Below are positions 1 to 64,000 of a stretch of 64,000 nucleotides of DNA, in pieces (position 1 is the stretch's first letter; every line of letters begins with the position of its first letter). Below the pieces are notes generated by a model. It did no database searches, was not told the origin of the DNA, and saw only the letters and a list, made by a program, of their open reading frames with translations. Source of the stretch: Flavobacterium galactosidilyticum (GTDB lineage Bacteria; Bacteroidota; Bacteroidia; Flavobacteriales; Flavobacteriaceae); contig NZ_CP087135.1 in assembly GCF_020911945.1 (NCBI RefSeq), positions 2,964,001 to 3,028,000 on the forward strand, given 5' to 3'. Position numbers and translations under genes: made by a program.

Positions 1-989
1 TTTTTACCTGTAATATTAGCTGGACAAACTGAAGTACAGCGACCACATTCAGTACAAGTGTAAGCATTCAGCAATTGAACCCAGTTTAAATCTTGAACAT
101 CGCTAGCGCCAAACTTACTTGGCATCGCATTCTCATCAACTGGTGCTGCTGCAAATGGATCAGCGTTTGGATCCATCATTAATTTTACTTCTTTAGTAAC
201 TGACTCTAGATTATCAAATTCTCCTAAAGGATTTAAATTCGCAAAGTAGGTATTAGGGAACGCTAATAATATGTGTAAATGCTTAGAGAAATACAAGTAG
301 TTCATAAAAATTAAAATACCTATAATATGCAACCACCAAAACATTTCAGCTAATAACAGCACCGTCTCGTTTGACATTCCATTGAAAATAGGCTCAATAA
401 ATTGACTAATTGGGAAAGAACCCGCTTTAATAAAATGAGAGAAACCTCCCGGTACATTTTGCAAATGCAAATCAGAAGCGTTCATTAATAAAAATAATGT
501 CATTAAAACTACCTCAAAATACAAGATGTAATTACCGTCACTTTTTGGCCATCCTTTTAGATCAGAGCTGATAAATCGCTTTAAATTAATCACATTTCTT
601 CTTGTCCAAAATACGATAACAGCCACTAAAACTAAAAGGGCTAAGATTTCAAAAGAAGCAATAAGAACGTTATAGGTAGTTCCTAGAAAAGCAAAAATAC
701 GATGCGTGCCAAAAAGACCATCGATTATAATTTCTAATAGTTCAATATTTATAATTATAAATCCTAAATAAACTACAATATGCAAAAATCCAGCAACAGG
801 TCTCTTTACCATTTTAGATTGCCCTAGAGCAATCATTGCCATATTAGTCCATCGCTCTTTTGGATTGTCAGAACGATTGACATCAGTACCAAGATTTATA
901 TTTCTAACTATTTTTTTAATGTTAGTATAAAAAAAACCAAAACCAATCACTAAAAGGATGGCAAATAAAATATTATCTAGGTAACTCAT
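1..989 (-). CDS. Membrane-bound (Fe-S)-binding oxidoreductase, C-terminus cut off by the window edge
   Basis: The reading frame opens at an ATG at 987-989 and runs off the left edge, giving about 329 visible residues. The N-terminal half has several hydrophobic helices with spaced His residues (for example HIVVYLG and WWLHIIG), as in NarI/HdrE-like cytochrome membrane domains. The last visible residues are CTECGRCTSVCPANITGK, a classic 4Fe-4S ligand run. This layout matches the fused membrane plus HdrD/GlpC-like Fe-S proteins of Bacteroidota, which pass electrons to or from the quinone pool; the physiological donor is unknown. The second 4Fe-4S motif and the CCG domains would lie outside the window. 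The mlaD-like gene ends only 5 bases before its start, so the two are probably co-transcribed. Confidence 0.8.
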   Translation of the reverse strand, partial: MSYLDNILFAILLVIGFGFFYTNIKKIVRNINLGTDVNRSDNPKERWTNMAMIALGQSKMVKRPVAGFLHIVVYLGFIIINIELLEIIIDGLFGTHRIFAFLGTTYNVLIASFEILALLVLVAVIVFWTRRNVINLKRFISSDLKGWPKSDGNYILYFEVVLMTLFLLMNASDLHLQNVPGGFSHFIKAGSFPISQFIEPIFNGMSNETVLLLAEMFWWLHIIGILIFMNYLYFSKHLHILLAFPNTYFANLNPLGEFDNLESVTKEVKLMMDPNADPFAAAPVDENAMPSKFGASDVQDLNWVQLLNAYTCTECGRCTSVCPANITGK

Positions 990-994
990 AAGTG

Positions 995-1960
995 CTAATT
1001 TATTACATTAGTTACAGAATCCTTTTCAGGACCCACATAAGGTTTGTTTTTCTTTCCAAATACAGAAATATTGACATATCGAGTTGGATACAATCTAATA
1101 TCTTGTAATAATAATTCTAATTCTTTTGTTGAAGATTTTATGTTTTGATAAAAAGCTTCATCGTTTAGCAATTTACCCATAGAACCTTTACCTGATTCTA
1201 ATCCTGTCATGATACCATCTACTTTCGCTAAAGTTGCATTCAAATTATTTACAGATTTGCCTAAATCAGCTTTATTTAAAGAAGTAGAAATCTCAGAAAA
1301 ATCACTACTAATTTTACTAAAATTAGTAACAACACCGTTTATTTGAGTTCTATTTTGGTCTAATAAACTGTTCACACTTTTAGAAGCGATATGAAACTGC
1401 TCAATAGTCTTACTAAGTTCAGCTAAAGTAATTTTCAAATCTTGCTGTCCTTTTTCGTCCAGAACATTGTTAACTCCAGTAATTAATTTATCAGTAGTAC
1501 CCAACAACTTTTCTAGTTTTTCCTGAAGAGGTGCTAATTGATCTCCTACTTTATCAGTAAGACCTAGCTTTACACCAGCTTGTAATTTTTGGCCATCAAC
1601 CGCTAAGGTTTTGTCTTCAAAATTAGGAACAATTGCGATTTGCTTTCCACCAATAAAACCAGGCTCATATAGAGAAGCTATACTAGATTTAGAAATAGGA
1701 AAATCAGTTTTTATTTGTAATTCTACAGTTAAGGTTCCTGTATTTTCATTGATTGTTATAGCGCTAACTTTACCTATAATAAGTCCATTTAATGTAACCG
1801 GCGCTGAAGTAGCTAAACCTTCCACACTTTTATACTCAACATAAAATGTTTTATAATTAGTAAAAAGGTCTCTGCCTTTTAAAAAGCTATAGCCCCAAAT
1901 AAATAATAAAATAGATGCTATTACTAAAATAGCTGTTTTAATTTCTCGTGTTATTTTCAA
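995..1960 (-). CDS. MlaD/MCE family lipid-transport protein
   Basis: This 321-residue protein has one N-terminal transmembrane helix (about residues 9-25) followed by an MCE domain (about 37-115, with the typical VTLNGLIIGKV stretch). A long, largely helical C-terminal part (about 130-290) is rich in Asn, Ser and Leu. MCE proteins form periplasmic rings that move phospholipids between inner and outer membranes, usually with an MlaE/MlaF ABC transporter; no such transporter gene is in the window. It lies between an amidase gene and the Fe-S protein gene on the same strand, with a 50-base gap on the amidase side and 5 bases on the other. Family assignment is firm; the lipid substrate is unknown. 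Confidence 0.85.
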   Translation of the reverse strand: MKITREIKTAILVIASILLFIWGYSFLKGRDLFTNYKTFYVEYKSVEGLATSAPVTLNGLIIGKVSAITINENTGTLTVELQIKTDFPISKSSIASLYEPGFIGGKQIAIVPNFEDKTLAVDGQKLQAGVKLGLTDKVGDQLAPLQEKLEKLLGTTDKLITGVNNVLDEKGQQDLKITLAELSKTIEQFHIASKSVNSLLDQNRTQINGVVTNFSKISSDFSEISTSLNKADLGKSVNNLNATLAKVDGIMTGLESGKGSMGKLLNDEAFYQNIKSSTKELELLLQDIRLYPTRYVNISVFGKKNKPYVGPEKDSVTNVIN

Positions 1961-2010
1961 AATTCAAGTATTTTTGACAAATTTAATATAAAATATTAGA
2001 CTTGTAGTTA

Positions 2011-3168
2011 TTATTTAAGCGCTTCTTCCACGCTCATGTTTTTCCCATCTTTAAATGCAATAATATACGCTGAAGAATAACCTTTGGATTTAACTTCTTG
2101 TAAATCTTTTTTTGCTTGATTATAATCAGCAGTATCTCCATATGCATATTTGTAAAATTTGCCGTTATTTGTTCTTACCGATACGTTTTTCAACCCTTTA
2201 AAATTAGATGGAACTAATTTAATGTTTTGATTTCCAGCAGCAAATTGGATTTTAAAAACAATATCTGCGTTTTTTGATTTTACATCTCGATTTTCAGGAG
2301 TTTGTTTTTCATTACCTCGTTTTGATTTGGAATCATTCGCATTGTCTTTTGCTCCGCTATTAACTGTTTTATTTGAGTTGCCTTTCCCATACCCATTGCC
2401 AAAATTTTCCTTTTTATATGAAATTATAGCTGATGCAATGGCTTGTGCCATATTTTCTTGTCCAATATCAGAGTTCAAATATTTTCCCTCTTTGTTATTA
2501 GATAAAAAACCCAGTTCTATCAATACACTTGGCATGTAGGCTGCATCTAAAACCCAAAGCGGCGTTTGCTTTATCCCTCTTGATTTTCGGTTTAATTTAT
2601 GTTTAAAATTATTTTCAATTTTTGAAGCTAATTGAATGCTTCTATCTAGATAATCTTCTTGTAGAATTTTAAGACCAATTAAAGTTTCAGGATTCTTTGG
2701 ATCAAAACCTTTATACGTTTGCTTGTAGTTCTTCTCTAATAAAATAACTGAATTCTCTTGTTTTGCGATCTCTAAATTACCTTTGCTTCTGGTTAAACCC
2801 ATTACAAAAGTCTCTGTACCAAAAGGAACGGGGTTACTAACAGAATTGCAATGTATAGAAACAAATAAATTAGCATCCATATGATTTGCTTTTTTAGGCC
2901 TATCCACTAATTCAATAAAAACATCTGTTTTTCTGGTATGAATAACTTGAATGTCATTCTCTTTATTTAGGATTTTCTCTAATTTTAAAGCAGTCTTAAG
3001 TGCAATTTCTTTTTCGACAAAACCATTATAGGAGTTTCCTGGATCTTTACCTCCGTGCCCCGCATCTAAAATAACAATAAATTTACTATTGGACTGAGGA
3101 AAAACAGTAATGGAAAACAATAAAAATAGAATTACAATTATGGGTTTAATCGTTTTAATAAGCTTCAA
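2011..3168 (-). CDS. N-acetylmuramoyl-L-alanine amidase (Amidase_3 family), paralogue 1
   Basis: The 385-residue protein has a signal peptide ending near FPQS (residue 25) and an Amidase_3 domain of about 200 residues. Zinc and catalytic residues are visible: His38 in DAGHGGKDPG, Glu53 in VEKEIAL, His106 in SIHCNS and Glu218 in LIELGFLSN. A Lys/Asn-rich linker (about 255-300) leads to a C-terminal domain (about 306-385) that looks SPOR-like. Such enzymes cleave the stem peptide from MurNAc in the periplasm during cell separation. The neighbouring gene at 3224-4390 encodes a close relative with the same architecture, so this is a tandem duplication. Both lie in one run with the MCE gene. Confidence 0.9.
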   Translation of the reverse strand: MKLIKTIKPIIVILFLLFSITVFPQSNSKFIVILDAGHGGKDPGNSYNGFVEKEIALKTALKLEKILNKENDIQVIHTRKTDVFIELVDRPKKANHMDANLFVSIHCNSVSNPVPFGTETFVMGLTRSKGNLEIAKQENSVILLEKNYKQTYKGFDPKNPETLIGLKILQEDYLDRSIQLASKIENNFKHKLNRKSRGIKQTPLWVLDAAYMPSVLIELGFLSNNKEGKYLNSDIGQENMAQAIASAIISYKKENFGNGYGKGNSNKTVNSGAKDNANDSKSKRGNEKQTPENRDVKSKNADIVFKIQFAAGNQNIKLVPSNFKGLKNVSVRTNNGKFYKYAYGDTADYNQAKKDLQEVKSKGYSSAYIIAFKDGKNMSVEEALK

Positions 3169-3223
3169 AGTATTCTTGTTTTTTTTTAAAAAAATTTAAT
3201 ATAAGGAACGTTTTTGATTGCGT

Positions 3224-4390
3224 TTATCTAAGAGCGTCTTGTACGCTAATTTTCTCTCCGTTTTTGAATGCAATTAAAAATGCTGTATCATATCCTTTTG
3301 ATTTTGCTTCCTGCAATTGTTGCTTTGCTTCGTTATAATCAGCTGTTTCACCGTACATGTATTTGTAAACACTATTTTCAAAAGCCATCGAAATATTATT
3401 CAGTCCTTTAAAGTTTCTAGGAATAAGCTCTACTTTTTTAATACTTGCAGAAAGTTGAACTTTAAAGATTGGTTTAGAACTATCAACCATTTTCTTAGGT
3501 TGAATAGAATCTTCATTACGCGATACCGTTTTTGCTTTTACTGGTGTTACAGTATCCTTAATTGGTTTCTCATTAATTTTTTGAGATGGTAATTCACCTG
3601 TTACTTCAAATTCTCCATTACCGTAATATTCTTTTTTATAACTGATAATAGCATCAGCAATAGCTTTAGCAATTTCGTTTTGACCTTCTTCAGAATTTAA
3701 TATATTACCTTCTATTCTATTTGAAATAAATCCCATTTCAATCAACACTCTTGGCATATACGCTTTATGAAGTACCATAAAAGGCGCTTGTTTTACTCCG
3801 CCACCTCTAATTTTCTTTCCTAAATCAGCAAAAGAATCTTCTATTTTACTAGCTAGCGAAATACTATTATCTAAGTATTCTTCCTGCATCAAAGTCATTC
3901 CAATCATTGTTTCAGGAGAGTTTGGATCAAAACCTTCATATTTTTGTTTGTAATCTTTTTCTAAAGTGATTACAGAGTTTTCCTTTTTTGCAGCTTCAAG
4001 ATTTGACGCTACTTTACTCAATCCCATTACATACGTTTCAGTACCGTCGGCAGCCGTATTTCTATTAGCGTTACAATGGATTGAAACAAAAATATTAGCG
4101 TTAACTCTATTAGCAATATTAGCTCTTTCAATCAAATCTATAAAAACGTCTGTTTTTCTTGTGTAATTTACCTTCATTTGTGGAGTAGATTCTAGTATTT
4201 TACCCACTTTTAAAACAACAGCTAAAGCAATATTCTTTTCGATCCGACCTTCATAAACGGCACCAAAATCGTGAGCTCCGTGTCCCGCATCTAAAGTTAC
4301 CCTGAAATCATTAGATTGACTAAAACCTGTAGCCGAAATGATCATTAAAATAAAAGATACTATTATTTTAATTCTATATTTTTTGTGCAT
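3224..4390 (-). CDS. N-acetylmuramoyl-L-alanine amidase (Amidase_3 family), paralogue 2
   Basis: The 388-residue protein has a signal peptide (cleavage near TGFSQS) and the same Amidase_3 plus SPOR-like architecture as its downstream neighbour. Visible key residues are His38 (DAGHGAHDFG), Glu51 (EKNIAL), His105 (SIHCNA) and Glu218 (LIEMGFIS). The linker before the C-terminal domain is long and charged (about 255-310). The gene is first in the minus-strand run amidase 2, amidase 1, MCE protein, Fe-S protein, and is divergent from the lptD-like gene with only about 80 bases between them. That region must hold promoters for both directions. Retention of all catalytic residues in both copies argues that both are active. 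Confidence 0.9.
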   Translation of the reverse strand: MHKKYRIKIIVSFILMIISATGFSQSNDFRVTLDAGHGAHDFGAVYEGRIEKNIALAVVLKVGKILESTPQMKVNYTRKTDVFIDLIERANIANRVNANIFVSIHCNANRNTAADGTETYVMGLSKVASNLEAAKKENSVITLEKDYKQKYEGFDPNSPETMIGMTLMQEEYLDNSISLASKIEDSFADLGKKIRGGGVKQAPFMVLHKAYMPRVLIEMGFISNRIEGNILNSEEGQNEIAKAIADAIISYKKEYYGNGEFEVTGELPSQKINEKPIKDTVTPVKAKTVSRNEDSIQPKKMVDSSKPIFKVQLSASIKKVELIPRNFKGLNNISMAFENSVYKYMYGETADYNEAKQQLQEAKSKGYDTAFLIAFKNGEKISVQDALR

Positions 4391-4473
4391 AAAGCTATAA
4401 GTTAATTTAATTAAAAGACTACTGCCATAAAATTATTTATTTGCCTATTTTTGGCAATTAATAATATGTAATT

Positions 4474-7221
4474 TTGAGCTGTCAAAAAACAAGCCATCAT
4501 TTTACAAAAATAGCATTTAAACCTTTGTATACAAACTTATTTAATATCGTTTTAATATCCGTTTTCCTATCTTTAGGTTCAAGTAAATTATATTCGCAGG
4601 ATATAACTAAAAAAAATACAAGCTTACCTGTTAATAAACAAATAGATAGCTCCAAAAAAACCTCAAACCAAATTAAAACTCCCATTTTAGCTGTTACAAA
4701 ACAAAATGACAGTATAAAAAAAGATAGTGTACAACCCAAAAAACCATTTCTAGACGGCAAAGTAAAATACAAAGCAAATAAATACGCTAAAATTGACCAA
4801 AAGAAAAAACTCATCACTTTATATGATAAGGCAGAACTCTATTACCAAGATATAGAGTTAAAATCAGGTGTTATTGTAATGGACTACGAAAAGAACGAAG
4901 TTTATGCAGGAAGAATCAAAGATTCTACTGGAAAATTCACACAATATCCAAATTTCAAACAAGGCGAAAATGTCGTCGAACCAGACTCTATACGTTTCAA
5001 TTTCAAAACAAAAAAAGCATTAATTTATAATTCAAGATCTGAACAGGGAGAATTTAGAATTAAGGCAGCTGTTACTAAAAAAGAGAATGACTCTGTTTAC
5101 TTTTTAAAACGCGCTATTTTCACGACTTCTAAAGATGTTGATAATCCAGAATATTATTTTCAAACTAGTAAAGTGAAGCTTATTCCTGGTAAAAAGGTTG
5201 TAACCGGATTAACTAACATGGTTATTGCTAATGTTCCTACTCCTATAGCATTGCCTTTTGCTTTTTTTCCAATGAGTAAAGAAACGAGTATATCTGGACT
5301 TATTTTACCTAGTTATAATGACTCCAATCAGCGTGGTTTTTCACTTCAAAATTTAGGATACTATTTCGCACTAAATGATCATTATGATTTAACGGTTTTA
5401 GGTGATTATTACACTAATGGTAGTTACGGAATGCGTTTTGAGTCGAGTTATGCGAAAAGATATAGTTTTAGAGGAAATGTAAACGTTCGTTTTGAAAACT
5501 TAATTTCCAGTGAAAGAGGATATCCGGACTACTCAAAGCAAAATATTTATAATATTCAATGGTCTCATTCTAGAGATACTAAAGCAAGTCCAAACTCAAG
5601 CTTTTCGGCTTCTGTCAATTTAGGAAGCAGCAAGTATTTCCAGCAATCTATTAATCAAAACAATATTGGTTCTAACCTGAATAATACTTTAAGTTCGTCT
5701 ATTTCGTATTCTAAAACATTCAATTCCGTTCCTCAAGTTCGATTGTCTCTGACGGCAACACATTCGCAAAATACACAAACGCAAGAAATAAATATGACTT
5801 TACCAACGTTGCAATTAAGTGTAGATAGAATTTATCCATTTGTTGGTAAGGATGGTCTAAAAAAAGGGTTTTTCAAGAATATCAATTTACAGTATAATTT
5901 AAACGGTCGTAATAGTTTTGTTACTAATGATTCTTTGTTCTTCAAACCACAAATGTTTAGAGATGCTAAAATAGGAGTTCAACACAGTATTCCTTTAAGT
6001 ACTAATTTTAAATTATTCAAATATTTTAGTGCTTCAACCTCTATGAATTATGAGGAAATATGGTATGCTAAAACAATTGAAAGAGGTTATGATGTTGATC
6101 AAAGTAAAGTTGTAGATAAAGTAGTCAATGGTTTTGCTGCATTTAGAACCTATTCCTTCTCTTCAAGTTTAGGAACTACTGTTTACGGAACTTTTAATTT
6201 TGGCGCCGACAAAAAAATAAAATCGATACGACACGTCATGAGACCTTCTGTATCGTATGGATATACTCCGAGTTTTGAAAAATACTATGATACCTATGCT
6301 TCAGATGCAACTGGAACTATGGACAAAAGATATACTCGATTTGAAAATGGAATTTTTGGTGCTCCAGGACTAAACAATTCTAATAATTTAGGTTTTGACT
6401 TAAGCAATACTTTTGAAGCTAAAGTAACGGACAGAGACAGTACTAAAACGGAACCGAAAAAGATTATGTTACTTAACAACTTAAATCTTTCTACAAGTTA
6501 TAATCTTGATGCTGATGGTGTAAATTCACTTGCTTTTTCTCCGGTTAGACTAAGTGGTGGAACCCAAATATTCAATAATAAAATGAATGTCAACTTTGGG
6601 GCAACACTAGATCCTTACGCTATTGATAATTCTGGAAGACGTATTAATAAATTTAATATTGATAATGGCGGAAGTCTTTTTAGAATGACTAGTTCTAATA
6701 TGACCATCAACTACTCTGTTGCGAGTAAAGGAAAAGATGATAAAAAGAAGGATAAAAACCTTCAAAGTCAGCGAAATGGCGGTCGTGAAGATGATTTATT
6801 TGGTACAAATACTGATTTAGGTGATGCTAGAAGAAGTCAATTTGAAGATGAAGACGACGACGGTGTAGATAAGATTTCAGAATTCTTTAATTCTAAATTA
6901 CCTTGGGATATGACATTTGCTTATTCCCTAACTTATGGAAATAACAACCGTGAAAATAAAATTATAGGAAACTCAATTATGATTTCTGCCAATGCCGATA
7001 TTACTCCAAAATGGAAAGCAGGTGTTTCTACAGGTTATGATTTTGTTCAACAAGGGGTTACTTTCACGCAACTTCGTTTTGAGAGAGATTTGTTGAGCTG
7101 GAGAATGGATTTTAACTGGGCTCCTTTTGGAAATAATGCAAACTGGGGTTTCTTTATCGGAATAAAATCTGGCATCCTTAGCGACATTAAATGGGACAAA
7201 CGAAGCGTAATTAACAGATAG
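4474..7221 (+). CDS. LptD-like outer-membrane LPS assembly protein
   Basis: A 915-residue protein with a hydrophobic leader ending near LYSQD (about residue 42), an OstA/LptD-like N-terminal region (about 95-200) and a long beta-barrel-like region rich in alternating Tyr, Phe, Asn and Ser to the C-terminus (KWDKRSVINR). A charged Asp/Glu/Lys-rich insert sits at about 745-800. Family members insert lipopolysaccharide into the outer leaflet of the outer membrane. The start is uncertain: no ATG is available, and TTG at 4474 follows an in-frame stop at 4462. That TTG also overlaps a TAATTTTG match to the Bacteroidota -7 box (4469-4476), so translation may begin further in, for example at the TTG of PLYTN. 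Divergent to the amidase genes, fitting an envelope block. Confidence 0.85.
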   Translation: MSCQKTSHHFTKIAFKPLYTNLFNIVLISVFLSLGSSKLYSQDITKKNTSLPVNKQIDSSKKTSNQIKTPILAVTKQNDSIKKDSVQPKKPFLDGKVKYKANKYAKIDQKKKLITLYDKAELYYQDIELKSGVIVMDYEKNEVYAGRIKDSTGKFTQYPNFKQGENVVEPDSIRFNFKTKKALIYNSRSEQGEFRIKAAVTKKENDSVYFLKRAIFTTSKDVDNPEYYFQTSKVKLIPGKKVVTGLTNMVIANVPTPIALPFAFFPMSKETSISGLILPSYNDSNQRGFSLQNLGYYFALNDHYDLTVLGDYYTNGSYGMRFESSYAKRYSFRGNVNVRFENLISSERGYPDYSKQNIYNIQWSHSRDTKASPNSSFSASVNLGSSKYFQQSINQNNIGSNLNNTLSSSISYSKTFNSVPQVRLSLTATHSQNTQTQEINMTLPTLQLSVDRIYPFVGKDGLKKGFFKNINLQYNLNGRNSFVTNDSLFFKPQMFRDAKIGVQHSIPLSTNFKLFKYFSASTSMNYEEIWYAKTIERGYDVDQSKVVDKVVNGFAAFRTYSFSSSLGTTVYGTFNFGADKKIKSIRHVMRPSVSYGYTPSFEKYYDTYASDATGTMDKRYTRFENGIFGAPGLNNSNNLGFDLSNTFEAKVTDRDSTKTEPKKIMLLNNLNLSTSYNLDADGVNSLAFSPVRLSGGTQIFNNKMNVNFGATLDPYAIDNSGRRINKFNIDNGGSLFRMTSSNMTINYSVASKGKDDKKKDKNLQSQRNGGREDDLFGTNTDLGDARRSQFEDEDDDGVDKISEFFNSKLPWDMTFAYSLTYGNNNRENKIIGNSIMISANADITPKWKAGVSTGYDFVQQGVTFTQLRFERDLLSWRMDFNWAPFGNNANWGFFIGIKSGILSDIKWDKRSVINR

Positions 7222-7283
7222 ATCAAAGCAAATTTATAAGGATTTAGAATTTAATTTTTGAAATTATAAAACACAACTATATT

Positions 7284-7664
7284 ATGAAAAAGATAATTTT
7301 TACCGAAAACGCTCCAGCGCCAATAGGACCATACAACCAAGCTGTGCTTACTGGCAACACACTTTATACTTCTGGACAAATAGCTATAGATCCTGCAACA
7401 GGCGAGTTAGTAACCGACAACATTGAAGTGGAGACAAAACAGGTTATGAATAATATGAAAGCGGTATTAGCAGCTGCAGGAATGACATTTGAAAACGTTG
7501 TAAAGACGTCAATATTTATTATGGATATGAATGACTTTGGAAAAATAAACACGGTTTATGGCTCTTATTTTAACGAAAAAACCGCTCCAGCACGTGAAAC
7601 GGTTCAAGTGGCTTGTTTGCCAAAAAATGTAAATGTAGAAATCTCTATGATTGCAATGCTATAG
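7284..7664 (+). CDS. ridA: RidA family enamine/imine deaminase
   Basis: The 126-residue protein is the usual length of the RidA/YjgF/UK114 family, starting MKKIIFTENAPAPIGPYNQA. The substrate-binding Arg is visible at residue 104 in the run TAPARETVQVACLP. RidA hydrolyses reactive 2-aminoacrylate-type enamines released by PLP enzymes such as threonine dehydratase, protecting other PLP enzymes. It follows the lptD-like gene on the same strand after 62 bases. Its last 20 bases overlap the 3' end of mgsA on the opposite strand. Family call is firm; RidA subgroup members with other roles exist, but the Arg is kept. Confidence 0.9.
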   Translation: MKKIIFTENAPAPIGPYNQAVLTGNTLYTSGQIAIDPATGELVTDNIEVETKQVMNNMKAVLAAAGMTFENVVKTSIFIMDMNDFGKINTVYGSYFNEKTAPARETVQVACLPKNVNVEISMIAML

Positions 7665-8019
7665 CATTTAGTAATAATTGTGCCGTTGCTTCATTAGTTG
7701 CCAATGGCACATTATGCACATCACAAACACGAATAAGCATATTAATATCAGCTTCGTGTGGGTGACTCGATAATGGATCTTTAAAAAAGAAAACCATTTT
7801 CGTTTTTCCTTCTGCTACTCTACCAGCGATTTGCGCATCACCACCTAATGGTCCTGAAAGCATTCTTCTAACAGTAAAACCAGCTTCTTCCGCTTTACCT
7901 CCGGTCGTGCCAGTGGCGATAATTTTAATATGTTCTTCTAATAGAAGATCTTTGTTTTTAATCAGAAAAGCAATTAAATCCACTTTCTTACCATCATGAG
8001 CAATAACAGCTATTTCCAT
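7645..8019 (-). CDS. mgsA: Methylglyoxal synthase
   Basis: The 124-residue protein converts dihydroxyacetone phosphate to methylglyoxal and phosphate, a bypass of lower glycolysis used when phosphate is short. Family motifs are complete: His8 in IAHDGKK, the phosphate-binding run ATGTTG (35-40), the catalytic Asp61 in SGPLGGDAQIAGR, and the DPLSSHPHEAD run (81-91). It is shorter than the 152-residue E. coli enzyme mainly at both ends. It begins 3 bases after the N-acetylglucosamine kinase gene and so is probably translated from the same message. The 3' ends of mgsA and ridA overlap by 20 bases. Confidence 0.93.
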   Translation of the reverse strand: MEIAVIAHDGKKVDLIAFLIKNKDLLLEEHIKIIATGTTGGKAEEAGFTVRRMLSGPLGGDAQIAGRVAEGKTKMVFFFKDPLSSHPHEADINMLIRVCDVHNVPLATNEATAQLLLNAIALQS

Positions 8020-8022
8020 ATT

Positions 8023-8874
8023 TTATTTATTAGCAATATGATATGCAATTAGTCCGTCAATTGGCCTTCTTAGCACGTTACCTAATTGCAATTCGTACTT
8101 GTCAAAAGTTTCTTGTAATTCCTCTTTTAAATAAAATGCAATCGAGCCTACAAAATGAACAGGTACTTCTTTGCAATTTTCAAATTGCTTGATGTAATTT
8201 TTTACAAAAGATTTCATTCCTTTCAAAATGATTTTTCTACAGAATTCAGTCTCTTTATGTTGAATCAAAAACTTAGCGTAAGTTGCTAAATAAGCATTTG
8301 GATTTGCTTCTTTATACAATTTACTTTTTATAGCATCTGGATCAACATCATATTCTTTTTCAAACTCAACAGCTAATTCTTTAGGCATTTTGTTGAAATA
8401 ATATTTTCGAATTAATTCTTTTCCAAAAACATTACCACTACAATCATCCATTATTATGTATCCTAACGATTGTACTTTCTGATGTAATTCTTTACCGTCA
8501 AAGTAGCTACAGTTTGATCCTGTACCTAATATGCTTACTATTGCTTTTTCACCTTTAGGCGTTGTTGCATATACAGCAGCGTACGTATCTTCTTCAACAG
8601 AAATAATAGCGTTAGAAAAATATTCTTGAAAAATTTGTGACAGTGCAATTTTCATTCGATCTGTTCCACAACCGGCACCATAAAAAAACAAATGAGTAAC
8701 TTCCTTTTTGTTATGCAAAATATCAAAACGATCATTTAATCGCTCAACAATTTCATCGCCGTCCAGTATTTCAGGATTCAAACCTAAAGTTTGCGTTGTA
8801 AACAACACTTTTCCTTCTTCATTTATTGCAATCCAATCGGCTTTAGTAGAACCGCTATCAACTATTAATCTCAT
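8023..8874 (-). CDS. N-acetylglucosamine kinase-like ATPase (BadF/BadG family)
   Basis: About 283 residues from the ATG at 8872-8874, chosen because MRLIVDSGSTKADW starts directly at the first strand of the ASKHA kinase fold. An upstream in-frame ATG at 8907 would add 11 unconserved residues. The phosphate-1 loop DSGSTKADW and the adenosine-side loop SILGTGSNC are clear. Family members phosphorylate N-acetylglucosamine (or glucosamine), feeding peptidoglycan recycling or chitin use. It is followed 3 bases later by mgsA and preceded by a strong terminator after gapA. Substrate is inferred from the family only. Confidence 0.8.
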   Translation of the reverse strand: MRLIVDSGSTKADWIAINEEGKVLFTTQTLGLNPEILDGDEIVERLNDRFDILHNKKEVTHLFFYGAGCGTDRMKIALSQIFQEYFSNAIISVEEDTYAAVYATTPKGEKAIVSILGTGSNCSYFDGKELHQKVQSLGYIIMDDCSGNVFGKELIRKYYFNKMPKELAVEFEKEYDVDPDAIKSKLYKEANPNAYLATYAKFLIQHKETEFCRKIILKGMKSFVKNYIKQFENCKEVPVHFVGSIAFYLKEELQETFDKYELQLGNVLRRPIDGLIAYHIANK

Positions 8875-8960
8875 TTCTTTTGGTTTTTTGGTTTCACTTA
8901 TAGTCACTTATTCAAAAATTAGTTTATTGAAAATACTAATTTAAAAAAGCAACAAAATAT

Positions 8961-8994
8961 AAAATCCCGTTACCTATAAAAATAACGGGATTTT
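8961..8994 (-). terminator. Intrinsic terminator after gapA
   Basis: A 12-base-pair inverted repeat (AAAATCCCGTTA / TAACGGGATTTT) with a 10-base loop lies between the gapA stop codon and the kinase gene. On the minus strand the stem ends in a T-rich tail. It should end the pfkA-gapA transcript, so the kinase-mgsA pair needs its own promoter or read-through. Confidence 0.8.
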
Positions 8995-9008
8995 GTAAAT
9001 ATAGATAA

Positions 9009-10019
<1,011 letters not shown>

Positions 10020-10087
10020 TTAATTTTTTTGTTTATTTTTATTCACTTAACATAAAGTCTAATTTCCTCACAATAAACTTTAACCAC

Positions 10088-11074
10088 TTATGTAGACATA
10101 ATGTCTGAAACTCTTAATAATTCTCTATCGATTTCTGTTTTACCTTTAATAGCTTGTACCAAAGGAGTCAACGTGATTTTATCACATTGTAATCCTACCA
10201 TGTAACTTTCTTTTCCTTCAATCAAAGACTCAACAGCTTTTACTCCTAATCTACTTGCAAGAACTCTATCAAAACAAGAAGGCGATCCACCGCGTTGCAT
10301 GTGGCCTAAAACAGAAACTCGTACGTCATATTCAGGTAAATTAGCTTCAACATAATCTTTTAGTTCGAATACATTTTTACCAATTTTATCACCTTCAGCG
10401 ATAACAACGATGCTTGATGATTTTCCTGATGCTTTACTTTTTCTTAAAGATTCTAACAAACGTTCTAAACCTAAATCTTCTTCTGGAATAAGAATTTCTT
10501 CAGCACCAGCACCAATTCCCGCATTCAATGCAAGATGACCAGCATCTCTACCCATAACCTCTACAAAGAATAAACGATTATGTGAGCTTGCAGTATCTCT
10601 AATTTTATCAATTACTTCAATTACAGTATTTAATGCAGTATCGTAACCTAAAGTATGGCTTGTTCCAAAAATATCGTTATCAATAGTTCCCGGAATTCCC
10701 ATAATTGGGAAATTAAATTCATTACTAAATACTAATCCTCCAGTAAATGTTCCGTCACCACCAATAACTACTAAAGCATCAACACCTGCTTTTAAAAGAT
10801 TTTCATGTGCTTTTTTTCTGCCTTCTACGGTTTTGAATTCCATAGAACGAGCCGATTTAAGTATCGTACCCCCTTTATTTACAATATTATTTACACTACG
10901 AGGTCCCATTTCTTTGAAGTCACCTTCAATCATTCCTTGATATCCTCTGTAAATCCCTATACATTCTATATTATGATAAGCACAAGTTCGAACAACCGAA
11001 CGAATAGCAGCATTCATACCAGGAGAATCTCCTCCTGAAGTTAGAACACCAACTTTTTTTATAATTTTTGGCAT
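10088..11074 (-). CDS. pfkA: ATP-dependent 6-phosphofructokinase
   Basis: The 328-residue protein is the usual length of bacterial PfkA. Visible sites are the nucleotide loop SGGDSPGMNAAIR (13-25), GGDG at 105-108 with Gly rather than Asp at the position that separates ATP from pyrophosphate enzymes, and the catalytic Asp132 in PGTIDNDI. It phosphorylates fructose-6-phosphate, the committed glycolytic step. It is the promoter-proximal gene of the pfkA-gapA pair. The 342-base region upstream, shared with the tamB-like 3' end, should contain its promoter. Confidence 0.96.
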   Translation of the reverse strand: MPKIIKKVGVLTSGGDSPGMNAAIRSVVRTCAYHNIECIGIYRGYQGMIEGDFKEMGPRSVNNIVNKGGTILKSARSMEFKTVEGRKKAHENLLKAGVDALVVIGGDGTFTGGLVFSNEFNFPIMGIPGTIDNDIFGTSHTLGYDTALNTVIEVIDKIRDTASSHNRLFFVEVMGRDAGHLALNAGIGAGAEEILIPEEDLGLERLLESLRKSKASGKSSSIVVIAEGDKIGKNVFELKDYVEANLPEYDVRVSVLGHMQRGGSPSCFDRVLASRLGVKAVESLIEGKESYMVGLQCDKITLTPLVQAIKGKTEIDRELLRVSDIMST

Positions 11075-11416
11075 TATTTAAAGTATTAAAGTGTAAAATT
11101 AACAAACATAAACCACTTTCAAGGCTGAGTTTTTGATTAATTAAGATCGGTTTTTAAATTCAAACGTTTTCGTTGATAAGTTTTTTAAAAACAAAATAAA
11201 TTGAATATTATTTAACAAAACTTAAAAATAGCCTAATTTAATTTAATAATACACAATACATGCGTTTGTTTTATTAAAAAACAGAAGTGTACTAGTAGAA
11301 GTAAATTTACAGACAGAAATCAAAAATTATATTTTCTTTAGTGGAATATAAATGACAAAATACAAAGCCATTAAAAATGGCTGTAGATGCTGTATAAGCA
11401 AGATTGTAGCTGCTAT
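11075..11416. other. Intergenic region between tamB-like 3' end and pfkA
   Basis: This 342-base AT-rich stretch holds no coding frame I can support. It must carry the pfkA promoter. Near its right end is a small hairpin (GCCATT at 11367-11372, AATGGC at 11376-11381) that could be a weak terminator for the tamB-like gene; the T-run on that strand is interrupted. Confidence 0.5.
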
Positions 11417-14400
11417 TTAATTTTCCTCAGGAATCAAGCCTTCTTGGTTCTTTTTGATTTTTTCAGTATTCGTTTTTTTGGAACGCTGAAATTTAATGTA
11501 TTCTGGGGATAAGTTAGAATCCTGATCTTCAGCTGCAGGAGTACCTACTTTTTCAAACTTAAGATTTTTAAAAATCTTATTGACAAACTCTTTAAAAGTA
11601 TCAAAATCCACTTCGTATGAAACCCCTAAGCCTTGTGTATAGCCAATTCCTTGACCCACATAGTTGATGTCGTTTTCTTTATTAAACAGTCTTAAATTTA
11701 ATGTTCCATCTTCATTTACTCGGAATAGAACTTCAACATCTCCCACGATAGCTGACTCATTAATTCCTCCAAAAGGCACTCCCAATTTTCCATTTATAGT
11801 AACTCTGTCATTAATTTTAGAGGAAATAGTAGCAACAAATCTTCCATCGGTTTCTTTACCTATTCTCCTATCGGCACCAATAAAATTAATACCCACCTTA
11901 AACTTTTCATCATCAGATTGAATGATTCCTCCCAGAATACTTGAAGCTGCTTCAAACAAACTTCCAGAAAAATCAGATTGATTAATCCCTTCTGCGCTTA
12001 AGAATCCGCCAGAAGACAGCAAGTATAAAGCTTGAGTTTGCCTTACATCTTTGTCATTTAGTTTGTATTGAATTTCTGATTTCAGTACATTACTAACCGT
12101 TGGAAATTCTATATTAAAATCAGGCTCTGGACTTGTTAAATCCCCGCGGACACCAATTATTACTTCGACCGGAACTTTAGTATTAAAAGAGGAATTATCT
12201 AATAAAACAGCTGGGTTTGCAGTAGTTTTGTAAATCGCTTCAAGATTCAACTGCGCTTTCATAGGATTTCCTTCCCATGTGATTGAGCCTCCCTTTTTAA
12301 CCTCAAATTTCTTATCAATAAGTCCACCATATTTAAAATTGTACGTTCCTTCATATGCCTGGAAATCTCCCCACATATTAAATCTACCAAGCGTATTTAT
12401 CTTAAACAACAAGGACCCAAATCCTTTCCCTCGCATTCCGTGACCTGTATTTCGATCTAGAATTACTTCAACTTCAGCATCAGGTGTAATATCAAAATCA
12501 AACTCTAATTCAAGTCCGTTGTAATTTCTGGTATTATCGACAATGCCATTTTGTAAATTGTATTTTTCTTTCTCTGTCACGAAATGGATAAAGATATTAT
12601 CACTTACACTCTCCGCATTGTTAATAGGTATTTTTACTGCAGTTCCTTTTTCTGATTTTGCATCTACTTTTATAAATAAGGAATTAGTAGGCCCTTTTAT
12701 CGTAGCCGTTCCATCAATAAAAGCCGTTCCGTAATAAGCTGCATCTTCACTGTCTTTTGTGTCTAAAGCCAAAAACCTTTTAGAATTGATAGTCAAATCT
12801 AACTTCCAATCAGCAAAATTATTATGCTCTATATATCCGTTTAAGTTTCCTTTCGTGCCATATTTAGTATCAGTTAGCGTATTGTTTCTGAATAAAAATC
12901 GTTCATCCGTTAAATCAATTATCGTATTATCACCCAATCCATAATCGACATTTAGATAAGGTATACTTATTCCTCCTTTATCTAAAAAAAGACGCCCGAT
13001 GATATTCGGTTTCTTCAGATTCCCCTCTATCACAGCATTCCCCGAAATAGAACCTCTAATATTAGATAATACTTCTCCGCCAAGGGAGTTTAAAGCAGCA
13101 ATATTAAATTTATCGAATTTTAATTTTAAATCTAAAACGGTCTCCTTATTTACTATTTCAAAACTACCATCAGCATTAAATGACTCTAAGTTTTTATTTT
13201 CTAAATTAGAATTTATAGTGAACTTTTGAAGATTTTCATCACCTGCAATATCAAAATTAAGAGTGCCTAAATCAGTCTTATTGACATTCAAGTTATCTAT
13301 AATAATCGATGCTGTAGGTTGGTAAACATTGTTGTTTTGTTTAAAACTGACCTCTCCATTAATATTTCCCGCAAAAACAAACTTGTCATTCGTGGGAGTA
13401 ATCTGGTTTAAATCAACATCCTTAAAATTCAGTTTTACATCCTTGACTGTAGGACCCTTGAATATTCCACCTAAGGAAATAGACTGATTTTCATGAGAAA
13501 GTATAATGTTGTCAATAGTAAAATTTTTAAATGATTTATCAAAAACAATCTGATTATCCGGCGTTTCATTTTCATTCAAAAACCAAAGATAATCCTTGAA
13601 TTTAATTTCTGATTTACTAATTCCAACAACATTATTGTTGTCTTTATTTATAGTGTGGTATAAGTTGAGATTGTAATAATCCTCCGCATTCTTACCTCCT
13701 TTAAACTCAGAACGAAAATACAAAGTATCCTTCATTGTTACATTAATCAAGCTAAAATCTCGAATTTTATAGTATTTTGTTTTAATGCTATCTAGCTCAA
13801 TATAGGCATTGTATAATGGATTTTTATTATCGACGGACACATTAACATTATCAAGAGTATTATCAGAAATAACAATTTGAGGTGAATTAAAATTAAATTT
13901 AAACTCTTGATTGTCAGAGCTCATATTTCCTTTAACAATCGTATTAGCTCCTATTGCAATTTCTGGGAAAAATATTTCAACTATCTTATTATAAATGGAG
14001 AAATTAAACTTTAAGAATTGTCCTTTCTTAACTTTATGAGGTTTAAAGTTAGTGTACAAACTTCCTAAAGAATTCTTTACTAGGTTTTCTAATTGATTAA
14101 ATTCAAATTTACCTACAATTTCACCCTGAACAATATCAGGTGAATTTACTGTTATGGCTCTAATTCTACTTTGATCAAAAACAGAATTTATGGCAAAATC
14201 ATCAAAATTATACGTGTCTTTTGCGTTCTGGTAGGATGTTTTGTTGATATAGACATTACCTTGAAAGTTCTCAATATTATTTCCAGAAGCTTGTACAACA
14301 ACATCGCCTTTAAAAATAGAAATGGAATCTTTGACTAGTTTTAGCTTAGTCAAATCAGCATTTTCAACATCAATATGAAAATCATACTGACTGTCCTTGT

Positions 14401-15850
14401 TGCTTAGATCCAACAAACCGTCAAAATTCATGCTTAAATTTGGGTCGTTAATTGAGATTTGACCTTTGTACTTTGGACTCTTAAGCGTGCCGTCGACTAT
14501 AATATTAGAATAGCTGTAATTTTTATAATCAATTTTACTTACGTCTCCTTTGATGGCCGTATTCAAATATTTTTGTTTGAATCCTTTTCCATCCACGTCA
14601 ATATTCATCGTTATTCGTCCTAGATCTTGTTGCTCGATAAGAGTTCCAATATCAAAATCTTCTAAGATAACGTTTCCTATATATGACGCTTTGTCAATAT
14701 TATCAATATTTTGTATTTCTAAATTTGAAATTACATTTCCTAGTTGAGTACTCATAGAAAAATCAGCTTCCACGGCGGTAGTAGAAACATTAGAGGTTCC
14801 CGACGCTGAAAAATTCCCTAGTTTCTTTAAAGAAGTTGGTAATTTATTCCCTAAAATGTTTGGTAAAATCACCACCAAATTCTCGTAGCTAGAAGTTAGC
14901 TTGTCAAATTGAGCAGACATCGAAAATTTCTGTCCTTTTTTAGCAAAAAGATTTTTAAAATTGAAATCACCTATTATTTCTGTTTTACGGTCATCAACTA
15001 ACTTTAGATCTTTAAAGCTCAAATCGTTAAGAGTTCCTTTGATGCTAGTCTTAATCGTGAAACGTTGGTTTTTACCAATTTCATCATAAAAATAACGAAT
15101 GTCATTAGAAGCGATAGAAGCCGTATTCAATTTAATATCAAAGCGTACCTTGTCATTAAAATTAATGAAGTCTTCAATTTTGTATTTTAACAAAACACTT
15201 CCAGTCAAAGAGGACTCTTTGGTTTGTAAATCTAAATTATCAAGTTTTATATTTTTTTTAGAATAAGCAAATTTAGATTTCAAGTTCTTTACATACAAAC
15301 CTCTAAAATCCATGAATGACATTTTATTGATGTTTGTAGTAACATCAGGACCGTAAATCATAAAATCAGTTACGGAAGCATTTAATTTAGTAAAATCGAC
15401 GTCCTTTGGATTTTCCCGGTTTTCATCTGTGAGGATAAAATGCCCATTGCTAATATCTACTTTTTTAGCTTTAAGCAAAAATTTTCTGGTAGAAGGTTTA
15501 CCAGTTTCAAAGGCATCAATGAATTTATCAAGGTTAGTATCCTTTTCGTTTTTATAGGTTTTTAGATTAAAAAGCAAACCGTTTAAAGCCAATCCATCAA
15601 AAATCAAATCACCATCTAATAGTTTTTTACCTTCTAGAATAGTAGTTGCAATTCTTTGGGAGTAAATTAAAGTGTCTTTATGATGATCGCGAATCAGTAC
15701 GTCCTTGAATTTTATCCCTCCAAAAACAGAGATTGCGACTCCATCAATAGCGATATTAGTCCCAAAATCTTTATTAATACTGTTGGTGAAATATTGAGCG
15801 ATTTTTGTTTGCACAAACGGTAGAGTAAGCGCTATAGCAAGAACCAACAA
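11417..15850 (-). CDS. TamB-like translocation and assembly module protein (DUF490), start uncertain
   Basis: At least 1477 residues, with an N-terminal membrane anchor, a very long periplasmic part of repeating beta-strand pattern (IDG, GNI, LxLxLD), and a C-terminal TamB/DUF490 domain (about 1000-1440, including GNLNGYIEH and GSITWEGNPM). TamB-like proteins bridge inner and outer membranes and serve lipid transport or outer-membrane protein assembly. The coordinate given starts at a TTG, but the frame stays open upstream to an in-frame stop at 15911-15913. The added residues IKKFIKIAFRSLLGLILL complete a normal basic-then-hydrophobic anchor. No ATG, GTG or TTG exists in that stretch, so the real start may be ATA at 15908-15910 or ATC at 15902-15904. 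Divergent from tsaD. Confidence 0.85.
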   Translation of the reverse strand: MLVLAIALTLPFVQTKIAQYFTNSINKDFGTNIAIDGVAISVFGGIKFKDVLIRDHHKDTLIYSQRIATTILEGKKLLDGDLIFDGLALNGLLFNLKTYKNEKDTNLDKFIDAFETGKPSTRKFLLKAKKVDISNGHFILTDENRENPKDVDFTKLNASVTDFMIYGPDVTTNINKMSFMDFRGLYVKNLKSKFAYSKKNIKLDNLDLQTKESSLTGSVLLKYKIEDFINFNDKVRFDIKLNTASIASNDIRYFYDEIGKNQRFTIKTSIKGTLNDLSFKDLKLVDDRKTEIIGDFNFKNLFAKKGQKFSMSAQFDKLTSSYENLVVILPNILGNKLPTSLKKLGNFSASGTSNVSTTAVEADFSMSTQLGNVISNLEIQNIDNIDKASYIGNVILEDFDIGTLIEQQDLGRITMNIDVDGKGFKQKYLNTAIKGDVSKIDYKNYSYSNIIVDGTLKSPKYKGQISINDPNLSMNFDGLLDLSNKDSQYDFHIDVENADLTKLKLVKDSISIFKGDVVVQASGNNIENFQGNVYINKTSYQNAKDTYNFDDFAINSVFDQSRIRAITVNSPDIVQGEIVGKFEFNQLENLVKNSLGSLYTNFKPHKVKKGQFLKFNFSIYNKIVEIFFPEIAIGANTIVKGNMSSDNQEFKFNFNSPQIVISDNTLDNVNVSVDNKNPLYNAYIELDSIKTKYYKIRDFSLINVTMKDTLYFRSEFKGGKNAEDYYNLNLYHTINKDNNNVVGISKSEIKFKDYLWFLNENETPDNQIVFDKSFKNFTIDNIILSHENQSISLGGIFKGPTVKDVKLNFKDVDLNQITPTNDKFVFAGNINGEVSFKQNNNVYQPTASIIIDNLNVNKTDLGTLNFDIAGDENLQKFTINSNLENKNLESFNADGSFEIVNKETVLDLKLKFDKFNIAALNSLGGEVLSNIRGSISGNAVIEGNLKKPNIIGRLFLDKGGISIPYLNVDYGLGDNTIIDLTDERFLFRNNTLTDTKYGTKGNLNGYIEHNNFADWKLDLTINSKRFLALDTKDSEDAAYYGTAFIDGTATIKGPTNSLFIKVDAKSEKGTAVKIPINNAESVSDNIFIHFVTEKEKYNLQNGIVDNTRNYNGLELEFDFDITPDAEVEVILDRNTGHGMRGKGFGSLLFKINTLGRFNMWGDFQAYEGTYNFKYGGLIDKKFEVKKGGSITWEGNPMKAQLNLEAIYKTTANPAVLLDNSSFNTKVPVEVIIGVRGDLTSPEPDFNIEFPTVSNVLKSEIQYKLNDKDVRQTQALYLLSSGGFLSAEGINQSDFSGSLFEAASSILGGIIQSDDEKFKVGINFIGADRRIGKETDGRFVATISSKINDRVTINGKLGVPFGGINESAIVGDVEVLFRVNEDGTLNLRLFNKENDINYVGQGIGYTQGLGVSYEVDFDTFKEFVNKIFKNLKFEKVGTPAAEDQDSNLSPEYIKFQRSKKTNTEKIKKNQEGLIPEEN

Positions 15851-16052
15851 AAGTAGGATTAATCCAAGAAGGGAACGAAATGCTATTTTTATAAATTTTT
15901 TGATACCTATTTATTATTTTAATTTTCTAATATTTCATTTTGCTTTTAGAAACGAGATGCCTTTGATAAAAATTCTTTAATTTTGGCCTTTGACAAAAAA
16001 ACATTTGTCTATCACTCACTTGTCAAAAGTAATTCAAAATTAGTGCCTTTTT

Positions 16053-17075
16053 ATGCAAAATCCTGAGGTTTTTATTCTTGCTATCGAAAGTTCCTGTGAC
16101 GACACCGCAGCTGCCGTTTTACAGAACGATAAAGTACTGTCAAATGTTGTGGCAAATCAGTTGATTCATACTCAATATGGCGGCGTAGTTCCTGAACTCG
16201 CTTCGCGTGCACACCAGCAAAATATTGTTCCCGTAGTAGATGCCGCACTACACAAAGCAAATATACAAAAAGAACAGCTATCTGCAATTGCATTCACCCA
16301 AGGCCCAGGGTTGATGGGATCGCTCTTAGTAGGCAGTTCCTTTGCTAAATCAATGGCGTTAGCATTAGGAATTCCGTTGATTGCAGTAAACCACATGCAA
16401 GCGCATGTTTTAGCACATTTCATTGCCGAAGAGGGTTTCGAAAAACCTACTTTTCCATTTCTAGCATTGACAATAAGTGGCGGACATACTCAAATAATCA
16501 AAGTAAATCACTTTTTTGACATGACTGTTATTGGAGAAACTACTGATGATGCTGTGGGGGAAGCTTTTGATAAAAGTGCCAAAATTTTAGGCCTTCCCTA
16601 TCCTGGCGGTCCATTGATCGATAAATATGCACAATTAGGAAATCCAAAAGCTTTTGCCTTTACAAAACCAAAAGTTCCCGGATTAGACTTTAGTTTCTCT
16701 GGATTAAAAACTGCGATTTTATATTTTATCCAAAAGAAAAAAATAGAAAACCCCAGTTTTGTTGACGAAAACCTAAATGATATTTGTGCGTCCATTCAAC
16801 ATACGATTATTGAAATTTTAATGGACAAATTAAAATTGGCAGTAAAAGAAACAGGAATTAAACAAATCGCAATTGGCGGAGGAGTTTCAGCTAATTCAGG
16901 AATTAGAAATACGTTAAAAGCAGCGGAGAATACGTATGGCTGGAAAACTTTTATTCCAAAATTTGAATACACCACAGATAATGCTGCAATGATTGGAATT
17001 GTAGGTTATGAAAAATTTTTAACACAAACATTTGAAACAGCAGCCGTTGTTTCTAAAGCAAGAATACAATTATAA
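16053..17075 (+). CDS. tsaD: tRNA N6-adenosine threonylcarbamoyltransferase
   Basis: This 340-residue ASKHA-fold protein transfers threonylcarbamoyl to A37 of ANN-decoding tRNAs, working with TsaB and TsaE. Motifs present are IESSCDDTAAAV at the N-terminus, the metal ligands His114 and His118 in NHMQAHVLAH, ISGGHTQI, the substrate loop GEAFDKSAKILGLPYPGGP, and the C-terminal TDNAAMIG. Length is normal. It opens a tight plus-strand run (tsaD, rsmE, DUF4159 gene and beyond); the next start lies 3 bases after its stop. A TAATTTTG -7-like box lies at 15978-15985 but no good -33 partner is visible. Confidence 0.96.
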   Translation: MQNPEVFILAIESSCDDTAAAVLQNDKVLSNVVANQLIHTQYGGVVPELASRAHQQNIVPVVDAALHKANIQKEQLSAIAFTQGPGLMGSLLVGSSFAKSMALALGIPLIAVNHMQAHVLAHFIAEEGFEKPTFPFLALTISGGHTQIIKVNHFFDMTVIGETTDDAVGEAFDKSAKILGLPYPGGPLIDKYAQLGNPKAFAFTKPKVPGLDFSFSGLKTAILYFIQKKKIENPSFVDENLNDICASIQHTIIEILMDKLKLAVKETGIKQIAIGGGVSANSGIRNTLKAAENTYGWKTFIPKFEYTTDNAAMIGIVGYEKFLTQTFETAAVVSKARIQL

Positions 17076-17078
17076 ATT

Positions 17079-17786
17079 ATGCAATTATTTTACAATCCAA
17101 CTATAAACGAAGCTACTGAAACATTTTCTTTTGATAAAGAAGAGAGTAAACACATCATTAAAGTATTGCGTAAAAAAGATACTGATATTTTACACGTTAC
17201 TAATGGCTTAGGATTTTTATTTACAACCGAAATTACTTTAGCCTCTGACACTAAGTGCACTGTAAAAATCATCTCTTTCGAGAAAGCTGCTGCTTCAAAA
17301 TTTAGATTGCATCTTGCTGTTGCACCAACTAAAATGAACGATCGATACGAATGGTTTCTAGAGAAAGCTACTGAAATTGGCATACAAGAAATAACTCCAA
17401 TAATCTGTGATCACTCTGAAAGAAAAGTAATTAACAACGAACGATTTGATAAAATTCTTTTGGCGGCGATGAAACAAGCTAATGAATTGTACCTTCCTAA
17501 ATTGAATCCTGCAATAACATTCAAGGAATTCATAAGTCTACAAAATGACGATTTAAAAATGATTGCGCATTGTGAAGAAACGGATAAAAAAACACTAAAA
17601 TCAGTATTGCAATCCAATCAGAATATAACGATGTTGATAGGACCAGAAGGGGATTTTTCTCAAAAAGAAATTGCACTAGCATTAAGTAATAATTACACTG
17701 CTGTTTCATTAGGAAACACGAGACTACGAACAGAAACAGCTGCAATTGTAGCCTGTCACAGCGTTGTATTTGTAAATGAAGCATAA
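17079..17786 (+). CDS. rsmE: 16S rRNA (uracil1498-N3)-methyltransferase
   Basis: The 235-residue protein has a PUA-like N-terminal domain (about 1-70) and a SPOUT knot methyltransferase domain. Knot motifs are visible as LIGPEGDFSQKEI and LGNTRLRTETAAI. It methylates N3 of U1498 in 16S rRNA of the assembled small subunit. Start is 3 bases after tsaD, so the two are likely translationally linked. Length and motifs fit RsmE throughout. Confidence 0.93.
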   Translation: MQLFYNPTINEATETFSFDKEESKHIIKVLRKKDTDILHVTNGLGFLFTTEITLASDTKCTVKIISFEKAAASKFRLHLAVAPTKMNDRYEWFLEKATEIGIQEITPIICDHSERKVINNERFDKILLAAMKQANELYLPKLNPAITFKEFISLQNDDLKMIAHCEETDKKTLKSVLQSNQNITMLIGPEGDFSQKEIALALSNNYTAVSLGNTRLRTETAAIVACHSVVFVNEA

Positions 17787-17801
17787 ACTACTTTAATACT
17801 T

Positions 17802-18440
17802 ATGAAAAAAATATTTTATCTTTTAGTACTCTTTTCAATGCAAGCATTTTCTCAAGAAATCGCTTTGATGAAATACAGCGGTGGCGGTGATTGGTATGCA
17901 AACCCCACTTCATTACCTAACTTGATAAAATATTGTAATGCGACTATTAAAACTCAAATAAAATTACAACCGGCAACGGTGGAACCTAGTAGTCCTGACT
18001 TATTTTCCTATCCTTTCGTACACATGACAGGCCACGGAAACGTTGTTTTTAGTGATTCTGATCTAAGTAACCTAAAAAACTATTTAGCAGCCGGCGGTTT
18101 TTTGCATATTGATGATAATTACGGTATGGATCAATATATAAGAAAAGAAATTAAAAAAATATTTCCGAATAATGATCTAGTGGAAATTCCAGCGAGTCAT
18201 TTAATTTTTCAGAAACCCAATCCCTTCCCAAACGGATTACCTAAAATACATGAGCACGATGGCAAGCGTCCGCAAGCTTTTGGAATATTTTTGGCTAATA
18301 AATTAGTTTTACTTTACACTTACGAATGTGATTTAGGCGATGGTTGGGAAGATGCTGAAGTAAATAATGACCCAAAAGAAATTCGTGAAAAAGCATTAAA
18401 AATGGGAGCTAATATTATTAATTACATTTTCAATAATTAA
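17802..18440 (+). CDS. Exported DUF4159 domain protein
   Basis: The 212-residue protein begins with a signal peptide (cleavage near QAFSQE, residue 18) and is then almost entirely a DUF4159 domain. The core GGFLHIDDNYGMD and the earlier HMTGHGNVVF fit the glutamine-amidotransferase-like fold known for this family. The biochemical role of DUF4159 is not established. It follows rsmE by 15 bases, so it is probably in the tsaD operon, and is common beside rsmE in flavobacteria as far as I know. Confidence 0.8.
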   Translation: MKKIFYLLVLFSMQAFSQEIALMKYSGGGDWYANPTSLPNLIKYCNATIKTQIKLQPATVEPSSPDLFSYPFVHMTGHGNVVFSDSDLSNLKNYLAAGGFLHIDDNYGMDQYIRKEIKKIFPNNDLVEIPASHLIFQKPNPFPNGLPKIHEHDGKRPQAFGIFLANKLVLLYTYECDLGDGWEDAEVNNDPKEIREKALKMGANIINYIFNN

Positions 18441-18516
18441 GGATCTAATTATTGTAGCCATAATAACTTACAAATTATTTACTATTTTAGTTATATTTAC
18501 AAACTAAAATAAAATC

Positions 18517-19608
18517 ATGATTACTTCAAAAACTATATCAAACGGGATTTTAAGAGCAGTGTTTATACTGATTTTTATTAGTTTAGCCCTACTATTTTTC
18601 TATCAAATACAATCCGTTCTAATCTACCTGATCGTCTCTTTGATACTAACGCTAATAGGAAATCCAATCTTAGATTTTTTCAAAAGAAGATTGAAATTCA
18701 ATCATGTTTTTGCAACCATAGCGGTGTTGTGCATTTTCATATTAATCATATTTGGGTTTATAATGATGTTTGTTCCTTTGATTTTATCTCAAGGACAAAA
18801 TTTATCATTACTAAATACTGGTGCAATAGAAAAAAATATAACGCAGCTAGTCGATCAAATCACTGTATTCTTAGAAAGTCACCATATTGATTCATCGCAA
18901 GTGCTGCAAGAAGCCAACATTACATCCAAAGTAAATTTCAATTTTATTCCAGATTTTCTAAATACACTTCTTGGCACTATTAGCAGCTTCGGGATGGGCT
19001 TAGCGTCAGTTTTATTTATCACTTTTTTCTTTTTGAAAGATAGAAGAGCATTCTTAATAGGAGCCAAAAAATTAATTCCAGACAGTCATGAAGAACCTAT
19101 TTTGAACTCATTGGAGAAAACAAATCACTTGTTATCACGTTATTTTATTGGATTATTGATTCAGTTATTCATCGTTTTTATTTGCTACATAATCGTCTTA
19201 CTAATATTTGGAATTCCTAATGCATTTATAATTGCTTTTTTATGTGCGGTGTTGAATATCATTCCTTACGTTGGACCGCTAATAGCTTCATTTTTAGCAG
19301 CCGTATTAACAATGCTAAGCAATTTAGGAAGTGACTTTCAATCTGAAATTTTGCCGACTACGATTTATGTTTTAATTGGGTTTTGGATTGTTCAAATCAT
19401 TGATAATAATGTATCTCAACCTATTATTTTCTCAAAAAGTGTCAGTTCGCACCCACTGGAAATTTTTCTTGTCATTTTGATTGCAGGTTTTATTTTTGGA
19501 ATACTAGGAATGATCGTAGCTGTTCCACTTTATACTATATTTAAAGTAATTGGTAAAGAGTTCTTTCCTGAAAATCAGATTGTCAAACTATTAACTAAAG
19601 ATATATAA
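18517..19608 (+). CDS. AI-2E family transporter (PerM-like permease)
   Basis: The 363-residue polytopic membrane protein has about eight hydrophobic helices with the family's typical central soluble loop (about 110-150) and the conserved run NIIPYVGPLIA around residue 245. The late helix contains ILGMIVAVPLY, also typical. Members have been linked to autoinducer-2 export, Na+/H+ exchange or unknown substrates, so no substrate is assigned. It is 76 bases after the DUF4159 gene and overlaps nothing; the next gene starts 2 bases after its stop. Confidence 0.88.
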   Translation: MITSKTISNGILRAVFILIFISLALLFFYQIQSVLIYLIVSLILTLIGNPILDFFKRRLKFNHVFATIAVLCIFILIIFGFIMMFVPLILSQGQNLSLLNTGAIEKNITQLVDQITVFLESHHIDSSQVLQEANITSKVNFNFIPDFLNTLLGTISSFGMGLASVLFITFFFLKDRRAFLIGAKKLIPDSHEEPILNSLEKTNHLLSRYFIGLLIQLFIVFICYIIVLLIFGIPNAFIIAFLCAVLNIIPYVGPLIASFLAAVLTMLSNLGSDFQSEILPTTIYVLIGFWIVQIIDNNVSQPIIFSKSVSSHPLEIFLVILIAGFIFGILGMIVAVPLYTIFKVIGKEFFPENQIVKLLTKDI

Positions 19609-19610
19609 TT

Positions 19611-20789
19611 TTGGATCAACAGATTCTGAATGCCGACGTACAAGCATTTATCACTAAAAATATCGGCCAAAGTATTTCTAAATTAGCCTTGCAAAAGAAT
19701 CCTTTTCCAGAGGTTGATTGGATTGCTATTTTGAATCAAATTGAAGCTAAAACAAAATCAAAGGACAAATTACCAACTTGGTTTTCAACAGAAAATATAA
19801 TTTACCCAGCGAAGATTTCGATAGAACAAACTTCATCAGAAAAAGCAGCTCAATACAAAGCATCGATTGTTTCAGGCGAAAGTTTGATAGACTTAACAGG
19901 AGGTTTTGGAATAGATGATTATTTTTTTTCTCAAAAAATAAAAAATGTTGCTCACTGCGAAATAAATACCGATTTATCTACAATTGTAGCGCATAATTTT
20001 AAGCAACTAAACATTAATAATTGTACATGCTACGCTGGAGACAGCTTAGAAACTTTAAAAAAATTAAACACGAAATGGGATTGGATTTACATTGATCCCT
20101 CACGTCGTAACGACGCAAAAGGAAAGGTTTTTTTGCTAAAAGACTGTTTGCCAAATGTTCCCGAAAATTTAGATTTCTATTTCACTTATTCAGATGCTAT
20201 ACTGATAAAAACGGCACCATTGCTAGACATTTCTGCTGGCTTATCTGAATTGAAACATGTCAAAGCAATCCATATTATTGCAGTTGAAAATGAAGTTAAA
20301 GAATTACTATGGGAATTGCATTCCTCTTTTTCTGGCAAAACGATCATAAAAACTATCAATTTTGTCAAGGATAAATTAGAGTCATTTGATTTTGTATTAA
20401 ATGAAAATAATGTTTTTTTGCCTTTTAGTGTACCTCAAAAATATTTGTTTGAACCCAATAGTGCGATTATGAAATCAGGAGGTTTCGATGAAGTTGGAGC
20501 TTCGTACAAGGCGAATAAACTCCACAAACATTCGCACTTATACACTTCTCAAGATCTAATTTCATTTCCTGGACGTATTTTTGAAATTCAAGAGTCGATT
20601 CCTTACAATAAAAAGGAAATGAAATCATTTTTAGAAAATAAACAAGCGAACATAACCACAAGGAATTTTCCAGATAGCGTCGAAAGCATTCGAAAAAAAT
20701 GGAAAATCAAGGACGGAGGAAATACGTATTGTTTTTTCACAACTGATTTGAATAATGATAAATTAGTTATAATTTGCACCAAAATTTAA
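19611..20789 (+). CDS. Class I SAM-dependent methyltransferase with THUMP-like C-terminal domain
   Basis: The 392-residue protein starts at TTG (19611), 2 bases after the permease stop. The SAM loop is LIDLTGGFGIDDYFF (about 96-110), followed by the acidic ribose-binding strand and a catalytic-type motif WDWIYIDPSRRND (about 160-172), which resembles the DPPY/DPxR motifs of RNA-modifying enzymes. The C-terminal third matches the THUMP-like domain seen in Bacteroidota members of this family. The substrate is probably RNA but is not known. The TTG start follows from the close packing and the absence of an upstream alternative in frame. Confidence 0.8.
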   Translation: MDQQILNADVQAFITKNIGQSISKLALQKNPFPEVDWIAILNQIEAKTKSKDKLPTWFSTENIIYPAKISIEQTSSEKAAQYKASIVSGESLIDLTGGFGIDDYFFSQKIKNVAHCEINTDLSTIVAHNFKQLNINNCTCYAGDSLETLKKLNTKWDWIYIDPSRRNDAKGKVFLLKDCLPNVPENLDFYFTYSDAILIKTAPLLDISAGLSELKHVKAIHIIAVENEVKELLWELHSSFSGKTIIKTINFVKDKLESFDFVLNENNVFLPFSVPQKYLFEPNSAIMKSGGFDEVGASYKANKLHKHSHLYTSQDLISFPGRIFEIQESIPYNKKEMKSFLENKQANITTRNFPDSVESIRKKWKIKDGGNTYCFFTTDLNNDKLVIICTKI

Positions 20790-20794
20790 TAAAA

Positions 20795-21361
20795 ATGAAA
20801 CACCTACTTTCGCTTACTTTTTTTCTTTTAACAATAAGTTTACTAGCTCAAAAACCGTGTGAATATAGTGCTAATGTAACTGATTCAATAGGAACTTATA
20901 AAGCAACTAAAGAATATATGATTAGTGAGAAGAATTTTGGCGGAACTGCTAGCTATATATTTTATTCATTAGCATTAACAGATGGTATTCCTACATTGTC
21001 TCTGCAACTCCTTCAAAAAAGTAAAGGTTTTATGAAAGCAAATTGTTTTGATAAAAACTCTAAATTATTTCTTCAATTAAACAATGGTAAAATAGTTACT
21101 TTGATACATGTAGAGCAAGAAAATTGCGGGACTATGATACGTGATGACAAAGGATTTGATAACCGAATTAATTCCGGAATTTTTATGTTTACCAAAGATG
21201 GTTTTGAAGATTTAAAAAAATCTCCCGTCTCTATGATGCGAATTAAATACTTAACAGAAAGTGAAGATTATATTTTGAAAAAAGAGTTTAAATCTGAACT
21301 AAACAATGAGACCTATTATCCAGAGACCTATTTCATGGAAAATCTGAGATGTCTAGAGTAA
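20795..21361 (+). CDS. Small exported protein of unknown function
   Basis: The start chosen is ATG at 20795 (188 residues), because MKHLLSLTFFLLTISLLAQ is a clean signal peptide; an upstream ATG in frame at 20774 lies inside the methyltransferase gene. The mature part has several Cys residues and a pattern of beta strands. I recognise no family. It starts 5 bases after the methyltransferase stop and closes the plus-strand run. Its stop is adjacent (1 base) to the 3' end of the convergent VanX-like gene. Confidence 0.7.
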   Translation: MKHLLSLTFFLLTISLLAQKPCEYSANVTDSIGTYKATKEYMISEKNFGGTASYIFYSLALTDGIPTLSLQLLQKSKGFMKANCFDKNSKLFLQLNNGKIVTLIHVEQENCGTMIRDDKGFDNRINSGIFMFTKDGFEDLKKSPVSMMRIKYLTESEDYILKKEFKSELNNETYYPETYFMENLRCLE

Positions 21362-21362
21362 A

Positions 21363-22022
21363 CTAATCACAGTCCCATTTTACATTTGAAACTTTATCAT
21401 TCAATCCTGTTTTAAGATTGTAATGCCACCATTCCGAATCAAAAGAATTAAAGCCACTCTCAATCATTACAGATTTCAAAAATTTTCTGTTATTTATAAT
21501 TCGAACAGATAAGTTGGTATAATTATGGCTCGCTTCTTTTCCAAAAAAATCAAAAGTAGTACCCATTTCTAATTCTTTTCCAGAGCTATCCACTAAAGTA
21601 ATATCCACTGCTCCACCTCTATTGTGAATAGAACCTTTTGCAGGATTAGCTACATATTCAGGATTAGAAACGATTTCCCACATTCTTTTTTGGATATCCA
21701 AAGGGCGATAACAATCAAAAAGCTTAATACGGTATCCTTTTTTAATGAATTTTTTATTAGCTTCGACCAAAGCGTTAACAGTTTTTAGCCGCAAAAAGCA
21801 CTCTGCACAATCATATACTTTAGCTTTTAGAAAATTATCTTCCGTGGCATATTTCATATCATACACAAAATCTGCGCTGTAATCTTTAAGATTTACAAAA
21901 GTAGTATCATTAACTACTGTGTTGCTTTTCTCAGAAGTACCGACGCTCGTAACTTGCGATTTACAAGAAACAATACTGAAAAGCGAACAAAGAATTAATA
22001 GTGGTTTTATCTTGAAATTCAT
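21363..22022 (-). CDS. D-alanyl-D-alanine dipeptidase, VanX-like lipoprotein (peptidase M15D)
   Basis: A 219-residue lipoprotein with a lipobox IVSC (Cys20) and an M15D domain. Zinc ligands and catalytic residues are visible: His133 and Asp140 in SIHNRGGAVD, Glu197 and His200 in SEWWHYN, and the transition-state Arg106 in CYRPLDIQ. Housekeeping enzymes of this type release D-Ala from D-Ala-D-Ala during wall turnover. No vanH, vanA or vanRS partners are nearby, so a role in vancomycin resistance is not suggested. The anchor places it in the periplasm, unlike cytosolic VanX. Confidence 0.9.
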   Translation of the reverse strand: MNFKIKPLLILCSLFSIVSCKSQVTSVGTSEKSNTVVNDTTFVNLKDYSADFVYDMKYATEDNFLKAKVYDCAECFLRLKTVNALVEANKKFIKKGYRIKLFDCYRPLDIQKRMWEIVSNPEYVANPAKGSIHNRGGAVDITLVDSSGKELEMGTTFDFFGKEASHNYTNLSVRIINNRKFLKSVMIESGFNSFDSEWWHYNLKTGLNDKVSNVKWDCD

Positions 22023-23798
<1,776 letters not shown>

Positions 23799-23810
23799 CA
23801 TAAATACTTC

Positions 23811-23851
23811 AAAAAAACACTTTTCAAAATTTTTGAAAGGTGTTTTTTTTT
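23811..23851 (+). terminator. Intrinsic terminator after the Tmm-like gene
   Basis: A 10-base-pair stem (CACTTTTCAA / TTGAAAGGTG, one G-T pair) is flanked by an A-run and followed by nine T residues. It sits 13 bases after the stop codon and, because of the flanking A-run, can also end the converging DUF2452 transcript. Confidence 0.85.
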
Positions 23852-23870
23852 GATCGATTTAGTGCAATAA

Positions 23871-24269
23871 TCAAGAAAGATGAATCCATTTCTTGTCGCT
23901 ATTTAACTTAAAAGTACCGATATGTTCTTTATTCCACTCTTCTGGTCCAATCAAGGAAAGGAAATCAGTTCCGTCATTGCTTCTGTACAAATGATAAACT
24001 TCACCTATAACTGGCTCAAAAGAGAATTTAGAACTATAAACCAGTTCGTTCCACTCAAATTCTTCAATTAAACTTTGATATTGCGCTTTGAGCTCATCAA
24101 ACTTACTTTTAAATTCTTTGTTCACAGTAGTAATTCCTCTACTTTTCCAAGAAACTAAATCATCTACTCTAATTACCGGAGCGCCGACACTTGTACCATA
24201 CGGTAGCACATTAGCGTTGTATCCCTCAATTTCAGAGTAGACTATATTATCTGGTTTTTTACTTTCCAT
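23871..24269 (-). CDS. DUF2452 domain protein
   Basis: The 132-residue soluble protein has no signal peptide. The runs [16 protein letters not shown] near residue 25 and [14 protein letters not shown] near residue 85 are typical of DUF2452, a family of small bacterial proteins without known biochemical function. The last part ([10 protein letters not shown], then an F-L strand pattern) also fits. It stands alone between the tRNA operon and the Tmm-like gene. Confidence 0.75.
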
Positions 24270-24424
24270 TGCCTTATTTAATCTAGTATGTTAAAATAGT
24301 TTTCTTGCCTGTATTTTGAAAAGGTGATTTATACAAAGCTTCCCTTTTAAAATAAAATGCAAATATAAAATATATTATTTTGTTTAACAATAAATATTTA
24401 AAGTTAAACAAAAATAGTATTAGA

Positions 24425-24460
24425 CACAAAAAAACCGATACTAATGAAAGTATCGGTTTT
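24425..24460 (-). terminator. Terminator of the tRNA operon
   Basis: A 12-base-pair stem (AAAACCGATACT at 24431-24442, AGTATCGGTTTT at 24449-24460) lies directly after tRNA-Arg on the minus strand and runs into a T-rich tail. Confidence 0.85.
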
Positions 24461-24462
24461 CG

Positions 24463-24536
<74 letters not shown>

Positions 24537-24576
24537 ATTTTTCTTTTAAAACATAAATGGAAAAAGTTCTTTTTTG

Positions 24577-24651
24577 TCGGGGTGGCAGGATTCGAACCTG
24601 CGGCCTCCTGCTCCCAAAGCAGGCGCGATAACCGAGCTACGCTACACCCCG
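24577..24651 (-). tRNA. tRNA-Pro (anticodon TGG)
   Basis: Acceptor arms CGGGGTG and CACCCCG pair fully, with discriminator A. The anticodon arm CCTGC-TTTGGGA-GCAGG gives anticodon TGG, and the T-arm contains GGTTCGAATCC. No 3' CCA is encoded. It is the middle gene of the tRNA operon. Confidence 0.95.
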
Positions 24652-24671
24652 AAAAACAAAATTAATAACAG

Positions 24672-24755
24672 CGGAGAGACAGGGACTCGAACCCTGGCAC
24701 CGATCACTCGATGACAGTTTAGCAAACTGCTCCATTACCACTCTGGCACCTCTCC
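24672..24755 (-). tRNA. tRNA-Ser (anticodon GCT)
   Basis: Acceptor arms GGAGAGG and TCTCTCC pair (one G-T), with discriminator G as in serine tRNAs. The anticodon loop TTGCTAA gives GCT. A long variable arm (around TCATCGAGTGATCGG) and the T-arm GGTTCGAGTCC support the class II call. No 3' CCA is encoded. It is the first gene of the operon. Confidence 0.95.
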
Positions 24756-24788
24756 AAGCTCAAAGAAACATGTCTTGTTTTGCGGTTG

Positions 24789-24819
24789 CAAATTTAGGAC
24801 TTCTTTACGTTACTCACAA
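24789..24819 (-). promoter_or_regulatory. Probable promoter of the tRNA operon
   Basis: On the minus strand TTG (24819-24817) is followed after 20 bases by TAAATTTG (24796-24789), a full match to the Bacteroidota -33/-7 pattern. The tRNA-Ser 5' end lies about 34 bases downstream. Confidence 0.65.
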
Positions 24820-24985
24820 GTATTTTGAACCTTTTTTTTCATTCTTTTTTGCCCTTTTTACAAAAACACTTCACAATCAAACATATAGAATCAAAATAAA
24901 TTTAAAAAAGATTATCTCATTCGCAAAAATATGAAATTGTCTAAAAAAGATTAAATTTGCTACATAAACCTACAATATCAAAGTT

Positions 24986-26164
24986 ATGAACAAAAGAGTT
25001 GTTATCGTTTCTGCCGTTAGGACACCTATCGGAAGTTTTATGGGAGGATTATCTACAGTTACCGCTCCAAGATTAGGTGCAGTAGCTATTAAAGGAGCAT
25101 TGGACAAAATTAATTTAGATCCAGAGTTAGTTGATGAAGTATATATGGGCAACGTAGTTCAAGCGGGCACAGGTCAAGCTCCTGCTCGCCAAGCGGCTAT
25201 ATTTGCAGGTTTATCTGAAAAAGTGGCGTGTACTACTATAAATAAAGTGTGTGCATCAGGAATGAAAGCAGTGATGTTAGGCGCGCAATCAATTCAATGT
25301 GGTGATGCTGAAATTGTAGTTGCTGGAGGAATGGAGAACATGAGCTTGATCCCACATTATATAAATCTTAGAAGCGGAACTAAATTTGGTCCAGCAACTA
25401 TGGTTGATGGAATGCAGAAAGACGGACTTACTGATGCTTACGACAATAATGCAATGGGAGTTTGTGCTGATCTATGTGCTACAGAATATAACTTTAGTCG
25501 TGAAGACCAAGATAACTTCGCTATTCAATCATATGAGCGTAGTGCAAAAGCTTGGGAAGCTAGAAAATTTGATAACGAAATAGTTCCTGTTCCTGTTCAG
25601 CAAAGAAAAGGAGCTCCTATACTGGTTTCTAAAGATGAAGAGTTCACTAATGTTAAATTAGACAAAATTCCTTCTTTAAACCCTGTTTTCACAAAAGACG
25701 GAACAGTTACCGCAGCAAATGCATCAACTATAAATGATGGTGCAGCAGCAGTAATATTGATGAGCGAAGAAAAAGCACTAGCATTAGGTTTGAAACCACT
25801 AGCCTACATCAAAGGATACGCTGACGCCGCACAAGAACCAAAATGGTTTACTACTAGCCCCGCTAAAGCGCTTCCTAAAGCTTTAGACAAAGCAGGAATA
25901 ACTATTGACGCTGTAGACTATTTTGAATTTAATGAAGCTTTTGCAGTCGTAGGATTAGCTAATGCTAAAATTCTAGGTCTAGCAAACGATAAAGTAAACG
26001 TGAATGGCGGTGCAGTATCATTAGGACATCCGCTTGGTTGTTCTGGAGTGCGAATCATAGTTACTCTTTTAAATGTTTTAGAACAAAATAATGCTAAAAC
26101 TGGTGCTGCCGCAATATGTAATGGCGGCGGTGGAGCCTCAGCAATTGTTATTGAAAGAATCTAA
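24986..26164 (+). CDS. Acetyl-CoA C-acyltransferase (thiolase)
   Basis: The 392-residue thiolase has the nucleophilic Cys in NKVCASGMKAV (near residue 89), the late His in FNEAFAV, and the second active Cys region GHPLGCSGVRI plus CNGGGGASA near the C-terminus. Thiolases either condense two acetyl-CoA or cleave 3-ketoacyl-CoA in fatty-acid oxidation; sequence alone does not settle the direction. The closest family pattern is the biosynthetic acetoacetyl-CoA type. No fadB-like partner is adjacent. TAAATTTG at 24952-24959 resembles a -7 box but lacks a well-placed -33 element. Confidence 0.92.
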   Translation: MNKRVVIVSAVRTPIGSFMGGLSTVTAPRLGAVAIKGALDKINLDPELVDEVYMGNVVQAGTGQAPARQAAIFAGLSEKVACTTINKVCASGMKAVMLGAQSIQCGDAEIVVAGGMENMSLIPHYINLRSGTKFGPATMVDGMQKDGLTDAYDNNAMGVCADLCATEYNFSREDQDNFAIQSYERSAKAWEARKFDNEIVPVPVQQRKGAPILVSKDEEFTNVKLDKIPSLNPVFTKDGTVTAANASTINDGAAAVILMSEEKALALGLKPLAYIKGYADAAQEPKWFTTSPAKALPKALDKAGITIDAVDYFEFNEAFAVVGLANAKILGLANDKVNVNGGAVSLGHPLGCSGVRIIVTLLNVLEQNNAKTGAAAICNGGGGASAIVIERI

Positions 26165-26173
26165 AAATAATTA

Positions 26174-26217
26174 TAATTGTTGGGTTTTAAGTTTTAAAAC
26201 TTGAAACCCAACAATTA
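26174..26217. repeat. 44-base near-perfect palindrome after the thiolase gene
   Basis: Two 22-base arms pair throughout with a single G-T and no loop (centre TTTT|AAAA; each arm holds TTGTTGGGTTT or its complement). It starts 9 bases after the thiolase stop. It can act as a terminator-like RNA hairpin, although the T-run after it is poor, or as a cruciform-forming spacer before the NlpC/P60 gene. Confidence 0.75.
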
Positions 26218-26238
26218 TTAACTCCTAATTAAATATAG

Positions 26239-27000
26239 ATGTTTGGAATTTGTAATCTAGCGATGATACCGCTCCGATTTGAACCCAGTGATAGAAGTGA
26301 AATTGTCTCTCAAGTCTTATTTGGAGAACATTTTGAAATTTTAGAACAAGTGAAGCAGTGGACTCGCATCAGAATGCAATTTGATGATTATGAAGGTTGG
26401 ATCGATTTTAAGCAGTTGCAACTTATTACTGAAGCGGATTTCAATAAATTGTCGTTAGAACCCATCGTTCTTAATGCCGATTTAATAGAATACATCACTA
26501 CCGCATCAAATTCATTGATTCCAATTCCGTTAGGTTCCGCATTAACGTTCCTAAATCACAAGGAAATTAATACTTCTAATTTCGATTTTGAAGGAACAAG
26601 CACTACTGGACTAAAAAGTAAATCGCACTTAATCGACACTGCATTTATGTATTTGAATGCACCCTATCTCTGGGGAGGAAAAACTCCTTTTGGCATTGAT
26701 TGTTCTGGCTTTACTCAAATGGTATATAAACTAAATGGCTACAAATTACTTAGAGACGCTTCACAACAAGCAGCACAAGGAGAACCCTTAAGTTTTATTG
26801 AAGAGAGCGAGGCAGGAGATTTAGCTTTCTTTGACAATGACGAAGGAAATATCATCCATGTCGGCATAATGATGGAGGACAATTATATCATTCACGCAAG
26901 TGGTAAGATTCGAGTGGATCGGTTAGATCATTTAGGTATTTTTAACGCCGAGACCAATAAGCATACCCATAAGTTAAGAGTCATTAAAAAAATAATATAA
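26239..27000 (+). CDS. NlpC/P60 family cysteine peptidase with N-terminal SH3-like region
   Basis: A 253-residue protein with a bacterial SH3-like N-terminal half (about 1-65, FGEHFEILEQVKQWTRIRM) and a C-terminal NlpC/P60 domain. The catalytic triad is Cys155 (IDCSGFTQMVY), His207 (IIHVGIMM) and His219 (YIIHAS). Such enzymes cleave the gamma-D-Glu to diamino-acid bond of wall peptides, as in YkfC-type recycling peptidases. There is no signal peptide, so a cytosolic recycling role is the simplest reading. It lies 74 bases after the thiolase gene, separated by the palindrome. Confidence 0.88.
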   Translation: MFGICNLAMIPLRFEPSDRSEIVSQVLFGEHFEILEQVKQWTRIRMQFDDYEGWIDFKQLQLITEADFNKLSLEPIVLNADLIEYITTASNSLIPIPLGSALTFLNHKEINTSNFDFEGTSTTGLKSKSHLIDTAFMYLNAPYLWGGKTPFGIDCSGFTQMVYKLNGYKLLRDASQQAAQGEPLSFIEESEAGDLAFFDNDEGNIIHVGIMMEDNYIIHASGKIRVDRLDHLGIFNAETNKHTHKLRVIKKII

Positions 27001-27020
27001 ATAAATATTAAAAATAAAAT

Positions 27021-27054
27021 AAAAAACGGTTTGAATTTCTTCAAACCGTTTTTT
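27021..27054 (+). terminator. Bidirectional terminator between NlpC/P60 and TPR genes
   Basis: A 15-base-pair stem (AAAAAACGGTTTGAA / TTCAAACCGTTTTTT) with a 4-base loop lies between two converging genes. A-run and T-run on either side let it work in both directions. Confidence 0.88.
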
Positions 27055-27075
27055 GTTTATGGACTAAAATAAGTA

Positions 27076-28344
27076 TTACATTTTAGCTTTCAATGCTTTT
27101 GATTCAGCTGTCATTTCTAGAGCACTGTACACATTCAATAGCGTTTTAGCAACATCTTTATTAGCAGGATCTAAATCGTATGCTTTTTTAAGCGAAGGAA
27201 TTACACTTTTAAATATGTTTTCTCTTTGTAATTTCAACACATCGTAACGCTTCATGTCTTTTGCTGAAGTTCCCAGTTTATTCATTTCGTCAATGATAGG
27301 TCTTTCCGCTTCTAATTTCAAAGCAGCTAGATTGATATAAGCGTTGATATAATCTGGCTTAATTTCGATAGCGCGAGCGTAATACTTTTCAGCATCAGCT
27401 ACATTTCCAGCATTACCGCTTATAACTCCTAAATTAAAAGTCAAATCAGCATCATTAGGATTTTTAGCTAAAACCTCACCAATTAATTTTTTGTACGTTT
27501 CAAAATCTTTAGTTTCTAAATATAAGTTAGCTTCTGTTAAAACCAATGACGTATCATCTGGATTTGACAATCTTGCCTCAGAAATTGCTTTTTTAGCTTC
27601 TTCAGTTTTACCGCCTTCTACTAAAATCAAAGCCATATTTTTATATATCTCTCCTCTTTTTGATGGAACAACCTCATTTCTTGGCTTCAAGTGCGTACCA
27701 AGTTTTACTGACAAATCTCTTTCTTTTGCAGTAGCAAAGAAATCTTCCTCATTAGTTAACTTATTAACCGCAAAATAGCTAGTTCCTTTTCCAGAATAGT
27801 TAATGTTTTTCAAGTTTTCATACAACTCAAGTGCTTTTACATACTCCTTTGCGTTTACATAAGTAGAAGCCGCATAATACAAGTTGATTGTATCATTTTT
27901 ATCAAGTAAGTACGCATCATAAAGTTTTCTAGCACTTTCTGAGTGCTTATCGATCTTTGAATCAGCAATAGCCGCGTTTATCAAACTGAATTTAATATCC
28001 TTCATTGAGGTAACTGCCTGTGGTGTATATTTTACTTTACCAGAAGCTTTCTCAACATCCATTAAATTTTTATATGCTACGGTTGCAATTTCTAAATTTT
28101 TATCAGCATTTACTTTTTTAGTGGCTAAATCTAAACTAGCGTTTCCTTTTAAAAAGAAAAACTGTGCTTTTTCAGCATCAGAAGCATTAGACAATAAAGA
28201 CTCCGCTTCTGCTAAAATAGTTGCCGCTTCTTGAGACTTACCTCCTTTCAGTGCTTTTTCAGCTGCTTTAATTTGATCTTTTTGAGCAAAAGTAGCCACT
28301 GATATCAGTAACGCTGATGCTAATACTACATATTTACTTTTCAT
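27076..28344 (-). CDS. Exported tetratricopeptide repeat protein
   Basis: The 422-residue protein has a signal peptide (cleavage near VATFAQK, residue 21) and several TPR units; the clearest is GNAGNVADAEKYYARAIEIKPDYINAYINLAALKL-like near residues 310-345, written here only as its core AEKYYARAIEIKPDY. TPR proteins are protein-binding scaffolds, so no reaction is assigned. It lies 49 bases downstream of gyrA on the same strand, an arrangement I know from other flavobacteria. Confidence 0.85.
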   Translation of the reverse strand: MKSKYVVLASALLISVATFAQKDQIKAAEKALKGGKSQEAATILAEAESLLSNASDAEKAQFFFLKGNASLDLATKKVNADKNLEIATVAYKNLMDVEKASGKVKYTPQAVTSMKDIKFSLINAAIADSKIDKHSESARKLYDAYLLDKNDTINLYYAASTYVNAKEYVKALELYENLKNINYSGKGTSYFAVNKLTNEEDFFATAKERDLSVKLGTHLKPRNEVVPSKRGEIYKNMALILVEGGKTEEAKKAISEARLSNPDDTSLVLTEANLYLETKDFETYKKLIGEVLAKNPNDADLTFNLGVISGNAGNVADAEKYYARAIEIKPDYINAYINLAALKLEAERPIIDEMNKLGTSAKDMKRYDVLKLQRENIFKSVIPSLKKAYDLDPANKDVAKTLLNVYSALEMTAESKALKAKM

Positions 28345-28393
28345 AACATTCTTTGTTTTATTTAATAATTATTATTGGTTCACTATTTTAAAA

Positions 28394-31045
28394 TTAAGCC
28401 TCATCGTCAGAATCATCTTCGTCTTCATCCTCTTCTAATTCTTCATCAGCTTCAGAATCGTCGTCTTCATCGTCGTCTTCAGAACCTTCGTCTTCCAGTA
28501 CTTCTAAAACTGGTTTAACTCTTTCAATTGTTTCGGTTTCAACTATATTTCCATCTTCATCAACCACAACTTCAGCTACATCATCTTTCATTACTTTAGT
28601 AACTGCGGCGATAGAGTCTTTACCTTTTAGATTAATCAATTTAACTCCTTGAGTTGCACGTCCCATAACGCGCAAATCCTCAATAGCCATTCTGATTGTC
28701 AATCCAGATTTATTGATAATCATCAAATCATCAGCATCAGTAACAGCACTAATAGAAATTAAATTTCCAGTTTTTTCAGTAATGTTTAAAGTCTTAACTC
28801 CTTTACCACCGCGATTTGTAATTCTGTACACGTCTTCACCGTCGTCATCAACAAGTTTAGTGCGCTTACCGTAACCGTTTTCAGTAACAACTAAGATTTG
28901 AGATTCGTTAATATTTTCCTTATCTACAGTAACCATACCAATTACTTCATCCGCATCATCTTTTAACGTAATTCCTCTAACTCCTGAAGCAGTTCTACCC
29001 ATTGGACGGGTTTTAGTTTCTTCAAAACGAACTAATTTACCTGATTTTACCGCTAATATAATTTGGCTTTCCCCATTCGTTAATTGCGCTCCTAACAACT
29101 CATCCCCTTCTTTAATTGTAATAGCAGCAACACCATTAACTCTAGGTTTAGAATATTTCTCTAACGATGTTTTCTTAACTTGACCTTTTTTAGTCACCAT
29201 AATAAGGTTATGGCTATTGATGTACTCTTTGTCTTTTAAATCTTGCGTACAAATAAAAGCTTTAACTTTATCGTCACTTTCGATGTTTACCAAGTTTTGA
29301 ATCGCTCTTCCTTTAGCAGTTTTACTTCCCTCTGGAATTTCATAAACACGCATCCAGAAACATTTTCCCTTTTGAGTAAAGAACATCATGTACTGGTGAT
29401 TTGTAGCTACAAACATGTGTTCTAAGAAATCTTGATCTCTTGTTCCTGCACTTTTTTGACCTACTCCTCCTCTATTCTGTGTTTTGTATTCTGTTAAATT
29501 CGTACGTTTGATATATCCAGCGTGAGAAATTGTAATTACTACATTCTCATCAGCGATTAAATCTTCAATACTTACATCTCCACCTGAATACTCAATTATA
29601 GAACGTCTTTCGTCTCCGTACTTATCGCGAATTTCTACTAATTCTTCTTTTATCAAGTTTGTTCTCAAATCAACATTTTCTAACAATGCTTTTAAGTGAG
29701 CAATTAACTTCATCAACTCCTCATACTCCGCTCTTAACTTGTCTTGTTCTAGACCTGTTAATTGACGCAAACGCATTTCGACAATTGCACGTGCTTGAAT
29801 ATCTGATAATTCGAATCTAGCAATTAATTTCTCTCTTGCCTCTTCTGTATTTTTCGAACCTCTAATTAATGCAATTACTTCGTCAATATTATCAGAAGCA
29901 ATGATCAATCCCTCTAAAATATGCGCTCTTTCTTCTGCCTTACGCAATTCAAATTTAGTTCTTCGAACCACTACATCGTGACGGTGTTCTACAAAATAAT
30001 GAATCATCTCTTTTAGATTCAACATTTGCGGACGTCCTTTTACTAACGCAATATTATTGACACTGAAAGAAGATTGTAATTGTGTAAACTTGTAAAGCGT
30101 ATTTAAAACCACATTTGGCGTTGCATCACGCTTCAAAATATAAACGATACGCATACCATTTCTATCTGACTCATCGCGAATATTTGCAATTCCATCTATT
30201 TTTTTATCATTTACCAAATCCGCAGTACGCTTGATCATATCTGCTTTATTGACTTGGTATGGAATCTCTGTAACAATAATACATTCTCTTCCGTCAACTT
30301 CTTCAAAACCAACTTTCGCACGCATTACAACACGTCCACGACCCGTTTTAAATGCTTCACGAACGCCATCATAACCATATATCACACCACCTGTTGGAAA
30401 ATCAGGCGCTTTAATATGATTCATCAATTCATCGATTTCGATGTCATTGTTGTCCATATAAGCTAAAGTACCGTTGATTACTTCCGTTAAGTTGTGCGGT
30501 GGCATATTAGTAGCCATACCTACTGCAATCCCTGTAGCTCCATTAATTAATAAAGTAGGAACTCTTGTAGGCATTACTGTTGGCTCATATAAAGTATCGT
30601 CAAAGTTTAATTGAAAATCAACTGTTTCTTTTTCGATGTCAGCCATAATTTCTTCCGAAATTTTACGCATTCTAGCTTCTGTATAACGCATTGCTGCTGG
30701 ACTATCACCATCTACAGAACCAAAGTTACCTTGACCATCTACTAATAAATAACGCAAGCTCCACTCTTGTGCCATACGAACCATCGCATCGTAAACTGAA
30801 GTATCTCCGTGTGGGTGATACTTACCTAAAACTTCACCGACAATTCTGGCGGACTTTTTATGGGCTTTATTTGAAAAAACTCCTAAATCATACATTCCGT
30901 AAAGAACCCTTCTATGAACAGGCTTCAAGCCATCTCTAACATCTGGAAGTGCCCTTGATACAATTACTGACATCGAGTAATCGATGTAAGCTGATTTCAT
31001 TTCATCTTCTATGTTAATAGGAATTAACTTTTCTCCTTCAGACAT
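28394..31045 (-). CDS. gyrA: DNA gyrase subunit A
   Basis: The 883-residue protein carries the breakage-reunion domain with the catalytic Tyr in [10 protein letters not shown] (near residue 122) and the quinolone region [15 protein letters not shown], where Thr stands at the position of E. coli Ser83 and Asp87 is kept. The C-terminal beta-pinwheel follows from about residue 500. The GyrA box reads QNRGGVG instead of the E. coli QRRGGKG. The last 40 residues are almost all Asp and Glu. The N-terminal start [16 protein letters not shown] is what I know from flavobacterial GyrA rather than ParC. It is divergent from clpC with 256 bases between them. Confidence 0.95.
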
Positions 31046-31301
31046 AAGTTGTTATATTAAAAAATTATATTAGTTTCAAAACGTGCCAATATACATCTTT
31101 TTGAAATTTTTTGACCCATTTTAACATTCTTATTTCAATGATTTATTAACAAAACAATCTTGACTTTTAGTTAATAATTTAAGGGAAATTTAACGCTTAA
31201 GTTGTTATATTTTTTGTCTATTAGCTGACAAGACTACTAAAAGGAATAGTTTTTGTTTTCCAAACAGTAATTCACTAAATTTACGATATCAAATATATAA
31301 T

Positions 31302-33848
31302 ATGGATGATAATTTTTCACCAAGAGTAAAAGATGTTATTACTTACAGCAAAGAAGAAGCTTTGCGATTAGGTCATGACTTCATAGGCACAGAACATTTG
31401 ATGCTAGGTATCCTAAGAGACGGAAATGGAAAAGCAATTCAAATACTAAATAACTTAAATGTTGATTTAGACCATTTACGTCGAAAAGTAGAAATTCTGA
31501 GTCCAGCTAGTCCAAGTTTAGAAATAAACATAGAAAAGAAAAACTTACACTTGACTCGTCAGGCAGAACGTGCGCTGAAAACTACTTTTTTAGAAGCTAA
31601 AGTGTACCAAAGTTCTTCTATTAGCACTGCACATTTATTACTGTGTATTTTAAGAAACGAAAACGATCCAACAACCAAGCTATTGAATAAACTGAAAATT
31701 GATTATGATATAGCTAAAGAACAATATATAAACATGACTCCAAACGAAGACGATTTTATAGATAACTTGCCAAAAAACGAATCGTACAATGATGATTCAG
31801 GACAAGATGACAGTTTAAAAGAAGGTACTTTTAACAATCCCGCCAACAAATCGAACAAGAAATCTAAAACTCCTGTGTTAGATAATTTTGGGAGAGATTT
31901 AACAGAAATGGCTGAGGAAGGAAAACTAGATCCAGTTGTAGGTAGAGAAAAAGAAATTGAGCGTGTTTCTCAAATTTTGAGCCGACGCAAAAAGAACAAT
32001 CCTTTACTAATAGGGGAACCTGGAGTGGGGAAATCTGCTATTGCCGAAGGTTTAGCGTTGCGCATTATTCAGAAAAAAGTTTCTCGTACTTTATTCAACA
32101 AACGCGTTGTTACTTTAGATCTAGCTAGCCTAGTTGCCGGTACAAAATACAGAGGACAATTTGAAGAACGCATGAAAGCGGTGATGAATGAACTAGAGAA
32201 AAATGATGATATCATTCTTTTTATAGATGAAATTCATACTATCGTTGGCGCTGGTGGTGCAACAGGTTCTTTGGATGCATCAAATATGTTTAAACCTGCC
32301 TTAGCTCGTGGCGAAATTCAATGTATTGGTGCTACTACTCTCGACGAATACCGTCAGTACATAGAGAAAGATGGCGCACTAGAAAGACGTTTCCAAAAGA
32401 TAATTGTAGAGCCAACTTCGGTTGAAGAGACGATTACCATTTTGCATAATATCAAAAACAAATACGAAGATCATCATAATGTAACATTTACTGACGATGC
32501 AATAGAGGCTTGTGTAAAATTAACGGATCGTTATATGTCTGATCGTTTCTTGCCAGACAAAGCTATCGATGCTTTAGACGAAGCAGGTTCTAGAGTTCAC
32601 ATTACTAATATCGAAGTACCCAAACAAATTTTAGATCTTGAACGCCAATTAGAAGACGTTCGCGAACTGAAAAATGTGGTAGTCAAAAAACAAAAATATG
32701 AAGAAGCTGCTAAACTTCGAGATGATGAAAAACGCATTGAAAAAGATTTGGCTATAGCCCAAGAACAATGGGAAGAAGATGCTAAAAACAACCGAATTGA
32801 AGTTACTGAGGACAATGTTGCTGATGTAGTTTCTATGATGAGTGGTATTCCTGTAAATCGCATTGCTCAAACAGAAAGCAATAAGTTAGCTAAATTACCA
32901 GAACTTATTGAAGGTAAAGTGATTGGACAAAAAGAAGCGGTGATAAAAATCGCTCGTTCAATTCAACGTAATCGTGCAGGTTTAAAAGATCCAAACAGAC
33001 CCATTGGTTCGTTTATTTTCTTGGGACAAACCGGTGTTGGTAAAACGCAATTAGCTAAAGTACTAGCTAAAGAATTATTCGATTCTGAAGATGCTTTAAT
33101 TCGAATAGATATGAGTGAGTACATGGAAAAATTCGCAATCTCTAGATTAGTTGGAGCACCTCCAGGATACGTGGGTTACGAAGAAGGTGGACAGTTGACA
33201 GAGAAAGTTCGTAGAAAACCATACTGTGTTGTATTATTAGATGAAATTGAAAAAGCCCATCCTGATGTATTCAACATGCTTTTACAAGTATTAGATGATG
33301 GTTATCTAACAGATAGTTTGGGCCGTAAAATTGATTTCAAAAACACTATAATTATCATGACTTCCAATGTTGGAGCGAGACAATTAAAAGATTTTGGACA
33401 AGGTGTTGGTTTTGGAACTGCCGCTAAAGTGGCTCAAGCGGACGATAACTCTAAAAGTATCATCGAAAATGCATTAAAGAAAACTTTTGCTCCAGAATTC
33501 TTAAATAGAATAGATGACGTAATTGTATTTAACGCTTTAGAAAAAGAACACATTGATTTGATTATAGAAATCGAATTAAAAAAATTATATGCTCGTGTTG
33601 CAGAATTAGGATATCAATTAAACCTTTCAGATAAAGCAAAAGCTTTTATCGCTGATAAAGGTTTCGATAGACAATTTGGAGCAAGACCATTAAAAAGAGC
33701 TATTCAGAAATATGTTGAAGACACACTTGCCGAAGAAATAATCACTTCTAAAATTGGTTCTGGAGACGAAATTTTTATGGATATTGAAGAAGGAGCTCAA
33801 GAACTTACGGTACAAGTTCACAAAGCTGGCGAGCCGACTAATTTATAG
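31302..33848 (+). CDS. clpC: ATP-dependent Clp protease ATP-binding subunit ClpC
   Basis: This 848-residue Hsp100 protein unfolds substrates for ClpP. Domains in order: two Clp_N repeats (about 1-145), a linker, AAA-1 with Walker A GEPGVGKSA and Walker B ILFIDEIH, a UVR-type coiled segment (around KQKYEEAAKLRDDEKR) that marks ClpC rather than ClpA or ClpB, and AAA-2 with GQTGVGKTQ. The ClpP-docking tripeptide is visible as VGF in GQGVGFGT. No McsB or CtsR genes are adjacent. It stands alone between two strong boundaries. Confidence 0.94.
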   Translation: MDDNFSPRVKDVITYSKEEALRLGHDFIGTEHLMLGILRDGNGKAIQILNNLNVDLDHLRRKVEILSPASPSLEINIEKKNLHLTRQAERALKTTFLEAKVYQSSSISTAHLLLCILRNENDPTTKLLNKLKIDYDIAKEQYINMTPNEDDFIDNLPKNESYNDDSGQDDSLKEGTFNNPANKSNKKSKTPVLDNFGRDLTEMAEEGKLDPVVGREKEIERVSQILSRRKKNNPLLIGEPGVGKSAIAEGLALRIIQKKVSRTLFNKRVVTLDLASLVAGTKYRGQFEERMKAVMNELEKNDDIILFIDEIHTIVGAGGATGSLDASNMFKPALARGEIQCIGATTLDEYRQYIEKDGALERRFQKIIVEPTSVEETITILHNIKNKYEDHHNVTFTDDAIEACVKLTDRYMSDRFLPDKAIDALDEAGSRVHITNIEVPKQILDLERQLEDVRELKNVVVKKQKYEEAAKLRDDEKRIEKDLAIAQEQWEEDAKNNRIEVTEDNVADVVSMMSGIPVNRIAQTESNKLAKLPELIEGKVIGQKEAVIKIARSIQRNRAGLKDPNRPIGSFIFLGQTGVGKTQLAKVLAKELFDSEDALIRIDMSEYMEKFAISRLVGAPPGYVGYEEGGQLTEKVRRKPYCVVLLDEIEKAHPDVFNMLLQVLDDGYLTDSLGRKIDFKNTIIIMTSNVGARQLKDFGQGVGFGTAAKVAQADDNSKSIIENALKKTFAPEFLNRIDDVIVFNALEKEHIDLIIEIELKKLYARVAELGYQLNLSDKAKAFIADKGFDRQFGARPLKRAIQKYVEDTLAEEIITSKIGSGDEIFMDIEEGAQELTVQVHKAGEPTNL

Positions 33849-33868
33849 GCTTAAACACTAATAATTCA

Positions 33869-33910
33869 AATAAACCCGTTACGTTTTCATAACCTAACGG
33901 GTTTATTCTT
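33869..33910 (+). terminator. Terminator after clpC
   Basis: A stem of AATAAACCCGTTA with TAACGGGTTTATT and a 13-base loop starts about 20 bases after the stop codon and is followed by T-rich sequence. Confidence 0.8.
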
Positions 33911-33986
33911 TAATACAAATACTCCTTTTTTTGAAAACAAATATTTACATTTGGTTTTTAGAAAATGAGACAATTAAAAATAATTT

Positions 33987-35357
33987 ATGTCAGATAACAA
34001 AGTCATACTGGGAAGCGAAGAGTGGTGCTCTTTTCCTGAATTAGGAATTCCAACAATAAAAGCGCGAGTAGATTCTGGTGCTAAAACATCCGCTTTACAC
34101 GCGATTAATATTGCGCCATTTATTAAAAATGAAAGCAACTGGGTTAAGTTTGACATCAATCCAATACAGAATAACCTTAAAACAGTTATTCATTGCGAAG
34201 CTCCATTAATCGACAAGCGAATTGTAAAAAGTTCAAGCGGATTTAGAGAGCAACGTTATGTAATACAAACTAATCTTCAAATTGGCACTTCGACTTGGCC
34301 AATTGAAATGACATTGACTAATCGCGATTCAATGGGATTTAGAATGCTTTTAGGTCGTGAAGCGATGAGCGGAAGAGTTCTAGTTGATCCAGAGCAAAAA
34401 TATCTTTTGGGCCAACCAACATCAGACAGCTTAAAGGAACTTTACAAAAACTCTGAAAAAGCAACATCTGGTTTGCGAATAGGACTTTTAGCCAGTAATC
34501 CTGAATTGTATAGCAACAAGCGAATAATGGAAGCGGGTGAAATGCGTGGACATGAAATGCACTTCTTGAATATCAAGGAATGCTATATGAAATTAGATGC
34601 CAAAACACCAGAAATTCACTATCGCGGTGGGAAAATATTAAATCAATTTGATGCGATTATCCCAAGAATAAGACCTAGTATAACTTTTTATGGTTGCGCG
34701 TTAACTAGACAATTTGAGGCCTTAAAAGTATATTGCTTAAATTCATCGAATGCCATTACACAATCACGTGACAAACTATATTCTTTGCAATTATTACTAA
34801 ATCATGGCGTAGCGATTCCTACTACTGGTTTTGCAAATTCACCATTAGACACCGATGATTTAATAAAAATGGTCGGTGGATCTCCATTGATTGTAAAATT
34901 ACTCGAAGGAACTCAAGGCAAAGGTGTCGTTTTAGCAGAAACAAAGAAAGCTGCAGAAAGTGTAATTAATGCATTCAAAAGCTTAAACGCTAATATATTA
35001 GTTCAGGAATTTATAAAAGAGGCGAATGGAAAAGATATTCGCTGTTTTGTAATTGACGGCAAAGTAGTAGCAGCTATTCAGCGGGAAGCAATGCCTGGAG
35101 AATTTAGAGCAAACATACATCTTGGCGGAACAGCCTCAATTATAAAAGTTACAGCTGAAGAAAAACGTATCGCCATAAAAGCAACTAAAGCAATGGACTT
35201 GAAAGTGGCTGGTGTAGATATCATTAGATCTTCTAAAGGACCATTGTTATTAGAAGTAAACTCTTCACCGGGATTAGAAGGAATTGAAGGCGCTACTAAT
35301 AAAGACATTGCTGGCGAAATGATAAAAGCCATCGAGAAAAATTTTAAGTTAAAATAA
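33987..35357 (+). CDS. rimK: Fusion of RimB-like retropepsin-type protease domain and RimK-like glutamate ligase
   Basis: The 456-residue protein joins two parts. Residues 1-145 form an RimB/Zn_protease-like domain (PF05618 family) with the aspartyl motif DSG at 29-31 in [15 protein letters not shown]. Residues about 158-456 form an ATP-grasp RimK domain: [13 protein letters not shown], the ATP-binding run [28 protein letters not shown] and the metal site [15 protein letters not shown]. RimK adds Glu to the C-terminus of ribosomal protein S6, and RimB is reported to trim such tails; here both activities seem joined. The target in this organism is not known. It may be co-transcribed with the DUF421 gene 24 bases downstream. 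Confidence 0.85.
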
Positions 35358-35381
35358 GTAGTAGCCTTTAATTGAAAAAAA

Positions 35382-35897
35382 ATGAACGAATATCTTGATA
35401 TAATTTTTAGAAGTACCGCCGTTTATTTTTTTATGGTTATCGCTTTACGTGTCTTTGGTAAAAAAGAGTTATCACAACTTAATACTACTGACATTATTTT
35501 GATTTTACTGATAAGCAATTCCGTTCAAAATGCAATGGTAGGTACTAACACTACTCTCTATGGCGGACTTGCGGCAGCAACAGTACTATTTACTGTCAAT
35601 TTTATATTAAAAAGATTGATGTTTAAGTACAAGAAATTTAATTCCTTTATGCAGCAAAAACCTGAAATTCTAATTCATAATGGCAATTTAGACTTTAAGG
35701 CTTTAAGCAAGTTAAACATTACCTCTGATGAATTGAAAGAAGCCATGCGCGAGCATGGAGTAGAATATTTTAAGGATGTAAAACTGGCAATGCTTGAAAT
35801 TGATGGCAACATCAGTATTATTTCTGGGCATCAAGATTTAAAACAAACGCATTACAAGCGTAGGCATAATCACAAAAATTTAAGTGGAATATTTTAA
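35382..35897 (+). CDS. DUF421 membrane protein (YetF-like)
   Basis: The 171-residue protein has two to three N-terminal hydrophobic helices and the conserved run RVFGKKELSQLNTTDIILILLI (core FGKKELSQLNTTD), which marks DUF421. A small soluble C-terminal YetF-like domain follows (about 80-150). It is shorter than Bacillus YetF (about 230 residues), as is common in Bacteroidota. Its function is unknown; homologues are tied to spore or stress proteins only in Bacillus. It follows the RimB-RimK fusion by 24 bases. Confidence 0.85.
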   Translation: MNEYLDIIFRSTAVYFFMVIALRVFGKKELSQLNTTDIILILLISNSVQNAMVGTNTTLYGGLAAATVLFTVNFILKRLMFKYKKFNSFMQQKPEILIHNGNLDFKALSKLNITSDELKEAMREHGVEYFKDVKLAMLEIDGNISIISGHQDLKQTHYKRRHNHKNLSGIF

Positions 35898-35976
35898 TCA
35901 ACAGCATAATCTAAATCTTCTTTGTAAAATTGATTCATCTATTTTAATCTTAAGAATAAATTAAAATACTAAGACA

Positions 35977-36369
35977 ATGAAAAAAATAACGGCACATATT
36001 GGAGCAGCACATTACAAAACTGAAATTAGATCAGCGACAAATACTATCATTTCAGATGAACCAGAAAGTGTAGGCGGAACTGATTTAGGCTTTGCGCCAG
36101 ATGAATTGCTAGCATCATCACTTGCAGCCTGCACTTGTATTACGTTACGAATGTACGCCGATAGAAAAGAATGGGCTTTGCATGATGTTATAGTAGAAGT
36201 CACTTTTGAAAAAAATCAAGAAGAAAATAAAACAAATATCATTCGCTCTATTCAACTTTTTGGAGACCTAGATAACGAGCAAAAAACTAAATTATTACAA
36301 ATTGCTGACAAATGCCCGATGCACAAACTCCTGAGCAACCCAATAGCTATTACAACTGATTTAAAATAA
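35977..36369 (+). CDS. OsmC family protein
   Basis: The 130-residue protein fits the OsmC/Ohr fold. The first conserved Cys region is SLAACTCITLRM (Cys52 or Cys54) and the second is DKCPMHKLL (Cys113, with His116). Ohr and OsmC proteins reduce organic or lipid hydroperoxides through this Cys pair; members of the YhfA-like branch are less well defined. It lies 79 bases after the DUF421 gene and ends at a bidirectional terminator shared with the phosphate transporter gene. Confidence 0.87.
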   Translation: MKKITAHIGAAHYKTEIRSATNTIISDEPESVGGTDLGFAPDELLASSLAACTCITLRMYADRKEWALHDVIVEVTFEKNQEENKTNIIRSIQLFGDLDNEQKTKLLQIADKCPMHKLLSNPIAITTDLK

Positions 36370-36396
36370 CCTCAGATAACTTCTGATTATATTCTA

Positions 36397-36428
36397 TAAA
36401 AAAACCATTCATTCCGAATGGTTTTTTT
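36397..36428 (+). terminator. Bidirectional terminator between osmC-like and PiT genes
   Basis: A stem of AAAAAACCATTC and GAATGGTTTTTT with a 5-base loop lies between converging genes, with an A-run on one side and seven T residues on the other. Confidence 0.88.
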
Positions 36429-36445
36429 ATGAAATATAGTAGTTG

Positions 36446-37792
36446 TTAAATAAATATACTTAAAATATAATAAGTCAAAGCGGCTAAAATTGCTGATATT
36501 GGTATTGTCAAAACCCAAGCCCAAATTAAGCTTACGGTCATACCCCAACGAACCGCTGAAACTCTTTTAGTAAGTCCTACACCTATGATAGATCCAGTAA
36601 TAGTATGTGTTGTACTTACAGGTACTTTAAAATGTTCTGTAAAATACAAGGTTAATGCTCCTGCTGTTTCGGCGGCAACTCCTTCAAAAGAAGTCACTTT
36701 TGTAATTTTAGAACCCATTGTTTTCACGATTTTCCATCCTCCACTTAACGTTCCTGCTGCAATTGCAGAGTAACAAGCTAAAGGAATCCATTCTGGCATT
36801 TTAAAATCACCATCAGCGTTAGGCAGGACCACATCTAACCAATCAGGAAGACTGTCTTGTGTAAGTCCACTATTAGCTATATAAACAGTAACTGCTGCTG
36901 CAATAATTCCCATTACTTTTTGAGAATCATTTCCACCATGGCCTAAACTAAAAGCCGCAGAAGATAATAGCTGCATTTTCTTCAACCAATAATTTGACTG
37001 ATGTAAATTTAAACTACTGAATATCAAACAGAAAGCACTTATTGACAAGACAATAAAAGCAACTAAAAACCATTTAATATTATGTGATTCAAACGTTACG
37101 CTCCAAAAATGAGAGTCAAAACGAGGTTTTTTAATTTGGTCGTAAGAAATCATCTGACTTTCAACAAACCAAATCGTTAGCAACATCAAACCAATTGTAA
37201 ACAGTTTTGGATAAATACTTTTTTTAGAAGCATTAAGCAGCCAAATAGATATTAAATACGACATTAGTGCCCCTAAAACAGGAGCTAAAACGATAAAAGC
37301 AATGATGATTAAAACTCCTGAAGGAAAACCACCATCTTTTCCAGCCGTATACCAGTTTACGGTATCGTACCAATGTGCAGCATACGTTTGAGCACCATCT
37401 ACTGCGGTATATTCAAAAAAACCGTGAACAGCAATTGCATGCGCAATAGCTGCTCCAGCAAAACCACCAATAAGTGTATGTGAAGAACTCGATGGAATTC
37501 CTTGCCACCACGTAAATAAATTCCAAATAATAGCAGCAATAACCCCTGCAAGAATAACAACCAAATTAATTTCAGAAGTGTTTGCCGTTTTAGCAACCGT
37601 ATCAGCTACACCAAAACCAAAAACCCAATAAGCTAAAAAGTTAAAAAAAGCTGCCCAAACTACGGCCTGAAAAGGAGTTAGTACTTTGGTAGCAACAACA
37701 GTAGCAATTGCATTAGCAGCATCATGAAAACCATTAATATAATCAAAGATTAAAGCTAATACGATGATAACTATAAGTAGAGTAAATTCCAT
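36446..37792 (-). CDS. PiT family inorganic phosphate transporter
   Basis: The 448-residue protein has about ten membrane helices and the duplicated PHO4 signature: GFHDAANAIATVVATKVL near the N-terminus and the second half SLGHGGNDSQKVMGIIAAA near residue 285, plus PVSTTHTITGSIIG near the C-terminus. PiT proteins co-transport metal-phosphate with protons or Na+. The gene follows the DUF47 gene by 30 bases, the usual PiT/DUF47 pair. A central soluble loop (about 185-240) is longer than in E. coli PitA. Confidence 0.93.
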   Translation of the reverse strand: MEFTLLIVIIVLALIFDYINGFHDAANAIATVVATKVLTPFQAVVWAAFFNFLAYWVFGFGVADTVAKTANTSEINLVVILAGVIAAIIWNLFTWWQGIPSSSSHTLIGGFAGAAIAHAIAVHGFFEYTAVDGAQTYAAHWYDTVNWYTAGKDGGFPSGVLIIIAFIVLAPVLGALMSYLISIWLLNASKKSIYPKLFTIGLMLLTIWFVESQMISYDQIKKPRFDSHFWSVTFESHNIKWFLVAFIVLSISAFCLIFSSLNLHQSNYWLKKMQLLSSAAFSLGHGGNDSQKVMGIIAAAVTVYIANSGLTQDSLPDWLDVVLPNADGDFKMPEWIPLACYSAIAAGTLSGGWKIVKTMGSKITKVTSFEGVAAETAGALTLYFTEHFKVPVSTTHTITGSIIGVGLTKRVSAVRWGMTVSLIWAWVLTIPISAILAALTYYILSIFI

Positions 37793-37822
37793 AAGTTTAA
37801 TTTCAGAATAAAACGATTAGAA

Positions 37823-38467
37823 TTAGGAATGTTTTACAGAAATTGACTCTAGAACACTTGCGACACTTTTACATTTATCAGCAGCATTTTCTAAAACAGA
37901 TAATACTTCCTTATATTTAATAATGTTTTTAGCATCAGTTTCATTTTCGAATAAATCAAGAACTGCTTTATCATAAACATTATCTGATTTATTTTCTAAC
38001 TTATTAATTCGAACGATAGCATCAGTGATGTTTTTCATTTTTTTCAAATCTCTCAATTCTCGAACAGCAACATCAATATTCTGACAAGCCTCAAGATTAA
38101 TTTCGGTCAGTTTTCGAATTGATTTCGTGATTTTATCAACTTGATACAATCTCATTCTACTAGCAGCACCATGAAGGTAATCAGCAACATTGTCAATTGA
38201 AGTAATTAAGGCATGAATGTCTTCTCTATCAAAGGGAGTAATGAAGTTTCTACTTAATTCCAAATTAGTTTGACGTGTAATGTCTTCTCCTTTTTGCTCC
38301 AATGTATCTATTTTTTGAAAAAGAACTTCGCGTTCCTTCAAAGGTAGATTAACAGCTTCATGCAAATTTGTCGCAATTTCGATTAGGTTACTTGATGCTT
38401 GTTCGAAAAGAGGAAAGAACTTTTTGTCTTTAGGAACCAAAAATTGGAAAAAATTATTTATGTTCAT
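37823..38467 (-). CDS. DUF47 family PhoU-like phosphate transport regulator
   Basis: The 214-residue, almost wholly helical protein belongs to the DUF47/PhoU-like family that is usually encoded next to PiT transporters (also called Pit accessory protein). Conserved acidic runs such as NVADYLHGAASRM and NKLENKSDNVYDKAV are visible; these bind metal in relatives. It is upstream of the PiT gene on the same strand with a 30-base gap, and hutH lies 49 bases further upstream. Its role in gating phosphate uptake is inferred from the family. Confidence 0.88.
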   Translation of the reverse strand: MNINNFFQFLVPKDKKFFPLFEQASSNLIEIATNLHEAVNLPLKEREVLFQKIDTLEQKGEDITRQTNLELSRNFITPFDREDIHALITSIDNVADYLHGAASRMRLYQVDKITKSIRKLTEINLEACQNIDVAVRELRDLKKMKNITDAIVRINKLENKSDNVYDKAVLDLFENETDAKNIIKYKEVLSVLENAADKCKSVASVLESISVKHS

Positions 38468-38516
38468 TTAATTTAAATTTAGTGGCGCAAAATTACGTCA
38501 TTTTGAACTTTTAATG

Positions 38517-40031
38517 TTAAGTTAATATTAACAAATCGGATTCTATTTGAAAAGAATTTAAAAAATTTACCGTTTTTTCTATATCATAGTGTAAAATTCT
38601 GTCATATTTTATTAATGGAACTTCCGCACGATAGGCATTTAAGAACATTTCGATAAAATCACTAGATACTAATGGTCTTCTATATTCAATAGCTTGAGAA
38701 GCGTTCATTAACTCAATTGCTAGAATTCGCTCTAAATTATCTAAAACACGCAATGCCTTTGTTGCAGCATTTGCCCCCATGCTTACATGATCTTCTTGTC
38801 CGTTGCTCGAAACAATACTGTCAATACTTGCTGGTGTTGCCAGTTGTTTGTTTTGGCTAGCAATACTCGCTGCTGTATATTGAGGAATCATCAAACCGGA
38901 ATTTAAACCTGGATTATCTACTAAAAAGGCTGGAAGGTTTCTTGTTCCTGAAATTAATTGATACGTTCTACGCTCTGAGATACTTCCTAATTCGGCCAAA
39001 GCAATTGCCATGAAATCTAAGGCTAAAGCCAAAGGTTGTCCGTGAAAATTTCCACCGGATATGATTTGGTCGCTTTCGATAAAAATATTAGGATTATCCG
39101 TCACTGAATTGATTTCAGTTTTGAAAACTTTTTTCACATAATCAATAGCATCTTTTGAAGCACCATGCACTTGAGGCATGCATCTAAAAGAATAGGGGTC
39201 TTGGACGTGAACTTTAGGCTGTTCTATAATCTCACTTCCTTCAAGAAAACTTTTTATACGTTTTGCCGTTATGATCTGCCCTTTGTGTGGTCTGATAAAA
39301 TGGATTAGTTCATTGAAAGGTTCTATTCTACCATCAAAACCTTCTAAAGAAATTGTCCCTATTAAATCTGCTAAATATGAAAATTTACTTACTTTCATCA
39401 AAATATGAGCTCCATAAGCACTCATAAATTGAGTTCCATTCAATAAAGCCAGTCCTTCTTTTGATTGCAATACTAGAGGCTCCCAATTAAAAATTTTCAT
39501 TATTTCGCTTGAGTGCACTTTCTCTCCTTCATAATACACATCACCTTCACCTAGCAATGGCAACGATAAGTGTGCTAAAGGTGCTAAGTCACCAGATGCA
39601 CCAAGGGAACCTTGTGTGTAAATAACCGGCAAAACATCATGGTTATAAAATTCTATTAAGCGCTCAACAGTTTGTAATTGAACACCAGAATGACCATAAC
39701 TCAATGATTGAATTTTTAGTAATAGCATTAATTTTACAATAGAAAGTGGAGCCTCATCGCCTACTCCACATGCATGCGATTTCACTAAGTTTTCTTGTAG
39801 TTTTGATAAATTCTCATTAGATATTTTCACATTACATAGCGATCCAAAACCAGTATTTATACCATAGATAGCCTCAGATTGGGAAGCCATTTTTTTGTCT
39901 AAATAGGCTCTACATTTTTGAATGTTTGCTGTAGCTTCCTCAGACAATGCCAATTTCTTACCATGCGAAATAATTTCTTCTAAAGTTTCAATACTAAGTA
40001 ATTCAGTACTAATATAATGCGTATTATCCAT
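38517..40031 (-). CDS. hutH: Histidine ammonia-lyase
   Basis: The 504-residue enzyme has the MIO prosthetic-group triad Ala145-Ser146-Gly147 in GSLGASGDLAPL. His86 in VKSHACGVG and the run SSNGQEDHVSMG with its Glu favour histidine over tyrosine or phenylalanine as substrate. It deaminates L-histidine to urocanate. No hutU, hutI or hutG is near, so the rest of the pathway must lie elsewhere. Aromatic ammonia-lyases of flexirubin clusters look similar, but no flexirubin genes are present. It lies upstream of DUF47-PiT on the same strand. Confidence 0.88.
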   Translation of the reverse strand: MDNTHYISTELLSIETLEEIISHGKKLALSEEATANIQKCRAYLDKKMASQSEAIYGINTGFGSLCNVKISNENLSKLQENLVKSHACGVGDEAPLSIVKLMLLLKIQSLSYGHSGVQLQTVERLIEFYNHDVLPVIYTQGSLGASGDLAPLAHLSLPLLGEGDVYYEGEKVHSSEIMKIFNWEPLVLQSKEGLALLNGTQFMSAYGAHILMKVSKFSYLADLIGTISLEGFDGRIEPFNELIHFIRPHKGQIITAKRIKSFLEGSEIIEQPKVHVQDPYSFRCMPQVHGASKDAIDYVKKVFKTEINSVTDNPNIFIESDQIISGGNFHGQPLALALDFMAIALAELGSISERRTYQLISGTRNLPAFLVDNPGLNSGLMIPQYTAASIASQNKQLATPASIDSIVSSNGQEDHVSMGANAATKALRVLDNLERILAIELMNASQAIEYRRPLVSSDFIEMFLNAYRAEVPLIKYDRILHYDIEKTVNFLNSFQIESDLLILT

Positions 40032-40528
40032 TGTGATCGTGTTTGATTTGTAAAATTGAGTAAATCTTTATTATTACACAACTTATATTGCTAATAATTT
40101 AAAAACTACTATCAAACAAAACCAAAAATTAAATTCCATGTAATTAATCCAATAAGATGTAAAACTGAAATCTAGTTTTAAATAGAAACGCTCGTGAATA
40201 TGAAAGACTAGATAATTTTCAATACGCAAACTATTTTGCCGCTCCAAAGCGTTCTGTTACAAAGCTCACCTGAATGCAAATCTCATTTTCTAAATTAGTT
40301 CGTAAAGCAAATAAAGAGGAAATCCAATGTATGATTTCATGTAACAAGCAACATTCTAGAATTTTAAAGATTAAATAATACGCGAATTATACGAATAGCA
40401 TTAACTCAAAGATTATAAACGACACTAATTTTAAGTATTCATAATTGCCGCTAATAATTTTAAATTATTCGCAAAAATGCAACAAAAGCTTTCGTTTTTT
40501 AGAAAAAAGGCTATTTTTGTAATATAAA
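40032..40528. other. Long intergenic region between hutH and the thr leader
   Basis: Nearly 500 AT-rich bases without a supported gene. At about 40380-40470 there are repeated GCGAAT/ATTCGC-type words that resemble degraded intergenic repeat remnants. The right end carries the thr operon promoter. Promoters for hutH should lie at the left end; no strict TTTG/TAnnTTTG pair is visible there. Confidence 0.45.
40512..40519 (+). promoter_or_regulatory. Probable -7 box of the thr operon
   Basis: TATTTTTG fits TAnnTTTG. A partial -33 match (TTTCG at 40490-40494) lies 17 bases upstream. Transcription would start near 40524, only a few bases before the leader ATG at 40529. Confidence 0.5.
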
Positions 40529-40633
40529 ATGAAAAATAACAGAACAAAATATCAATCTTCGATAGCAACTCAAATTTGGGTTGATTCTTCTGTTACATTC
40601 ACTACAACAACTACAACTACCCCTTTGGGGTAA
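40529..40633 (+). CDS. Threonine-operon leader peptide
   Basis: A 34-codon frame (ATG 40529, TAA 40631) encodes a peptide ending SVTFTTTTTTTPLG. Seven Thr codons run without a break at 40601-40621, with an eighth two codons earlier. It lies directly upstream of thrA, with a T-run hairpin in between, and starts just after a Bacteroidota -7 box. This is the arrangement of classical ribosome-mediated attenuation, in which low charged tRNA-Thr stalls the ribosome and lets transcription continue. Only Thr, not Ile, is enriched, unlike E. coli thrL. The frame is too short for routine gene callers. Function is inferred from position and composition. Confidence 0.82.
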   Translation: MKNNRTKYQSSIATQIWVDSSVTFTTTTTTTPLG

Positions 40634-40642
40634 GCATTCTAC

Positions 40643-40674
40643 ATATAATCCTTTTTATTATATCTTTTTTTTTT
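40643..40674 (+). terminator. Candidate attenuator hairpin between leader peptide and thrA
   Basis: ATATAAT (40643-40649) and ATTATAT (40657-40663) form a 7-base-pair stem with a 7-base loop, followed by one C and ten T residues. The stem is all A-T and therefore weak, but the T-run is long. A CCCC-TTT-GGGG hairpin (40620-40630) covers the end of the Thr run and the leader stop and could be the competing or pausing structure. Confidence 0.6.
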
Positions 40675-40767
40675 CAGAAGAAGGAAAAATAGTGGGCATA
40701 TAAAAAACAGATTTTCATTATCTATTTGATGAAAATTATTCTATCATATTACAAATATAACCTTCGT

Positions 40768-43215
40768 ATGAAAGTATTAAAATTTGGCGGCACCTCGGTT
40801 GCCAATGCACAAAACATAAAACTTGTTATAAACATAGTCAGCAAAAAAGCTATAGACGAAAAATTAATTGTTGTAGTTTCGGCTTTCAGTAAAGTAACCG
40901 ACATGCTTCAAATAGCTTCTAAAAAAGCAGCGGCCGGTGACGAAAGCTTTAAAGAAATTCTTGCCGAAATAGAGAAAAAACATTTGGATGCTTTGAAAGA
41001 GCTTATTCCGGTAAGCGAACAAAGTAGTCTATTAAGTCATATCAAAAGAATTGTTAATCACCTAGAAACTTTATTAGATGGCTGCTATCTTTTAGGAGAA
41101 TTATCGTTGCGAACAGCAGATACAATTTTAAGTTTTGGAGAACTGCTTTCGTCCTACATTATTGCCGAAGCATTAAAACAAAACTTAAAGAATAGCGGTT
41201 ATAAAGACAGTCGTGAGCTGATAAAAACTAATAAGCATTTTGGCAAAGCAGCCGTAAACTTCGAAATCACAAATAGTCTAATAGTAGAATATTTTGGTTC
41301 GAATGAAAATCAAGTGGTGGTAATGCCAGGATTTATCGCTGCATCGCAAGATGGTATAAATACAACATTAGGTCGCGGAGGTTCTGATTATTCAGCGGCA
41401 ATAATAGCAGGAGCATTAAATGCAACTGAACTAGAAATTTGGACAGACGTCAACGGAATGTTTACAGCAAACCCAAAAGTGGTTAAGCAAGCGCAACCTA
41501 TTGCTTTTATTTCCTATCAAGAAGCGATGGAACTATCACATTTTGGTGCCAAAGTTTTATATCCACCAACAATTCAACCTGTGTTAAGAAAGAATATACC
41601 AATTCTTATCAAAAACACGTTTGACCCAGAAACGGATGGAACTTACATTTCGAATCAGGAATTGACACATACAAATCCTGTCAAAGGTATTAGTCATATA
41701 GATAATATCACTTTAATTACGCTGGAAGGCCCTGGAATGATCGGTGTGACTGGTTCATCTAAAAAACTTTTCGAGGTGCTATCGCATGAAAATATAAATG
41801 TTATATTTATTACTCAGGCATCCTCCGAACATTCTATATGTATCGGAATTTTAAATTCAGATGCTGATATTGCAGAAGAAGCAATCAACAAAGCTTTTGA
41901 AATTGAAATTTTTCAAAACAAAACCGATCCATGCATCGTTGAGAAAAACCTATGCATTATCGCTTTAGTAGGCGAGAACATGAAAAATCATCAAGGTTTA
42001 AGCGGCCGTATGTTCAGCACATTAGGAAAAAATAATGTTAACATTAGAGCGATTGCTCAAGGAGCATCTGAAAGAAACATTTCGGCAGTTATAAACGAGA
42101 GAGATGTCAAAAAAGCGCTAAATACACTACACGAAAACTTTTTTGAAGAAAATACAAAACAGTTGAATTTATTTGTCATGGGTGTTGGAAATGTAGGTGA
42201 AAAATTCATTGAACAAATTCACCAACAAAAGAAATTCTTAAAAGAGAACCTTAAGATAAACTTACGTGTAATTGCTTTGTCTAATTCAAGAAAAATGTAT
42301 TTTGATGAAGATGGTATTTCATTAAAAGATTGGCAACCGCTACTAGAATTAGGAGAAGCTGCTAATCAAGAAAAATTTATTGAGAGAGTAAAAGACCTTA
42401 ATTTGCGAAACAGTATTTTCGTTGATATCACAGCTAATGAAAGTATTTCAAGAACATACGAATATTATCTAAAACGTAATATTGCAGTTGTTACCTGTAA
42501 CAAAATTGCGTGCGCTTCAGAATATGATAATTATAAAAAACTGAAAAAATTATCACGACAATTCAATGCACCGTTTTTATTCGAAACCAATGTTGGAGCA
42601 GGTTTACCAATTATAGACACAGTAAAAAACTTAGTTGCCTCTGGCGATCAAGTACATAAAATCCAAGCTGTTTTATCAGGAAGTTTAAACTTCATATTCA
42701 ACAACTTTAATGAAAATAACACTTTTCATGATGTCGTGAAAGAAGCTGGAATACAAGGGTTTACAGAACCAGATCCCAAGATTGATTTGAGTGGAATTGA
42801 CGTAGCTAGAAAGATACTAATTCTGATACGAGAAAGTGGTTACCAGATGGAAATTGAGGAGATTACAAATGAATCTTTTATGCCAGCAGAATGTTTAGAT
42901 ACTACTTCAAACGAAGCATTTTTCAAATCATTAATAGATCACGCTTCACATTTTGAAAATATCTACAAGGAAGCCTTAAGTAAAGATTCAAGACTTAAAT
43001 ATGTAGCTCAATTTGAAAATGGCAAAGCAAACGTAGGCTTACGATTCATTCCTAAAGACCATCCGTTTTACAATCTAGAAGGAAAAGATAATATTGTTTT
43101 ATTCTTCACTGATCGTTACGTAGATCAACCATTATTAATAAAAGGCGCTGGTGCTGGAGCAGCAGTTACCGCAGCTGGAATTTTTGCAGATGTAATACGC
43201 ATTGGAAATTTATAA
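40768..43215 (+). CDS. thrA: Bifunctional aspartate kinase / homoserine dehydrogenase I
   Basis: About 815 residues from ATG 40768, chosen because MKVLKFGGTSVAN is the usual first strand of aspartate kinases; an in-frame ATG at 40726 would add 14 unconserved residues. Order: kinase domain (about 1-290), two ACT regulatory domains (about 300-450, with GPGMIGVTGSS), then homoserine dehydrogenase from FVMGVGNVGEKFI (about 455) with the catalytic region NVGAGLPIID and GSLNFIFN. The enzyme makes aspartyl phosphate and reduces aspartate semialdehyde to homoserine. ACT domains suggest threonine feedback. It heads thrA-thrB-thrC behind the leader peptide. Confidence 0.96.
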   Translation: MKVLKFGGTSVANAQNIKLVINIVSKKAIDEKLIVVVSAFSKVTDMLQIASKKAAAGDESFKEILAEIEKKHLDALKELIPVSEQSSLLSHIKRIVNHLETLLDGCYLLGELSLRTADTILSFGELLSSYIIAEALKQNLKNSGYKDSRELIKTNKHFGKAAVNFEITNSLIVEYFGSNENQVVVMPGFIAASQDGINTTLGRGGSDYSAAIIAGALNATELEIWTDVNGMFTANPKVVKQAQPIAFISYQEAMELSHFGAKVLYPPTIQPVLRKNIPILIKNTFDPETDGTYISNQELTHTNPVKGISHIDNITLITLEGPGMIGVTGSSKKLFEVLSHENINVIFITQASSEHSICIGILNSDADIAEEAINKAFEIEIFQNKTDPCIVEKNLCIIALVGENMKNHQGLSGRMFSTLGKNNVNIRAIAQGASERNISAVINERDVKKALNTLHENFFEENTKQLNLFVMGVGNVGEKFIEQIHQQKKFLKENLKINLRVIALSNSRKMYFDEDGISLKDWQPLLELGEAANQEKFIERVKDLNLRNSIFVDITANESISRTYEYYLKRNIAVVTCNKIACASEYDNYKKLKKLSRQFNAPFLFETNVGAGLPIIDTVKNLVASGDQVHKIQAVLSGSLNFIFNNFNENNTFHDVVKEAGIQGFTEPDPKIDLSGIDVARKILILIRESGYQMEIEEITNESFMPAECLDTTSNEAFFKSLIDHASHFENIYKEALSKDSRLKYVAQFENGKANVGLRFIPKDHPFYNLEGKDNIVLFFTDRYVDQPLLIKGAGAGAAVTAAGIFADVIRIGNL

Positions 43216-43257
43216 TCCCCCTAAGCCCGACATGGCGGGGAATAAAATGAAATAAAA

Positions 43258-44178
43258 ATGAATGAAATAAAAATATTTTGCCCCGCAACAATTGCAAACT
43301 TATCCTGTGGATTTGATGTGCTTGGGTTGTGTCTAGAAACAGCAGGTGACGAAATGATTATAAAAAAATCAGATATAAAAGGGATCCGAATTACTAAAAT
43401 CATTGGTGCTGATTTACCGTTAGAAACAGATAAAAATGTTGCTGGTGTTGCTGGTTTGGCAATGTTAGAAAATGTAGATACTGAATTTGGATTTGATATT
43501 GAAATTTACAAAAACATAAAAGCAGGAAGTGGAATCGGAAGCAGTGCTGCTAGTTCAGCTGGAGCGGTTTTTGGAATTAATGAATTACTAGGACGACCGT
43601 TTACACGAAAGGAATTAGTTTTATTTGCAATGCAAGGCGAAAAACTAGCTAGCGGAAATGCTCACGCGGACAACGTTGCTCCTGCACTTTTAGGTGGATT
43701 TACTTTAGTTCGAAGTTCAAATCCATTGGATATTATAAAAATTAAAAGTCCGTCAGAATTATACGCGACAGTGGTTCACCCTCAAATTGAATTAAAAACC
43801 TCGGATGCGCGTTCTGTATTAAAGCAAAACATATCGCTGAAAAGTGCTATAACACAATGGGGAAATGTTGGCGGATTAATTGCTGGATTATACACCAAAG
43901 ATTATGAATTAATAGGACGCTCGTTGCATGATGTAATCATTGAACCATTACGAAGTGTCTTAATTCCCGGATTTGATTTAATCAAACAAACTGCGTTAGA
44001 AAATGGCGCTCTTGGTTCTGGAATATCAGGTTCTGGCCCTTCCATTTTTGCATTAAGCAAAGGGAAGGAAACCGCTGAAAAAATTGGAAAAGCAATGAGT
44101 GAAGTTTATGATAATATGAATTTACCTTATGAGATCCATGTGTCTAAGGTAAATGATGAGGGAATGAAAATAATTTAA
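43258..44178 (+). CDS. thrB: Homoserine kinase
   Basis: The 306-residue GHMP kinase has the ATP loop GSGIGSSAASSAGAV (about 97-111) and the C-terminal GSGISGSGPSIFAL motif. It phosphorylates homoserine. It follows thrA by 42 bases. The start region carries a short tandem duplication (ATGAAATAAAAA appears just before and again around the start), so a start a few bases upstream is imaginable but would hit a stop; ATG 43258 is kept. The thrA-thrB spacer also has a C-rich/G-rich pair CCCC...GGGG (43219-43241). Confidence 0.95.
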   Translation: MNEIKIFCPATIANLSCGFDVLGLCLETAGDEMIIKKSDIKGIRITKIIGADLPLETDKNVAGVAGLAMLENVDTEFGFDIEIYKNIKAGSGIGSSAASSAGAVFGINELLGRPFTRKELVLFAMQGEKLASGNAHADNVAPALLGGFTLVRSSNPLDIIKIKSPSELYATVVHPQIELKTSDARSVLKQNISLKSAITQWGNVGGLIAGLYTKDYELIGRSLHDVIIEPLRSVLIPGFDLIKQTALENGALGSGISGSGPSIFALSKGKETAEKIGKAMSEVYDNMNLPYEIHVSKVNDEGMKII

Positions 44179-44185
44179 GAATTTT

Positions 44186-44266
44186 GATTAACGATTTTTG
44201 ATTTATGATGTAACTTCTGTTGCGGAAATCTTAAGCTAAAAATCGTTAATCTTCAATCAAAAATCA
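44186..44266. repeat. Inverted repeat element between thrB and thrC
   Basis: GATTAACGATTTTT (44186-44199) is complementary over 14 bases to AAAAATCGTTAATC (44238-44251). A second, overlapping pair GATTTTTGATT (44193-44203) and AATCAAAAATC (44256-44266) can form instead. The element fills almost the entire 89-base spacer. It resembles small dispersed palindromes of flavobacterial intergenic regions and may affect mRNA stability between the two genes. Confidence 0.65.
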
Positions 44267-44267
44267 A

Positions 44268-45560
44268 ATGAAATACTACAGTTTAAACCATAACGCACCA
44301 AAGGTTTCTTTCCAAGAAGCAGTAATACAAGGATTAGCATCTGACAAAGGATTGTATTTTCCTGAAACTATAATGCCATTAGGTGAAGCTTTTTTTGAGA
44401 CTATCGAAAACTTGAGCAACGAAGAAATTGCTTTTGAAGCTATCAAACAATTTGTAGGTGACGAAATTCCCGAAAATATCTTAAAAGAAATCATTACAGA
44501 AACACTGTGTTTTAATTTTCCAGTAGTTATGGTAGAAAAAGATATTTATTCGCTAGAATTGTTTCATGGTCCAACAATGGCTTTTAAGGATGTAGGTGCA
44601 CGATTTATGTCCAGATGCTTAGCCTATTTTAATAGAGACAAAAAAGACAACAAAAACACAGTTCTTGTTGCCACATCAGGTGATACTGGAGGTGCTGTCG
44701 CAAGCGGGTTTCTGGGTGTAAAAGGCGTTGATGTCATCATTTTATATCCTTCGGGAAAAGTAAGTGATATTCAGGAAAGACAACTAACCACTTTAGGCCA
44801 AAACATCACTGCTCTAGAAGTAGATGGCGTTTTTGATGATTGTCAAGATATGGTTAAAAAAGCATTCTTAGATGCGGATTTAAAAGATAAAAACCTGACT
44901 TCAGCAAATTCTATTAATATTGCACGTTGGTTACCTCAAATGTTCTATTTTTTCTTTGCTTATAAAGCATTAAAAAAGCAGAATAAACCATTAATTTTCT
45001 CCTGTCCGAGTGGTAATTTTGGAAACATTTGTGCTGGTATTATCGCTAAAAAAATGGGATTACCGATCGAGCATTTTGTAGCGTCCACTAACGTGAATGA
45101 TACCGTTCCACGATTTTTAGAAAACGGAACTTACGCCCCAAAACCTTCTAAGACCACGATTTCGAATGCAATGGATGTTGGAAATCCAAGCAATTTCATC
45201 CGAATTCAGGAAATGTATCAAAATGATTTGAAGCAGTTCAAAAAAGACTTTTCAGCTTTTACTTTTTCTGACGAAGAAACGTTAGAAGCTATGAAATACA
45301 TTTATAATACAGACGGCTATATTGCTGAACCACATGGAGCTGTTGGGTATTTAGGATTAAAAAAGGAATTGCAAAATCATGAAAATGCAATTGGTATTTT
45401 CTTAGAAACGGCTCATCCTATTAAATTCTTGGATACAGTTGAACCAACTTTAAATATAAAACTGCCTATCCCACCTCAAATCGAAAGTGTAATGGATAAA
45501 GAAAAAGTAAGTATAAAAATTAAAACTTACGAAGATTTGAAAGCGTTTTTACAAAAGTAA
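44268..45560 (+). CDS. thrC: Threonine synthase
   Basis: The 430-residue PLP enzyme converts O-phosphohomoserine to threonine. The PLP lysine is in HGPTMAFKDVGARF (near residue 107), and the phosphate-binding run ATSGDTGGAVASGF and the late glycine-rich SCPSGNFGNICAG are present. Length fits the short bacterial class. It is the last gene of the thr operon. No terminator of the usual kind follows; instead a structured element lies about 260 bases downstream. Confidence 0.96.
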   Translation: MKYYSLNHNAPKVSFQEAVIQGLASDKGLYFPETIMPLGEAFFETIENLSNEEIAFEAIKQFVGDEIPENILKEIITETLCFNFPVVMVEKDIYSLELFHGPTMAFKDVGARFMSRCLAYFNRDKKDNKNTVLVATSGDTGGAVASGFLGVKGVDVIILYPSGKVSDIQERQLTTLGQNITALEVDGVFDDCQDMVKKAFLDADLKDKNLTSANSINIARWLPQMFYFFFAYKALKKQNKPLIFSCPSGNFGNICAGIIAKKMGLPIEHFVASTNVNDTVPRFLENGTYAPKPSKTTISNAMDVGNPSNFIRIQEMYQNDLKQFKKDFSAFTFSDEETLEAMKYIYNTDGYIAEPHGAVGYLGLKKELQNHENAIGIFLETAHPIKFLDTVEPTLNIKLPIPPQIESVMDKEKVSIKIKTYEDLKAFLQK

Positions 45561-45820
45561 AATAGAAGGTAATAAATTATTAGTAATACGGAAATGTCAG
45601 TTATATTTCACAAGATAAGAATTAATTTCAACGCTTAGGGTATTGAAGAAAAGCTGATCTTATCTAAACAACAAATATCTAATCCTCATTACAATTTTTC
45701 AAATACAAGAGAAAAATTATGATGGGGATTTTGTTTGGTATAAAACGAATCCTGTCTGTACTTTTATATCTTGTTTTTTTTCTAAAAGTTCATTTGATAA
45801 AAAACGTGATATTTAACCTT

Positions 45821-45920
45821 GATAGGAGCGACATCTTTTATGCTTGGGGTTCAAGCATAAAGATAAAGCGAATAGCAAGAGTATATTTCTAAAAAAAAAC
45901 GAAAACGGATGCTCCTGATT
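45821..45920 (+). ncRNA. Structured intergenic element A (candidate RNA or repeat)
   Basis: Outer arms AGGAGC (45824-45829) and GCTCCT (45911-45916) enclose a 13-base-pair hairpin with one bulge: ATCTTTTATGCTTG (45833-45846) and CAAGCATAAAGAT (45852-45864), loop GGGTT. The segment between hairpin and closing arm contains GCGAATAGC. The same outline (GAGC, ATAGC, GCTCC, then an A-run) recurs at 57550-57600. Strand is given as that of the preceding gene; the real strand and whether it is transcribed are unknown. Confidence 0.5.
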
Positions 45921-46036
45921 TAGAAAAAAAACTCGTATTTTTAACTTTTTAAAAGTGTGGCTAATCCTTTCAAAATTAAAAAACTACCATGCACTACATT
46001 TAAAAATTGCCAAAAAAAATAATTTAAAAACAGCTA

Positions 46037-46067
46037 TTGATTTAGACCTAAATTATTTCTACTTTTG
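46037..46067 (+). promoter_or_regulatory. Probable promoter of the ligase-like gene
   Basis: TTG (46037-46039) is followed after 20 bases by TACTTTTG (46060-46067), a good fit to the Bacteroidota pattern. Transcription would begin near 46073, leaving a leader of about 200 nt. An AAGAAGGAG run (46257-46264) about 10 bases before the ATG looks like a real Shine-Dalgarno site, which is unusual in this window. Confidence 0.6.
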
Positions 46068-46274
46068 CAAAACTAAATAAGTTGATTTTTCATTTCTAGA
46101 ATGAAGAGAAGGTTGGCTTATCTCACACAAAAAAAACAAATCTTTACATATAACTAACTTTTTGAATTTTAGACTATAAGAAATTCAGATTAACGGTTGT
46201 ATTTTAAGAAAAACTACCTGATAAAGTAGCTTCCCATATCAACATAATTTATTAAAAGAAGGAGAAAAAATTGT

Positions 46275-47699
46275 ATGACAAATCATAGCATGAATGCTGT
46301 TAGTTTTGAAATTGAATTATTGGACAAACATAAAGAGTATATCAATCAATATAAATCGAATGATTTTTATTGGGGTGTTGGTATCGAAAATGAATGTTAT
46401 TTAGAGTTTGAAAAACACCGAAAGGTGGATAAAGATTTTTTGCTAACCAGAGGTCTGCATGAAAAGTATAGCGTCAATCATTTTAAGAATTACAAAGAAA
46501 ATGTCTTTGAAAATTCTTTACTAAAGATATTAACGGATCAAGAATATCATATTCCTGTTTTAATGAATTCACATTCGTTCACAAAAACGGATGTAAATAA
46601 CGAGCATGAAACTTTAGATTTTATAGATAAGGAACCAAATCCAGCCTATTCTGGAGTAAGTATATTTGACAAATTACAAAAAAACAACAGCTATTTTGTT
46701 GATGAACTTCAGAAGAAATTCATTTTTGATGGTGATACTATCGAATTTGTAACTCAAGATTTTTATAAAAAAGATGTTGATACTGTTATCGCTGAGCTAG
46801 CCAGAATAAAGCAGGAGTTTACTAGAAACTTACAAGATGGAATGGAACAAGAAAACATATTTCCGGAGTTTGGAAAAATAAAAATCTGCACTAAAAACCA
46901 TCCTTTTGCTATATTTATTTCTAATAATGATAATTACTCTGTTTTTAACAACATGACGTATCATTTTAACTTAACCATTCCGACAGAATTAAATACAGAA
47001 GGTGAAATTAAAGACAAAATTGATTTTATAAAAAAACACCAGCGCACTATTCGGCTATTTCAATGGTTGAGTCCGTTGTTTATGATCAAATTTGGTTCCT
47101 CGGATTATTTATCACACAATGACATTGATGTAAACTTAACTAAGGCTTCGCAACGATGTGCCATGTCAAGATATATTGGCGTAGGGACTTATGATACTGA
47201 TGTGATGAAAACGGGTAAGATTGTCCAAATGGATTTTACAGCACATCCTATGCATGATAATCCGATGTGGTGGGTAAATCGTTACTCAGAAATATCAGAT
47301 TATGAGCAAATTGATAAAATAGGTTTAGATATTAATTTCCATAAACATAAAAACCACGGAATTGAGTTTAGAATGTTTGATTATTTTGAAGAAGAGCATT
47401 TGAAAGATGTATTACAATTTCTTGTTTTCATTATGGATCATTCCTTATTACACGAAATTGAGAATCCAATTTGCAATTTAGAGTGGAATAATTTCACATT
47501 TGAATCAATTGTACATGGTAAAGAAGCAAAAGTTCCAGCTGATTTTATTTCTATTTTAGAAGAAATGTTAGTTATAAATATACATTCAACTGACCCATTA
47601 GAAATCTATAATCAGATATATTCTAGTTTCCATGCTAAATATTATGAAAATGGTTTTTGTAGTTCGTTATTAATTAAGAAAGAGGCTGTATTGTCATAA
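46275..47699 (+). CDS. Uncharacterised protein with glutamate-cysteine ligase/amidoligase-like motifs
   Basis: I do not recognise this 474-residue protein at gene level. No signal peptide is present. Several motifs fit the glutamine synthetase-like carboxylate-amine ligase fold: GIENECYLEF (36-45, the GxExE metal motif), MTYHFNLTIPT (227-237, with His230 and Asn232), CAMSRYIGVGTY (295-306) and HGIEFRMFDYF (361-371), where Glu-x-Arg-x-x-Asp resembles the ExR motif of gamma-glutamylcysteine synthetases. If correct, it joins an amine to a carboxylate using ATP; substrate unknown. The gene stands alone with its own promoter and long leader and converges on the SH3-peptidase gene. The fold call is inference from motif spacing and could be wrong. 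Confidence 0.55.
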   Translation: MTNHSMNAVSFEIELLDKHKEYINQYKSNDFYWGVGIENECYLEFEKHRKVDKDFLLTRGLHEKYSVNHFKNYKENVFENSLLKILTDQEYHIPVLMNSHSFTKTDVNNEHETLDFIDKEPNPAYSGVSIFDKLQKNNSYFVDELQKKFIFDGDTIEFVTQDFYKKDVDTVIAELARIKQEFTRNLQDGMEQENIFPEFGKIKICTKNHPFAIFISNNDNYSVFNNMTYHFNLTIPTELNTEGEIKDKIDFIKKHQRTIRLFQWLSPLFMIKFGSSDYLSHNDIDVNLTKASQRCAMSRYIGVGTYDTDVMKTGKIVQMDFTAHPMHDNPMWWVNRYSEISDYEQIDKIGLDINFHKHKNHGIEFRMFDYFEEEHLKDVLQFLVFIMDHSLLHEIENPICNLEWNNFTFESIVHGKEAKVPADFISILEEMLVINIHSTDPLEIYNQIYSSFHAKYYENGFCSSLLIKKEAVLS

Positions 47700-47722
47700 T
47701 TATTTTATCAAATAGGTTTCAT

Positions 47723-47768
47723 AAAAAAAGACTTTTTAAGGTATTATCCCTTAAAAAGTCTTTTTTTT
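47723..47768 (+). terminator. Bidirectional terminator after the ligase-like gene
   Basis: A 19-base-pair stem (arms include GACTTTTTAAGG and CCTTAAAAAGTC) with a 7-base loop lies between converging genes, flanked by an A-run and eight T residues. Confidence 0.9.
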
Positions 47769-47781
47769 ATACTATTTTTTT

Positions 47782-48690
47782 TTAATCGTGATAATAAAAA
47801 ATCGCTGATGAATATCCTTTTTCAGGATCAGGATTAGCCCACCAATCTTTTCTTACTTCTGAAAAATAATTGTAATTATCATAACCCGCTTGCGATTGTA
47901 GCGGATAGATAACTTTACCATCGACTCTGAAGGCTTTCTCGGTCTCTGTTTCTGGAACTACCACAACAATGTGTCCTGATTTATTTAATATAAATCGTTT
48001 AGCAGAGATAATTCCTACTCCACCATTTTCATTTACTTTCTTTTGAAGTTCATCAACATCAGTGATTTTTTCCCAGCCAAAATTACTAGATGATTCTTCA
48101 AACCAATCATAAAGATAATTGGAATAAAAAGGCCTAACGGTATCATTAAAAACCAATGGCACTTCGTTACCTTTTTCTAATTCTTCTATTGCTTTATCGG
48201 TCCATCGCAACCTTGGAATATAGACCTTGGTAAAAAAACAGTAGTCAAATGTGTAAATGTTGCAATACGTATCGGCTTCATCCTTCTCGTATCTGAAACT
48301 TTTTGATACATTTAATTTGTCAATAATTTTTTTTATCGACGCTTTTTTTGTCTCTGCATTCGTTAAATCTCTAAAAGGAATATCAGGATTACCTATTGGC
48401 TTGTAAGTTTCTTCTTTACTATCCAGACTTGATTTAGGACTTGGCTCGAAATTAGGAATTTCTATATCTGAATTTCTCATTGTCGTTTCATCGATAAGTT
48501 CCAAGTCTTTAGAACACACAAAACCCTCTTTATCAGTATTTAAAAGCTTCACTTTCCACCAGTCAGACTCAGTGTTATCAAGTAATTTAACGGTATGCCT
48601 AAACGGTATATCTGCTAAAATTGTAGAATTATCCATCGTCGGCGGAAAATCTCTAAGATTTAATGACGAAGTTGCTACTCTATATTTCAT
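47782..48690 (-). CDS. SH3-domain protein with papain-like (NlpC/CHAP-type) peptidase region
   Basis: The 302-residue protein starts with a bacterial SH3 domain (about 1-66, TSSLNLRDFPP and WWKVKLLN). After a linker, the C-terminal part (about 112-302) has Cys143 in DTYCNIYTFDYCFF and His240 in KSGHIVVVVPE, the Cys-then-His order and local sequence of papain-like wall amidases. FYSNYLYDWF and a late SSAIFYY strand follow. I infer a peptidoglycan or peptide amidase. There is no signal peptide or lipobox, so it is either cytosolic or exported by another route. No immunity-type gene is adjacent. Confidence 0.6.
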   Translation of the reverse strand: MKYRVATSSLNLRDFPPTMDNSTILADIPFRHTVKLLDNTESDWWKVKLLNTDKEGFVCSKDLELIDETTMRNSDIEIPNFEPSPKSSLDSKEETYKPIGNPDIPFRDLTNAETKKASIKKIIDKLNVSKSFRYEKDEADTYCNIYTFDYCFFTKVYIPRLRWTDKAIEELEKGNEVPLVFNDTVRPFYSNYLYDWFEESSSNFGWEKITDVDELQKKVNENGGVGIISAKRFILNKSGHIVVVVPETETEKAFRVDGKVIYPLQSQAGYDNYNYFSEVRKDWWANPDPEKGYSSAIFYYHD

Positions 48691-48968
48691 AGTAATCTAA
48701 TTTAAAATCTAAATTATTTGATGGCAAAATACTAAAAACCACCTAGAAATTATCATAACAAACTTATATTTTTTGAAAAAAAAAAAATTGAGATAAAAAA
48801 CACCAAAGTTTATTTGTATTTTTTTTATCTATATTTTCTTTCATTAGCGAAATCTCTGGTACTGCAAAATATTTCTAAAATTTTGATCAAATACAAAACC
48901 AATACAAAGTAAATTATGACATTCTTTTTTACCTTTGAAAACTCAGAACTACAATTTATTTATTTCTC

Positions 48969-49478
48969 ATGATTACAATTGCCACACTCGAAGACGTTTC
49001 ATCATTAAACAACCTAATAAACTCAGCTTATCGTGGAGAATCTTCCAAAAAGGGATGGACAACTGAAGCAAACCTATTAGAAGGCCTTAGAACTACTGAA
49101 CAGGAACTAAAAGAAATTATCGTAAATCCAACAAATACTATTCTGAAATTTACAAATAACAATGCTATTATTGGTTGTGTATTGTTAATCGAAAAAGAAC
49201 AGCAATTGTATTTAGGAATGTTAACCGTTTCTCCTGAATTACAAAATAGTGGCGTTGGAAAAAAATTATTACAACAGGCAGAAATTCATGCTCAAAAAAT
49301 AGGATTACCAACAATCGTAATGACTGTAATTTCAGTTCGAGAGGAACTTATTGCATGGTATAAACGCAATGGTTATGTAGATACAGGAGCAAGAGAATCC
49401 TTCCCAGCAAGTGATGTTCATATCCCAATTTCAGACAAACCTTTAGAATTTATTGTATTAGAAAAAAGTATTTTGTAA
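48969..49478 (+). CDS. GNAT family N-acetyltransferase
   Basis: The 169-residue protein has the acetyl-CoA loop in LTVSPELQNSGVGKKLLQQAEIHA (motif A, with QNSGVGKKL) and the late WYKRNGYVDTGARE segment. GNAT enzymes acetylate amines of small molecules or protein N-termini; the substrate cannot be read from sequence. A TACCTTTG -7-like box lies at 48930-48937, 31 bases before the start. It stands alone. Confidence 0.88.
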   Translation: MITIATLEDVSSLNNLINSAYRGESSKKGWTTEANLLEGLRTTEQELKEIIVNPTNTILKFTNNNAIIGCVLLIEKEQQLYLGMLTVSPELQNSGVGKKLLQQAEIHAQKIGLPTIVMTVISVREELIAWYKRNGYVDTGARESFPASDVHIPISDKPLEFIVLEKSIL

Positions 49479-49779
49479 AATTTTTTTGTTATTTTTTTTA
49501 AACACTTAAGATACATAACAACATTTAAGCTTTAAATTAATTAATCCATTTTAATAGACTTGCATTTAGTTATTTATACTTTTATATATTAAATATTTTC
49601 GTTAACCTTTAATTAAATAAGCCTTTAATTATTTCTTAAATCTTCTTACTAAAACATTTATCTTTTTATTCACTAATAATTTGAGTAAGAGTTTTTGATT
49701 TACACTAAATAGTACATTTATTTTACACTTTATTATTTGGTAGCCAGCAATTGCATATCATAAACGTTACTTTTGTAGT
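49479..49779. other. AT-rich intergenic region before the BaiN-like gene
   Basis: About 300 very AT-rich bases with no supported gene, hairpin or repeat. At its right end TACTTTTG (49768-49775) matches the -7 box and lies only four bases before the GTG start of the next gene. Confidence 0.45.
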
Positions 49780-50970
49780 GTGAAGAAAACAATTTCAATT
49801 ATTGGAGGTGGTCCAGCAGCACTTTTACTCGCTGCTTTACTCGATTGCGAGAAATTTAAGGTGACTATTTACGAGAAAAACAAAACCCTTGGAAGAAAGT
49901 TTCTGGTAGCAGGAAAAGGTGGATTTAACCTCACCCATTCTGAACGAATTGACGAACTTGTAAATCGATATACTCCACCTCATTTTTTAGAAGAAGCGCT
50001 AAGGAATTTTGACAATCAAGATTTAAGAAATTGGCTAAAAAGCATTGGTATTCCAACTTACGTTGGAAGTAGCAAACGAGTATATCCTGAAAAAGGAATA
50101 AAGCCAATTGCTGTGCTCAACGCTTTTTTAGCAATTCTCGATAGGCAAAACGTTCTTGTAAAATACAACCACACGTGGACAGGTTGGGCGAACAGTGGAG
50201 CGCTTATTATTAATAAAAGTATCGAAATTGAATCTGACTATACCGTTTTTGCCTTAGGTGGTGGCAGCTGGAAAATAACAGGTTCTGATGGTTTATGGAT
50301 TGATTTGTTTAAAGCTAAAGATATCGCTACTACTCCATTCCAAGCTTCAAACTGTGCTTATCAAGTAAATTGGCCTGACGATTTTATCGCCGAACATGCA
50401 GGAAATCCACTTAAAAATATAACAATTAGTTGCTTGAACAAAATTCAAAAAGGCGAAGCGGTAATTACCCGTTTTGGATTAGAAGGAAATGCCATTTATG
50501 CTCTTAGCCCACAAATTCGGCAAGAACTTACAAGCGAGCATAAAGCAACTATTTATTTAGATCTAAAACCTAGCTTGAGTCATCAAGAGATTTTCAATAA
50601 GATTGAAAACTCAATCTATAAAAAAACGAGTGAAACGTTACAAAAAGAACTTAAATTAAGTCTAGCACAAATTGGACTTTTGAAAAAATACCTTTCTAAA
50701 GAAACCTACTTAAATCCTGATTTACTAGCAACAAATATTAAGTACCTAGGTATCGAAATTACTGGTTCTGCCCTACTGAATGAAGCGATATCTACAGCAG
50801 GAGGTGTTTCACTAAATGCCGTTGACAAAAACTTTCAATTATTAAAAATAAAACACCACTACTGCATAGGCGAAATGCTTGACTGGGACACTCCTACTGG
50901 AGGCTATCTACTTCAAGCATGCTTTAGTATGAGTGCTCATCTTGCAAATTACTTTAATAAACATACTTAG
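49780..50970 (+). CDS. BaiN/HI0933-like flavoprotein, TIGR03862-type
   Basis: The 396-residue FAD protein starts at GTG (49780): MKKTISIIGGGPAALLLAALL gives a Rossmann FAD loop GGGPAA right at the N-terminus. KFLVAGKGGFNLTHSE near residue 50, TALGGGSW-like ALGGGSWKITGSDG and the C-terminal GEMLDWDTPTGGYLLQACFS are typical of HI0933/BaiN-family reductases, and the last of these points to the TIGR03862 branch. The reaction is unknown. If the -7 box just upstream is real, the message would be almost leaderless. Confidence 0.85.
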   Translation: MKKTISIIGGGPAALLLAALLDCEKFKVTIYEKNKTLGRKFLVAGKGGFNLTHSERIDELVNRYTPPHFLEEALRNFDNQDLRNWLKSIGIPTYVGSSKRVYPEKGIKPIAVLNAFLAILDRQNVLVKYNHTWTGWANSGALIINKSIEIESDYTVFALGGGSWKITGSDGLWIDLFKAKDIATTPFQASNCAYQVNWPDDFIAEHAGNPLKNITISCLNKIQKGEAVITRFGLEGNAIYALSPQIRQELTSEHKATIYLDLKPSLSHQEIFNKIENSIYKKTSETLQKELKLSLAQIGLLKKYLSKETYLNPDLLATNIKYLGIEITGSALLNEAISTAGGVSLNAVDKNFQLLKIKHHYCIGEMLDWDTPTGGYLLQACFSMSAHLANYFNKHT

Positions 50971-51037
50971 TTTTTTTTCAGGAAAATAGTGAATGTATTA
51001 GCATAAAACACCCAAAATATTTTCTTAAAAAAGTAAT

Positions 51038-51421
51038 TTACAGGACCATTTCTTCAAATAATCGTTGTGCGGTCTTGTCCAAATCGTTACTAAATCCCGG
51101 ATGCGGTCTAGAAGTTTGAATCGCTGAACTTCTAAGTGCTGTCAACCATCGAAAACGTTCCGAAAGCTCAAATTGTGCGATCGGTCCGCCGTTCTTAGCT
51201 CCATGAGCTATTTTCTGAAAAGATTCAAGGTTTAATTGTAGCTGCTCAAAATCTAATTCGCTAGAAAATAATTTCATTTTTGATTCCTCAACAGTATAAA
51301 TCATCTTTATAAACTTTGCTCTTTTACAAAAAAGAATAATACCCACATTAAGGAATTCTTCGCGTTCTACCCTTGGCACAACACGGATTACTGCGTACTC
51401 ATATAAGTATTTTTCTTGCAT
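51038..51421 (-). CDS. DUF3037 protein, partner of HipA-like kinase
   Basis: The start chosen is ATG 51419-51421 (127 residues, MQEKYLYEYAVIRVVPR); a start four codons earlier at 51433 is possible. The sequence YEYAVIRVVPRVEREEFLNVGIILF is the hallmark of DUF3037 (core VEREEFLNVGIIL). The function is unknown. It overlaps the 3' end of the HipA-like gene by 23 bases, which indicates coupled translation. DUF3037 genes are regularly found next to HipA-like kinases, as far as I know. Confidence 0.85.
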   Translation of the reverse strand: MQEKYLYEYAVIRVVPRVEREEFLNVGIILFCKRAKFIKMIYTVEESKMKLFSSELDFEQLQLNLESFQKIAHGAKNGGPIAQFELSERFRWLTALRSSAIQTSRPHPGFSNDLDKTAQRLFEEMVL

Positions 51422-52193
51422 TTTGAGCTTCATTTATAAAAATTTCAGAATGGTTCGATCTCATTAGCAAAAACTGAAGATAAACTTCACGAAGCGCTTC
51501 GGGTGTTTCATCGCTATCTTCCCACTGCAGCCATTCTTCTGGTATCAAATGAACAATAGATTGTAAAACAGTTGGAGATAAAATATTTTTAAACTCAGCG
51601 TCTACTTCATTCAAAAGAGTAGCTTGAGGTAACAAAACATGATCTTTTATTAATGCAAAAGGACTTTGCGCATGTTTTTCCCAATTGTTCCAAGAATGAT
51701 GAAAGTACAAACAAGCGCCATGATCGATGAGCCATAATTCCTTGTGCCAAATCAACATATTAGTATTCCTAAAAGTCCTATCAACGTTTGTAATATAAGC
51801 ATCTAACCACACAATTTGCGAAGCTAGTTTCGCATCTACAACCGTAACTACAGGATCATAATTGATAGCGCCAGATAAATAATGCAAAGCCAGATTAAGA
51901 CCTTGACTGCCTTGTAATAAATCTTGAATTTCTTCATCAGCTTCACTACGTCCAAAAGCTTCATCGAGATTAGCAAAAACGAGTTCTGGCATTTTAAGTT
52001 TTAAAACACGAGCTATTTCTCCTCCTATTAATTCGGCAATTAGAGCTTTCACACCGTGACCAGCACCTTTGAATTTTAAAACATATTTAAAGTCATCATC
52101 GGCTTCCGCCAATGCCGGCAAAGAGCCACCTTCTCGCAGCGGAGTAATATATCGAGTAACATTTACAGTTCTTAGATGGGGTTTATTTTCCAT
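51399..52193 (-). CDS. HipA-like Ser/Thr kinase family protein
   Basis: The 264-residue protein matches the compact HipA-like kinase type. Visible sites are YVLKFKGAG (Lys40/Lys42, ATP lysine region), the run ALIAELIGGEIARVL (Glu54), the catalytic loop NVDRTFRNTNML (Asp138, Asn143/Asn145) and IDHGACLYF (Asp157, metal ligand). HipA of E. coli phosphorylates glutamyl-tRNA synthetase and acts as a toxin with HipB. No HipB-like helix-turn-helix gene is here; DUF3037 overlaps instead. Whether this is a toxin is unproven. NAD(P)HX dehydratase lies 60 bases upstream on the message side. Confidence 0.8.
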   Translation of the reverse strand: MENKPHLRTVNVTRYITPLREGGSLPALAEADDDFKYVLKFKGAGHGVKALIAELIGGEIARVLKLKMPELVFANLDEAFGRSEADEEIQDLLQGSQGLNLALHYLSGAINYDPVVTVVDAKLASQIVWLDAYITNVDRTFRNTNMLIWHKELWLIDHGACLYFHHSWNNWEKHAQSPFALIKDHVLLPQATLLNEVDAEFKNILSPTVLQSIVHLIPEEWLQWEDSDETPEALREVYLQFLLMRSNHSEIFINEAQNARKILI

Positions 52194-52253
52194 AATCTAA
52201 TTTTAATAGCGTTTTTTGCGCATGTACAAACTTACAAATAACTGTGCTTGATT

Positions 52254-53123
52254 TTATAGCAGTTCTTGGTATTTGTCATTATTTTCTAAAGTGAGATACG
52301 CTTTTCCTATATTCGAAATAATACTAGAAGCTATAAAAGACTGATATCCTGTTTCTGGTAAGGCAATGTCAGCCGTTAACCCATGAAGATAAACTCCTAA
52401 AATAGCAGCATTTATAGGTTCGCAGGATTGCGCCAATAAACTCGTAATCATTCCAGTCAAAACATCACCGCTTCCGGCTGTAGCCAAAGCTGCATTTCCT
52501 GTGCTATTTTCGTAAACTGTTTGTCCATCTATGATATAGGTGGGTGCTCCTTTCATGACAATAACCAAATTGTATTGTATAGAAAATGCAATAGTTTTAT
52601 CAAATTTTTCCTTTTCAGAACTCCATTTCCCTATCAATCTTTCTAACTCTTTTGGATGAGGCGTAAGAATAGTTTTGGGTTTAATTAGAGAAAACCAAGA
52701 TTTATTGAGTGATAAAATATTTAAAGCATCCGCGTCAATAACTAAAGGAGATTTGTTCATTCTCAAAAATTCATGAAAAGCATTTTGAGTTACTACCTCC
52801 TGCCCTATTCCTGGTCCAATTCCAATCGCTTGTGGATTAAAATCAAAACTGATATTCGAAATAAATTTCTCGCTCACGTCTGTCAGAACCATAACTTCAG
52901 GAATGGAAATTTGCACAATTTCATAACCGCATTTTGGAACAAATGCAATAACTAATCCGCAACCCGTTTTTAGAGCCGCTTTAGAAGCTAAGCAAATAGA
53001 ACCTATTTTACCATAACTTCCACCAATTAGTAATGCATGTCCTTGAATGCCTTTATGCGTGTGTTTATCAATAGGTTTGTAACGCTTTAGAATTTCTGTT
53101 TTATCTAAAATTATAGCTTTCAT
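52254..53123 (-). CDS. nnrD: ADP-dependent NAD(P)H-hydrate dehydratase
   Basis: About 289 residues from ATG 53121-53123 ([16 protein letters not shown]); the frame reaches an in-frame ATG at 53153 that adds ten unlikely residues. Family runs include [29 protein letters not shown], the substrate region [23 protein letters not shown], and the late [17 protein letters not shown]. It repairs hydrated NADH and NADPH. The NnrE epimerase domain, fused at the N-terminus in E. coli, is absent here. It sits upstream of the HipA-like gene and may share a transcript with it. Confidence 0.92.
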
Positions 53124-53356
53124 TGAAGATTTTATTTGTTTAAAAATACACATTTTAAATAGAAATTGAATCTAGTTAATGGGATAAATAGCAACTCCTT
53201 TAAACTATTTTTTAAGCATTTGAAATTTGTTACCTATAAAAAACTTTTATTTCATAACTTAGTTTTCCTTTAAAGGAAAAACTAATATTATTTAGTCGCA
53301 ATAAAATTTAATCAATACATGACAAACCATAATAATTTAAAAAGCAGAAAATTACA

Positions 53357-54754
53357 ATGAGAACAATTACTATTTTACTACTTACCCTTTTTCTTTCTAT
53401 CACCGCCACTGCCCAAGACATTACAGGAAAATGGAATGGTGTTTTGAAAGTTCAGGGAACACAACTCCGACTAGTTTTTAATGTAACAAAATCTGGAGAA
53501 GTACTTAATTCAACTATGGATAGCCCAGATCAAGGCGCAAACGGCATTCCAGTCACTAAAACAACATTTGAAAATTCAAAAATTAAATTTGAAGTTGCAA
53601 ATGCGCGAATTGAATACGATGGCGAATTAAAAGGCAATGAAATTATTGGAACTTTCAAACAAGGTGGTCAAGAATTCCCAATGAATTTATCCAGAAAAGC
53701 AATTGAAAAAGAATTCGTAAAAAGACCTCAAGAACCAGTAAAACCTTTTTCATATTATTCAGAAGATGTAACTTTTCAAAATCTAAAAGCAAATATAACA
53801 TTAGCAGGCACTTTAACACTTCCCAAGAAAGAAGGCGTTTTCCCAGTTGTAATTTTGATTTCGGGAAGCGGTCCGCAAAACAGAGACGAAGAATTATTAG
53901 GACATAAACCATTCTTAGTAATTTCTGATTATTTAACAAAAAACGGAATTGCCGTATTACGATATGATGACAGAGGTGTTGGAGAATCAAAAGGAGACTT
54001 TAAAACAGCAACTTCTGCCGACTTTGGCACTGATGTAGAAAGTGCTATTACTTACCTAAAAACAAGAAAAGAAATCAATAAAAAGGAAATAGGTTTAGTA
54101 GGACATAGTGAAGGAGGCTTGATTGCTCCATTGGTGGCTTCAAAATCAAAAGACGTAAGTTTTATCGTATTGCTAGCTGGTACAGGAATTCAAGGGGATA
54201 AATTATTATTACTGCAACAAGAATTAATAGCAAAAGCAAATGGTGCTTCTGAGACTGATATAAAAAAATCAATTCAAACAAATGCAAAACTTTTTGAAAT
54301 GGTTGTTCAATCCCATGACAATCAAAAATTAAAAACAGATTTAAAAAGTAAACTAAACGAAATAATTGAGAATGATAGCACCACTAAAATTCCAAATGGA
54401 ATGACAAAAGATCAATATATTTCCTTACAAGTAGATCAAATTGCAAGTCCTTGGATGCAATATTTCATGAAATACAATCCAGAACCTACTTTAAAGAAAG
54501 TAAAATGTCCCGTTTTAGCAGTAAATGGTGAAAAAGATTTACAAGTTCCACCAAAAGAGAATTTAACCGCAATAAAAAATGCTTTAGAAAAAGGAGGAAA
54601 TAAAAATGTAACTACTATTGAGTTTGCAAATATGAACCATTTATTCCAACAATGCGCAACGGGTTCGCCTAATGAATACGCAACAATTGAACAAACATTT
54701 TCACCTACAGCTTTAAAAGAAATCACAAATTGGATAAAAGAACAAATTAAATAA
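53357..54754 (+). CDS. Exported alpha/beta hydrolase
   Basis: The 465-residue protein has a signal peptide (cleavage near ITATAQD, residue 20), a small N-terminal beta domain (about 21-115), and an alpha/beta hydrolase domain. The nucleophile is Ser251 in VGHSEGG, with an acid in NGEKDLQVP (near 401) and a late His in MNHLFQQ (near 439). The oxyanion region is ILISGSGPQNRDE. Family members are acyl peptidases or esterases of the periplasm; the substrate is unknown. It is a single-gene unit with a terminator about 80 bases downstream. Confidence 0.85.
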   Translation: MRTITILLLTLFLSITATAQDITGKWNGVLKVQGTQLRLVFNVTKSGEVLNSTMDSPDQGANGIPVTKTTFENSKIKFEVANARIEYDGELKGNEIIGTFKQGGQEFPMNLSRKAIEKEFVKRPQEPVKPFSYYSEDVTFQNLKANITLAGTLTLPKKEGVFPVVILISGSGPQNRDEELLGHKPFLVISDYLTKNGIAVLRYDDRGVGESKGDFKTATSADFGTDVESAITYLKTRKEINKKEIGLVGHSEGGLIAPLVASKSKDVSFIVLLAGTGIQGDKLLLLQQELIAKANGASETDIKKSIQTNAKLFEMVVQSHDNQKLKTDLKSKLNEIIENDSTTKIPNGMTKDQYISLQVDQIASPWMQYFMKYNPEPTLKKVKCPVLAVNGEKDLQVPPKENLTAIKNALEKGGNKNVTTIEFANMNHLFQQCATGSPNEYATIEQTFSPTALKEITNWIKEQIK

Positions 54755-54836
54755 AGCAACTTCTGATACAATTACACTATTTGTATTGATTGAAAAAATT
54801 GGTAGAATTATCAATATTAAAATAGATTCAAATTTT

Positions 54837-54876
54837 AGCCCATGATTTATTAAAAAAATTTATGGGCTTTTTTTTA
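54837..54876 (+). terminator. Terminator downstream of the alpha/beta hydrolase gene
   Basis: AGCCCAT (54837-54843) and ATGGGCT (54862-54868) form a stem closed further by A/T pairs and are followed by about eight T residues. Confidence 0.8.
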
Positions 54877-55015
54877 TCGCGCTTTTACAAAAAATGATAA
54901 ATAAATTTTCGGCAACTATCTTTATTTTAAAAAAAAATCTAGCCCGAAAATGCTAATAAATAACGCTAGTTACTATTATTGCTTAATTTTGTAGCCAAAA
55001 CAGACAACTACAATA

Positions 55016-55732
55016 ATGGAATTACACAACCTGCTCATCAATGATAAAGAAATTGTTTCTTTAGATGATGTTTTCCTGAACCAATACAACCAAAAAAGCA
55101 TTCAGCAACTCATCAAAGAAAACAAATATGTTGCTGAACTTACTAAATATGGTTTACCCGTAAACAATAAAATACTCCTGCAAGGAAACTCAGGTTGCGG
55201 AAAGACAACTACCGCTAAAGCTATTGCTAACGCAATTGGAAAATCTATACTGATACTGAATTTAAGTAATGTTGTTTGCTCTCGAATTGGGGAAACCTCA
55301 CAAAATCTTAAACAAGTATTCGATAAAGCTGCAAGAGACAACTCAGTCCTTTTTTTAGATGAGTTTGACCAAATTGGAAAAGCAAGAGGAAATGACGAAA
55401 AAGATGTGGGTGAAATGCGACGTTTAGTAAATACTATTATTCAGTTAATAGATTATTTTCCAAAAAATGCATTACTAATCTGCGCTACTAATCATCCCGA
55501 GATTATTGATATTGCTTTGATGCGAAGATTTCAGCTGCGTATCAATTTTGAAATGCCTTCTAAAGAAATTTTAGACACTTACTATGATAAATTATTAGCT
55601 TCCTTTCCTTTAGAAATGCAACTTATTGAACGTAAATATAACATTTCATTTGCCGAAGCTAAAGATTATACATTCACGATAGTTAAAGCTGCATTGATTG
55701 AAAAATTAGAAAAAGAAGAACTACTGGATTAA
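55016..55732 (+). CDS. Small stand-alone AAA family ATPase
   Basis: The 238-residue protein is little more than one AAA module: Walker A GNSGCGKT (57-64), Walker B VLFLDEFD (111-118), sensor 1 Asn159 in ICATNHPE and paired Arg170/Arg171 in LMRRFQLR. This resembles the ATPases related to FtsH/spastin or to AAA/subtilase pairs, but no protease or partner gene is adjacent. The role is unknown. TAATTTTG (54984-54991) may be its -7 box, without a convincing -33 partner. It is a single-gene unit. Confidence 0.8.
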   Translation: MELHNLLINDKEIVSLDDVFLNQYNQKSIQQLIKENKYVAELTKYGLPVNNKILLQGNSGCGKTTTAKAIANAIGKSILILNLSNVVCSRIGETSQNLKQVFDKAARDNSVLFLDEFDQIGKARGNDEKDVGEMRRLVNTIIQLIDYFPKNALLICATNHPEIIDIALMRRFQLRINFEMPSKEILDTYYDKLLASFPLEMQLIERKYNISFAEAKDYTFTIVKAALIEKLEKEELLD

Positions 55733-55866
55733 TTGTACTGTTAAGTAGCCAAAAAAAAATAAAGTAGTATTCCTGAAAATTAGGAACAAAAAAAAATCAG
55801 CAAGGTTTATTGCTTTCAACAAGATTTAATTCAATTGATAATGAATTCTTAAAATTTGAAGTCTTA

Positions 55867-55898
55867 TTTGTAAACTATATCCTTATTTGATACTTTTG
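55867..55898 (+). promoter_or_regulatory. Promoter of the small protein / DoxDA pair
   Basis: TTTG (55867-55870), 20 bases, then TACTTTTG (55891-55898) match the Bacteroidota pattern fully. Transcription would start near 55904, about 42 bases before the first ATG. Confidence 0.7.
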
Positions 55899-55945
55899 AA
55901 AAAATAGTTTCAAAAATTTAAAAACCATTTTTCGAACTAACTCAA

Positions 55946-56338
55946 ATGAACAAAACCACAATCGATAAAACAAAATCAATTGTCATTATTATAATGACTT
56001 TTTTGTTGCTGATTGCACCCTGTTCCTTTAGAAACAATGTTGAATCTACTTTAGAGATTGCAGCAACTAAACCATTAAATCCTAGCAAAAGCGTCAATAT
56101 TCCAGCTACTTTCTGTATTGATTCGGAAAATACTATAGAAAAAAAAGGCCCTCACATTTCTCAAAAGCAAATACAAAAGAAGTATCCTTTAATTGTATCT
56201 ACTAATTTTGATCGTACTACTGGTTCAAAAAAGACACATTATCTTCAATTAAAAAAAAGGTCTAATTGGACACCTGCTTATTACATTTTATATAAAAGAT
56301 TGAAAATCTTTGATTTAAGCGATATGAATTTCGCTTAA
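55946..56338 (+). CDS. Small membrane-anchored or exported protein upstream of DoxDA
   Basis: The 130-residue protein has a hydrophobic segment at about 12-27 (SIVIIIMTFLLLIAPC) with a Cys at its end, which could be a lipobox-like or anchor segment. The rest is basic and Ser/Lys-rich. I recognise no family. It lies 34 bases before the DoxDA fusion gene behind a strong promoter, so the two are likely co-expressed; a partner role for the oxidoreductase is a guess. Confidence 0.6.
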   Translation: MNKTTIDKTKSIVIIIMTFLLLIAPCSFRNNVESTLEIAATKPLNPSKSVNIPATFCIDSENTIEKKGPHISQKQIQKKYPLIVSTNFDRTTGSKKTHYLQLKKRSNWTPAYYILYKRLKIFDLSDMNFA

Positions 56339-56372
56339 AATCAAATTAATCTTTTACTATAAAATACTTAAA

Positions 56373-57401
56373 ATGCAAAATAAAGAATTATTGCAGTCCT
56401 ATCATATGGCAGGACTTTTTACGTTGACCTTACGTTTAGTTGTTGGATGGACTTATTTCTCGGCGTTTTGGCGTCGATTAATTTTAGAGAACAAATTAGA
56501 TCCCGAAACTGCAGGTTATATTGGTGAAAAATTCAATCACTTTTTACCAAATGCACTAGGAATCAAGCCTATTATAGAATATTTAGTTAGCACACCCGAT
56601 GCGTTATGGTGGGCAATGGCAGTTTTTACAATCGTTGAAGCCATTGTAGGTTTGCTTATCATGCTAGGTTTATTCACCCGCTTAATGAGTATTGGCGTAT
56701 TCAGTTTAGCCATGGGAATTTTACTAGGTTCCGGTTGGTTAGGAACCACTTGTTTAGACGAATGGCAGATTGGAGTACTTGGAGTAGCCTCAGGATTTAC
56801 GATCTTCCTATCAGGAAGCGGAAAATATTCATTAGATTATTTCCTTCAGACTAGAAATTATAAAATTACGCAATACCAATTTTTCAATTGGTTAGGTTCA
56901 GGGGTTTTACCAATTAAATTTAATACGCTGCATAAAATTGTTTTTGGTGGTGCACTAGCTATTTTAGCACTTACTTTATATACCAACCAATATTTTCACG
57001 GTGGAGTTTGGGGAACACTACACAACAAATCAGTAAAACCTAAAATCGAAATCACTAATTCGACTTTACAGCAAGATGTGCTTTCGTTTCAACTTTTTAG
57101 AGTCGAAGGTGCTGATGTGTATGGTTCGTTCTTAATTGGAATCAAAATTGTCGATAGTAATGATAATACGATTTTAGAACTAGATCAAAATTCATTAGCA
57201 AATTTCCCAAAAGAAAACATCAAAAATCGATATGTTGCTAAAATAAAAAGTGGAAAACACAGCATGATTATTCCGCTGGGTGCCAAAGCAAATCTAGAAA
57301 TCAAAGATGAAAAGCTAGCTCATTTATCTAATGGAAAGTACAAAGTTATCCTAACCGATATTAGTGGTGTAACTTGGAATGATACTTTTGAAATTCAATA
57401 A
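56373..57401 (+). CDS. DoxD-DoxA fusion (thiosulfate:quinone oxidoreductase-like)
   Basis: The 342-residue protein has a DoxD/DoxX-like part with about five hydrophobic helices (about 15-170, RLVVGWTYFSAFWRR, GSGWLGTTCLDEW) followed by one more helix and a soluble DoxA-like part (about 215-342, ending ISGVTWNDTFEIQ). In Acidianus the two are separate subunits of thiosulfate:quinone oxidoreductase; here they are joined, as in some Bacteroidetes. Electron transfer to quinone is possible, but no sox or other sulfur genes are present, so the donor is not known. It follows the small exported protein gene and ends at a terminator. Confidence 0.82.
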   Translation: MQNKELLQSYHMAGLFTLTLRLVVGWTYFSAFWRRLILENKLDPETAGYIGEKFNHFLPNALGIKPIIEYLVSTPDALWWAMAVFTIVEAIVGLLIMLGLFTRLMSIGVFSLAMGILLGSGWLGTTCLDEWQIGVLGVASGFTIFLSGSGKYSLDYFLQTRNYKITQYQFFNWLGSGVLPIKFNTLHKIVFGGALAILALTLYTNQYFHGGVWGTLHNKSVKPKIEITNSTLQQDVLSFQLFRVEGADVYGSFLIGIKIVDSNDNTILELDQNSLANFPKENIKNRYVAKIKSGKHSMIIPLGAKANLEIKDEKLAHLSNGKYKVILTDISGVTWNDTFEIQ

Positions 57402-57423
57402 TAACGTCTTATTCTTTAAAAGG

Positions 57424-57462
57424 CCTCATTACTCTCAAAAGAAGAGTAATGAGCTTTTTTTG
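57424..57462 (+). terminator. Terminator after the DoxDA gene
   Basis: CTCATTACTCT (57425-57435) and AGAGTAATGAG (57443-57453) form an 11-base-pair stem with a 7-base loop, followed by C and seven T residues. Confidence 0.87.
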
Positions 57463-57549
57463 TTTCGAAATACTATTGTTCTTTTCCTTAAAATAAAATG
57501 CGAACAAAATACGAAAACCACCCCAGATAGAAATGAAACCCCCACAGTC

Positions 57550-57605
57550 GAGCGTCTTAGCGAGACGAGGACTTGCAATGGATAGCTGGAAGACGCTCCA
57601 AAAAA
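57550..57605 (+). ncRNA. Structured intergenic element B (candidate RNA or repeat)
   Basis: GAGCGTCTT (57550-57558) and AAGACGCTC (57590-57598) pair perfectly over 9 bases. Inside, CGTCT (57553-57557) can instead pair with AGACG (57563-57567) in a small hairpin, so two folds compete. It contains GGATAGC and ends in CTCC plus an A-run. The layout echoes element A at 45821-45920. It is GC-richer than its surroundings. Strand and transcription are unknown. Confidence 0.5.
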
Positions 57606-57732
57606 CAATTATCTCGAAAATACATTTTTGTTTCTTGAAAACGTTTGAATCTATGAATTTTGCTTGCTCTCTCCTTTGCCACTCCATAAAAAAGCAATAA
57701 ATTAGCAACTTCAAATTTTATACAACAACACA

Positions 57733-58815
57733 ATGAAAAATACTGCGCTTACGCACATACACGAAATTTTAGGAGCTAAAATGCTACCGTTTGCTGGATA
57801 CAATATGCCAATTACTTATGAAGGAGTGAATGCTGAACACGAAACAGTAAGAAATGCTGTGGGTGTTTTTGATGTTTCGCACATGGGTGAATTCTTGCTT
57901 ACAGGACCAAATGCTTTGGCTTTGATTCAAAAAGTTTGTTCGAATGATGCATCTACTTTGACAATTGGTAAAGCGCAATATTCTTGTTTGCCAAATGAAG
58001 ACGGTGGAATTGTAGATGATTTAATTATCTATAAAATGAAAGAAGAAGAGTATTTATTAGTAGTAAATGCTTCTAATATCGATAAAGACTGGGAATGGAT
58101 TTCGGCTCGAAATGATGTAGGTGCTGCTATGAAAAACCTTTCTGATGAATATTCTTTGTTTGCCATTCAAGGGCCAAAAGCAGTTGAAGCCATGCAACCT
58201 TTATCATCATTAGATTTAGCTGCTATTCCTTATTACCATTTTGAAGTAGGCGATTTTGCTGGTTTTGATAATGTAATTATTTCAGCTACTGGATATACTG
58301 GTTCAGGAGGTTTTGAAATTTACTGTAAAAATGACCAAGCAGAAGCAATTTGGAACAAAGTTTTTGAAGCTGGAGCTGCCTACGGAATCAAACCAATAGG
58401 TTTAGCGGCACGTGACACTTTACGTCTTGAAATGGGTTTCTGTTTGTATGGAAATGACATTAGCGATACTACTTCGCCATTAGAAGCGGGATTGGGTTGG
58501 ATTACAAAATTTAACAAGGAGTTTACCAATTCTGAAAACTTGAAAAAACAAAAAGAAGAAGGTGTTACTAGAAAAATTGTTGCTTTTGAAATGCAAGAAC
58601 GTGCAGTGCCTAGACACGATTACGAGATTGTTGATGGAACTGGAGCTGTAATTGGAATTGTAACTTCAGGAACTATGTCTCCGTCGATGAATAAAGGAAT
58701 TGGATTGGGTTACGTTACTGTAGCAAACAGTGCTATTGATAGCGATATCTTTATTAGAATTCGTAAAAATGACGTTCCTGCTAAAGTGGTAAAATTGCCT
58801 TTTTACAAGAAATAA
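57733..58815 (+). CDS. gcvT: Aminomethyltransferase, T-protein of the glycine cleavage system
   Basis: The 360-residue protein has the folate-binding pattern of Gcv[14 protein letters not shown] near residue 45, the IVDDLIIYK run near 95, [11 protein letters not shown] near 195 and [16 protein letters not shown] near 230. It releases ammonia from the H-protein-bound aminomethyl group and forms methylene-tetrahydrofolate. gcvH and gcvP are not adjacent, as is common in flavobacteria. I see no glycine riboswitch in the 270 bases upstream; that space holds element B instead. Confidence 0.95.
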
Positions 58816-58830
58816 CCTTTAAGTTACATC

Positions 58831-58888
58831 AAAAAAATTAACCACAAATTTCACGAATCATTACGTGTAAATTTGTGGTTAATTTTTT
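58831..58888 (+). terminator. Terminator after gcvT
   Basis: A long stem of 20 base pairs (arms contain TTAACCACAAATTT and AAATTTGTGGTTAA) with a 17-base loop is flanked by an A-run and six T residues, 15 bases after the stop codon. Confidence 0.85.
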
Positions 58889-58942
58889 ATAGTAGATCCC
58901 TTTCATTATCTTTAGCCAATAAATTCAATACTTTTTTATAAA

Positions 58943-60988
58943 ATGAAAAAAATTTTACTTGTGTTTTTATTGGCCTCTTTCTCATTGTTTGGTCAAAGTG
59001 ATGAAAATACTTGTGAATTAGTTTCTAAAATAAACACTTTACTCCAGCAAGAACATTTTAAACCAAAAAAAGTAGATGATAGTTTATCGGTTTATGTCTT
59101 TGATAATTTGATAGATGCACTGGACTTTAATAGAAATATCTTCACCAAAAAAGAATATTTAAAATTACGCAAGCACCGCTTAAAATTAGACAATTATATC
59201 TTGAAGAATAATTGCTCGTTTATGAATGAATTTATTTCTATTTATAAAACTGCACTAATTAGAAAAAAGAACGTTTTAGAAAAAATACAGAACGATCCAT
59301 TTGACTACACTAAAAACGATTCCATTCGGTTTTCAAAGAAGAATTTTCCTTTTGACCTAGTTGCTAAAGATTTAGACTATGTTTGGAAAAAACGAATTAA
59401 GTACACTATTTTAGAAGACATTTCTAAAATGACTACCAACTTAGATTCATTGACAGAAAATTTTTCAGAGCTTGAAAAAATAACTAAAGCGAAACTATTT
59501 GACGCTAATTTATGTCAAGTAAATACTATTCTAGAAACTAAAAACCAGATAGAAGTTGATCTTCAAAACGCTTTCCTAAATTTATTTTGCACCTATTTTG
59601 ACCCTCATACTAATTATTTTTCGCTAGCTGCAAAATCTAATTTTATGTCGGGTCTGTCATCAAGTACGTTATCACTAGGTTTAATTTTTCAATTGAATGA
59701 AAAAGAACAAATTGTAATAGCTGAAATTGTTCCTGCTGGTCCTGCAGCAAAGTCAAATAAATTTGAAAAAGATGACATACTATTAGAAATTTCAAATACT
59801 CGAAATATTTCCTATACTGTTTCATGCTCATCGATTGATAAAGTAGGCGAAATGATTTTTTCTGATACCAATCCTACCATTGAATTGACGATTCAGAAAA
59901 AAGGTGGAGCAGTTACAAAAGTAATACTCCAAAAGCAATTCATGAAAGCTACTGATAATGCCGTTTACAGTTTTATTGCAGAAAACGATACAAAAATTGG
60001 CTACATCAATATTCCTAGTTTTTACTCTAATTTTGACAATAATATCATTCAAGGTTGTACTGATGATGTAGCTAAAGAAATTGTAAAACTTCAAAAAGAA
60101 AATATTAAAGGATTAGTAATTGATCTTCAAAACAATGGAGGTGGCTCTATTGAGGAAGCAATTAGATTATCTGGAATTTTCATAGATCGTGGTCCTTTTT
60201 CCATATTAACTAACAATAAGAAAGACCAAATTATTCTCCAAAACGAATATGAAGGAAGTTTGTACAATGGTCCTATTGTGCTATTAATGAATGGCAACTC
60301 GGCATCAGCTAGTGAGCTTTTTGCGGCAGCAATTCAAGATTACAATAGAGGACTAGTGATAGGAAGTACATCATTAGGTAAAGCTACCATGCAGTCAATA
60401 GCTCCTCTGGATACAGCAAAAGAAGAAAGTTTTGTAAAAGTTACAATTGAAAAATTTTACAGGATTACTGGCGAGAGCAATCAAATAAAAGGTATTATTC
60501 CAGATGTGGCACTTCCCATTTTGTTTGACAGTATTATTCCTCGCGAAAAAAGTTACGCGACAGCTTTTAAAAACGAGTCAATCATTCCAAAAATCCGATT
60601 TGCACCACTACCAAATAACAATTTTTCGCAAATAATTAAATTGAGTAATAGCAGAGTGAAGAATAGCGCTATTTTTAATAAAATACGGATGGCAAATGAA
60701 GAAATCAACGCACTATATAACAACCCAAAAAAGCCAACTCGTCTAGCTTTTACAGATGTATTTGAAGACGTACACGAAAATGATTCATTATGGAATCAAT
60801 TTAAAAAAATAGTTAATAGGGAAAGTAATTTTACGCTTTCAAACACAGCTGATGATTTAGAAAAAATAAAAAAAGATACTTTTCTGCAAGATATAAATTC
60901 ATATAAAATTGAGAATTTAAAAAATAGTCCCTACTTAGAAGAAGCTATTGCAATCTTGAATGACTATAATAATCTACTTAAAAAATAG
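58943..60988 (+). CDS. S41 family C-terminal processing protease
   Basis: The 681-residue protein has a signal peptide (cleavage near FSLFGQSD), a helical N-terminal part, a PDZ domain (about 230-325, EIVPAGPAAKSNKFEKDDILLEIS, core GPAAKSNKFEKDD), and an S41 protease domain. The catalytic dyad is Ser455 in SASASE and Lys480 in SLGKATMQ, 25 residues apart as in E. coli Prc. It cleaves envelope proteins from the C-terminus in the periplasm. A C-terminal segment of about 130 residues (GRESNF-like, helical) resembles the Prc tail. It is a stand-alone gene. Confidence 0.9.
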   Translation: MKKILLVFLLASFSLFGQSDENTCELVSKINTLLQQEHFKPKKVDDSLSVYVFDNLIDALDFNRNIFTKKEYLKLRKHRLKLDNYILKNNCSFMNEFISIYKTALIRKKNVLEKIQNDPFDYTKNDSIRFSKKNFPFDLVAKDLDYVWKKRIKYTILEDISKMTTNLDSLTENFSELEKITKAKLFDANLCQVNTILETKNQIEVDLQNAFLNLFCTYFDPHTNYFSLAAKSNFMSGLSSSTLSLGLIFQLNEKEQIVIAEIVPAGPAAKSNKFEKDDILLEISNTRNISYTVSCSSIDKVGEMIFSDTNPTIELTIQKKGGAVTKVILQKQFMKATDNAVYSFIAENDTKIGYINIPSFYSNFDNNIIQGCTDDVAKEIVKLQKENIKGLVIDLQNNGGGSIEEAIRLSGIFIDRGPFSILTNNKKDQIILQNEYEGSLYNGPIVLLMNGNSASASELFAAAIQDYNRGLVIGSTSLGKATMQSIAPLDTAKEESFVKVTIEKFYRITGESNQIKGIIPDVALPILFDSIIPREKSYATAFKNESIIPKIRFAPLPNNNFSQIIKLSNSRVKNSAIFNKIRMANEEINALYNNPKKPTRLAFTDVFEDVHENDSLWNQFKKIVNRESNFTLSNTADDLEKIKKDTFLQDINSYKIENLKNSPYLEEAIAILNDYNNLLKK

Positions 60989-61102
60989 TCAGTACTTAAT
61001 TCGTTTCAAATCCATATTGACTCTGTGATGACAATCTTTATCCAAAAAAGTAAACAGATTGAATTTTATTTTACTTCATGTTTTAATTGAGTACTAAAAA
61101 TA

Positions 61103-61133
61103 TTTGAAAAAATAACTAATAACTGTATTTTTG
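61103..61133 (+). promoter_or_regulatory. Promoter of yebC
   Basis: TTTG (61103-61106), 19 bases, TATTTTTG (61126-61133): one of the best matches to the Bacteroidota -33/-7 pattern in the window. The predicted transcript would begin near 61139, 18 bases before the ATG. Confidence 0.75.
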
Positions 61134-61156
61134 CAGTACAAAATAATAAAATAGCA

Positions 61157-61870
61157 ATGGGAAGAGCGTTTGAGTTTAGAAAAGGAAGAAAAATGAAACG
61201 TTGGTCAGCAATGGCCAAAGCATTTACCAGAATTGGTAAAGATATTGTAATGGCAGTTAAGGAAGGCGGACCAAATCCAGAAGCCAACTCAAGATTAAGA
61301 GCAGTTATACAGAATTCAAAGGCAGCAAATATGCCTAAAGAAAATGTAGAGCGCGCCATTAAAAAAGCAACCGACAAAGACACTGCTAATTATAAAGAAG
61401 TTTTATTTGAAGGATACGCACCACACGGAATTGCCATTCTAGTAGAAACAGCTACTGACAATAATAATAGAACTGTGGCTAATGTTAGAAGTTTTTTTAA
61501 CAAATGCAACGGAACTATGGGAACGCAAGGTTCAGTAGAATTCATGTTTGACCACACCTGTAACTTTAGAATTCCTGCAACTGGAATGGATCCAGAAGAA
61601 TTAGAATTAGAATTAATTGACTTTGGTGCTGAAGAAGTTTTTGAAGATGAAGACGGAATTTTAATTTACGCACCTTTTAATAGTTTTGGAACCATCCAAA
61701 AAGAATTAGAAAATAGAGGTATTGAAATTCTTTCCTCTGGTTTTGAAAGAATACCACAGATTACAAAAAAGCTAACAGAAGCAGAAGTTGCTGATGTAGA
61801 GAAACTAATTGAAAAATTAGAGGAAGATGATGATGTGATGAATGTGTATCACACGATGGAAGAAAATTAA
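61157..61870 (+). CDS. yebC: YebC/PmpR family protein
   Basis: The 237-residue protein has the family start MGRAFEFRKGRKMKRWSAMAK (core RKGRKMKRW), the central ANMPKENVERAIKKA, and the VLFEGYAPHGIAILVE strand run. YebC-type proteins bind DNA as regulators in some bacteria and act on translation of proline stretches in others, so the role here is open. Length is typical. It stands alone behind a strong promoter. Confidence 0.93.
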   Translation: MGRAFEFRKGRKMKRWSAMAKAFTRIGKDIVMAVKEGGPNPEANSRLRAVIQNSKAANMPKENVERAIKKATDKDTANYKEVLFEGYAPHGIAILVETATDNNNRTVANVRSFFNKCNGTMGTQGSVEFMFDHTCNFRIPATGMDPEELELELIDFGAEEVFEDEDGILIYAPFNSFGTIQKELENRGIEILSSGFERIPQITKKLTEAEVADVEKLIEKLEEDDDVMNVYHTMEEN

Positions 61871-62253
61871 TTTTTTATTAAAATCAATAACTACCCATTT
61901 CATACTCAACAAAAAAGTCCTTTTTGCATATGTAAAAGGGACTTTTTAATTCTCAATTTATTGACCTTGCTCTACATCAGCCACAACAAATTAAATAAGG
62001 AAACTTAAGCAAAAGAATATCATTCTTTACCGCAAGAAAGTAGTTATTGTTTAGCAATCAACTAAATTTAAATATTTTTGTATTAAATTTGGTAGAGACC
62101 GTCCATAAAAAAATACTACACCACAAATACAAGGCTGTTAACCATTAACGATTTATTAGATCGAGATTACACTTATCAACAAATTGAGCTTAGAAAACAG
62201 GAATAATATACTGTTTCCTTACTATAGACTCCTAATTAAAGAACTTCGTTCTA
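61871..62253. other. Intergenic region before the PLP enzyme gene
   Basis: It holds the yebC terminator (61911-61947) and, further right, two -7-like boxes TATTTTTG (62073-62080) and TAAATTTG (62084-62091); a TTG at 62047-62049 lies 23 bases before the first. No gene is supported in between. Confidence 0.5.
61911..61947 (+). terminator. Terminator after yebC
   Basis: AAAAAAGTCC (61911-61920) and GGGACTTTTT (61938-61947) form a stem, extended by T/A pairs, around a loop with GCATATG. Confidence 0.8.
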
Positions 62254-62277
62254 ATGAACGTATTAAATATAATATCT

Positions 62278-64000
62278 ATGACAAACAACATTCTAATTGA
62301 AAATCAATACAATAGAACTAGTTTATTCGAAAAGGAAAATGTAAACTACTTGGTTCGCGTTTTAAAAAGATTTAATACTGTACCTAAAGTAAATAATATC
62401 AATATTATTACCTCTACTACTGAGCCTACTATTTTTAAAATTATACCAAACAAATCGATAATTATTGGTTCGGCTTTTTTGAATCAACCGGTTTTAGCTT
62501 TGGTTTATTTAAGATATGGTATTGAATGGCAGCTATGGTATAAAGCGTTGAACAGCGACAAAAAAGACACTGTATTGTGCGACATTGCTGCGCTTGAAGT
62601 GACTCGAATATTTTACAAATTATTACCTAAAAATGACAAAGAAAAATTAGAAAAACTTGATTATTTTTTGATCAATTTGATTAAAAATGAAAGTGATTTA
62701 AGTACAGAATGTTCCTTAAAACATGAAGGTTTACAGAGTTTTCATGGATTGCAAACTTTAGAAAATAACTGTAAAGAATCGTGGAAGCCAATAATCGAAA
62801 ATCTTGCTAAACCAACCGAATATTTATTAATGGCCGGAGGTGATCTTAGATTGAATATTGACGAAATTGAATTATTAAATAAATACGGATGTCGACCATT
62901 TCCTAGACCAGATGCGTTTACTTTTGCCTCTTCAACTGCATCGAGTGTTTCTAATTTTGCGTTTGATAAAACAGATAAAGTGAGAAGTATTTTAATTAAT
63001 AATAGTTTAAAAAACGGGTTTAAAAAAGCCACAATAGACTTTTCTCAATTACTGAAAGATAACCTTCGAAAAATATTCAAACTAAATGATGAATGTGAAA
63101 TAATATTTTCACCATCAGGCACCGACTCATCTCTTCAAATTGCAGCCATAACTCAGATCATGTCCGATAAAGAAATTACTCATATTTTAGTAGCTTCAGA
63201 TGAAACAGGTAGTGGTGTTGCTTCGGCATTAAAAGGATGTCATTTTGAAAACACAACGGCTTTAAATTATCCAGTTAAAAAAGGCGATAGAATTGAAGGT
63301 TTTAGAGATGTCAATTTGATTAAAATTCCTTTTAGAGATGCAAACGGAGCATTAAAATCATCCACTCAATTAGACGAAGAAGTCTTTAATGCCGTTTTTA
63401 AAACTAGTGAATTAGGCAGACATGTTGTATTACATACGATGGATCAATCTAAATTGGGGTATCAATCACCTAGTGATGAATTTATTAAAAAATTGAATAG
63501 CCTCAAAAAGTTATCAATGCAAATCATTGTAGATGGCTCACAACTGAGATTAGACCCAAAAGACATCCAAAATTATTTAAGTAAAGGATATATTGTTACC
63601 ATTACAGGAAGTAAATACTTTACTGGCCCACCTTATTGCGGCGCATTAATTTTGCCTAAAAACGTAGCTAAAGTAATAAGTTCAGCAAAAACTACGCTGC
63701 CAAAAGGTTTAACCCAATATTACAATCATTCTGATTGGCCCACTTCTTGGTCTTGTTCAAATGACTTATCAGACGGATATAATTACGGTTCCTATATGCG
63801 TTGGAATGCTGCCATAGTAGAAATGGACAGATACTATAAAACACCAATATTATATCGAAACATGGGAATTGAAATGTTCTGTAATTTTGTCGAAGACTCC
63901 ATAAAAGATGCAGGTTTCTTAGTACCTATTTATGGCGATGAAACCAAAACTAATGCTTACCATAGTAAAGAATTTGGAATTAGAAACATTCGCACCATTT
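62278..64000 (+). CDS. PLP-dependent fold-type I enzyme, 3' end outside the window
   Basis: An open frame from ATG 62278 (or in-frame ATG 62254) to the right edge gives at least 574 residues. The PLP domain begins near residue 225: SPSGTDSSLQIAA (about 277-289) should bind the cofactor phosphate, Asp419 in IIVDGSQLRLD should contact the pyridine nitrogen, and Lys446 in ITGSKYFTGPP is the likely Schiff-base lysine. The first 225 residues show no recognised domain. The enzyme could be an aminotransferase, decarboxylase or lyase; I cannot name it. The next codons lie beyond 64000. A TATTTTTG promoter-like box is at 62073-62080. Confidence 0.75.
   Translation, partial: MTNNILIENQYNRTSLFEKENVNYLVRVLKRFNTVPKVNNINIITSTTEPTIFKIIPNKSIIIGSAFLNQPVLALVYLRYGIEWQLWYKALNSDKKDTVLCDIAALEVTRIFYKLLPKNDKEKLEKLDYFLINLIKNESDLSTECSLKHEGLQSFHGLQTLENNCKESWKPIIENLAKPTEYLLMAGGDLRLNIDEIELLNKYGCRPFPRPDAFTFASSTASSVSNFAFDKTDKVRSILINNSLKNGFKKATIDFSQLLKDNLRKIFKLNDECEIIFSPSGTDSSLQIAAITQIMSDKEITHILVASDETGSGVASALKGCHFENTTALNYPVKKGDRIEGFRDVNLIKIPFRDANGALKSSTQLDEEVFNAVFKTSELGRHVVLHTMDQSKLGYQSPSDEFIKKLNSLKKLSMQIIVDGSQLRLDPKDIQNYLSKGYIVTITGSKYFTGPPYCGALILPKNVAKVISSAKTTLPKGLTQYYNHSDWPTSWSCSNDLSDGYNYGSYMRWNAAIVEMDRYYKTPILYRNMGIEMFCNFVEDSIKDAGFLVPIYGDETKTNAYHSKEFGIRNIRTI

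Follow-up and report, generated by a model that had tools for sequence, protein, structure and literature searches.

The window, a stretch of 64,000 nucleotides from Flavobacterium galactosidilyticum (whose 3.53-Mb genome is a single contig), carries the threonine operon on its plus strand. The operon consists of thrA, for the bifunctional aspartate kinase/homoserine dehydrogenase I (40771..43215; NF006959, 1042 bits), thrB, for homoserine kinase (43258..44178; NF002288, 412.7 bits), and thrC, for threonine synthase (44268..45560; TIGR00260, 301.1 bits). Among the matches listed, the closest named relatives are Flavobacterium species whose thrA is at most 91% identical. A histidine ammonia-lyase-like gene, hutH (38517-40031; 607 bits to TIGR01225), is divergent from the thr leader described below and is separated from the -7 box of that leader by about 480 nt. 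Downstream of thrC and on the same strand lies a Flavo-1 RNA (RF01705, 68.2 bits; 45811-45886), the function of which is called unclear in a passage of PMC9723704, and a cluster of three tRNA genes occupies 24463-24755 on the minus strand. Some 22 kb from pheA, this genome has a second aspartate kinase/homoserine dehydrogenase-like gene (G000:C1:458285-460681), an open frame of 1132 codons with 35% identity.

The thr leader in Flavobacterium

The original prediction for this locus was a threonine leader peptide followed by a classical attenuator, and the features that it described for the leader itself are present, all on the plus strand. The -7 box that it placed before the leader frame is TATTTTTG, of the TAnnTTTG type, at 40512..40519, and the ATG follows 9 nt after the box. 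The 34-codon frame, MKNNRTKYQSSIATQIWVDSSVTFTTTTTTTPLG, runs from 40529 to 40633 with its stop codon TAA at 40631-40633, and the seven Thr codons in a row (ACT ACA ACA ACT ACA ACT ACC) that make up the sensing segment are found at 40601..40621. The CCCC-TTT-GGGG hairpin over the end of the leader, in its full form TACCCC-TTT-GGGGTA and here called hairpin A, lies at 40618..40632 and overlaps the stop codon. Behind it come a conserved motif, ACATATAATCC (40641..40651; family form yATATnnTCCG), and the ten T residues that had also been pointed out, which lie inside 40664-40675. The leader had been described as standing directly before thrA; it is indeed upstream of thrA but not directly so, with 137 nt between leader stop and thrA in the window and 103-270 nt in the genus (270 nt in L028).

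The upstream regions of relatives were aligned, as the original prediction had suggested, and the Thr-rich frame is retained while the sequence drifts. The genus-level set consisted of 81 thrA loci on named genome contigs, namely the window and the best 80 of 331 confirmed relatives; thrA of these 80 is 81-91% identical to that of the window, and their labels are nearly all Flavobacterium. Two contigs (L054 and L066) are labelled as a Klebsiella pneumoniae MAG and a Lentimicrobium MAG, yet their thrA is Flavobacterium-like (84% and 83% identity), and they are probably mislabelled or contaminated bins. In each of the 81 loci, 5-10 of the last 14 codons of the most Thr-rich short frame are Thr codons, and the leader ATG is preceded by a TAnnTTTG box whose end lies 6-11 nt upstream (81/81, vs the box in 5/565 control windows). 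Transcription would be expected to start a few nucleotides past this box, which in the window would give the leader a 5' UTR of about 5 nt. The Thr codons of the genus leaders are ACT (272), ACA (208), ACC (111) and ACG (19). Close pairs of leaders have a nonsynonymous/synonymous rate ratio of 0.68, suggesting mild constraint on the leader peptide at the protein level; constraint of this degree is expected, because the codons of a leader matter and its product does not.

The 5' half of the leader frame (40538..40594) is structured in the genus only, with an AACAGAA/TTCTGTT stem around two hairpins, TATC/GATA and CAACTC/GGGTTG. In the RNAalifold consensus of 79 rows, stem pair 66:115 is paired in 61/77 (C-G 32, A-U 25, U-A 4), and the outer stem of this branched structure has pair changes on both sides. 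The minimum free energy (MFE) fold of the window contains the outer stem and the inner hairpins as well.

Hairpin A is nearly invariant in the genus, where its five inner pairs are kept in 75-78 of 76-78 rows and its outermost pair in 72/78. Covariation was looked for in hairpin A and none was found (85.4% of cells paired, vs 86.1% in shuffled alignments); the hairpin is not provable in this way, because its C-G core hardly varies. For pairs extending outward from the hairpin (n = 71), the first is formed in 69 (shuffled mean 65.2, maximum 69), the second in 43 (32.1, maximum 44), the third in 30 (32.0) and the fourth in 26 (24.4). Alignment A2 understates the pairing of hairpin A, because 3- and 4-nt loops are mixed in it.

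The motif is phased to the hairpin. In the 75 of 81 genus loci where the distances are measurable, the spacing from hairpin to ATATA has a standard deviation of 0.66 nt, vs 2.63 nt for the spacing from stop codon to ATATA, and the distance from hairpin A to the motif is mostly 12-13 nt. The leader stop is a TAG within the hairpin in 66/81 loci and a TAA after it in 13 (2 are unplaced), with no shift of the motif; since the stop can lie in either place, it is the distance to the hairpin and not to the stop that is kept, which suggests that the unit is recognized in its RNA form or by the polymerase. Behind hairpin A, alignments A1 and A2 both contain a G-poor stretch that carries the motif as UAUAUnnUCC. 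Among 68 family loci ATAT occurs in 58 (37.8 in shuffled sequence) and TCCG in 31 (8.2 in shuffled sequence). Long-range pairing of the motif, through its GUCCG, with the 5' leader, where CGGACA was seen by eye in four loci, was also considered and was rejected: the own partner gave -7.9 kcal/mol and a swapped partner -7.5, with the own partner better in just 35/68 loci (p 0.26).

The element outside the genus

The family set consisted of 86 upstream regions from 119 other genomes of the family, each with a thrA-like match over the whole or nearly the whole query; a truncated gene (G062) and a split one (G095) were left out, and the remaining genomes had more distant, partial or no listed matches. 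A phylum-wide search added 34 upstream regions, one of which (L171) belongs to the same family. The hairpin finder was run on L085-L183 except L157, L160, L164, L178, L179 and L183, and L184-L204 were scanned for Thr-rich frames only. A CC/GG hairpin was found in 71/93 scanned loci overall and in 68/83 of the family set (L085-L170), and it was not detected in the other 15 of the 83; dinucleotide-shuffled upstream sequences gave a mean of 5.5/83. All 68 of the real family hairpins are of the ACCC..GGG type, of which shuffled sequence yields 0.3. The hairpin together with a frame that ends there and has at least 4 Thr or Ile in its last 14 codons is present in 62/83 family loci, against a shuffled mean of 0.1, and the same scan of 20 his, phe and ilv upstream regions returned 1 hairpin and 0 Thr/Ile frames.

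In 68/71 hairpin-bearing loci outside the genus the hairpin is where an ATG frame ends; the frames of the other three use different start codons, and 59 of the 68 ATG frames have at least 3 Thr in the last 14 codons. Over these 68 loci Thr and Ile together account for 45% of these codons in frame and for 5% and 2% of those in the two alternative frames, the in-frame figure being somewhat biased by the choice of the richest open frame. A TAnnTTTG box lies within 45 nt of the ATG in 55/68 frames, usually 16-22 nt before it. Two parts of the original prediction apply locally, to the window and its genus. Thr as the only signal fits the window and the genus (Thr 54% and Ile 8% of the last 14 leader codons) but not the loci outside it (Thr 30%, Ile 15%), and a nearly leaderless start likewise fits the 6-11 nt spacing of the genus but not the mostly 16-22 nt found elsewhere. 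With a Thr-rich frame in 81/81 genus loci and a Thr/Ile-rich one in 62/83 family loci, the claim that thrABC is preceded by a Thr-sensing leader peptide stands: the leader is real and widely conserved.

Some loci depart from this arrangement. In L178 and L179, which belong to another family, a Thr-rich frame ends by eye at an inverted stop-codon hairpin, ACGGG-stop-CCCGT, possibly a case of convergence or of a flip. In some genera (L141, L142, L149 and L163) thrA directly follows another gene with the C-terminus ELFQFLV/I, which we take to resemble that of threonine dehydratase, and no thr leader was seen between the two genes.

A covariance model, R1, was built from the Thr-codon end of the leader, hairpin A and the motif, after the doubtful hairpins of L128, L130, L147 and L165 had been removed. 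Only the best candidates of each genome were scored (45 in the family run, 22 in the phylum run), under strict filters. Among 120 family genomes, 59 matched at E<=0.1, each with a single match, and all 59 matches are on the same strand as thrA and upstream of it, with 29-264 nt from the end of the element to the gene (264 nt in G088). The other 61 genomes had no match among the best candidates under these filters, and absence of a match in a genome is weak evidence for that reason. Among 247 phylum genomes, 28 had one match each at E<=0.05, 20 of them in Flavobacteriaceae and 8 in one other family (f21). In all 20 of the phylum loci that were fetched thrA stands beside the match, as it does by coordinates in G184, G196 and G001, a count that leaves out five phylum matches (G211, G276, G303, G307 and G350). 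R1 was built from many of the genomes that it later matched, and the informative part is that nothing else matched; since no match was seen at another gene, the element looks thrA-specific and not like a general attenuator cassette.

Terminators and the sister leaders

According to the original prediction, attenuation at this leader would end in an intrinsic terminator with an unusually weak stem, formed by an A/T hairpin and the ten T residues. The A/T hairpin (40643-40663) has a folding energy of -0.6 kcal/mol. Its pattern can be placed in 67/81 genus loci, in none of which it reaches -2 kcal/mol, and its median of 0.0 kcal/mol compares with -0.23 for shuffled sequence; the stem is thus unconserved, shuffled sequences do as well, and this part of the prediction failed. 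In the genus consensus and in the window MFE fold the T run belongs to another structure, hairpin B (40664..40692, approximate borders), as its 5' arm; the second arm of hairpin B is of the GAAGAAGG type, and its pairs are kept in 57-75 of 71-78 genus loci. The hairpin B region has a mean folding z of -1.47 in 79 genus loci and of -1.03 in 68 family loci. Judged by eye, the T run is not common to alignment A1 outside the genus.

A strict scan for a hairpin followed by a U-tract, at -8 kcal/mol or better, found none before thrA in the 81 genus loci, and none before thrA in seven other matched genomes. At -5 kcal/mol or better 3 of the 81 loci are found, and the best such structure before thrA in the window has -1.3 kcal/mol. 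Looser U-tract rules gave 17/86 family and 3/81 genus loci at -8, counts that include hairpin A and other stems, as compared with 5/86 and 0/81 under the strict rules. The family loci at -8 or better are L170 (-15.5, no leader seen), L164 (-11.9), L160 (-10.1), L162 (-9.2) and L161 (-8.8, hairpin A itself). L160 and L164 and, outside the family, L181 and L183 appear by eye to have a Thr/Ile leader with a real terminator, which indicates that both designs exist for the thr operon.

An antiterminator drawn by hand, GGGGUAUA:UAUAAUCC, which assigned the A/T stem to 3:4 of a 1:2/2:3/3:4 scheme, was dropped because that stem is unconserved and because, to the eye, loci outside the genus do not have the T run in common. 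Inspection by eye alone also brought up a 2:3-like pairing, GGGGUA:UAAUCC, for which the thr leader offers no competing terminator arm.

Other amino acid operons of the same genomes serve as a control. hisG, pheA and ilvD were located in eight genomes including that of the window, giving 20 upstream regions (8 his, 6 phe and 6 ilv, the phe and ilv regions coming from 6 of the 8 genomes searched). In each of them it was possible to pick a short frame in which His, Phe or Ile/Leu/Val is abundant. The frame chosen was always the richest in its amino acid, and for pheA of the genome that holds the window (L214) this choice is probably wrong; immediately downstream of the chosen frame there is a Phe/Tyr-rich one, and the terminator is unaffected. 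A hairpin with a U-tract at -11 kcal/mol or better is present in all of the regions (his 8/8, phe 6/6, ilv 6/6; range -11 to -28). The leader end forms a duplex with the 5' arm of the terminator with mean energies of -13.2, -12.3 and -11.8 kcal/mol for his, phe and ilv, vs -5.8, -5.5 and -7.2 in shuffled sequence, a pairing that by its sequence reads as the expected antiterminator. The attenuators upstream of hisG, pheA and ilvD (L206-L225) look like textbook examples across Flavobacteriaceae, and 6/8 his loci have CTCAAGCG where the leader ends together with the complementary CGTTTGAG in the terminator arm. Terminators at -11 kcal/mol or better thus accompany 20/20 his, phe and ilv leaders, as against 0/81 genus thr leaders even at -8, so that intrinsic-terminator attenuation is not supported for the thr leader, which is the odd one among the four in its own genome.

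Possible outputs of the thr switch

In its textbook form, leader-peptide control of amino acid operons depends on an intrinsic terminator. The thr operon, one of the four compared here, keeps the peptide sensor without the terminator, and its output must therefore differ. Ribosome position on the Thr codons is well supported as the sensor by the sequence features described above. The output step would most likely consist of pausing followed by Rho-dependent termination, although this is a best guess. The complete proposal, in which thrABC would be governed by a leader-peptide switch that senses charged tRNA-Thr by ribosome position and has an output other than an intrinsic terminator, likely Rho, is put forward tentatively, as one whose chances fall a little below the balance point.

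The evidence that bears on Rho comes from its gene and from the composition of the spacer. The genome of the window encodes Rho (TIGR00767, 638.6 bits with a cut-off of 509.45). The family spacer after the leader contains 8.0% G vs 14.5% upstream, and C exceeds twice G in 33/68 family spacers vs 2/68 upstream stretches. This excess occurs in 0/20 of the 90-nt stretches that follow his, phe and ilv leaders and that include the terminator stems. It is found in only 8/79 genus spacers, and the window spacer has 12.1% C and 10.6% G, so that the signal for Rho is at its least clear in the very genus of the finding. Rho is present, and the bias of C over G that marks the family is scarcely seen in the genus; Rho-dependent termination is thus the best guess and not a result.

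Four other explanations deserve consideration. The leader ribosome could shift the folding of hairpins A and B and thereby affect the initiation of thrA translation or the stability of the mRNA through RNase access, a reading that suits the lack of a terminator in the genus and the better than shuffled average folding of the hairpin B region (z -1.0 to -1.5). We consider it unlikely, given that the spacer to thrA is very variable (up to 270 nt in L028, and 264 nt from the R1 match in G088) and that the accessibility of the thrA start equals that of the shuffled control (burial 0.5 vs 0.5 with shuffled spacers, in 66 loci of the family and not of the genus). The 103-270 nt spacers of the genus favor control of elongation over control at the thrA start codon, and a variable spacer with a start no more buried than by chance in the family makes translational control less likely. 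Distinctly unlikely, in our judgment, is a pause-and-release device in which hairpin A would simply hold the polymerase until a ribosome arrives, with no termination step. The tight spacing of hairpin and motif (mostly 12-13 nt, standard deviation 0.66) speaks for such a device, as does the finding that a stop inside the hairpin (TAG, 66/81) or after it (TAA, 13) leaves the motif in place, but a pause relieved by the ribosome predicts higher expression when Thr is plentiful, opposite to the need.

Still more doubtful is classical ribosome-mediated attenuation with a weak intrinsic A/U terminator that ends at the T run near 40675. The A/T stem and the ten T do exist in the window, the genus loci in which the pattern can be placed (67/81) have a T-rich run behind the motif, and a few other thr loci pair a Thr/Ile leader with a terminator (L164 at -11.9 kcal/mol; L160, L181 and L183 by eye). 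Weighing against it are the -0.6 kcal/mol stem at the level of shuffled sequence (0/67 loci at -2 or below), the -1.3 kcal/mol of the best hairpin and U-tract in the window, a T run that by eye is not shared in alignment A1 outside the genus, and sister leaders that use terminators of -11 to -28 kcal/mol in these same genomes. It is very unlikely that the Thr-rich frame is a coincidence within a conserved block that is really an unrelated RNA or promoter element. The rate ratio of just 0.68, with its mild protein-level constraint, would fit such a coincidence; the frame, the position of its stop, the in-frame Thr/Ile enrichment and the promoter spacing are nevertheless all kept, shuffled regions give 0.1 such loci vs 62/83 real ones, and all 59 family matches and all 20 fetched phylum matches of R1 are at thrA.

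The preferred reading, ribosome-gated termination that most likely depends on Rho, can be modeled as follows. Hairpin A and the A/U-rich motif about 12 nt downstream would constitute a putative hairpin-stabilized pause site for RNA polymerase; known pauses of this class show a spacing like that between hairpin A and the motif. The pause would take the role of the 1:2 pause hairpin in classical attenuators, and the timing of transcription would pass to the ribosome. When Thr is plentiful, the ribosome would reach the stop codon, open hairpin A and leave; the naked spacer before thrA would then be exposed, and transcription would be ended by a factor, most likely Rho. When Thr is scarce, the ribosome would stall on the Thr run upstream, hairpin A would stay folded and elongation into thrA would be favored. 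In many relatives outside the genus tRNA-Ile might be sensed besides tRNA-Thr. On a simple view, a polymerase paused with the hairpin formed would help Rho under starvation, which is the wrong sign, and the proposed logic requires hairpin A to act, hypothetically, in antitermination. A broader and more tentative proposal is that the stop-codon hairpin phased to a pause motif is a thrA-linked RNA element, widespread in Flavobacteriaceae and one further family, that would mediate ribosome-gated, factor-dependent attenuation.

Comparisons with known systems sharpen what is different here. The threonine operon attenuator of E. coli, thrL, has a Thr leader family in Rfam. The Flavobacterium leader resembles thrL in its Thr (and Ile) codons within a short frame before thrA, in the hairpin at the leader end and in the logic of ribosome stalling; unlike thrL, it lacks a strong intrinsic terminator, no switchable terminator arm was found, and the position of its motif is set by a hairpin that either includes the stop codon or adjoins it. 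The Rfam Thr leader has no match in the window at the gathering threshold, nor in 40450-40800 at E<=5. With the his, phe and ilv leaders of the same genomes the thr leader shares the arrangement of a biosynthetic operon preceded by a short frame in which the regulatory amino acid is frequent, but not their -11 to -28 kcal/mol terminators or leader ends that pair with the terminator arm. The leader peptides tnaC and mgtL belong to Rho-dependent systems that sense other signals. The point of resemblance to the thr leader would be a leader peptide that governs factor-dependent termination within the untranslated spacer behind it, the role of Rho being hypothetical in the present case. The Bacteroid-trp RNA motif is linked to the leader of the trp operon.

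That motif (RF01692) is named as a Bacteroidetes RNA motif in a portion of PMC2864571, and the thr leader is like it an RNA motif of Bacteroidetes, although RF01692 has no match in the window at gathering, nor in 40450-40800 at E<=5. Clues to leader-peptide attenuation and conserved pheA and hisG elements have been described for Flavobacterium psychrophilum (PMC9723704); as far as its main text goes, that paper contains neither thrA nor threonine and describes no class without a terminator among its leader elements, and its supplementary tables may list thrA. Leader-peptide-like frames of B. thetaiotaomicron are mentioned in PMC7366714, a paper in which neither threonine nor thrA appears, and PMC2965389 has no mention of threonine, thrA, bacteroid-, flavobact- or cytophaga. 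A comparative attenuation study from 2010, by Lopatovskaya et al., is cited in a section of PMC4833913. In the titles and abstract openings of the literature searched, whose coverage leaves most subscription journals outside, there is no description of a Thr leader without a terminator.

A thr sensor without a terminator is found in the genome of the window and in relatives from many genera. It allows two modes of ribosomal control over RNA polymerase to be compared as they occur naturally in a single cell, and it is a place to ask what acts in this phylum, be it Rho, pausing or another mechanism. If the proposal is true, the thr operon would be under ribosome-gated, factor-dependent attenuation in a genome whose other such operons use textbook attenuators.
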